From: a virus
Strand: one strand, 5' to 3'
DNA: 30,813 nt
Virus record (IMG/VR): IMGVR_UViG_3300029913_000081
Coordinates: 1 to 30,813 of that record
The position numbers and the translations under genes were made by a program. Below the pieces are notes generated by a model. It searched no databases. It was not told the origin of the DNA and saw only the letters and a list, made by a program, of their open reading frames with translations. Of this stretch, positions 1 through 30,813 are shown one piece after another. How positions within the stretch are numbered: position 1 is the first letter of the stretch; every line of letters starts with the position of its first letter.

Positions 1-188
1 CCTCCACCCGCCGTGATCGTTGCATTGAACGTCGCGGTGTTGGAGTCCGTGACGTAGACCACCGATCCGGCCGCGGGGGTTCCGGGGAGGGTGGAGAAGG
101 TGAAGGATGGGGGACAAGGGGGGGGGGTTCCCGCCGCCACGATGCCAGCAGGGCCGTACTCCGTGAAATCGGTTGGGGTCATGTCCAT
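1..188 (-). CDS. Fibre- or baseplate-like structural protein, C-terminal part outside window
   Basis: An open frame starts at an ATG at 188 (a second ATG lies at 182) and runs without a stop off the left edge, giving 62 complete codons. After a Pro-rich stretch (PPPCPP) the frame contains LPGTPAAGSVVYVTDS followed by NTATFNATITAGG. That pattern, a short beta segment introducing 'VYVTDS', is familiar from phage tail-fibre and receptor-binding proteins; this is family resemblance only. It follows the SGNH fibre gene by 26 bases. Its start is the only one in the window with a purine-rich upstream sequence (GTGAGGCA before ATG). The Pro-rich part is encoded by a run of ten C on the coding strand. 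The function is inferred from context. Confidence 0.6.
   Translation of the reverse strand, partial: MDMTPTDFTEYGPAGIVAAGTPPPCPPSFTFSTLPGTPAAGSVVYVTDSNTATFNATITAGG
118..127. repeat. G10/C10 homopolymer inside a fibre-like gene
   Basis: Ten consecutive G on the plus strand (C on the coding strand) lie about 20 codons into the left-edge gene. The frame is open and protein-like on both sides at this length. A change of one base would end the normal frame, so this is either a phase-variable tract or a site prone to sequencing error. Confidence 0.9.
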
Positions 189-214
189 TGCCTCACAGGA
201 TTATCTTGGGCGCA

Positions 215-2191
215 TTAGAATCCGCTCAGCTCGAGGAATCCAGTGGTCGTAGTTCCGGTCACAGTTACGGCTGACGATGACACGGAGGTTGCCACCGCTG
301 CCAGACTCTGAGATAGCACCTGCGGCGTGTGAGAGAATGCCGTGGGATAAGTGTAGCTCGCTGTCCCCAGGAGGGCGTTGCAGTAGATCATGACGATCTT
401 GTAGGAGCTTCCTTGCTCCGGCTGGGAGAATACTGCCGTTCCGGAGGTTGAGCCGTTCACCGTCGTTTGAGTAATGGTATTAAAAATTCCATTAGCGACC
501 GTTAAAGGGGTGTAGATCTCGCTGGTGAAATTCGGATAAGTGCCGACGCCGAAGATCGCGAGCGGATCTTGCAAGTTATGGTTTGCAATGGTGAGGCCGG
601 CGCTCGTTGTGCCGCTGAGGGGACAATCGATCTTCAATAGCGTGGGCGTGTCCGTCCATGAAGGGGTGCTTTCTGCGCCGGAAGTGACCAGCACATTACC
701 CGCTGTGCCAAAAGTGCTGTTCAGGTAGAGGTTTCCGCTCGGGATCAGAACCCCCGTCACAGTGAGATCGTTGCTCCCAATCGACATCGGGGTGTATTCA
801 GCCGAGGAGAAGAAGACCCGGTTGGCGTTTGCGGTTCCGTCGTTTCCCTCGAAATAGATGTGTCCGTTATAGTTCCCGTTAAAATCGCGCTGGTAGATCC
901 CGATGCCATCGGCGGGCGCGGATTGCAGAATGATTCCAACGAGGCTCTGCGCGCCCGGCGTGACGAAGGCATTGAACTTGCTGGACTCAACGACCAGCGG
1001 CATGACGGACTTCGCCACGGGAAAACCGGCGTTCTGGGCATTGTCCCAACCTAGATAGTGGAGCATCTTATTCACCGAGTCCGCGCGGACATTCGGGAGG
1101 AGATGGACCGTGTCGGTCTCGGCGTAGGAGTAGAGAGGGAGCTGATCGAAAAAGGCGGTCTTCGCCGTGGTCGCGGCATAATTGCGCTCCCAAGCTTCAT
1201 AGGTCGCGTCGGTGGTCGGGCTCGACGAGACGACCACGCCGCCAATGATCCAATCCATGGCGGATCCAACTCCGGTTTCCAGCATGGCGCGATAGCTGGC
1301 CAGGTAAGTGGACATGTCACTGCGGCTCTCATGATAGCAGGCGATCGGGGCGAGGGACGCGAGCACGGGATTGAGAATCGCCGTGTTTGTCGACAGCCAA
1401 AGCGTGGGGTTGGTCCCGCCGACTGAAAAGTCGGCAAGGATGAGGCCGGGATGAAGGCTGTTCCAGGCCACAATGCCGAGCACCTTTACCGGATTCCCGC
1501 TCCCGACTCCTGTAAGACGGAATCGATAGCGCCCGATGGTGACTGTGCTGGTCGTGGCCGCGCCCACCGTGCTCGCATTCGCGCAGCTCACCGAGCTTTG
1601 CACAGTGGTCCAGGTCGTCCCATCCGGTGAGGTTTCGAGCTTCCACGCCGCCGCACCAGACTCTTTTACATAGTAGACGGAGATCGTATCGCACGGAACC
1701 GTGGCGGCGGGGACTACGGTCCCGCCGACCGGAATCGAGTAGTAGATACCTGCGGGTGAAACCGTCCAGTCCGTGACGATAGCCGCCGAGCCGGTCAAGG
1801 CAAGTCCCGAGTTGGAGATCAGGCCGAATCCAATGCCACTGAGACCAGGAGATTGCTCGAATCCGGCGGCGAGATACGCTCCCTTGTAACTCGTCATACT
1901 GTCGCCCACCATGAGCATCGGGATCGGGGCGGCTTGAGCCTGGATGGCGGCCGTGAGCGCCGGCATCGTGGTGAGCGAAAGCGGCACGGCTAGAGACAGG
2001 GTGAGGTTCTGTAGAGTGATCTGCTTGTTCGTCCCCCGGATGCTGCTCGAGGTGTCGTGGATGTCCACGTACCGGAGCACGTCGTCGGCGGTCAAAGATG
2101 ACCCGACCGGAAGGTCCAAGTCGGTTTTTTGCTGGCCGAGGGAGAGGCCCCCGAGGAGCATGGCAAAGAGGGCGGTGAAGAGGTATTTCAT
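215..2191 (-). CDS. Tail fibre/spike with SGNH (GDSL) esterase domain and N-terminal signal-like segment
   Basis: 658 aa. Residues 1-20 look like a Sec signal or membrane anchor ([20 protein letters not shown]). Residues 25-65 resemble the '[11 protein letters not shown]...NKQITLQNL' entry of many phage fibres. An SGNH hydrolase domain starts at VGDSMT (nucleophile Ser98) and closes with the D-x-x-H block ETDTVH (Asp360, His363). The block III Asn is not obvious. The last 90 residues (about 570-658) match the style of a fibre C-terminal beta domain ending in [13 protein letters not shown]. Such domains de-esterify surface glycans during adsorption. The gene follows the tail hub with a 5-base gap (TAG-CACCT-ATG). 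A signal peptide is odd on a virion protein; it could instead be a secreted or envelope-displayed esterase. Confidence 0.75.
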
Positions 2192-2196
2192 AGGTG

Positions 2197-4470
2197 CTAG
2201 AGAACGCTGTCTACTGTGCCGTCGAGGTTGATTTCGCCGGAGGTGTCCAAATTGATGAAGACCGCCGCGGGGGCGGAGGAGTACCCAAGCAGGGACTCAG
2301 CCGCGGGGCGTGGGAGATACCCACCTTGCGCCGGCACCGTCTGGAGCTGTGCCGCGCCGGGAGCGTGCCCTTGCACCGCTTCCGGGATGTCGTGGGCATT
2401 TAGGGAGAGCCGTTGAAGCTGAACCCGGCCGGTCCATTCGATTCGAAGCTGGAAAGTGTGCCCGAGGTGAACCGGTCGATTGACGATCCAGGTGTCGTCC
2501 ACTTTCGGGGGTGTCACCATGCTGATCTGCGGAGCGTATCCTGGTAGCGTCGCGATCGGAACCGACCCCGCCACGGACGTGGCCTGGTTCTGGAAATCGG
2601 GCGAGTAGGAGCCCCAGTAGAACCAATACGGGTGGACGTCGGGACGCCAGAAAACGTTGACCAGGGACGACCCCCACAGATCGCCGAACCACATGTCCCC
2701 GCGGATCAGACGGAGGAGCGGGGTCATGGGAACCTGGTACGGCCGCATGGGGCGGATCTGGAAATCGAAGCTCGCGGTCTCGAGGGCGCAAGCGATCGGG
2801 GTCTCCGTCCGCGTCACCGTCGTGTCGACGTTCACCACGTCGTAAATGTCGGTGCCGGTGCCGTTACCGAGGTCGCGCTGGATCTCCCAGAGCTCCGTCA
2901 GCCCGTTCGGCGTTCGGTGGAAAACGAAGCACTGTTCAAAACCGCCAAAACGGGACGCCTCGATCTTCAACACTTGAAGACCCGTCCAAATGCCGTCGTA
3001 AGCGGCGGGTCCTTGTTGGGAGATCCGGCTGCTGTTGTAAAAGTCGAGCGTGCAGATCGCGTTGAACACAACCGGAGTCGGACCCTGAATCCCCGGATAG
3101 TTACCCGCAGGGGTCGGGATCAACGTGGGGTCGTTGGTAGGCAACGCTTCCGGGGAAACGGTGAAAAGGAGCCGGTTGTCGAATTGGCCGGCGGACGCTT
3201 CGGTCAGCAAGTCGAGGCTGTCGTACTTCATCACCCCGTCCATCTCCGTCGACATCGACGCCTGCCCATAGAGGCTGCTGAACTCTACGGACGCGTTGCG
3301 GTAGGAGCGGATGCCGTCGATCGCACGAAAGAAAATGTCGCCGTTCACCTGGACCAGAGAAGCCGGGCTCGTCGCTCCGTTCTGTGCCAAGGTGACGGTC
3401 TGGAAGGGGATGTCGAGCCACGACGTGCGGGGCTGCGACACGGCCATGGTAGCCGCCCCATGCTCTCCCCAGACCATGAGATCTCCCACGCCGGTCAGCG
3501 TGTTCTGGATGGTGATGAAATCCATTCCCGTAATCAGGCCCATGCTGGTAGGCAGAGTGAAGATACCTTTCTCGTTGAGGTAGGTAGTCTCCGTGAAATT
3601 GAGAATGTCGGAAACCTGCCCCGCGTTGAAGAGCTGCGCTTGACCGCCTGTGCCGCTGCCGCTGGTAGCCAGCGGGATGGTGAACGTCATCGGCGTGACG
3701 TTGGCGATCTGCCAGCTACCATTCACCGCCACGGTGCCGTTGGAAACGTTGAGGAGCGTCACGTTCGCACCGTTGGCGAAGCCGTGAGCTGTTGCCGTGG
3801 TGACTAAGGTGTTGGATTGGCCCTTGATCGGGTCCGTCCGATTGATGTTGACCTGATTCGTGGAGCCCCCGTAGAGGATGTCCCCCGCGATCAGTTGCCG
3901 GCGATCCGGGGATGCCACGAAGAGGCGGCCCTGTCCATAAGCCATCAAAGTACCCACGGGAATCCCCGCGATCGGGATTGCCTGAGAGCCATTCGGGACG
4001 GCGGGAGCGATCGGGACCTGCGTGACTTTTGCCCCATCGTAGACCAGCGGTTGGTCGAGTCCGTTCTGGATCACCATGTAGGTCTCCGCCAGACAGAGGT
4101 AGTGCTTTGCCCAGGCGTGATTCGCAACGCCGGCCGGGGTGATCTCCGTGACGGCCGAGGTGACGGCGTCGATGGCGAAGACGTAGCCCCCGCTCATGAC
4201 GATCACGGTTCGCTGACCGGTCACGACGTTGTAGTAGGTGCCGGAGCCTTGGTAGAAACCCGTCTGGAGCTTGGTGATCGTCGCGGCGTTCCCCGCGAGG
4301 AGACGCCGCACGAAAGATGGCCGCGTCTTGGGCCACCCGTAGCGGCTCGTAATGTTGACCCCGAGGGCGTAGAAGTTCGCTCCGATGTTTTCAGGGCTCC
4401 GGCTGGAGTCCATGCCGCCGGAGAGGTCGGAGAAACCGTCGTACTTCCTTGCGGGGTCGGCGATGGCCAT
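2197..4470 (-). CDS. Large tail hub / tail tubular protein B-like structural protein
   Basis: 757 aa from the ATG at 4470. The frame is open further upstream, but this ATG overlaps the endolysin stop (TAATG) and begins a plausible N-terminus ([23 protein letters not shown]). The opening '[11 protein letters not shown]...[20 protein letters not shown]' resembles podophage tail-hub and stabilisation proteins (T7 gp12-like or P22 gp10-like beta-propellers). Residues 219-278 ([20 protein letters not shown]...) look like the small FCCH-type beta module often inserted in phage virion proteins. The remainder is rich in beta strands and aromatic residues, with no enzyme motif. It sits between lysis genes and the fibre gene. 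The structural role is fairly sure; the exact hub position is inferred. Confidence 0.7.
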
Positions 4471-5036
4471 TACGAAAGGAGGTAGGCCCGCAGATCGGAA
4501 TCCCGTTGTTCCCAACCTTTCAGGAAGGTGGCTAGACGAGAGGAGCCCGCGGCGAGGACCTTGAAGCGAGCGTCACGTTGGGATAGGAAAGACATCACCA
4601 TGTCGGCAATTTGGTCCACGGTTGCATTCTGGAATGCCGCCACGGACTTCGGGCCGAGGTTGCCGTCTTCGACGAGCGGCGGTTGGCCACCCGCGGCGTT
4701 GAAGGCGTGTTGGAGCCAAACGTTGGCGTGGCCGCCGTTGACCCACACGTCGAAAGCACAGATCGCCAACTCCGAGGGTAGTAGGTCGAGGTTATGATCG
4801 CGCCAGAGATCCGCGTAAATGTCGATCGCCCCAGCCCGGGTGAGGTTGGCGATGTCGATGCCCGGGTGTGAAGCCGCATCAATTCCGTATCGGGTTACGC
4901 CGCCAGGGTCGTTGCCGTCGTGCTCGGTTGCGACGAAAGCTTCTTGGCTGTCGTCGCCCCAATGGCCCCGCGCGAACTCCTCCTCGTGAGGGAGGACAAA
5001 CTTGATGGCCAGGTCGAATGCGGGGTCGTCAATCAT
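4470..5036 (-). CDS. Endolysin, glycoside hydrolase family 108 with C-terminal peptidoglycan-binding domain
   Basis: 188 aa from the ATG at 5036, 5 bases after the upstream stop; the longer open frame upstream is antisense-like and overlaps the lipoprotein gene. The N-terminal half matches GH108 muramidases: AIKFVLPHEEEF carries the expected catalytic Glu (E18 by position), followed by NDPGGVTRYGID, the IYADLWRDHNLDLLP segment, and FDVWVNGGHANVWLQHAF. The C-terminus (DGNLGPKSVAAFQN to the end) is the PG_binding_3-like part of this family. About 18 extra residues separate the Glu from the DPGG motif compared with typical members. There is no signal peptide, so release should need a holin. Its stop overlaps the next start (TAATG). 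It cleaves host peptidoglycan at lysis. Confidence 0.88.
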   Translation of the reverse strand: MIDDPAFDLAIKFVLPHEEEFARGHWGDDSQEAFVATEHDGNDPGGVTRYGIDAASHPGIDIANLTRAGAIDIYADLWRDHNLDLLPSELAICAFDVWVNGGHANVWLQHAFNAAGGQPPLVEDGNLGPKSVAAFQNATVDQIADMVMSFLSQRDARFKVLAAGSSRLATFLKGWEQRDSDLRAYLLS

Positions 5037-5041
5037 CGGGA

Positions 5042-5491
5042 TTACTTGATGGCCGAAGCGGCGAGCAGGACGGCCGCATTCACGCCGGCTGCCACAGCGA
5101 CCGGACTGGCGTTCGGAGCAATGGCAGCTTTGGCAGACGAGACGGCGGAGGCAACTTGGGTCGCGATCACCGCACCGTTCTTGCTGCCGGTGATCGCGTT
5201 GATTGTGGAAGCAACCTGTGCGGAGCTCGGGGCCGTGCCGGTCTCGAGCGAGTTCACGGCAATCGTAATGGCTCCGGCCTCCGGGGAGAGTGCCGGATCG
5301 AAGGTGGCGGCGACACCGGCGGCAATGGTGATCGTTGACAAGGCGGCGGAGCCGGCGGGGGAAACAGACCAAGCCTTGACAGCGGCGAGGGCTGCCTCGG
5401 TGTCGGCCTCGACCTTACCTACGAGCACTTGCTCGGTGGCACAGGAAGAGAACAGGAAGAGGGTGGGGATGAGAAGTAGAAGCTTTTTCAT
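5042..5491 (-). CDS. Small Ala-rich lipoprotein, possible outer spanin
   Basis: 149 aa, starting at the ATG at 5491 (TAA-CACC-ATG after the previous gene). The start was chosen because a lipoprotein signal begins there: MKKLLLLIPTLFLFSSC, with a lipobox-like FSSC at residues 14-17. The mature part is low in charge and rich in Ala, Ser, Thr and Val, with no known fold. It lies between membrane-protein genes and the endolysin. A lipoprotein beside an endolysin suggests an outer-membrane spanin-like role, but it is much longer than Rz1 and not Pro-rich, so that is a guess. The lipoprotein signal is clear; the function is unknown. Confidence 0.65.
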   Translation of the reverse strand: MKKLLLLIPTLFLFSSCATEQVLVGKVEADTEAALAAVKAWSVSPAGSAALSTITIAAGVAATFDPALSPEAGAITIAVNSLETGTAPSSAQVASTINAITGSKNGAVIATQVASAVSSAKAAIAPNASPVAVAAGVNAAVLLAASAIK

Positions 5492-5495
5492 GGTG

Positions 5496-5726
5496 TTATT
5501 TGGTGACTGCGGTTGCGGGTGCCGGCGTCGCGAGGGCCACGGCGGTGATCTGGGTTTGGTTGGCTGCAATCTGCACGTCGTGTGCGGCCACTGCCTTTTT
5601 GACCTCGTTGACCTTGCCTACGATGTAGACAGCAAAGGTGGAGAGGATGCCCGCGAGAGTAGTGGCGACCGCCACCCACTGGAGGGCGGCGGTCTGGAAG
5701 TCTTGAGGTTGGATAACTGCGATCAT
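5496..5726 (-). CDS. Small single-TM protein, holin candidate
   Basis: 76 aa. One strong membrane segment covers residues 13-37 (ALQWVAVATTLAGILSTFAVYIVG), followed by a short amphipathic stretch (KVNEVKKAVAAHDVQIAANQTQI) and an Ala/Pro tail. It starts 4 bases after the previous stop and ends 4 bases before the lipoprotein start. Size, topology and a position just before a signal-less endolysin suit a small holin, but no family motif is recognised. It could also be an accessory membrane protein that works with the neighbouring 122-aa protein. Confidence 0.6.
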   Translation of the reverse strand: MIAVIQPQDFQTAALQWVAVATTLAGILSTFAVYIVGKVNEVKKAVAAHDVQIAANQTQITAVALATPAPATAVTK

Positions 5727-5730
5727 AGTT

Positions 5731-6099
5731 TTACTTAGTGCTGGATTTCTGACGTTGTTCTTTTACCCAGTCTGCAATGGACCGAAGATCGCTCCGCATG
5801 TCGGAGACCGCGGCGGAGGTGGCCACTTGGATCACCTCCACCTTGTCGATTCTCGTGGTGAGGTACTGGATCTCCTCCGTGTGGAGTTTGGTGGGGTTTG
5901 TTCCGTAGTTGTCGACCTTGTCAATGCGGGAGAAATTCTCCGTGACCCGTTCGTTAAGCCGCTGGTTGGCTAAGTCCTGACGGATCTCCAGACCAGAGAC
6001 CGCCTTCGCCAAGGCGAACCACGCGATGATCGCCGCGATGATTACGGGGAGAAAGGCTTTCAACCATTCCCCGAGGTTGTCTTTGGTTTGGATGCTCAC
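5731..6099 (-). CDS. TM-anchored coiled-coil protein, inner-spanin or holin-like candidate
   Basis: 122 aa with a GTG start at 6099, 9 bases after the upstream stop. A membrane segment at residues 14-36 (AFLPVIIAAIIAWFALAKAVSG) is followed by a long helical, probably coiled-coil region with repeating RIDKVD and RIDKVE segments, and a Lys/Gln-rich tail. One N-terminal TM with a helical domain is the layout of inner-membrane spanin subunits, and a lipoprotein gene lies two genes downstream. It could instead be a structural membrane protein. The topology is clear; the role is inferred from the lysis context. Confidence 0.55.
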   Translation of the reverse strand: MSIQTKDNLGEWLKAFLPVIIAAIIAWFALAKAVSGLEIRQDLANQRLNERVTENFSRIDKVDNYGTNPTKLHTEEIQYLTTRIDKVEVIQVATSAAVSDMRSDLRSIADWVKEQRQKSSTK

Positions 6100-6108
6100 G
6101 TAGGGCTC

Positions 6109-6411
6109 TTAGGCTTCTTTGTAAACGAACAAGTTCGTTGCGGTCCCAAGAACGGTAATGGCTGCCGTCGTGATGTGGCCGTTCTCCTGGGTGAAGGTGG
6201 CTCCGGGGGCCACAGTATAGCTTGTGGTCGCAGTCGCCGCCGCCCCGGTGATCTCCAGGTACATCGGGTTCGCCGAGATGTTCTGGAACTTGAAAAAGCG
6301 ACGGTTGGTGTTGGCCGGGGAGACCGTCTGTGAAGCGCCCGTGCAAGCCGCGCTTAGGTCCACAGGGACAGAGCGTCGGCAAACGAGATTGAAAAGAATT
6401 TGCGGGAACAT
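6109..6411 (-). CDS. Small beta-rich virion protein, possible capsid decoration
   Basis: 100 aa. After a short N-terminus (VPVDLSAACTGASQTVSPANTNRRFFKFQNIS) comes a beta-strand pattern NPMYLEITG...SYTVAPGATFTQENGHITTAAITVLGTATNLFVYKE. Small proteins of this style, an 'NxNRRFFxFQNIS' strand followed by 'APGAxF', are common beside capsid genes of tailed phages and usually have no assigned function. It lies just after the capsid-gene terminator. A role in capsid decoration or the head-tail connection is inferred from position. Confidence 0.5.
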   Translation of the reverse strand: MFPQILFNLVCRRSVPVDLSAACTGASQTVSPANTNRRFFKFQNISANPMYLEITGAAATATTSYTVAPGATFTQENGHITTAAITVLGTATNLFVYKEA

Positions 6412-6440
6412 GAAAGAAGGAAAGAGGGTTACGATGTTTG

Positions 6441-6481
6441 GGAAGAGGAAAGGCCCGGCGGCCTCCGTAGACCGCCGGGCC
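6441..6481 (-). terminator. Intrinsic terminator after the major capsid gene
   Basis: A perfect 10-bp stem (GGCCCGGCGG at 6452-6461 pairing with 6472-6481) has a 10-base loop. On the minus strand it is followed by the T-rich tail TTTCCTCTTCC. It lies 37 bases past the capsid stop. Confidence 0.85.
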
Positions 6482-6517
6482 GAGTATCCCTACCTTCCCC
6501 TATGTTACCGAATTGTA

Positions 6518-8044
6518 TTAGTCGCCGATCTCGACGAACGAGGTGGTGATCGCCACGTTCGTAGCGGATGCGGTGGCCGCGGCAGAGATCACGAACGTGG
6601 TCGCGTTGGTGATCGACGCGACGGTCGCTCCGGCCGGGATGCCCGCGCCGGTGATATAATGACCGACCGTGAGCACCGCCGTGGTCGGCGTGCCGGTGAA
6701 GCCAGCGCCCGCGCCAGTGATGACGATGGTGGTCGTCGAGTTCGTGGTGGCCAAGAAGGCGAACTGCGACGGGCTGTAGGTGATGACACCCTCTTCGCCA
6801 TTGGCGTTGCCGGTGGCGTCGATGAGCTCGACCTGTTGCATCGGGCGCTGGTGGATGAAGACCACGCCGTATTCCGGCCGGATCGGCTGCGAACCGCTGG
6901 CCAGGATTCCCCGGAAAAAGCCGCGAGTGCCATCCGGGTTGTAGTAATTGCTCGCCGGGTCGACGTTCGCGACGTTGAGGAAGCGGAAGTCGCCGCGGAA
7001 GTTCTGCGCATCAAACTTGGTGTTTCCGCCGGAGGTCTCCGGGCCGGGCACCAGCATGGTGTACGTGTCCTGCTGGAAGATGATCGACGTCTCGTAGGAA
7101 GCGTATTCGTACGCGGGGTTGTATTCCCAGACGGACGTGACCGGGTCTTGAATCCAGTACGGAACGAACACATACGCGCCGGCCACGATATTGAGGCGGG
7201 GCATGGTGTCGTCCAGCATGTGGTAGAAGCCCTTGAAGGACCGCTCCACGCCGAGGGGCTTGACCAGGTCCGAAGGTTCGGCCCACCGGATGTCCTGACG
7301 AGCATCGGGGTCCTGGCGGATCAAACGATCGCTGGTTTCCGCCGAACAAATCAGGCCGAAAACGGGGTTGCCGCTCTCCATGCCGAGGGGGTTGTTCCGA
7401 GCACCGGAGCGCAAGAGCTGCTGGCGAACCTTGGTCAGAACCGACTGGGTCAGCTCAGAGGTTGCCGGGGTCTGCACGAAAGCGGACGAGTTAGCGACGT
7501 AGCCTCCGTCGTTGACGCCAAGCGCCGGGGGAACCGTGTTCGACTCCGGCAGACCGGGGGCGACGACGATCTTCCGCTCGGAGAGACGAACGTACTCGTC
7601 ACGCTTCCGCACGTCCCACGAGTAGCGCACGGACTCCTCGAGAATCTGGTAGATGTTGTCGAGCTGCTCTTTGCGCTTGAAGGAGAACCGGAGGCCGGTG
7701 ACGTCGAAAAGGGGCGACTCGATCGCGGAGTGCTGGAGGCCATACTGGCGCAGCTTGGTGGCGAAATTAACCTTCGCACCGACCGGGATCTGCCGGGCCG
7801 TTTGGTCGGTCGGGTCCTGGACGAGCGTGGCGGCCTGAACGGCGCTCCAGTTAAGCGGAGTTGCCGGGAGACCACGCTGGTAGATCAGCATGGAGATGAC
7901 CGCGCCCATTTCATCGGGCCAGGCGGCCTGCTTGATGAGCTTGCTCCAGATGGAGAGATTGACCGTCTTGCGAGCGATGGTTGGACCGAGGCGATTGGCC
8001 TCCGTGGCGAGAACCGTGTTGAGAGAAGCGAGTGAAAGAGCCAT
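6518..8044 (-). CDS. Major capsid protein
   Basis: 508 aa from the ATG at 8044 (MALSLASLNTVLATEANRLGP). The frame is open upstream, but those residues are Arg-rich and lie in a structured leader. There is no close motif match, but context supports capsid: order terminase, portal, scaffold, this gene; a dedicated strong promoter; and a strong terminator. The body has a helical N-terminus, a long 'KRKEQLDNIYQILEESVRYSWDVRKRDEY' segment of E-loop/spine-helix type, and mixed alpha/beta sequence as in HK97-fold proteins. The last 75 residues or so are Thr/Ala/Gly-rich beta sequence (VITGAGAGFTGTPTTA..., GAGIPAGATVASITNATTF) resembling an added surface domain. Capsid is confident by context; the domain split is inferred. 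Confidence 0.8.
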   Translation of the reverse strand: MALSLASLNTVLATEANRLGPTIARKTVNLSIWSKLIKQAAWPDEMGAVISMLIYQRGLPATPLNWSAVQAATLVQDPTDQTARQIPVGAKVNFATKLRQYGLQHSAIESPLFDVTGLRFSFKRKEQLDNIYQILEESVRYSWDVRKRDEYVRLSERKIVVAPGLPESNTVPPALGVNDGGYVANSSAFVQTPATSELTQSVLTKVRQQLLRSGARNNPLGMESGNPVFGLICSAETSDRLIRQDPDARQDIRWAEPSDLVKPLGVERSFKGFYHMLDDTMPRLNIVAGAYVFVPYWIQDPVTSVWEYNPAYEYASYETSIIFQQDTYTMLVPGPETSGGNTKFDAQNFRGDFRFLNVANVDPASNYYNPDGTRGFFRGILASGSQPIRPEYGVVFIHQRPMQQVELIDATGNANGEEGVITYSPSQFAFLATTNSTTTIVITGAGAGFTGTPTTAVLTVGHYITGAGIPAGATVASITNATTFVISAAATASATNVAITTSFVEIGD

Positions 8045-8232
8045 ACCGTGCGAAGTGCTGAGGAGCCGACACGACCTATCCAGGTCGCGCGTTGTTTTGG
8101 TTGCGAGAGGCCGGCTTGACCTCACCTTGAGGTGCCGTGCCGCGTTGATTTTCCTGACTGCCTAACCGCATCAACGGAGTTCCCCTCGCGGGCGGTTCCG
8201 AGGGAACCGTGACAAGAACCGCTTGTCGGCGT
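8045..8232 (-). promoter_or_regulatory. Structured 5' leader of the capsid transcript
   Basis: About 185 bases separate the promoter at 8233-8266 from the capsid ATG, with no convincing gene. Two compact hairpins are visible: CGGTTCC-GAG-GGAACCG at 8193-8209 (7-bp stem, 3-base loop) and ACCTCA-CCT-TGAGGT at 8119-8133 (6-bp stem). They may stabilise the mRNA or tune translation. No Shine-Dalgarno sequence precedes the start codon. Confidence 0.55.
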
Positions 8233-8266
8233 ACGGTATAATACACCCGCTTTCACCCCTCGTCAA
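8233..8266 (-). promoter_or_regulatory. Sigma70-type promoter of the capsid gene with palindromic operator
   Basis: On the minus strand TTGACG (8261-8266) is followed by exactly 17 bases and then TATTAT (8238-8243), a near-consensus promoter. The -10 box is the centre of the repeated palindrome CGGGT-GTATTAT-ACCGT (8233-8249). The -35 box overlaps the T-tail of the preceding terminator. Confidence 0.88.
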
Positions 8267-8303
8267 ACGAGAAAGGGCGGCACGCCTTAACGGCGTGCCG
8301 CCC
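8265..8303 (-). terminator. Intrinsic terminator after the scaffold gene
   Basis: A perfect 12-bp stem (GGGCGGCACGCC at 8275-8286 pairing with 8292-8303) has a 5-base loop and a minus-strand tail TTTCTCGTTTG. It closes the terminase-to-scaffold operon directly upstream of the capsid promoter. Confidence 0.88.
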
Positions 8304-8333
8304 GGTCCGTAGGTAGCGATGCCTGCGAAAATG

Positions 8334-9497
8334 CTAACCAGCGGCCATTGCCGCCTCCATACCCACACCAAAGTCGAGGTTCTCGTCGCCCGCCACAATG
8401 GGGGCTCCAGCTCCGCCGCCGCCGGCACCCGGCGCGGAGGCGCGGAGCTTGGCCCGTTCAGCCACCAGACCTTCGTTCTCCGTTTGGAGAGCGCCGATCA
8501 CCTTCATGAGGTAGGGGAAGTGTGCGCCCGCGTATGCGGCGAAGGCTTTCTGCTGCGGGGCCAAGGTCTCGAAGTGGAGACCGCGGGCGATTTTCACCGC
8601 TTCCGTGATCGCCGCCTTGTGGTCGGGGTCGACGCCCTCGGCGTCCACGTTGAAGAAGTCGCTCTGCGTCTTGAGGTTGTTCCAGACGCCATCATAGGCC
8701 GCGGCCTGCTCCGCCTTGCTGCCCGTCTCGAAAGCGGCGATCTGCTCCGTGCGTTTCAGCTCGATCCGTTTCAGAGTCTCGGCAGCGTTGCCAATGATGA
8801 GGTCCTTCCGACCGTTGAGCATGAGCATGTCGTCGCCCATGCGGAAGAGGCGGCTTTGGTCGCGCGTCCCGAGCGTGGCCGCGAGCCCTTGGAGGAGCTC
8901 CGACTGTTTGTCGGCGTCCGTCTCCTGGAGAGCGGAGACGACATCTCGCTCCGGCAAGTTGTACCGCTTGGCCAAAGCTTTGGCGGCGTCGACGACCTGG
9001 CCGATCGGGACTGTGACGGCATCCTTATATTCCTTGGTCGCCTCGACGCGGGAGATGGAAAGCTCCGATTCCTGTTCGGTCGAGCGTTTCCGCAGGTTCG
9101 CGATCTCGTCCGGGTCGAAGCCTTTCAACTTCTCCTCGGCGGCAAGTGCGCGGGCCTCCGCGGCCTCCGCTCGCGTGGCGGCGGCTTTGGCGTTCTCGCG
9201 GATCTCTTTCCACTTGTTGCCTGCCTTCTCGTCGAGACCGGCCGGGGGCTCATCCGCATCGGCGGCCGGAGCCGTCTTCTTGGTCGCGGAGGGGAGCTTC
9301 GGGGTAGTCGCGGCGGCGGCGGCCGGAGTAACTACTTCGGGAACGACCGCTGCGACGGGTGGAGCGATTACTTCGGCCACCGGCACCGCGGGGTCAGGGG
9401 CGGCGGAGGAAAGGGGTGCGGCGGAGAGTGCGGCCTCGAGCGCGGCTCCAAAGGAGTCGGCTTCTGCTGGTGGGGTTACTTCTGCTGGTTTTGCCAT
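8334..9497 (-). CDS. Capsid scaffolding protein
   Basis: 387 aa. Residues 1-85 are low-complexity Ala/Pro/Val (disordered). Residues 95-165 are strongly helical (KWKEIRENAKAAATRAEAAEARALAAEEKLKG...). The rest is helical and charged, ending in a Gly/Ala-rich tail. This layout, with its position directly before the capsid gene, is typical of phage scaffolds, which template procapsid assembly and then leave. The start follows the previous stop as TAA-CCTACACCTACC-ATG, one of the clearest examples of the AC-rich initiation spacer. No protease motif is seen, so it is probably not a protease-scaffold fusion. Confidence 0.8.
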   Translation of the reverse strand: MAKPAEVTPPAEADSFGAALEAALSAAPLSSAAPDPAVPVAEVIAPPVAAVVPEVVTPAAAAATTPKLPSATKKTAPAADADEPPAGLDEKAGNKWKEIRENAKAAATRAEAAEARALAAEEKLKGFDPDEIANLRKRSTEQESELSISRVEATKEYKDAVTVPIGQVVDAAKALAKRYNLPERDVVSALQETDADKQSELLQGLAATLGTRDQSRLFRMGDDMLMLNGRKDLIIGNAAETLKRIELKRTEQIAAFETGSKAEQAAAYDGVWNNLKTQSDFFNVDAEGVDPDHKAAITEAVKIARGLHFETLAPQQKAFAAYAGAHFPYLMKVIGALQTENEGLVAERAKLRASAPGAGGGGAGAPIVAGDENLDFGVGMEAAMAAG

Positions 9498-9509
9498 GGT
9501 AGGTGTAGG

Positions 9510-9824
9510 TTACTTAACTGCGGGTTTCTGCTTGGGGTTTCGAATATGTTCCCAGGCCCCCGGCGTTGGTTTGGGGGTGTGGGGCTCGGCCTGTGGTTTT
9601 GCGAGGGCGAGAAGTTGGCGGTAGAAGTCACAGAAGCCTTCTCGGCGATCGTTGAGCAACGCCCGGCCGACCGCGTCGTTCGGAGCGAGATCCCCGGATT
9701 CCCCGGGGAGGTTATCAAAGATCAGAGCATCAAGGGCATCCTTGAGCGGGGAGGTGACGAGGAGCTTGGAGAGCTCCGTGCGTTTGGATTCGTCGTTGTA
9801 CCAATCGGTTTTGGTGTAGGACAT
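9510..9824 (-). CDS. Small protein of the head-gene operon, unknown function
   Basis: 104 aa, not recognised. It is mostly helical and charged (YNDESKRTELSKLLVTSPLKDALDALIFDNLP, then VGRALLNDRREGFCDFYRQLLALA), with a Pro-rich tail. The start is 4 bases after the acb2 stop and the stop 12 bases before the scaffold start, so it is co-transcribed with head genes. An assembly or defence-evasion role is possible given its neighbours, but nothing in the sequence decides between them. Confidence 0.6.
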   Translation of the reverse strand: MSYTKTDWYNDESKRTELSKLLVTSPLKDALDALIFDNLPGESGDLAPNDAVGRALLNDRREGFCDFYRQLLALAKPQAEPHTPKPTPGAWEHIRNPKQKPAVK

Positions 9825-9828
9825 CGGA

Positions 9829-10053
9829 TCAGTTCCGGGCGATGGCGGCGTTGGCCCAGAAGACCGAGGTTTCCAACTCCGTCAGAGCAACCGCGCGTTC
9901 ACGGCTCTTCGGGCAAAGCTCGTCGATCAGGTAGGCCAACTCTTTGGCCTTGTCGCGCAGGCGCGCGTACTTCTCCGGCTGTCCCGGTTTCGGGGCGTGG
10001 TAGGTGAAGTTCTTTTCGAGCTCAGGGTTTAGTGTAGGGTTTTCGGGTTGCAT
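9829..10053 (-). CDS. acb2: Acb2-family anti-CBASS cyclic-nucleotide sponge
   Basis: 74 aa. The core matches the Acb2/Tad1 hairpin domain: FTYHAPKPGQPEKY (residues 16-29), the helix LRDKAKELAYLIDELCPKSRE (32-52), and the hallmark end ALTELETSVFWANAAIARN (56-74). Family knowledge: Acb2 forms small oligomers that bind cyclic di- and tri-nucleotides made by CBASS (and related) defence systems, so effectors are not activated. It lies between portal and scaffold, with a 4-base gap on both sides, so it appears to be made with the late head genes rather than early. The length suits the family and no key region is missing. Ligand preference cannot be read from the sequence. Confidence 0.88.
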   Translation of the reverse strand: MQPENPTLNPELEKNFTYHAPKPGQPEKYARLRDKAKELAYLIDELCPKSRERAVALTELETSVFWANAAIARN

Positions 10054-10057
10054 AGGG

Positions 10058-12514
10058 TTACTGTGCCGGCATCAATGGCTGCGGTTGAGGCGCGCTCTGC
10101 GGTGCCGGGGGCACCGGGGAAAGGGGCATGACATTAGGTTGTCCGATCGGCCCTCTCGGAGGTTGAACATTAGGCATCATGGGCGAAGCGCCCATGGCCT
10201 GGAGTTGGTCGAGGTGGCGGTGGCCGATATGCTGCATCGCCTTGACACTCTCGATCTGGAGCTTCTGTTGAGCCTCCGCGGCGCGGATCGCGAGGCGTTG
10301 CTGCGCCTCCTGCTGGGCGATCTGAATTTTGGTCTGTGACTCCGCGAGCATCTTCTGGACGCGGGGGTCAGGGGCCTGCTGTTGCTGGCCGGCTTTCTGC
10401 GCGGCATCTTGCTGTGCCTGCTGCGCTTTCTGGAAACTTTCCGTTGCACCCATGAGTTGCTGGTCAGCAACCTGCAACAAATGCTGTGCCTGCTTGGCTT
10501 CCGCTTTATGAAGAGGATCTTCGAGCAACCGCTGGACGTGCTGTGCCGTGTGCGGAATCGAGCTGTGGAGGAAGAGGAGGATTGGTTGGGCCTGCCCCGT
10601 GTCGAGCCCACCCGCGTTTTGCTGCAAGGCGAGGAGATTCTTGCTCGCGTCCAGGATCGGGGGGAGATGAATCGAAGCGTGGACCGCGTCGTTCTGGCCA
10701 TCCTGAACGGGGATCGTCGCACCGTCCTGCATGACGGCGTTCTCGATGGTAGCAATCTGTGCGTCGACGGGGAGCCGGATGTGTTGTTGGGCGCGGGGGA
10801 TGTACGCGTCGACGTTGTGGTAGCCGCCGAGCATCGAAGCAAATTTGTCGCGGAGGAGTCGGTTCTTCCCGATCTCATCGAGAGCACCCGCGAGTGGGAT
10901 CATCTGGTCGAAAGCCATACCGCGAATAGCGGCTGACCCGTAACCAATGGCGCGGGTAGGCTTAACCGAGATAATAGCCTTCATGGCTTCGAGAGGGACG
11001 CCGCGTTCGCGGCACCGCTTGATAAGGTCGATCGCTTCCGGGCCGCCCTTGTCCCGGGAACGCAGCGTTCCCGCGAAGAGCCGTTTCACCACGGACCAAA
11101 GCAAGCGGCCCCACGGCTGGTAGAAAAGATTCATCGCGGATGCCGAGAGTGTGGCCTCGTCCTGAGCCTCTCGCCGGTCCTGTTCCGCCGTCTTCTCAGG
11201 TTGCTCGCTGACACCGCGCGGCCGGTAAGAGCCGATGTTGTTCTGCACAAGCAAGGAAAGGTCTTGGATCACTGGCATCACCTGTGCCCCCACATTGGGC
11301 ATCGCGTGATTGATGACCTTGTATCCGGGGGCGAGGACGGAGAACGGACCCACGTAGGTCAGCTCGAGCGCCTGCAAAGCTTTCTCGCTCTCCGGCTGGA
11401 CCATGACGGAGGACGCGAACATCGCGCCGTCAACGGCTTGTCCGCGCAAGCGGTTGGAGACCTGAATCTGAGAGAAGACCTTGAACCCGAGGCCGCGGAT
11501 CGAGTGGTAATACCCGTTACCGATACCGTAGGTGAAAATGGTAAAGCAGTCCGCCATCGTGGCGAACCGATCTTTCTTCTCGTACAGGAACTTGACGTTC
11601 TGACCGTTCTGGAGGGAAATGTAGTGGGAGACCTTGCCTGAGAACTCGCGGACCCACGCGTGGATCACTTCGATCGTGACCTGCCGGCCGTAGCCGACCC
11701 CGATGTCATTGTCCTTGAAATCGCGTTGCAGCTTTTCCCAGTCCTGCCGCCATGTGCGTGTGCCGTTACCGTCGCGGGTAGCCATAGCTAAGGCTTTTTG
11801 GACTTCCTCGACGTTCCAGCCCGGATCGGTATTCCCCGGGTCGGAGATGTAGGCGTACAGCTCGTGGAGCTGGTACGTCCTCTCGGCAATCGCCATCTCC
11901 ATGTTGTTCTCCCCGACGCGCGTTGCTCGTGGGATGTAAAAACCACTGAGCCCGGTGACGTCGAACTGCCAGTTGGCGTCGTCGGTGTGGAAAGCGATCC
12001 CGACGCCGTGCTTGACGAACTCCGTGCAGTTGCGCTGGTGCGTGGGCTCGAACTCCGACCACTCGTGCAACGTGCGGTCAACCTCCTCGCTCATGACCTG
12101 CTCCCACTCCGACCGCTCCCCGGCATCGTCGCCGAAGCTCGTTTGGATGCGGGCGAGAACGTCGACGGAGTTGGTCAGGTCGTAGTAGCCGGTGAGGGCC
12201 ATTTCGAGCATCGCCGCCCCCTCGCCGAAATCGAGATTGCACCGTTGGGCTTGGCCGGAGGCGACCAGCTCCTCGTCGTCGTACGGAGGCTCGCCGTCGA
12301 ACATCGCGTCGGCCGCCGCGCGATTGCGGGAGGCTTCCTCGTCGCAAATCTTGAGCGTGTTGTAAATGATCTTGAGGCTGGCCGCGTCACGTAAGCGCGA
12401 AGACGGGACGCTACCGTCGAACTGAACCCCGATTAGGGCGTCCGTTCCGACTTGTTCCGTTCCGTCGCCAACTACTTCTTTGGGTGCCCTCGGTGCCTTG
12501 GGAGATTTTGCCAC
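10058..12514 (-). CDS. Portal protein (head-to-tail connector), long P22-like type
   Basis: 818 aa from a GTG at 12514 (reads M-A-K-S-P-K-A-P). The frame is open to 12622, but that part lies in promoter and hairpin sequence. It follows the large terminase, as portals usually do. The central part (about 50-560) has portal-like alpha/beta sequence such as RNRAAADAMFDGEPPYDDEELV and LVQNNIGSYRPRGVSEQPEKTAEQDRREA. Residues about 640-770 are a long Gln/Ala-rich helix (QQLMGATESFQKAQQAQQDAAQKAG...RLAIRAAEAQQKLQIESVKAMQHIGHRHLDQL), the kind of C-terminal coiled-coil barrel known in P22-type portals. The end is Pro-rich. Identity rests on order, size and this architecture. Confidence 0.8.
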   Translation of the reverse strand: MAKSPKAPRAPKEVVGDGTEQVGTDALIGVQFDGSVPSSRLRDAASLKIIYNTLKICDEEASRNRAAADAMFDGEPPYDDEELVASGQAQRCNLDFGEGAAMLEMALTGYYDLTNSVDVLARIQTSFGDDAGERSEWEQVMSEEVDRTLHEWSEFEPTHQRNCTEFVKHGVGIAFHTDDANWQFDVTGLSGFYIPRATRVGENNMEMAIAERTYQLHELYAYISDPGNTDPGWNVEEVQKALAMATRDGNGTRTWRQDWEKLQRDFKDNDIGVGYGRQVTIEVIHAWVREFSGKVSHYISLQNGQNVKFLYEKKDRFATMADCFTIFTYGIGNGYYHSIRGLGFKVFSQIQVSNRLRGQAVDGAMFASSVMVQPESEKALQALELTYVGPFSVLAPGYKVINHAMPNVGAQVMPVIQDLSLLVQNNIGSYRPRGVSEQPEKTAEQDRREAQDEATLSASAMNLFYQPWGRLLWSVVKRLFAGTLRSRDKGGPEAIDLIKRCRERGVPLEAMKAIISVKPTRAIGYGSAAIRGMAFDQMIPLAGALDEIGKNRLLRDKFASMLGGYHNVDAYIPRAQQHIRLPVDAQIATIENAVMQDGATIPVQDGQNDAVHASIHLPPILDASKNLLALQQNAGGLDTGQAQPILLFLHSSIPHTAQHVQRLLEDPLHKAEAKQAQHLLQVADQQLMGATESFQKAQQAQQDAAQKAGQQQQAPDPRVQKMLAESQTKIQIAQQEAQQRLAIRAAEAQQKLQIESVKAMQHIGHRHLDQLQAMGASPMMPNVQPPRGPIGQPNVMPLSPVPPAPQSAPQPQPLMPAQ

Positions 12515-12543
12515 GTCCGTTGTATGTGATTTTCCGCCGCCAC

Positions 12544-12571
12544 ACGGGCCGGGGGTGTAGCCCCGGCCCGT
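12544..12571. other. Strong hairpin in the portal leader
   Basis: A perfect 11-bp GC stem (ACGGGCCGGGG at 12544-12554 with its complement at 12561-12571) has a 6-base loop. It lies between the tandem operators and the portal start. The T-containing tail (TTCGTTTG) is on the plus-strand side, so it is not a good terminator for the minus-strand operon; it may be a 5' mRNA hairpin or stop antisense transcription. Confidence 0.7.
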
Positions 12572-12588
12572 TCGTTTGCCTGCCGTGA

Positions 12589-12626
12589 CGGGTACAGTAC
12601 ACCGCAACAGCGGGATATGCAACCCA
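12589..12626 (-). promoter_or_regulatory. Promoter of the portal operon with two tandem palindromic operators
   Basis: Two copies of the repeated element lie 21 bp apart (two helical turns): 12610-12626 (minus strand TGGGT-TGCATAT-CCCGC) and 12589-12605 (GCGGT-GTACTGT-ACCCG). A -35 TTGCAT (12617-12622) and -10 TACTGT (12594-12599) are spaced by 17 bases. The upstream site touches the terminase stop codon. Confidence 0.72.
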
Positions 12627-14384
12627 TTAGCGGCGTCTGCGAGCCAAGGTGCGGAGGGTCAGCCGCGCGTCCCGAACCATGCGGTCGAATAGTTTCGCTG
12701 GCTTCGCGTACTCGTCCGTCGTATCCACCTCGTCGCTCGGGATCGCCCCGAGCCGCTCGCGGACCAGCTCGAGCATGATGAACGCCGCGTCGGCGATGTT
12801 CGGGGAACTTCCCGTACGCGCCTTCATCTCCTGCTTCGTCTCGACCTTGATCCGGGCCGTCCCGCTCTTCACCACCGACATGAGGCGAGAGACCATCTCT
12901 TTGGCGAGGGCGGGCATGATGCCTCGGATCTGCCGGCTCCGCATAAACTCGTGGCCGACGTACCAGAGCTCCGATACCCGGTTCGCGTACTTCTCGGAAC
13001 ACGGGGATTGGTCGCCCGTGCTCACCGGCCGCTCCGAAGCCTTGCCGGAGAAGTTTACCCGAAGCACTTCCGTCGATCCGATCAGGAAATCCACGATGTC
13101 GCAGAACGGACCGCCGCCGCCCGTGCAGTCGACCGCCGCGTTGCGCGGGAGTACCCCTTCTTTGTTCAAGAGCTTGATAAATGCCCTCGCGATCTGGAAG
13201 TTCCGCGGCTCCGTCTTGTTGGTGACGTCCTCCGTGAGGAACTCGTAGCGGTCGTATTTCACGACCCACCTCCCCTCGACGTCGCGGCCGTACCTCCCGA
13301 GCATCACACACGACTCGTCACCACCGTTGGTGAAACCGGGGTCGAGCGCCGCGAGCCGGGTGTGCTGTGTCTGCCATGTGACGCCCGTGTCAGCCAAATG
13401 CTTGACGATGTCCGCCTCCGTGTAAATCTGGGACTCCGCACCGAGCGGGCACCAGAAGCCGCGGAACATGCGGAAATAGAAGACGCTCTTCTCGCCGTAC
13501 CGCCGCCGGGCCTCGTCGAGTTTTTCCTGGGTGGGCAACCATGGGTAAATCACCTCGCCGGCCAAGACGTTCGGTGAACGGTGTGCGTCGAAGCGAATGG
13601 CATAGCCCCCGATCTCGGTTTCCCATTCCGTGCTCTCCTCTGCGTTGATCGAGGCCCAACCATTCACAGGCTTTGCCAACAAACCGAACGGGTCGTAGTA
13701 CGAGTTCGGGTTGCTTATGCCGACGATCTGGAAAAAGGGGTTCAAGCCTAGGTTGGAGCAGGCACCCAGGATCGCCTCCGAGAGTTCCCCGAGCTCGTCG
13801 GCGATGAGGAACACCCGCCTGTTCTTCATGCCGATCAGTTTCCCGACCGCCTCACGCTCGTTCTTCTTCTCGCCGGCAATCAGGGAGATGCCGGACTTCT
13901 CACTGTAAACGGAATCCCCGGAGCCGTCGTCCAGTCGGATCAGGCCGTGGGAGTCAACCAGTTTCCCAGGCAGACCTGGCACAGAGAGCCAATACTCGCG
14001 GATCGAACCCCAGATGCGCTTCCGGGACTCCTTCAACGACGTCGAGGTGACGAGCACCATGGTGTTGATTGGGTCCGCGAGAAAATTGATGATGGCCCAG
14101 ATCGCGAAGAACTCCGTCTTACCGCTCGACCCGCCGCCCGCGACGGCCAGGGTCTTGTATCGGCAGGCCGCCCAGAGCATTTTCTCTGCCCACGGGTGCC
14201 ATACGAACTTCTTCCGTTCGTTACCCGCGCCCCACAGAGCCTCCGCGATGTTGCGGAAATGGCCCTCCTTCCCGAGCCCCCCTTCCTCTGGGGTGATCCC
14301 CATTTTGAAAGCGGTGAGCTCGATGTTGAAATCGGTCATCTCCTCCGGCCACACATATCCGTACCGCTCGGTCCCTTGTCCCAT
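12627..14384 (-). CDS. terL: Terminase large subunit (ATPase and nuclease)
   Basis: 585 aa. The ATPase half has Walker A GGGSSGKT (83-90) and Walker B VFLIADE (191-197) with the catalytic Glu. The nuclease half shows the three acidic motifs in order: ALDPGF (D348), AAVDCTGGG (D419) and NIADAAF (D532). It packages DNA into the procapsid through the portal encoded just downstream. No small subunit is recognised nearby. The ATG at 14384 sits a few bases after the predicted transcription start, so the mRNA may be leaderless; an in-frame ATG at 14339 (MTDFNIEL) is the alternative start. The gene begins the late operon and is divergent from the integrase. Confidence 0.93.
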   Translation of the reverse strand: MGQGTERYGYVWPEEMTDFNIELTAFKMGITPEEGGLGKEGHFRNIAEALWGAGNERKKFVWHPWAEKMLWAACRYKTLAVAGGGSSGKTEFFAIWAIINFLADPINTMVLVTSTSLKESRKRIWGSIREYWLSVPGLPGKLVDSHGLIRLDDGSGDSVYSEKSGISLIAGEKKNEREAVGKLIGMKNRRVFLIADELGELSEAILGACSNLGLNPFFQIVGISNPNSYYDPFGLLAKPVNGWASINAEESTEWETEIGGYAIRFDAHRSPNVLAGEVIYPWLPTQEKLDEARRRYGEKSVFYFRMFRGFWCPLGAESQIYTEADIVKHLADTGVTWQTQHTRLAALDPGFTNGGDESCVMLGRYGRDVEGRWVVKYDRYEFLTEDVTNKTEPRNFQIARAFIKLLNKEGVLPRNAAVDCTGGGGPFCDIVDFLIGSTEVLRVNFSGKASERPVSTGDQSPCSEKYANRVSELWYVGHEFMRSRQIRGIMPALAKEMVSRLMSVVKSGTARIKVETKQEMKARTGSSPNIADAAFIMLELVRERLGAIPSDEVDTTDEYAKPAKLFDRMVRDARLTLRTLARRRR

Positions 14385-14385
14385 G

Positions 14386-14420
14386 ATGGTGTAATATACC
14401 GCATCCCGACACTTTGTCGG
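14386..14420 (-). promoter_or_regulatory. Terminase promoter with operator, near-leaderless
   Basis: On the minus strand CCGACA (14415-14420), a 16-base spacer and TATATT (14393-14398) form a moderate promoter. The -10 box lies in the palindrome GCGGT-ATATTAC-ACCAT (14386-14402). Transcription would begin almost at the terminase ATG (14384). Confidence 0.65.
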
Positions 14421-14433
14421 GAGAATTGTCGGG
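14405..14433. repeat. Three TGTCGGG half-sites at the divergent control region
   Basis: CCCGACA-CTT-TGTCGGG (14405-14421) is a perfect inverted repeat, and a third copy TGTCGGG lies at 14427-14433, 12 bases after the second. The palindrome overlaps the -35 of the terminase promoter and differs from the dispersed operator, so it may bind a second regulator. Confidence 0.7.
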
Positions 14434-14478
14434 ACCTACCTTCCCGAGCGACAAGGCCCATTCGGGTCCCGCCTTTTC

Positions 14479-14523
14479 CGGGTTGCTTTCGTAAGTGACT
14501 ACTATACAGTCCCTTACAACCCG
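14479..14523. other. Candidate attP core: nested inverted repeats with 7-bp spacer
   Basis: The arms GTAAGTGACT (14491-14500) and AGTCCCTTAC (14508-14517) are complementary at 9 of 10 positions and separated by 7 bp (ACTATAC). They are enclosed by CGGGTT (14479-14484) and AACCCG (14518-14523). Two 10-bp arms with a 7-bp overlap is the expected layout of a tyrosine-recombinase core site, and the integrase gene starts about 180 bp downstream. Direct repeats ATTCGGG(G)TCCC at 14460-14470 and 14524-14535 flank it and could be arm-type sites. It could instead be a regulator site. Confidence 0.45.
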
Positions 14524-14593
14524 ATTCGGGGTCCCTTCAAATCCCCTGCCCTCCACGTATTTTGCACAACGCAAATTCCTTCTGTTGAGGCAC

Positions 14594-14627
14594 TTGACTA
14601 GGGTATGAAACGGGCATACTCTACCCG
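14594..14627 (+). promoter_or_regulatory. Integrase promoter with operator
   Basis: TTGACT (14594-14599), a 17-base spacer and TACTCT (14617-14622) form a sigma70-type promoter on the plus strand. The -10 lies inside CGGGC-ATACTCT-ACCCG (14611-14627), the same palindrome family found at the minus-strand promoters. The integrase ATG is about 70 bases downstream. Confidence 0.75.
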
Positions 14628-14697
14628 CATATACCGGCCCTGAAATGCCCCTAAAACAGGCTCTCAGACCCCGGGTTTGGTCCCAACCGTACCCAAC

Positions 14698-15972
14698 ATG
14701 AAAAACCCAACAAAAACAGAAATCACCGAGGAGAACGGAAAAATACTCGTCCGCCTCGGCACGTACCATGTCAACATTTACACGCTGCGGGAGGCAGGCA
14801 GGCCCGACCGGTTTCGGCTCAAGTGGTCGATCGGCGGAAAGACTCCCCAGACTCGGAACGTAAAAACCCGAGAAGAAGCACTCGAGCAGGCGGGAGAGAT
14901 CCTCGATTTCCGGTGCGCGGCGAGGGACGATCTGACCGAGGTGTCGACTAAAAAGCTGCGCTATTGGCAACTCTGCGAGGAGTCCTTGGGCGGGGTCCCT
15001 CTGGACGTCGCCTGCAAGTTCTACCTCGCCCAGTGCCCGACGGCGTTTGTCCCAGCCCCTGTCTCGGAGATCGTCGACGACGTGTTGGCTTCCCTCGGGG
15101 CGAAGAAAGGTGGTCGTGGGGCGTCGCCGGAGTGGGTCCGCACGGTGAAGCGCCGGGGGAAAGCTTTCGCCGAGTTCGCAGCCGGGCGGGCCTTCCACGA
15201 AATTACCACCGTAGACGTGGCTAAATTCTTGCGGAACCCGGAGTGGAATCTACGGACGCAATTCAACTACCAGGGGGTCGTGGCTCTCCTCTACGGCGCG
15301 GCCAAGAAAGCCAATGCCCTCCCCAAGACCGACTCTGCGTTCGACAAATTTGACAAGATCGAGAAACCGATGAGCGCGGAAAAGGACGTGTTGCCGCCGT
15401 CCAGCCTCGAGAAAGTGCTCCGCGCGGCGGTAGCCTCCGGGCGCACCCGGATCATCCCGTACCTGGCTGTCTGCGCCTTCGGGGGTGTGCGGGCAGCGGA
15501 GGCCAACCGGTTGGTGTGGGGCACCCACGTCGACATGGAAGAGAGGGTGGTGCGACTCACGACCGACATCACGAAGACGGGTTGCCGGCGAATCGTCCAG
15601 ATGAACGACGCCATGTTTGCGTGGCTCTCAAAATACCAAGGTGCGGACGGGACGCCGATCCAGACGTACGAAGACGCCGGACGGGTCGTCACGGTCCTGT
15701 GGAAAGAAGCAGGTCTGACGGAGTGGCCGCACAACGCCCTCCGCGTCTCCTTCATCTCCTACAGCATGGCCCTGACGGAGAACGCCGCCGCCGTGGCCAA
15801 CGGTGCAGGCCACTCAGAGCAGATGCTCCAGACGGTCTACAAACAAATCCGCGGGGTGAACAAGAAAACCGCAAAAGAATGGTTTGACATTCTCCCTGAC
15901 CTGCATGAGGAGTCGCTTATACCGCAGATAAACCCAACCACTACCACCATAAGCGATCCTTCGGTAACATAA
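14698..15972 (+). CDS. int: Tyrosine-recombinase integrase
   Basis: 424 aa from the ATG at 14698 (a TTG seven codons upstream is possible). Residues 120-225 form a core-binding-like domain (SEIVDDVLASLGA...WVRTVKRRGKAFAEFAAG...AKFLRN). The catalytic domain carries the expected set: Arg265 (GVRAAE), Lys293 (TKTG), His345 and Arg349 (HNALR), His372 (GAGH) and nucleophile Tyr381 (TVYKQI). The 'NALRVSFISYSMA...VANGAGHSEQ...YKQI...AKEWFDILP' end resembles integrases I associate with Verrucomicrobia. It would catalyse attP x attB recombination. It is the only large plus-strand gene and leads a three-gene operon ending in a terminator. Lysogeny is therefore likely. Confidence 0.93.
   Translation: MKNPTKTEITEENGKILVRLGTYHVNIYTLREAGRPDRFRLKWSIGGKTPQTRNVKTREEALEQAGEILDFRCAARDDLTEVSTKKLRYWQLCEESLGGVPLDVACKFYLAQCPTAFVPAPVSEIVDDVLASLGAKKGGRGASPEWVRTVKRRGKAFAEFAAGRAFHEITTVDVAKFLRNPEWNLRTQFNYQGVVALLYGAAKKANALPKTDSAFDKFDKIEKPMSAEKDVLPPSSLEKVLRAAVASGRTRIIPYLAVCAFGGVRAAEANRLVWGTHVDMEERVVRLTTDITKTGCRRIVQMNDAMFAWLSKYQGADGTPIQTYEDAGRVVTVLWKEAGLTEWPHNALRVSFISYSMALTENAAAVANGAGHSEQMLQTVYKQIRGVNKKTAKEWFDILPDLHEESLIPQINPTTTTISDPSVT
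15909..15925 (+). promoter_or_regulatory. Weak copy of the operator upstream of the ribbon-helix-helix gene
   Basis: GGAGT-CGCTTAT-ACCGC lies in the 3' end of the integrase gene, about 85 bases before the 88-aa regulator start. It shares GCTTATACCGC with the copy at 20696-20712. It could mediate autoregulation, but it is within coding sequence and no good promoter spacing is seen; a perfect TTGACA at 15884 is 25 bases from the possible -10. Confidence 0.3.
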
Positions 15973-16010
15973 ACCCCGACATCAACACCAAGAAAACCAA
16001 ACCCACCGCT

Positions 16011-16277
16011 ATGCCGAACTCCATGTCTCCTGATTCCCGCCGGGCTAACTTCATCGTGAGCAAAGACTTCTACGCCGGGCTCGAAGAGCTCGCGCAGAAG
16101 CAGCGAGTCACCGTGTCGGAGTTGATCCGCCGGGCTCTGGAGAAGGAGTACGACCAAGTTGAAGACGCCCACCCCGTCATCAACGTCCGACCAATTTCCA
16201 AAACCCAGAAAAAAGAAGCGGGTAAACCTGTCCCCGGACGCCCCCAAAAGGCGCGGAGACAAACCGCTGCGAAATGA
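16011..16277 (+). CDS. Ribbon-helix-helix (CopG-like) DNA-binding protein, candidate repressor
   Basis: 88 aa. Residues 11-48 fit the ribbon-helix-helix fold: a beta strand ANFIVS, helix KDFYAGLEELAQKQ, turn RVTV, and helix SELIRRALEKEYDQ. The rest is a basic, probably disordered tail (KTQKKEAGKPVPGRPQKARRQTAAK). Such proteins bind short palindromes as dimers or tetramers. It lies 38 bases after the integrase and is likely co-transcribed with it. The window holds at least nine copies of a short palindrome at promoters and no other clear DNA-binding regulator, so this is the best candidate for their binding protein; that link is inference. The upstream sequence is AC-rich (ACCAAACCCACCGCT). 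Confidence 0.75.
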   Translation: MPNSMSPDSRRANFIVSKDFYAGLEELAQKQRVTVSELIRRALEKEYDQVEDAHPVINVRPISKTQKKEAGKPVPGRPQKARRQTAAK

Positions 16278-16290
16278 TACCTTGCCACCG

Positions 16291-16485
16291 ATGAATACAC
16301 CCAGAGCCGACGAAGTGATGATCTCCCTAAACCTCCCAGAATCCCTTTGCCAACGGATTGAAGCGGCAGGAAAAGACCCAACCGAGGAGGCCCGAAAAGT
16401 GGCCGAATCCTTGGTCGGAAACTACCAGCAAGGCGACAAGAGGTCGATCAGATGGATGGCCGGCAAGAGTCTAAGGGCGGCGTAG
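16291..16485 (+). CDS. Small protein, possible second ribbon-helix-helix-like regulator
   Basis: 64 aa from the ATG at 16291, 13 bases after the previous gene. The frame is open upstream, but that part overlaps the 88-aa gene. The pattern EVMISLNLPESLCQRIEAAGKDPTEEARKVAESLVGNY (7-44) has a strand then two helices, as in ribbon-helix-helix or antitoxin-like proteins, but is weaker than its neighbour. The C-terminus is basic (GDKRSIRWMAGKSLRAA). It is followed by the plus-strand terminator and so closes the integrase operon. No toxin partner is visible. Confidence 0.6.
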   Translation: MNTPRADEVMISLNLPESLCQRIEAAGKDPTEEARKVAESLVGNYQQGDKRSIRWMAGKSLRAA

Positions 16486-16505
16486 ACAAGTTGCAGCCTG
16501 GGTTT

Positions 16506-16548
16506 CCCCGGGGTCCCCGTAAACCGGGGGCTCCGGGGTTTCCTTTTT
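16506..16548 (+). terminator. Intrinsic terminator of the integrase operon
   Basis: CCCCGG (16506-16511) pairs with CCGGGG (16533-16538), and inner CCCCG with CGGGG around TAAAC. The plus-strand tail is TTTCCTTTTTC. It separates the plus-strand operon from the convergent minus-strand genes ending at 16559. Confidence 0.8.
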
Positions 16549-16558
16549 CTCCCTTTCC

Positions 16559-16708
16559 TTAAGAAGAGCAAACGATGACGGTCGACGCCGTAATCCACGC
16601 CGCGGGGTCGTCCGCCCCCGCGGACGGCCCAGGGCCGTCGTCTTCGTAGAAGTACCAGATCGCTACGGCGGCGGTGAAGATCCAGAGGGTTGTAAGGAGG
16701 GCCATCAT
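16559..16708 (-). CDS. Small membrane protein of 49 aa
   Basis: Starts ATGATG at 16708 and ends TAA at 16559. The start overlaps the stop of the upstream 63-aa gene (ATGA-type), so translation is probably coupled. A membrane segment covers residues 3-20 (ALLTTLWIFTAAVAIWYF), followed by an acidic Gly/Pro loop (YEDDGPGPSAGADDP) and a second short hydrophobic stretch (AAWITASTVIVCSS). It is the last gene of the right-hand minus-strand run, facing the plus-strand terminator. The function is unknown; it is small enough to be missed by routine gene callers. Confidence 0.65.
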   Translation of the reverse strand: MMALLTTLWIFTAAVAIWYFYEDDGPGPSAGADDPAAWITASTVIVCSS

Positions 16709-16896
16709 CGGAGGTCCTCCAGGTTATCGGGGAAATGGTTCCCGTCCGGGTCAAACGGGACCGCCTTTCGGCGGACCGGGTGCCCGAGCAGCTCGAGCAC
16801 GTCGTCGAGATTGAGCCGGTGCCCCTCGTCCACCTTCTTCCCGTCCCGGTAGAGGGCTTCCCAGTCTTCGCCATTTGAAAGAATCGTGAGGCTCAT
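16705..16896 (-). CDS. Small protein of 63 aa, unknown function
   Basis: It begins SLTILSNGEDWEALYRDGKKVDEGHRLNLDDVLELLG, a strand-strand-helix pattern reading like a small alpha/beta protein, and ends acidic (FDPDGNHFPDNLEDLR). The start overlaps the previous stop by ATGA and its own stop overlaps the next start. The tight coupling supports it as real. Not recognised as a named family. Confidence 0.65.
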   Translation of the reverse strand: MSLTILSNGEDWEALYRDGKKVDEGHRLNLDDVLELLGHPVRRKAVPFDPDGNHFPDNLEDLR

Positions 16897-17189
16897 CGTT
16901 TGGTGGTTGCGATCTTTGGAGAAATCCGTAAGTCTCGCGGCCCACGAACAACCTCCGCTGTAAACGTGATCTCCTTCCCGTTCGGGCTGTTGCCGCCGAG
17001 CATCTTCGGGATCAGATCGTATTGATTCACCGCCCTGTCGGGGCGTTCTATGATGATCGTTTCCATAGGAGAGTTAGACTCCAGTTTTACAAATCCCTCC
17101 CAATCACTCTCGATGTGGAACTCTCCCGAAACAGGTTTTCCGTCGAGCTCAACCGTGAACGTCTGCTTAATCGTGATTTTCGCTTTCAT
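16893..17189 (-). CDS. Beta-rich protein of 98 aa, unknown function
   Basis: The sequence alternates short strands (KITIKQTFTVELDGKPVSGEFHIESDW, METIIIERPDRAV, GKEITFTAEVVRGP), suggesting a small beta-sandwich or barrel. There is no signal or membrane segment. It starts as TAA-CC-ATG after the KTSC gene and overlaps the next gene by four bases. Not recognised. Confidence 0.65.
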   Translation of the reverse strand: MKAKITIKQTFTVELDGKPVSGEFHIESDWEGFVKLESNSPMETIIIERPDRAVNQYDLIPKMLGGNSPNGKEITFTAEVVRGPRDLRISPKIATTKR

Positions 17190-17191
17190 GG

Positions 17192-17407
17192 TTACTGCTT
17201 GGTGGCCGGAAACTTCGGCTGGTTTTTGATGTTGGTGGCGAAGTGCGACCCGACGCTGTGGGCCGTCACCAAGGTGTGGTGGTCACTCGCGGAGACGTTG
17301 CCATAGTGGTAGACGCCTCCGGTTTTGAACTTCACGGCGAGCGTTTTGGTCGCCGGGTCGTGCCCGATCTCCGAGATCTGGGACGACTTTACGGAGTTCA
17401 TTTTCAT
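17192..17407 (-). CDS. KTSC-domain protein
   Basis: 71 aa from the ATG at 17407, which overlaps the upstream stop (ATGA). MNSVKSSQISEIGHDPATKTLAVKFKTGGVYHYGNV is the KTSC pattern: 'V-SS-I..IGYD..T.TL.V.F..G.VY.Y', then a helix and a 'SVGSHFATNIKN' end. KTSC domains (named after a Lys tRNA synthetase C-terminal fusion) are frequent in phages and plasmids with no proven phage role. The longer open frame upstream has an Arg-rich, non-homologous start and is rejected. Confidence 0.85.
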   Translation of the reverse strand: MKMNSVKSSQISEIGHDPATKTLAVKFKTGGVYHYGNVSASDHHTLVTAHSVGSHFATNIKNQPKFPATKQ

Positions 17408-17781
17408 GACCGCGCTCCCACTGCAAAAAGTTCGACCAAGTCTTCGCAGTCGAGGAACCTGTTCAATGCGACGTACTCGACATCTGGGTAGCACTTTTCG
17501 CACGGCTCGTTATAGACCACCAGAACACAATCTTCGGGTTCCAAACCCTCCCCTCGACACTCGATGTCCGGCCGAGGGATAAGGACTCCCTCCCACTGCG
17601 AGTTTCTGCGCACGTCAATCTTCTCCTCAAGGCAAAACTTTTCTTCGTCTTTATAGTACCACGAGACGACGGCCCCAATCGTCAGCGGGCACTTGATCTT
17701 TTCATAAGCGTCGAGGTCCCGGGGGAGTTCCGGGTTGTTGAGATCCGAAGACAGCTGTTGTAGTTGTGGGTGAGTAGCCAT
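17404..17781 (-). CDS. Protein of 125 aa, unknown function
   Basis: The start at 17781 was chosen because it follows the primase stop as TAA-CC-ATG; the longer open frame runs inside the primase gene. The protein is acidic with five Cys (including the pair ECRGEGLEPEDC and EPCEKC), aromatic strands (GAVVSWYYKDEEKFCLEE, VLVVYNEPC), and a final helix (LDCEDLVELFAVG). A metal-binding role is possible from CEKCYPD, but no family is recognised. Confidence 0.65.
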   Translation of the reverse strand: MATHPQLQQLSSDLNNPELPRDLDAYEKIKCPLTIGAVVSWYYKDEEKFCLEEKIDVRRNSQWEGVLIPRPDIECRGEGLEPEDCVLVVYNEPCEKCYPDVEYVALNRFLDCEDLVELFAVGARS

Positions 17782-17783
17782 GG

Positions 17784-20237
17784 TTATTCTTTGGGTAGGG
17801 TTGAGGTGAAGGAAATGGACGCAGGAGAAGAAGTCTCCGTCACTGGGTGCGTGTTTGGTGATGAGGAAACGGCAGGCGGTTCCACGCCCGCCTTCAAAAC
17901 CGTGTACCCCTTTACGGAGAATGTTTGGCCGTTGGTTTCCCGCGTGGCCGTCGTCTCGTCCCGGACGATGGAGTAGCCGTCGAGATCGACACGGTTGGCG
18001 CACCGCTGGAAGAGCGGCCCGAAGCTGGTTCCGAGGTAACGCAGCTCCGCCGCGTCGTCTCCGAATTGCTTGTTCGCATCCCCTGACTTCCGGTACGGCT
18101 CGAACCCGCCTTCCCCGCAGAGGTTCAAAAGCTCGTGCATTTTCAACGGCTCAAACAGTCTGCCGCTCTTGTCGGCCTGGACGGCGACGCGTTGCAACCA
18201 GGAGAGCCGGGCGTCGCCGGCACGGGTCTGAATGGATCGGTGACCCACGAGCATGGGTGCCTCGCCGAAAAGGTTCTGGCAAAACCAATCTCCCCGCCTT
18301 GCCCACCACCGGAAATCGTGGTCCCCGTGGTCCTCGCGACCGGGGCAACCGCGGCTGTACCACTCCTGCACCACGCGGTAGACGCACCCGAGGTAGTACG
18401 ACTGGTTGAGCTTGATCCACTCCGCCACGTCGACTTTCTGGACCCCGTCGCCGTACTGCTTGAATTTGAAAAACTGGGGCTGCTTCTGGATGCGGATGAT
18501 CGACGACCGGTTGGCCATGTCGACGGTAAGACTCAACTCGTTCGAGGACAGGAGGGTGACGAAGCGGCTGACCTTCACCTCGATCTCCGCTTTGCCGAAG
18601 CCGCGGGCACCGAACGTGTCCGGGGCGGTCAAGAAACCCTCCACGAGGGGCGAGTCCAGCCGGCCGCGCAAGTTTTCGAGACAGATGAACGGACGGCCGC
18701 GGATCAGTGCCTCCTGGAAGCTTTCATCGAGGCCACCAACGCCGCCTTTCTTCTGACTCACCATCGCCGGGGTCTCGCCGTAGATGGCGCAGATCATCTT
18801 GTGCCGGTATCCCTTGCCGGCCTGGCTGTCGTCGGCTTCCGCCACGTCGACGGGCGGGCGGCCCCCTAGAAGGCCGGAGAACACGAGAGCCGGCGTGATG
18901 AAGCTCATGATAGCGCGGCTCCGGTGCGCGGGGCTCTCGAAGAGGAAATCGCCGACGAGATCCCGAATTGCTTCGATCGCTTCTTTGAGCGGGACGACGG
19001 GAACTGTCGCCCCGGTGGCGTTGGATACGTAAAGCTTGGTCTGTGCGTTGTAGCCATCGCTGTGGATGGCCAGAGCCCCCGTGTCGTCCTTGAAAAGGAT
19101 GGGGCACGTGACCACACCCTCAACGAAGGGGAGACGCTTACGCTCGTCCGCGGCAAGGAGAAGCTTGGCGTGGAGCTCGGGCAGAAGACAGAGAGTCGTT
19201 TTCTCTTCGCCGTCCTTGAACTTGCGGAAGCCAAAGCGGGTATACTTCTCCCACGTCGCCTGTGCCCGGATGACCGTCATCGGTTCCAGACACGGCCCCG
19301 TGGTCGTCGAGGAGCCGATCTCGGACACCGTGTTCCCGCGGAGGTAGAAATTACGAGTGCCTTTCAGGATCTCGTATACCTGCTCCGCGGCGTCTTCCAC
19401 GCTGGCGTAACCGTCGGGGAGAATAACGACCTCGTTGGATAGGCTGGCTTGGCGGAGGAGGGCGTTGGCGCGGACCACCTCCGCCATGCAGGAGGTGTGG
19501 AGGCAATGTACGGTCGGGACGCCGTCGACCGCGACCTGACAATCCCGATCACCGTCACCGGCCGTGTGCCGCTCCTTGCCCGGGCAACGGCAGAACCCGC
19601 GAACATCATCTTCCCAGATGACGCCATGGAGTTGGGTCTCGGCCACCTTGCGCCGGTTGGCGAGCAAGGTCTCGGCGAGGGGTTTCCCGACCTCGCGCAC
19701 GACCGATTTGCTTGGCTCCGAAACGCTGACGTCGTCCGGCCAAATGATGTCGGAATATTTGAGCGTGACCGCCGGGGCATCCACGAGCCAAGTGTAGTCG
19801 CAGCCGGTCGGGTGCCGGCCGTAGATCGCGGTGTAGTTGCCGGTCGAGCGCCACTCGCCGACTGGTTTGTTTTGCGCTTTGCTGAAAAGCTTGCAGGAGC
19901 CCGGGTATTCCCCGTCGATGCGGACCCAGAGGTTGCAACCGCGCACCCCGCGAGTGCGGAGTGTACTGGCCAGAGACGGGTTTTTGTCCAGGAGCTCCGC
20001 GGCAACGTCGTCGTCGTCGAGGTCAATGGAGATCAGACCCTCAGAGGGTGCCCCAAGGCTAACACCCACATTGGCTACCAATAGGGATGCGGAGTAGGCC
20101 GCGGTCTGAGTGTCGGCGATTTGCGTCTTCTGCCACCCCCGGGCCAGACACTTCTTCGTGCCAAACTGGAGAGGGAGAAGAACGGTGTTGGACCCGAGGC
20201 GGGCGTAGATCGCCGTGATGATTTCAGGAGAAGGCAT
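17784..20237 (-). CDS. Primase-helicase: prim-pol domain, zinc motif, AAA+ helicase
   Basis: 817 aa. Residues 1-160 match the bifunctional primase/polymerase fold: metal-binding acidic residues in ISIDLDDDD (D72, D74), RTRGVRGCNLWVRI (95-107) and GEWRSTGNYTAIYG (127-140). Residues 215-250 form a zinc motif (CRCPGKERH ... HCLHTSC). The C-terminal half is an AAA+ helicase: a shortened P-loop DDSQAGKGYRHK (469-480), Walker B FICLEN (517-522), sensor TLLSSNE (561-567) and Arg-finger region DMANRSSIIRI (573-583). It should prime and unwind at the phage replication fork beside the DNA polymerase. The start is preceded by TAAG from a 26-codon frame. The P-loop ends GKG rather than GKT/S, as seen in some phage primases. 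Confidence 0.85.
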   Translation of the reverse strand: MPSPEIITAIYARLGSNTVLLPLQFGTKKCLARGWQKTQIADTQTAAYSASLLVANVGVSLGAPSEGLISIDLDDDDVAAELLDKNPSLASTLRTRGVRGCNLWVRIDGEYPGSCKLFSKAQNKPVGEWRSTGNYTAIYGRHPTGCDYTWLVDAPAVTLKYSDIIWPDDVSVSEPSKSVVREVGKPLAETLLANRRKVAETQLHGVIWEDDVRGFCRCPGKERHTAGDGDRDCQVAVDGVPTVHCLHTSCMAEVVRANALLRQASLSNEVVILPDGYASVEDAAEQVYEILKGTRNFYLRGNTVSEIGSSTTTGPCLEPMTVIRAQATWEKYTRFGFRKFKDGEEKTTLCLLPELHAKLLLAADERKRLPFVEGVVTCPILFKDDTGALAIHSDGYNAQTKLYVSNATGATVPVVPLKEAIEAIRDLVGDFLFESPAHRSRAIMSFITPALVFSGLLGGRPPVDVAEADDSQAGKGYRHKMICAIYGETPAMVSQKKGGVGGLDESFQEALIRGRPFICLENLRGRLDSPLVEGFLTAPDTFGARGFGKAEIEVKVSRFVTLLSSNELSLTVDMANRSSIIRIQKQPQFFKFKQYGDGVQKVDVAEWIKLNQSYYLGCVYRVVQEWYSRGCPGREDHGDHDFRWWARRGDWFCQNLFGEAPMLVGHRSIQTRAGDARLSWLQRVAVQADKSGRLFEPLKMHELLNLCGEGGFEPYRKSGDANKQFGDDAAELRYLGTSFGPLFQRCANRVDLDGYSIVRDETTATRETNGQTFSVKGYTVLKAGVEPPAVSSSPNTHPVTETSSPASISFTSTLPKE

Positions 20238-20238
20238 C

Positions 20239-20319
20239 TTAGGACGGGTAAATATCGGAAAACGAAAGGATGAATTGTGCCGCGAGCTCGGGGACGAACT
20301 CGTTGTAGTAGGCAGCCAC
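20239..20319 (-). CDS. 26-codon mini-gene between two replication genes
   Basis: A GTG at 20319 abuts the previous gene's TAA with no gap, and its TAA (20241-20239) is one base from the primase ATG. The peptide reads AAYYNEFVPELAAQFILSF then SDIYPS. AYYNE followed by a helix recalls the N-terminus of many phage cytosine methyltransferases (AYYNE.DP.AA.WLR.LI), so it may be a remnant or independent peptide. The exact fit argues for translation; expression is unproven. Confidence 0.45.
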   Translation of the reverse strand: MAAYYNEFVPELAAQFILSFSDIYPS

Positions 20320-20670
20320 TTACTTCGCTCCCTCCGCAGGGGGTGTCAGTGTCACCGGGAACAGCGGCGCTGTGGGCCAAGACATTGAGTAGGCGGCGAC
20401 TCCGGGGAGGCTCGGGTCGCAGAACATCACTGCACTGATCGTGGCCTCGGCCCCTGCTTCATCCAGCACCTTGGCACTGAACATCGGGAACGGGGTGTTC
20501 ATCCGCTGCCCCTGCAAGAGGATCCCAAGCAGGGAGCGGGAAACGCCCAGGATGATTTTTTCGAGCCCCGCATCTGCGCCGAGCTTGATGGCGTCGATGC
20601 AGACTTGGGTACATTGCTCCCGGTTTGTGGGTGTAGGGGGCGGGGTGGGGACAGTCGGAGAGGTTTCCAT
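20320..20670 (-). CDS. Protein of 116 aa, unknown function
   Basis: The N-terminus is Pro/Thr-rich (residues 2-16). It is followed by a helix with Cys (EQCTQVCIDAIKLGADAGLEKIILGVSRSLLGILLQ) and a Pro-rich C-terminal half. It is the first gene after the promoter-operator at 20696-20712 and is likely co-transcribed with the primase-helicase. Not recognised. Confidence 0.6.
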   Translation of the reverse strand: METSPTVPTPPPTPTNREQCTQVCIDAIKLGADAGLEKIILGVSRSLLGILLQGQRMNTPFPMFSAKVLDEAGAEATISAVMFCDPSLPGVAAYSMSWPTAPLFPVTLTPPAEGAK

Positions 20671-20695
20671 GGGTCGGCAAATGTCAGGTATGGTT

Positions 20696-20712
20696 GCGGT
20701 ATAAGCAACCCG
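20696..20712 (-). promoter_or_regulatory. Operator/promoter element upstream of the primase operon
   Basis: Minus strand CGGGT-TGCTTAT-ACCGC, touching the DNA polymerase stop codon (20713). GCTTAT would be the -10; no good -35 is seen at 17 bases, so activity may be weak or need another factor. Confidence 0.65.
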
Positions 20713-22611
20713 TTACTTCAAATAGTGGGTGGAAAACTGGGATTCACACCCCAAAGGCAACCCCTTCATGAAGCCCGGCGTGGCGGACATGATGCCCTCG
20801 ATTTTGAGCTTCATCGCCTCCTCTTCCTCCTGCGTCCCAGCGGGGACCTCGCAGATCACTTCGTCGTGGACCTGCATGACGACAGGGATTCCCGCCGCTT
20901 CGAGGCGGAGCATGATCGCCGCGAAGATTTCACGGGCCGTCGCTTGGACGATGTTTTCCGTGAGGACTCCGCCCCAGTAGCGCATACGGATCACTTTTTC
21001 CGCGCCGTGGACCTGCTTGACCACCTCCGCCGACAAGCCACCACCATCTTCCACCTCCACCTTGCGATACCGCAGGAGCCGGCCGGTCGGGAGCTGGATC
21101 AAGAAATCCTTCCCGATGTGGCACTTCATCGCCTTCTCCAACTTCTTCCACAGGTCCGTGGTGTGCGTCTCCGTCGTGCGGAAGTCGTTCACCATGGCTG
21201 TGCTCTCCTCGAGCGTGATGACGAGGTCCGCCATGATCTTGGCTACCAAGATGAACTTGTCCTTGCCGCAGCCGTAGCCGAGCCCGAGGACGGCCGCCTT
21301 CGCCCACTTGTAGAGCGATGGGTCTTCCTTCTTGAGCTTGCCTTTCTTCTCCGCCGGCCACTTCCCTTTGGCCACGGCGAACGCTTCGTAGACGCCGAAA
21401 CCTTCGCGGATCTTCTGCAAAAATCCCGTATTCCCCGCCAGCCATGCGAGTGTGCGAGGTTCGATCTGGGAGGAGTCAGCAATCGCGAACTTGCATCCCT
21501 CGCCGGCAATAGTGATGTGACGCAGGTCGACCCCGAACACCTCGTCGCGGTTCTGATTCTGCATGTTCAGACCGCCATCCCCGGACCACCGGCCCGTGAT
21601 GCACGCCCCAAAATACTTGAGGTAAAAAATCATCCGGCCGTTGGGCAATAGCCTGCTCTCCATCTTCTCCAGCTTCTTGAGTAGGATGTTAGACCGGCGG
21701 TGGTCCCGCATCGCGCCGACGACCGGGTAACTGTCCCCGTACTTTTCTTCCCAGGCTAGGCATTCCGGACTGTCTTTCGCGAGGGACGACGGAGCCTCGA
21801 TTCCCTGCTCTTTGCACCAGAGATTGAGCTGCTTCTTGGAAAGGATTCCTTTCTCGTTGTCTAAGTCTTCCGGTGCCCAGGGGATGATCTGTCGGGAGGT
21901 TTCCTTGACTGCACGGAGCTTGGCTAGTCCTTCGTGGAGAAGGGGGATGTCGAGCTTGACACCCCGTCGCCCCATGGTGCGGGTCAGGGTCGAGAGCTTC
22001 CGCTCGTGCGCCGGCCACAGCGGGGCCAGAGTGAGCCAAAGCTTGTCGCGGCAATAGACAGAATCGTCCATCGCGTACGCCAGCATGGTCGCTTTCTGCT
22101 CGTCACCGAGCATGTACCAATACTTCCCCTTCATGTCGTCTCGCGCCTGCTTCGAGATCTCCATGTTGAAGAACCACTTGAGGGCCAGCTTCGTGGCTCG
22201 CGGGGCTCCGAAGTAGGCGGCCATGTCGGCGGTGCAGAGCCATTCTTCGGGAAGCGCGTCCGCGGGGATGGCCTTGCTCTCAATGAGGGAGAGCTGCACC
22301 GCCTCGTCGAACCCCGCGTTGTGGGAGATCCAGCGTTTACCCTTGCCTCGGATCAGGTGCCACGGGGCTTCCTGCGGGTGGCCGACGAAGCTGACGCCCG
22401 GGCCGTAGATCGAGACGAGATACGCGTCGAACATCGGGTGCCGGCAATAGTGGTGGTTGCCGAGCAGTTTGACCGTGCATTCCTTGTCGTAATACGTCTC
22501 GAAGTCGACGGCGTAGGTGTTATCGAAATCGGGGTTACCGGTCACCGGGGGCGGAGCTGTCGTGGTGCCTTGCTGAAAAATGGCGGATGAAAGAGAGGTG
22601 TCGGAAATCAT
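20713..22611 (-). CDS. DNA polymerase, family A, with 3'-5' exonuclease
   Basis: 632 aa. The exonuclease domain keeps its acidic set: AVDFET (D36, E38), SHNAGFD (D102) and YAMDDSVYCRD (Y179, D183). Polymerase motif A is IADSSQIEPR (D379), motif B AKAAVLGLGYG (K438 onward) and motif C VMQVHDEV (D583). All catalytic residues look intact, so it should be an active replicative polymerase. Motif A has Ser where many have Tyr (D-Y-S-Q-I-E) and motif B has LGLGYG, as in several phage lineages. The start at 22611 is about 9 bases after the predicted transcription start, with leader CACCTACCT and no Shine-Dalgarno sequence. Confidence 0.93.
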   Translation of the reverse strand: MISDTSLSSAIFQQGTTTAPPPVTGNPDFDNTYAVDFETYYDKECTVKLLGNHHYCRHPMFDAYLVSIYGPGVSFVGHPQEAPWHLIRGKGKRWISHNAGFDEAVQLSLIESKAIPADALPEEWLCTADMAAYFGAPRATKLALKWFFNMEISKQARDDMKGKYWYMLGDEQKATMLAYAMDDSVYCRDKLWLTLAPLWPAHERKLSTLTRTMGRRGVKLDIPLLHEGLAKLRAVKETSRQIIPWAPEDLDNEKGILSKKQLNLWCKEQGIEAPSSLAKDSPECLAWEEKYGDSYPVVGAMRDHRRSNILLKKLEKMESRLLPNGRMIFYLKYFGACITGRWSGDGGLNMQNQNRDEVFGVDLRHITIAGEGCKFAIADSSQIEPRTLAWLAGNTGFLQKIREGFGVYEAFAVAKGKWPAEKKGKLKKEDPSLYKWAKAAVLGLGYGCGKDKFILVAKIMADLVITLEESTAMVNDFRTTETHTTDLWKKLEKAMKCHIGKDFLIQLPTGRLLRYRKVEVEDGGGLSAEVVKQVHGAEKVIRMRYWGGVLTENIVQATAREIFAAIMLRLEAAGIPVVMQVHDEVICEVPAGTQEEEEAMKLKIEGIMSATPGFMKGLPLGCESQFSTHYLK

Positions 22612-22621
22612 AGGTAGGTGA

Positions 22622-22638
22622 GCGGTGTATTAAACCCC
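22622..22638 (-). promoter_or_regulatory. DNA polymerase promoter with operator
   Basis: Minus strand GGGGT-TTAATAC-ACCGC; TAATAC is a good -10, but the -35 (TTCGAG, 18-base spacing) is weak. It overlaps the RNA ligase stop codon and continues into CTCACCTACC, which is shared with the copies at 29771 and 25758. Confidence 0.72.
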
Positions 22639-23568
22639 GGCTGCCACTGTCTCGAAAGCTGACGCCACGAGCTTCTCTTTGTACCACTCCGGAAGACCCG
22701 TCGTGAGGGTCCGCTTCAACTGCGGCCACGCCCACGCGAACACAGCGTCGAGGATCTCTTCCTTGCACTCACGGAGCACATCCTCGGGGACTTCCTTCAT
22801 GAGCTTCCCGATGTCGCGGGGGTCGTTCTCAATCTGGCCGCCCTCGGACAAATGCTGGATCGCCTTCTGCCACCGGGCAGGCGTCGCGAACTGGCGTCCG
22901 AGGAGCTGGAGGATGTCAGCACCAGACTTCGGGCCGTGCTCCGTCTTCCAAGTTGCTCCGTGGACCTCCTTGAACGCTTCACTTACCAGCTTGGCGATGA
23001 CGAGTTTCTTGTCCGGGCCGAAGACATCGTAGCCGGCCGGCTTGAGCACGATGCCCTCAACCTTCTGTCCTCCGAGAATGCTCTCCCGGTCGAGGAACGA
23101 TCGCAGGAAAGCTTCCGCATTCTCCTCGGGGAGTTTGCCATGGTAATAGGTGGGCACCAGCTCCAACCCGAGGCCCACGCAGAGGACCTGTTTGTTGTTC
23201 CGGTCGAGGAACCACCCGGCGGCGTCTTGGACGTCGTAGATGATGACATTGAGCGCCGGGACCCGCCCGTAGGTCAGGGTATTATGGTGCGGCTTCGACA
23301 AGTATTCCCCGCGATAAGTGAATCCGGGGATCAGGCTATCCCCGATCGAGCGCACCGACTCCACGGCCTTCCCAAACAGCTTTTCCGGGTCTTCCATGTT
23401 GATCTGCTTGCCTTTCGACCGGCAAGCGAGGTTCCCCTCGAGATCTTTCCCGAAGGAGAATTGTGAGCCGTCGACCTTCTCCTCGATCACGAGGGGGACG
23501 GAGAGGAGTGGGAGGAGGGCGCGATGGCCAAGATTGAAAATGGACGGGTAGGATTCGATGGGGTTCAT
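22630..23568 (-). CDS. RNA ligase
   Basis: 312 aa. Nucleotidyltransferase motifs are in order: motif I EEKVDGSQF with adenylated Lys31 (KVDG 31-34), motif III FTYRGEYL (RGE 86-88), motif IV VEGIVLK (170-176) and motif V KKLVIAKLV (187-195). The spacing and the 'EGIVLKP' form fit the Rnl2-type RNA ligase family rather than DNA ligases. The C-terminal third is helical and unassigned. Phage RNA ligases usually repair tRNAs or RNAs cut by host defence nucleases; here no polynucleotide kinase is visible in the window. The stop lies inside the DNA polymerase promoter. Confidence 0.85.
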   Translation of the reverse strand: MNPIESYPSIFNLGHRALLPLLSVPLVIEEKVDGSQFSFGKDLEGNLACRSKGKQINMEDPEKLFGKAVESVRSIGDSLIPGFTYRGEYLSKPHHNTLTYGRVPALNVIIYDVQDAAGWFLDRNNKQVLCVGLGLELVPTYYHGKLPEENAEAFLRSFLDRESILGGQKVEGIVLKPAGYDVFGPDKKLVIAKLVSEAFKEVHGATWKTEHGPKSGADILQLLGRQFATPARWQKAIQHLSEGGQIENDPRDIGKLMKEVPEDVLRECKEEILDAVFAWAWPQLKRTLTTGLPEWYKEKLVASAFETVAAGV

Positions 23569-23574
23569 AAGTGG

Positions 23575-23805
23575 CTAAGAAATGGTTGCCGTATCTCCGT
23601 CGACGGTGACGACGCCGCGGCCTTTCAGCACGCAGACAGGTTGGGTTTTGCGGTAGTGGGGCCGGACGGTGGCCCGGAGGACGAAGTCATGGACGATGTG
23701 GCAGACGCCCGACTGGTGGACGCTCCAACAAGCCCGACCAGCCGAACGGCTGGCCGGTTTGTTGAAGTGGAGGAAAAACGCCCGAGGTTTAGAGGGCGTT
23801 GGCAC
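23575..23805 (-). CDS. Small phage protein of 76 aa, unknown function
   Basis: GTG start at 23805, overlapping the previous gene by 17 bases. The pattern FNKPASRSAGRACWSVHQSGVCHIVHDFVLRATVRPHYRKTQPVCVLKGRGVVTVDGDTATI recalls a small protein seen in other phages ('WTVH..G.C', 'RKTQP', 'GRGVV..DGDTA'), with no assigned function. It looks like a compact beta-rich basic domain with three Cys and several His. The role is unknown. Confidence 0.65.
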   Translation of the reverse strand: MPTPSKPRAFFLHFNKPASRSAGRACWSVHQSGVCHIVHDFVLRATVRPHYRKTQPVCVLKGRGVVTVDGDTATIS

Positions 23806-24904
23806 GGCGTTCGATCATCCCCGCCGTCTTCTCAAGGTGCTGGTAGATCTCGCGGTAAAGCTCGATCCCTTCCGGGCTCACCATTTCGCCGACGAGGATT
23901 CCGCGGACGGCGCTGGCGAGTGCGAGGAGCTTCTCCTTGTCCGGCGCGGCGGCGGCGCGTCGGGCGGCTTCGGCCGCGGCGTCGATTTCCGCTTGTTCCG
24001 CGGCCTTGCGGGCGCGCTCCGCGTCCTCGATCACCTTCCGGGCCGCGCGCTCCTGGCGGGCGGTTTCTTCCGCGGCCTCCCGTTCCGAACGCAGGCGGGC
24101 GCGTTCGACCTCTTGGGCGGCCTCGATCTCGGCCCGTGCCGCCCGCGCGTCGTCTTCCTGCTTCTGGCGGATGGCTTCGGCGGCGGCTTGCCGCGCGCGG
24201 GACTCGTCCTCGAGCTTGATGCGCTCCAAGCGGGCGCTCTCCCGCTCTGTGGCAGCTTCCTGCTCACGCACTGCGGCCTCCGCTTTCAGGCGGGCGTTCT
24301 CCGCCTGCACGCGCTCCCGCTCAAGGGCCGCGGCCTTGTCCGCCTCCTGGCGGGCGATCTCGGTGGCCTTCGCCGCATTGATCTTGATTTGTTGGGTCGC
24401 GCGGAGCCCATTGGTGAGCTCGACGAAGTCCGCCTCCGCCATGTCACGCAGGCTGTAGAGCTTCGGATTCCCGCCGGCGTGGGTGATCTCCGCGATGCGG
24501 TTTTCGAGGAGCTCCTCGACCCGGATAGCCTCCGCGCGTTCGGCGAACTGCTCTTGGAGCAGGAGGTGGGCTTCGACGGGGGCGAGGAGGTTTTTCAGCG
24601 CAGCCGCCTGTCCGTCGATCTCCTGCTTCTTCGTCTTGAAGTATTCCCCGCGTTCCACGCGGTGGTTTTCCACCTCGATCCGCAAGGATCGCAGGGTGAG
24701 GCGTTTCACGCGGGCCTCCTTCATGAGGGCGACCTGCGAAACGTCTGTGACGACGAGAGACGTAGCGCCGGCCAGGAGGGTGGCGGCGCGGCTCTTGAAA
24801 CCGTCCCAGACGACGGGGGTGCCGACCGGTTCGAGGGTTTCGATGTTGGGGCCGCTGCCGGCCGGGACGATTGCGAGGGTTTGTTCTTCGGTTTGGGTAT
24901 TCAT
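23789..24904 (-). CDS. Long coiled-coil protein
   Basis: 371 aa. Residues 1-165 are a mixed globular or helical domain (VALMKEARVKRLTLRSLRIEVENHRVERGEYFKTKKQEIDGQAAAL...). Residues about 170-320 are a continuous Ala/Glu/Arg-rich coiled coil. The end (about 325-371) is a short helical domain (KEKLLALASAVRGILVGEMVSPEGIELYREIYQHLEKTAGMIERRA). Phage replication regions often carry similar coiled-coil proteins of unknown role. The start follows TAA-CCTACC-ATG. High Ala/Arg bias and antisense open frames come from the codon pattern. No enzymatic motif is seen. Confidence 0.7.
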   Translation of the reverse strand: MNTQTEEQTLAIVPAGSGPNIETLEPVGTPVVWDGFKSRAATLLAGATSLVVTDVSQVALMKEARVKRLTLRSLRIEVENHRVERGEYFKTKKQEIDGQAAALKNLLAPVEAHLLLQEQFAERAEAIRVEELLENRIAEITHAGGNPKLYSLRDMAEADFVELTNGLRATQQIKINAAKATEIARQEADKAAALERERVQAENARLKAEAAVREQEAATERESARLERIKLEDESRARQAAAEAIRQKQEDDARAARAEIEAAQEVERARLRSEREAAEETARQERAARKVIEDAERARKAAEQAEIDAAAEAARRAAAAPDKEKLLALASAVRGILVGEMVSPEGIELYREIYQHLEKTAGMIERRANAL

Positions 24905-24910
24905 GGTAGG

Positions 24911-25270
24911 TTAAAATTTCTTCCCGTGCTTGTGAGGGCGGCCGACGTTGTACGCGTGCTTCACCGCGATGGCGTGGCCGAGGTCGATGCCGAAGGCGTG
25001 GCAGTAGTCGAGGACACGGATTGTGATGTCCGCCATCTCGGCCGCCTCACCGGTCAGCTCTGGGGTGTGACTGTCGGGAGGGTTGCCCTTACGAACGGCC
25101 TCCAGGACTTCACTAACCTCGGAGTGGATGAGGGCGAGCATTTCGCCCTTGTTGCGAGCCTCGACCCCGCCTTCCCAGAAACCGTGGTCGACAGCGTTCT
25201 GGTGGACAAGTTGTCCGAGGTGGGCGAGGGATTGGGCGTTGCTGAGTGCTGCTTCGAATGGGGTAGGCAT
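24911..25270 (-). CDS. MazG-like nucleotide pyrophosphohydrolase
   Basis: 119 aa. It has the all-alpha NTP pyrophosphohydrolase signature EMLALIHSEVSEVLEAVRKG (E-x-x-E pair), then AEMADITIRVLDYCHAFGIDLGHAIAVKHAYNVGRPHKHGKKF (E-x-x-D pair and the usual 'N..R..KHGKKF' end). It hydrolyses dNTPs or alarmone-type nucleotides; substrate is not clear. It sits among nucleotide-metabolism genes. The start is 3 bases after the previous stop (TAA-CCC-ATG). Confidence 0.87.
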   Translation of the reverse strand: MPTPFEAALSNAQSLAHLGQLVHQNAVDHGFWEGGVEARNKGEMLALIHSEVSEVLEAVRKGNPPDSHTPELTGEAAEMADITIRVLDYCHAFGIDLGHAIAVKHAYNVGRPHKHGKKF

Positions 25271-25273
25271 GGG

Positions 25274-25405
25274 TTAGATAGAGTCGGGGACGAAAACTGA
25301 ACGACGTTTGGGTTTGGCTTCGCCGATGCACCAAGCGAAGAAAGCGATACCCAGAACGAACCCCAGTAGGGACCCAGTGAAAACTCCGGCAGAGAAAAGA
25401 AGCAT
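25274..25405 (-). CDS. Small single-TM protein of 43 aa
   Basis: ATG at 25405, two bases after the previous stop (TAA-CC-ATG), and TAA three bases before the MazG-like start. Residues 2-27 are hydrophobic (LLFSAGVFTGSLLGFVLG then IAFFAWCIG), followed by a basic tail (EAKPKRRSVFVPDSI). It would be a cytoplasmic-tailed inner-membrane peptide. The tight fit and initiation spacer support it. The function is unknown; superinfection exclusion is one possible role for such early peptides. Confidence 0.65.
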   Translation of the reverse strand: MLLFSAGVFTGSLLGFVLGIAFFAWCIGEAKPKRRSVFVPDSI

Positions 25406-25407
25406 GG

Positions 25408-25692
25408 TTAAGAAACGGGAACGAGGTGGGGGTCTTCGACCGAAAGCTGATCCGCCGCATTGGCGACGTCTGCCATGATGTGGCCTTGCATTTCCGCCTG
25501 CTTGGCGATCATGCGTTGGGCCGCAGTCTGCACCATCTTCTCGAGGGCGGAGTCGGGCAGGCGACAGAGGGCGTTCGGGATCGGATACCCTGGGGGTAGA
25601 CCGAGGAGTACGCGAGTCTGGGGTTTCGTGCGCCAGTGGCCGCGGGAGACTTTGAAGGAGCGGGGTTTTTGAGCGGATTTTTGGGAGTGCAT
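25408..25692 (-). CDS. Protein of 94 aa, unknown function
   Basis: The N-terminus is basic (HSQKSAQKPRSFKVSRGHWRTKPQTRVLL), the middle reads PPGYPIPNALCRLPDSALEKMVQTAAQRM, and a helix follows (IAKQAEMQGHIMADVANAADQLS). It is the first gene after the promoter at 25758-25790. Its basic start could contact nucleic acid. Not recognised. Confidence 0.6.
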   Translation of the reverse strand: MHSQKSAQKPRSFKVSRGHWRTKPQTRVLLGLPPGYPIPNALCRLPDSALEKMVQTAAQRMIAKQAEMQGHIMADVANAADQLSVEDPHLVPVS

Positions 25693-25719
25693 GGGTTTCG
25701 GTTATTTAGGGAAAATTGG

Positions 25720-25750
25720 CCGCCGGGCGGGGTCGGACCGCGAGCGGCGG
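25720..25750 (-). other. Hairpin in the leader of the 94-aa gene transcript
   Basis: CCGCCG (25720-25725 on plus) pairs with CGGCGG (25745-25750), with an inner GCGG/CCGC stem. On the minus strand it is followed by CCAATTTTCCC. It could be an attenuator or a 5' stabilising hairpin, about 10 bases after the expected transcription start. Confidence 0.5.
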
Positions 25751-25757
25751 TAGGTGT

Positions 25758-25790
25758 GCGGTATATTAAACCGGTCGCGAAGTGCGTCAA
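25758..25790 (-). promoter_or_regulatory. Strong sigma70-type promoter with operator
   Basis: Minus strand TTGACG (25785-25790), 16-base spacer, TAATAT (25763-25768). The -10 is inside CCGGT-TTAATAT-ACCGC (25758-25774). It is just past the ribonucleotide reductase stop and drives the genes leftward to the RNA ligase. Confidence 0.88.
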
Positions 25791-25797
25791 GTGCTAG

Positions 25798-27846
25798 TTA
25801 ACGAATCGGGCAACTTCCTCCGGGACAATCTTTCGTGTCCTCGACCGCTTCCGTAGAGAACCCCGATACGGACGACAGGTCGACGTGCGAGAGCCGGCTG
25901 ACGTAATCATCATAGGTCTCTTTGGTCACAACCTCTTGCGGGAGGTAGTCGTAGCCAAGCTGCCGGGCTTGGTCCGTCGTGATCGTTGGGTCTGTGCGGA
26001 ACAGGAAGGATACCGCCACATAGTCGTCCCAATTTTTCTCAAGCCAATCGAGGATCACATCCTTCTCGCCCACGTCATAATAGATCGTGGCGGAGACGTT
26101 CTGCTGGCACCAGTTCTGGAGCAGCAGTTTGTACCGCTCCAACTGCACGATTGCGGGCTCGAGATTGACGTCGCGTCCTTGGAATTTGTCGAAGGGCACG
26201 TCCGGGTATGAGACGGGCAAGGTGATGAGGACACTCTCCACATCCTTCGGCTTCGGCACAATGCGGTAGCCAGCGGCGCGGAGGATTCCCACCAAAGGGT
26301 CGTGCTTGTGGAAACTGACGTTGTTGAAAATGTGACGTCCGAGAGGGCGGTGCATTCCTTCCGTTGTGTCCATGATCTTCGCCAAAGTCCCCGAGGGTTT
26401 GTTGGTCGTCACGTTCTTGGGGTGGGGGAGTCCCAGCTCGTCGGCCATAGAGTAGGCCGCGGCGGTTGCAGTGCGCTCCAGCTCCCGGTAGTCGTAGGCG
26501 AGGAGATCCGGCCGGCGAACAATCCCAGTCAAACTCACCCCACAGAGACGGAGGAACTCGTTATTGAGGTGCCACGCCTCTTGGAGGATTCCGTCCAGGA
26601 GGTTAACACACGTCTGCCGGTAGTTGGCACGAGCCGCGAGACGCACCGCCGCGCGCAAGCCGTGGGAGTCTCCCTTGAACTTACCCACGTCCACTTCGGT
26701 GAGGTTGCAGAAGGACTTGTTTCCGAGCAGGATCTCGGCGCAGGGATTCAAGCCCGCCATCCACGGCGCTCGTCGGCGTCCGGCGGCCAGATTTGCGAAA
26801 CCAGGCTCCGAACCGCCCGCGGCGATCATCATGGAGAATATCTCGTCGAGCTCCGAGCGCGACGGCCGCTTGTCGAACAGGACTGTGTTATTGCTCTGCT
26901 GGCGGTGGTGGTTTGTGTCCGTAGCCCCGCAGAAGCCGCACGCCCCGGACGAAGTGTCGTGAGAGCCGCAGGCGTTGCACGCCCAGAAGTTACTCTTGGC
27001 GCTCGCGAACTCTCGCCACTCGTCAGTCCCGTAGTCGCACAGGGCGATTTCAGCACTTCGACGACTCGAGAGGATCGTCCCGAGCCAGTTGACCATATCA
27101 AGAATGTCGATTTTCGTGAGCAGAGACCCGGCTCTGCGATTCATGATCGCGCATATCGCCGAGTAGGCGGTGGCGATTGCCCCATCTCCGCTACTGATCC
27201 AGCCGTAGCCGGCAAGGCGCTGCCCGGCGGGGCGGATCTGTGAGAAGTCGAGGACCAGTTTCTTGGCCGCATACTTTCCGGCCAGGAGCTTCCCGACACT
27301 CTTGGCCCACGCCTCGGCGCTATCCCCGATCGTCAGGGTCCACACACCTGTCTCAGCGTCGAAGGTCTCTGCGTTGGACTCGTTACCTCCTTTCTCGGTC
27401 CGGGTCGAGCGCACAATCTCGATGTTCGGGATCGGCCGGAAAAACCCGTTCAAGGTTCCGACGATCGGTTTGAAACCGACGCCACAACCCTGGAGGAGGA
27501 GCCACAGTACGTCGACGACGTCGAAGACCGTCTCGACGTTCGTGAAAGAGCAGTTGAACTGCGAAGCTTCGCGTCGTTTGGCGACCTCAGTTCCTCCGAG
27601 CCACAGAGACCTGCCGGCGACCAGTGCCTTCCGCTCGAGCATGACCTGGCGGAGAGCTTCGAGCTCCTCTTTCTCCTCTTTCTTGAGATTGCGGCCAGCG
27701 GCCCGCTTCCACAGCCATGCTTGGTGGCCGATGACGCGGTCGACCGTCTGATCCCACGTCTCGAACGTAGACCCCGCCTCGTCGAGAGGGCGATTGTACG
27801 TCCGGCGAGTAATGATCTGGGCGCGAGGGGATGGAGTATTTGGCAT
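25798..27846 (-). CDS. Class II (adenosylcobalamin-dependent) ribonucleoside-triphosphate reductase, monomeric type
   Basis: 682 aa from the ATG at 27846, one base after the dNMP kinase stop (TAAG-ATG). The catalytic loop is NPCAEILL with thiyl Cys369 and Glu371; the redox pair is Cys99 (FNCSFTNVE) and Cys380 (SFCNLTEV); the C-terminal relay is CPGGSC (Cys674, Cys679). The family converts NTPs to dNTPs using B12 and works without oxygen. An unusual zinc-ribbon insert, CNAC ... CGFC (Cys290, 293, 303, 306), sits between 'FASAKSNFWA' and 'HHRQQSNNTVLF'. The N-terminal ITRRTYNRPL region looks complete. It should supply dNTPs for replication together with dNMP kinase and the MazG-like enzyme. Confidence 0.9.
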   Translation of the reverse strand: MPNTPSPRAQIITRRTYNRPLDEAGSTFETWDQTVDRVIGHQAWLWKRAAGRNLKKEEKEELEALRQVMLERKALVAGRSLWLGGTEVAKRREASQFNCSFTNVETVFDVVDVLWLLLQGCGVGFKPIVGTLNGFFRPIPNIEIVRSTRTEKGGNESNAETFDAETGVWTLTIGDSAEAWAKSVGKLLAGKYAAKKLVLDFSQIRPAGQRLAGYGWISSGDGAIATAYSAICAIMNRRAGSLLTKIDILDMVNWLGTILSSRRSAEIALCDYGTDEWREFASAKSNFWACNACGSHDTSSGACGFCGATDTNHHRQQSNNTVLFDKRPSRSELDEIFSMMIAAGGSEPGFANLAAGRRRAPWMAGLNPCAEILLGNKSFCNLTEVDVGKFKGDSHGLRAAVRLAARANYRQTCVNLLDGILQEAWHLNNEFLRLCGVSLTGIVRRPDLLAYDYRELERTATAAAYSMADELGLPHPKNVTTNKPSGTLAKIMDTTEGMHRPLGRHIFNNVSFHKHDPLVGILRAAGYRIVPKPKDVESVLITLPVSYPDVPFDKFQGRDVNLEPAIVQLERYKLLLQNWCQQNVSATIYYDVGEKDVILDWLEKNWDDYVAVSFLFRTDPTITTDQARQLGYDYLPQEVVTKETYDDYVSRLSHVDLSSVSGFSTEAVEDTKDCPGGSCPIR

Positions 27847-27847
27847 C

Positions 27848-28549
27848 TTAGCGCGTACCCCCATAGACGGTCGGGAACACGCGGGGGCCGTTGGCCATGG
27901 CTACAATGGCGAAGGCGACGTCGCGGAGCCGGTTGTGGTCGCCGCTGGCGACGTGGAAGAGGGCGTCGGGCCAGAAGTCGTTTTTCTCCGATACGTGCTC
28001 CGCCTCTGGGAACTGGTGATCGCGGACGAGCCGGACGACCAGGCCGCCGGACCGCCGGACGGCGTCGGCTTCGTCGGGGAACCGGACGTCGGTAATCAGG
28101 GTGTCGCGGCCGGAGCGTCGAATCTCACGCATCACGGAACGAACCCAGTATCCGGGGGACGCGTCCCGTACGTACTCCGTCCCAAACTTCTGCATGAGCT
28201 CCCGGGGGGAGTTGGCGATCTCACCACCGGGCTGAATTTCGATGCCAAGGCGCTGTTGCATCGAAAGTAGGTACTGGTCCATCTCAATCGGTGCGAGGAA
28301 CGGAACCTCTTTGCGCTCCGGGTCGTGGAGCTCGTCAAGGTCGAGGCAGAAAATCCCAGCCACCGCGACCTTCAACGGGTCAGCGAAGGCTAGGCACCGG
28401 AACGCCGGGTCGACGACCTGGATGAAAGATGCCAGGAGGTTCTTGCCGTGGCCTTTGTGTCCACAGATGCCTACCACGCGGGGCGGCAGAAAGTTGACGG
28501 GCGACCCACAGGGAGAAATTTGATTGCAGGAGTTAGGAGACGAGGTCAT
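27848..28549 (-). CDS. Deoxynucleoside monophosphate kinase
   Basis: 233 aa from the ATG at 28549. The frame also has an ATG at 28579, but that one lies in the loop of a terminator hairpin, so the inner start is preferred. The P-loop is GICGHKGHGKN (about 28-37), then FADPLK, the 'ELMQKFGTEYVRD...YWVRSVM' block and 'LITDVRFPDEADAVRRSGGLVVRLVR', all typical of T4 gene 1-type dNMP kinases. The position after GK is Asn-Leu where relatives usually have Asp-Thr. It phosphorylates dNMPs to dNDPs and fits directly before the ribonucleotide reductase. Confidence 0.87.
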   Translation of the reverse strand: MTSSPNSCNQISPCGSPVNFLPPRVVGICGHKGHGKNLLASFIQVVDPAFRCLAFADPLKVAVAGIFCLDLDELHDPERKEVPFLAPIEMDQYLLSMQQRLGIEIQPGGEIANSPRELMQKFGTEYVRDASPGYWVRSVMREIRRSGRDTLITDVRFPDEADAVRRSGGLVVRLVRDHQFPEAEHVSEKNDFWPDALFHVASGDHNRLRDVAFAIVAMANGPRVFPTVYGGTR

Positions 28550-28560
28550 ATTTTCGGGGA

Positions 28561-28593
28561 AAGAAAAGGGACGGGACATTTCTGCCCCGCCCC
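28561..28593 (-). terminator. Probable intrinsic terminator upstream of dNMP kinase
   Basis: On the minus strand GGGGCGGG pairs with CCCGTCCC (8 bp, one G-U pair) around a 10-base loop, followed by TTTTCTT. It would reduce transcription from the first operon into the nucleotide-metabolism genes. Confidence 0.65.
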
Positions 28594-28618
28594 GAAGGAT
28601 GGTTAGCGGTGTGTTCGG

Positions 28619-28858
28619 TTACTGGCCGACGGGCACGCCGAGGGTTGGGTGTTCCTTGTGGGCGAAGTCCGCGGCGACCTTCTCCGCCCCCATGCGGAGC
28701 CGGATATCTTCGTCGCGTGCCCGCAGGACCAAGAGGTGTGCCTCCTGTTCGGCGCGACTGGCTTCCTCGTGGATCTTCCGCATCTCTGCCTTTGTGATGT
28801 CGGGGACCCCTTGGAAGAACCGGAGGATGGCTTGAAAACAGGCGATGAGAGTTTTCAT
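28619..28858 (-). CDS. Small helical protein of 79 aa, unknown function
   Basis: The N-terminus is amphipathic and hydrophobic (KTLIACFQAILRFFQGVPD), followed by a charged coiled-coil helix (ITKAEMRKIHEEASRAEQEAHLLVLRARDEDIRLRMGAEKVAADFAHKE). It starts after TAA-CCAACACCGACC, an AC-rich spacer without Shine-Dalgarno sequence, and is the last gene before the terminator. Not recognised; a membrane-associated helix is possible. Confidence 0.6.
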   Translation of the reverse strand: MKTLIACFQAILRFFQGVPDITKAEMRKIHEEASRAEQEAHLLVLRARDEDIRLRMGAEKVAADFAHKEHPTLGVPVGQ

Positions 28859-28870
28859 GGTCGGTGTTGG

Positions 28871-29707
28871 TTACTGCTTCGACGCGAAGAACGCGCGCTC
28901 TTCGGGGGTCGTCCGGCGGCCGGCTTTCAGCTTCGGAGTCCACCAGGAGAACTTCTCCGTCGACATGAACTTGCTCCAGAGGAGGAAGGTCGTGTTGATC
29001 GTGGGCTGCCGGGTGTTGTTGACGAACGTGAAGATTTCCTTCGCCACGTTCGTGTAGGCGATGGACTTCACGAAGAAGAGCGCCTTGGCATAGCGTTTCC
29101 CCTCCGCCGTCTCGTGGAGGAAATAGTCGAGATCGTTCTCGTCACAGCCGACCGGGGCCGGAACGGAGATCAGGATTTGGGCCGTCTCCTCGAAGAGCGG
29201 GCGCGTCTTGTCGTTGCGCTCGATCGTTCCTCCGAGGGCGCGGACTTCCGCGGCCGTGTCACAGCGGACCGTCTCTTCGTCAGAGCCGTACTCCGTCTTC
29301 TTCTGGTAGCTCTTCTTGAGACCGAGGACGACGACCTCGATCTGCGGCGTCTCCTTGTAGCCGCGGGCGGGTTTCCCGTCAGGGCCGTTCGGCACCGGAT
29401 TGAGCACAATGGTGTCCGAGAAGACGAGCGCCCCCAGCGGCAGCTCGCCTTCCGTGCGGGTCTTACTCAACGAGTTGACCAGGGTCAGCTTCGGGATGTG
29501 GATGTCGCGCCGGTCGACCTCCCCTTCGATGCCGGTGCCTTCGAGGCTCAGGCCGCCGTGCTGGGTGGCGGGGGAACTGGAGCCCGGGGAATGGGTGATC
29601 GCGGAGGACGTCGCGGAAGATGTGCCCGCGACGGGGCTGTAGCCTTCGCCGGGCGTCGCGGTTTCGTCAGTGGTAGCTTCGATGTCGGTGAATGATTGGT
29701 TTCCCAT
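28871..29707 (-). CDS. Possible single-stranded DNA-binding or replication accessory protein
   Basis: 278 aa. Residues 1-60 are Ser/Thr/Gly-rich and likely disordered. The core begins IHIPKLTLVNSLSKTRTEGELPLGALVF, which recalls the 'IP.L.L.Q.LS....G...G' opening of a widespread phage replication-region protein thought to bind ssDNA; then come strands (IEVVVLGLKKSYQKKTEYG), a variable 'RCDTAAEVRALGGT' and a C-terminal alpha/beta half. It sits between the DUF2800-like nuclease and dNMP kinase, where a recombination or ssDNA-binding partner is expected. The assignment rests on context and weak motif similarity. Confidence 0.45.
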   Translation of the reverse strand: MGNQSFTDIEATTDETATPGEGYSPVAGTSSATSSAITHSPGSSSPATQHGGLSLEGTGIEGEVDRRDIHIPKLTLVNSLSKTRTEGELPLGALVFSDTIVLNPVPNGPDGKPARGYKETPQIEVVVLGLKKSYQKKTEYGSDEETVRCDTAAEVRALGGTIERNDKTRPLFEETAQILISVPAPVGCDENDLDYFLHETAEGKRYAKALFFVKSIAYTNVAKEIFTFVNNTRQPTINTTFLLWSKFMSTEKFSWWTPKLKAGRRTTPEERAFFASKQ

Positions 29708-29770
29708 ATTAGTTATGTGCGTGTGTTGGTTTTGTGTTTATCTGAGAGCTGCGAAAGTTAGGGTAGGTGA
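29708..29770 (-). promoter_or_regulatory. 5' leader of the 278-aa gene
   Basis: About 60 bases from the operator to the ATG: CTCACCTACCC, then A/C-rich sequence ending ACACACGCACATAACTAAT before ATG. No Shine-Dalgarno sequence and no further gene is seen. Confidence 0.5.
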
Positions 29771-29787
29771 GCGGTATATGCAACCCG
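29771..29787 (-). promoter_or_regulatory. Operator/promoter element upstream of the 278-aa gene
   Basis: Minus strand CGGGT-TGCATAT-ACCGC, identical to the copy at 20696 except for one base in the spacer. It abuts the nuclease stop codon. GCATAT is the likely -10; no good -35 is visible. Confidence 0.65.
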
Positions 29788-30813
29788 CTATTCCTCGACG
29801 GAGGTGAAACCCGCGGAGCCGTCAGTGACGGGCAGCAGCGCGCCGACCGGGGCCTCGTGTTTGCGGGAGACGACCATTGTGGTAGCCCCGCGCTCGAGGA
29901 TTCCTTCGTCCGCTAGGCGATCTTCGAGGGCTTCCATGGTGTGCTTCTTCAACCCGCGGGGCGCTTTGCTGCCCACGGCTTTTAGGAGATCGGGGACAGA
30001 AAGCTCCGCACAATCGGCGAACTCTTCCGGGGTGAGCGTATCTTTCACCATCTCCCACGCCGCCTGAGAAGAAGTGATGGCGCGCTTGCCCCCGCGCGAC
30101 TTGAGGGTGAATCCGGGGACGACGATACCGGCGTCCATCATTTCACGAGCCCGGAGGCTCCAACCGGCGGCGGCCTTCTTGACCGCAGGGGCCAGGATGA
30201 GCAGCCGAGCGATCGTCGCGGGGTCGGTAATTTCCGAGCCGTGGACGAGATCGGGGATGTCCAGGCTGTCGTCGTACTTGCGAACCAAGGTGAGGGCGCG
30301 TTCGTTTAGCGCGGGACAAGAGCCGTCGCCAGCCTTCGCGCAGAACTCGCACAAACCCTGCCCCGGGGTGTGTGGAGAGTCAGGATTCTCCGCGCCGACG
30401 ATGACGGCACGAATGCGCGCCGTGAGCCGGGGGATGTCCGCGCGGGTGAACATCGCGGAGCTGACGTTGTTCAACCGAGGCTGAATGAAATGGAAAGTGA
30501 TTTTGGAGAGCTCCTGGTGCTGCTGGAAAGTGCCGAGGACGTAAGCCCAGGTCTGGAGATTCTGCTCCGCGTCGTCGACGGCCCAGTATCCGAACTTGTA
30601 GTCGAACATCACGGCCTCGTGGCCTGTGATGCAGAGGCGGTCACAAGTGCCATAGGTGGAAATTCCATTTCCTAGGTCAATGTCGACCAGGACTTCCTCG
30701 TAGACGCTGTCAAACGGGAGAAACGGACGCTCGAGAATTACCTGAATGTGCCGCGTACGGCGGAGCACCTCGACCTCCTGGAGATCCACGATGCCGGAGT
30801 CGTCCCCGGTTTC
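29788..30813 (-). CDS. DUF2800-like PD-(D/E)XK nuclease, 5' end outside window
   Basis: The frame is open to the right edge (eight codons before an internal GTG at 30789 read ETGDDSGI), so the real start lies outside. The visible part has the nuclease core: EEVLVDIDLGNGISTYGTCDRLCI, then VMFDYKFGYW (D-x-K), and a run 'LQTWAYVL...HFIQPR' as in PD-(D/E)XK exonucleases of the RecB/Cas4 type. The segment CEFCAKAGDGSC could be a Cys cluster (three Cys). The C-terminal part (about 215-300 of the visible protein) is helical, with 'GKRAITSSQAAWEMVKD' and 'LSVPDLLKAVGSKAPRGLKK' as in DUF2800 phage proteins. Its likely role is DNA end processing in replication or recombination. Confidence 0.75.
   Translation of the reverse strand, partial: ETGDDSGIVDLQEVEVLRRTRHIQVILERPFLPFDSVYEEVLVDIDLGNGISTYGTCDRLCITGHEAVMFDYKFGYWAVDDAEQNLQTWAYVLGTFQQHQELSKITFHFIQPRLNNVSSAMFTRADIPRLTARIRAVIVGAENPDSPHTPGQGLCEFCAKAGDGSCPALNERALTLVRKYDDSLDIPDLVHGSEITDPATIARLLILAPAVKKAAAGWSLRAREMMDAGIVVPGFTLKSRGGKRAITSSQAAWEMVKDTLTPEEFADCAELSVPDLLKAVGSKAPRGLKKHTMEALEDRLADEGILERGATTMVVSRKHEAPVGALLPVTDGSAGFTSVEE

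Follow-up and report, generated by a model that had tools for sequence, protein, structure and literature searches.

The usual account of lysogeny in bacteriophages invokes helix-turn-helix repressors, and in lambda the repressor is CI. CopG of plasmid pMV158 is a small ribbon-helix-helix (RHH) repressor that binds a short palindrome overlying the promoter of its own gene, and phage P22 has two RHH repressors, Arc and Mnt, in its secondary immunity region, the main repressor of this phage being C2. F55 of the archaeal virus SSV1, also an RHH protein, keeps lysogeny by binding within or next to a number of early promoters and at the promoter of its own gene (PMC5569661). The immunity repressor of L5/TipsytheTRex has many 13-bp stoperator sites genome-wide, oriented with transcription (PMC9283540). 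Among the open papers searched, F55, from an archaeal virus, was the only RHH protein with a documented role in keeping lysogeny; no bacterial phage with an RHH main immunity repressor was found in the open-access literature, which is weak evidence of absence.

The stretch of DNA analyzed here, referred to as the window, is the linear IMG/VR record IMGVR_UViG_3300029913_000081 (30,813 bases). It encodes an 88-amino acid RHH protein beside an integrase. We consider it reasonably probable that this protein is an autoregulated, operator-binding repressor of lytic promoters, which is made from the integrase operon and would have a lysogeny role like that of CI.

Integrase operon and RHH protein

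Nearly all genes of the window lie on the leftward strand, including those for terminase, portal, capsid, tail, DNA polymerase A, primase, and nucleotide metabolism. The exception is a rightward three-gene operon for a tyrosine integrase, the RHH protein, and a 64-amino acid protein (Table 1). A reading of the sequence alone had placed an RHH protein next to the integrase and had it expressed with that gene. The RHH identity and the link to the integrase were borne out: the two genes are co-directional and separated by 38 bp, with the RHH gene second, in a putative operon ended by a terminator.

Table 1. Positions of the integrase operon and of the putative operators in the window.
Feature	Position	Strand	Site sequence	Remarks
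Tyrosine integrase	14677–15972	+		PHROG integrase 5.8e-11; ATG at 14698 likelier start than TTG at 14677
RHH protein, proposed operator-binding repressor	16011–16277	+		88 aa; ATG start; Pfam RHH_1, PHROG, orthologues after integrase
64-aa protein, RHH-like two-helix shape	16291–16485	+		Third gene of module; positional equivalents, model
Terminator hairpin	16506–16538	+		Strong, 14-pair stem; ends the operon after the 64-aa ORF
Putative operator	8235–8247		GGTATAATACACC	Upstream of capsid gene; over -10 of minus-strand TTGACG-17-TATTAT
Weak putative operator	12591–12603		GGTACAGTACACC	Near portal gene start
Weak putative operator	12612–12624		GGGATATGCAACC	terL–portal junction; L002 and L003 also have a copy at this junction
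Putative operator	14388–14400		GGTGTAATATACC	3 bp before terminase large subunit ATG (minus-strand gene); promoter-like CCGACA-16-TATATT, minus strand
Weak operator-like site	14613–14625		GGCATACTCTACC	Upstream of integrase; TTGACT hexamer upstream at promoter spacing
Weak putative operator	15911–15923			Inside integrase 3' end; score 6.8
Putative operator	15963–15975		GGTAACATAAACC	35 bp before RHH start codon; score 12.8
Putative operator	20698–20710		GGTATAAGCAACC	Upstream of ORF 20320–20670
Putative operator	22624–22636		GGTGTATTAAACC	12 bp before DNA polymerase A gene
Putative operator	25760–25772		GGTATATTAAACC	Upstream of ORF 25408–25692; over -10 of minus-strand TTGACG-16-TAATAT
Putative operator	29773–29785		GGTATATGCAACC	Upstream of ORF 28871–29707

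The 88-amino acid protein passes the curated cut-off of Pfam RHH_1 (4.9e-7) and so has a recognized domain of the RHH (CopG/MetJ/Arc) superfamily; it also matches PHROG families annotated as transcriptional or CopG-like repressors (7e-6 and 3.3e-5). The nearest solved structure by sequence, reached from the RHH family profile, is CopG (E 0.0056). The match to an Arc-like PHROG family is weak (0.0063), and the Pfam Arc family gave no match at E 0.1 or better. The monomer model has two helices (residues 18–30 and 35–53, pLDDT ~90); the strand, which belongs to the dimer only, is absent from it. Top Foldseek matches of this model were RHH domains, all with E above 0.1.

Catalytic-type residues of the integrase (R272, K300, H353/R356, and Y388) were seen in its alignment. 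A comparison of the integrase with deposited phages gave matches only to two that infect Akkermansia (26–28% identity), which suggests that the host may belong to the Verrucomicrobiota. A GTDB scan with the terminase alignment returned two distant MAG matches only, so no prophage and no host were identified by this route.

Between terL and the integrase gene lies a sequence resembling a tRNA/tmRNA 3' end (~14527–14560), a candidate attachment site. Similar sequences occur in the related records L125 (~9460–9495) and L007 (~9760–9800). Neither ARAGORN nor Rfam called a convincing tRNA or tmRNA there. A KTSC-domain protein (17192–17503, minus strand; Pfam 2e-18) adjoins the operon. Further off, between the scaffold and portal genes, a 74-amino acid protein (9829–10053, minus strand) carries an Acb2/Tad1 hairpin domain (Pfam PF24729, 2.2e-22) and is likely a sponge against CBASS/Thoeris-type defence.

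Palindromic sites in the window

A family of 13-bp palindromes with an AT-rich core, GGTNNNNNNNACC, recurs at promoter positions of the window. Seven copies have the form GGT-N7-ACC with at least five A/T in the core (at 8235, 14388, 15963, 20698, 22624, 25760, and 29773), compared with 0.16 expected from shuffled intergenic sequence, and all seven are intergenic or overlap a gene end. De novo k-mer counts over whole loci were swamped by codon bias, and counting was done in intergenic DNA instead; when 13-mers in the non-coding DNA of the window were searched without supervision, the GGT-N7-ACC family came out as the top motif. With the weaker copies at 12591, 12612, 14613, and 15911 the total comes to ten or eleven, so that the nine operators counted in the sequence-only reading were about right. 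That reading had also proposed autoregulation from a copy at 15909–15925. A candidate operator upstream of the RHH gene was indeed found, but the better-scoring site is the one at 15963–15975 and not the weak copy first named. Both were recovered by an independent matrix trained on sites of L002 and L003 only, the top eight matches of which in the window were 15963 (the best match), 29773, 12612, 20698, 25760, 14388, 8235, and 15911 (rank 8).

Four early-gene sites have in common an oriented 24-bp element, GGTAGGTGAGCGGTATATTAAACC-like (20687–20713, 22613–22637, 25749–25773, and 29762–29786), with extra GGT half-sites (GGTAGGTGAGC ahead of the palindrome). These half-sites might provide room for further dimers. 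The structural-gene sites at 14388 and 8235 share a CCGACA-type flank instead of this extension.

The palindromes overlap sigma-70-like -10 boxes, and at 8235 the -10 box lies inside the palindrome. TTGACA-like hexamers (at least 5/6) occur at promoter spacing at 8 of 27 sites in the window and its relatives, a list that includes weak and relative-specific sites and was picked by sequence, not by promoter context. Random nearby positions gave a mean of 1.0, and a count of 8 was not attained in any of 1000 control sets. A recognizable -35 box is missing at several sites. By position, sites lie over putative lytic promoters serving replication, packaging, and capsid genes, as a CI-like role would entail.

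The integrase-RHH module in relatives

Relatives were drawn from IMG/VR by terminase (19 loci), polymerase (80), and integrase-alignment (eight) searches; single-sequence searches of viral contigs with the RHH protein or the integrase returned no relatives. An integrase gene is followed by an RHH gene in L002, L003 (also present as L004 and L013), L007, L125, and L126, and this order is kept in three lineages. In L002, L003, and L007 a small RHH-like protein comes next, with an exonuclease/helicase block on one side of the module and terL on the other, and most module carriers have such a further protein. The linkage appears to be old, because identity to the window proteins is only ~25–34% for the integrases and 25–47% for the RHH proteins. 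Residues M1, N3, R11, Y21, E25, A28, S36, L38, R40, A42, and R60 of the RHH protein are invariant in all six sequences (window and relatives). Most other relatives (e.g., L009, L021, L023, L027, and L094) have no detectable integrase or RHH protein.

Relative to L007, L125, and L127, the early block is inverted in the window, so that the integrase operon stands by itself on its strand; in those three records the genes at the integrase-RHH position are co-oriented with the early genes and point away from terL. Related small proteins are encoded near the integrase in L007 (7379–7714, minus strand), L125 (11565–11912, plus strand), and L127 (11022–11417, plus strand). These are candidate excisionases, two of which (those of L125 and L127) are weakly similar to HTH_17. 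No counterpart was recognized in the window.

Presence of the palindrome family is tied to presence of the integrase-RHH module across the relatives. A matrix trained on the window found 18 sites in the five module carriers, compared with 4.9 expected, and 31 sites in 54 relatives without the module, compared with 37.0 expected. L127, the single natural control and a 17-kb contig, has an integrase without an RHH protein; it shows no site cluster, and its best matches are at background level. In the terL tree L127 nests among the module carriers, a placement to be read with caution for long branches. The carriers themselves are clustered in this tree, which makes ancestry a partial confounder of the association.

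Sites in L007, L125, and L126 are of a variant form, GGTRTAATATCC, in which one of the two arms is displaced by 1 bp. This variant was first spotted by eye, and a de novo search of L007 also returned it among its top motifs; in L125 the window matrix found no sites, and this variant is the only form present. A matrix made from the L007 sites was dropped as evidence of association, since it is mostly a -10 box and therefore non-specific, with mild enrichment in the negatives too.

The DNA-facing positions of the CopG strand, which we take to be 4, 6, and 8, align with R-N-I in the window protein, R-T-C in L002/L003, and R-V-I in L007/L125/L126. The site variants split into the same three groups, being GGTWTAATATACC-like in the window, GGTATATGNTACC in L002/L003, and GGTRTAATATCCA in L007/L125/L126. 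This is suggestive of co-variation between β-strand residues and palindrome variants in three lineages.

Proposed role and alternatives

The case for the 88-amino acid RHH protein as the likely binder of the palindromes is supported but indirect. We infer that this protein represses the palindrome-bearing promoters and that it may maintain lysogeny. A CopG-type repressor would be expressed from the integrase operon, and its dimers, or pairs of dimers, would insert the N-terminal β-ribbon into the 13-bp GGT-(7 AT-rich)-ACC site. The palindrome would cover the -10 box of host sigma-70-type promoters ahead of the groups of genes for replication, packaging, and structural proteins, and because of this overlap the bound protein would exclude host RNA polymerase. 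Its level would be capped by its own upstream sites at 15963 and 15911, and perhaps also by the one at 14613 ahead of the integrase gene. In the lysogen, lytic genes would thus be held off by the RHH protein in the role that CI has in lambda.

Two repressor families were sought genome-wide, HTH_3 and Peptidase_S24, and neither gave a match in the window or in related records, which are partial records; both searches had responding controls. This agrees with the earlier remark that no CI-like helix-turn-helix repressor is seen, although the window is a 30.8-kb linear fragment and another repressor could lie outside it. A broader proposal is that throughout this integrase-bearing tailed-phage lineage the RHH protein is the only immunity repressor, acting at about ten spread operators, with co-evolution of β-ribbon and operator setting the immunity groups. 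We put this forward tentatively, doubting it somewhat more than we believe it.

It is also possible, though unlikely, that the RHH protein times lytic infection by damping early promoters in the manner of Cro, Arc, or CopG, with lysogeny kept by another factor. Such a role would suit sites that cover replication and structural promoters alike, and the co-orientation of the integrase-RHH genes with early genes in L007 and L125. However, none of the module carriers yielded a CI/LexA-type repressor in the HTH_3 and Peptidase_S24 searches, and relatives without an integrase are also without the RHH protein, as a lysogeny function predicts.

In several lineages the third gene of the operon accompanies the RHH gene, and its product looks RHH-like, so the binder could instead be the 64-amino acid protein, or both proteins as a pair (repressor and anti-repressor, or heterodimer). 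Its model has an extended N-terminal stretch followed by an RHH-like pair of helices (mean pLDDT 65.5), and its positional equivalents in L002 (above the cut-off) and L007 (below it) match RHH families. The window copy has no Pfam match, however, and the protein is poorly conserved (19–21% identity, two invariant columns), whereas the 88-amino acid RHH protein keeps M1, N3, R11, Y21, S36, R40, and R60 in all lineages; we regard this alternative as improbable.

We give slightly less credence still to the view that there is no dedicated repressor and that the palindromes are phage-specific promoter elements for the RNA polymerase of the host or of the phage. The -10 boxes inside palindromes with TTGACN upstream, and the longer oriented element at the four early sites, would be in keeping with this. 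What argues against it is the symmetry of the GGT/ACC arms and the lack of enrichment in relatives without the module, which need promoters too; in addition, no T7-like polymerase was found, in a search that had no responding control.

A function of the RHH protein as an excisionase or accessory recombination factor would accord with its position beside the integrase and with the match of its L002 and L003 relatives to the relaxosome protein NikA family, besides RHH_1. We judge it very unlikely, as the sites span ~21 kb at promoters and are not clustered near the putative attachment site, and as L007, L125, and L127 have a separate small protein better suited to the task. That the RHH protein serves as antitoxin in a type II toxin-antitoxin system is scarcely credible despite a weak RelB-like antitoxin similarity, since no toxin family matched the adjacent gene (16291–16485), leaving no adjacent cognate toxin, and the neighbors in relatives are RHH-like.

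If the RHH protein does act as the repressor of lysogeny, there would be bacterial phages in which an RHH protein replaces CI, and temperate phages would be missed or mis-annotated by repressor searches. The matched protein and operator variants would then lend themselves readily to testing how the specificity of immunity evolves.

Comparison with known systems

Arc and Mnt of P22, the comparison offered by the sequence-only reading, are like the 88-amino acid protein in being phage RHH proteins. The Pfam Arc match is lacking here, and other proteins are closer, namely CopG in sequence and F55 of SSV1 in role. CopG serves plasmid copy-number control at one promoter, whereas about ten sites are spread across the phage genome here. 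In this respect the proposed system resembles L5/TipsytheTRex, where one repressor serves many 13-bp sites across a phage genome; that repressor, however, is a monomer with two HTH-type domains and asymmetric sites, unlike the RHH protein and palindrome described here. By analogy, F55 is the nearest functional precedent for the lysogeny role proposed. Both are viral RHH proteins, and the proposed sites lie likewise at several promoters and at the protein's own gene. The archaeal F55 binds tandem repeats (ATAGATAG), whereas the sites here are 13-bp palindromes on bacterial -10 boxes, occur also ahead of structural genes, and would be served by an RHH gene within the integrase operon.
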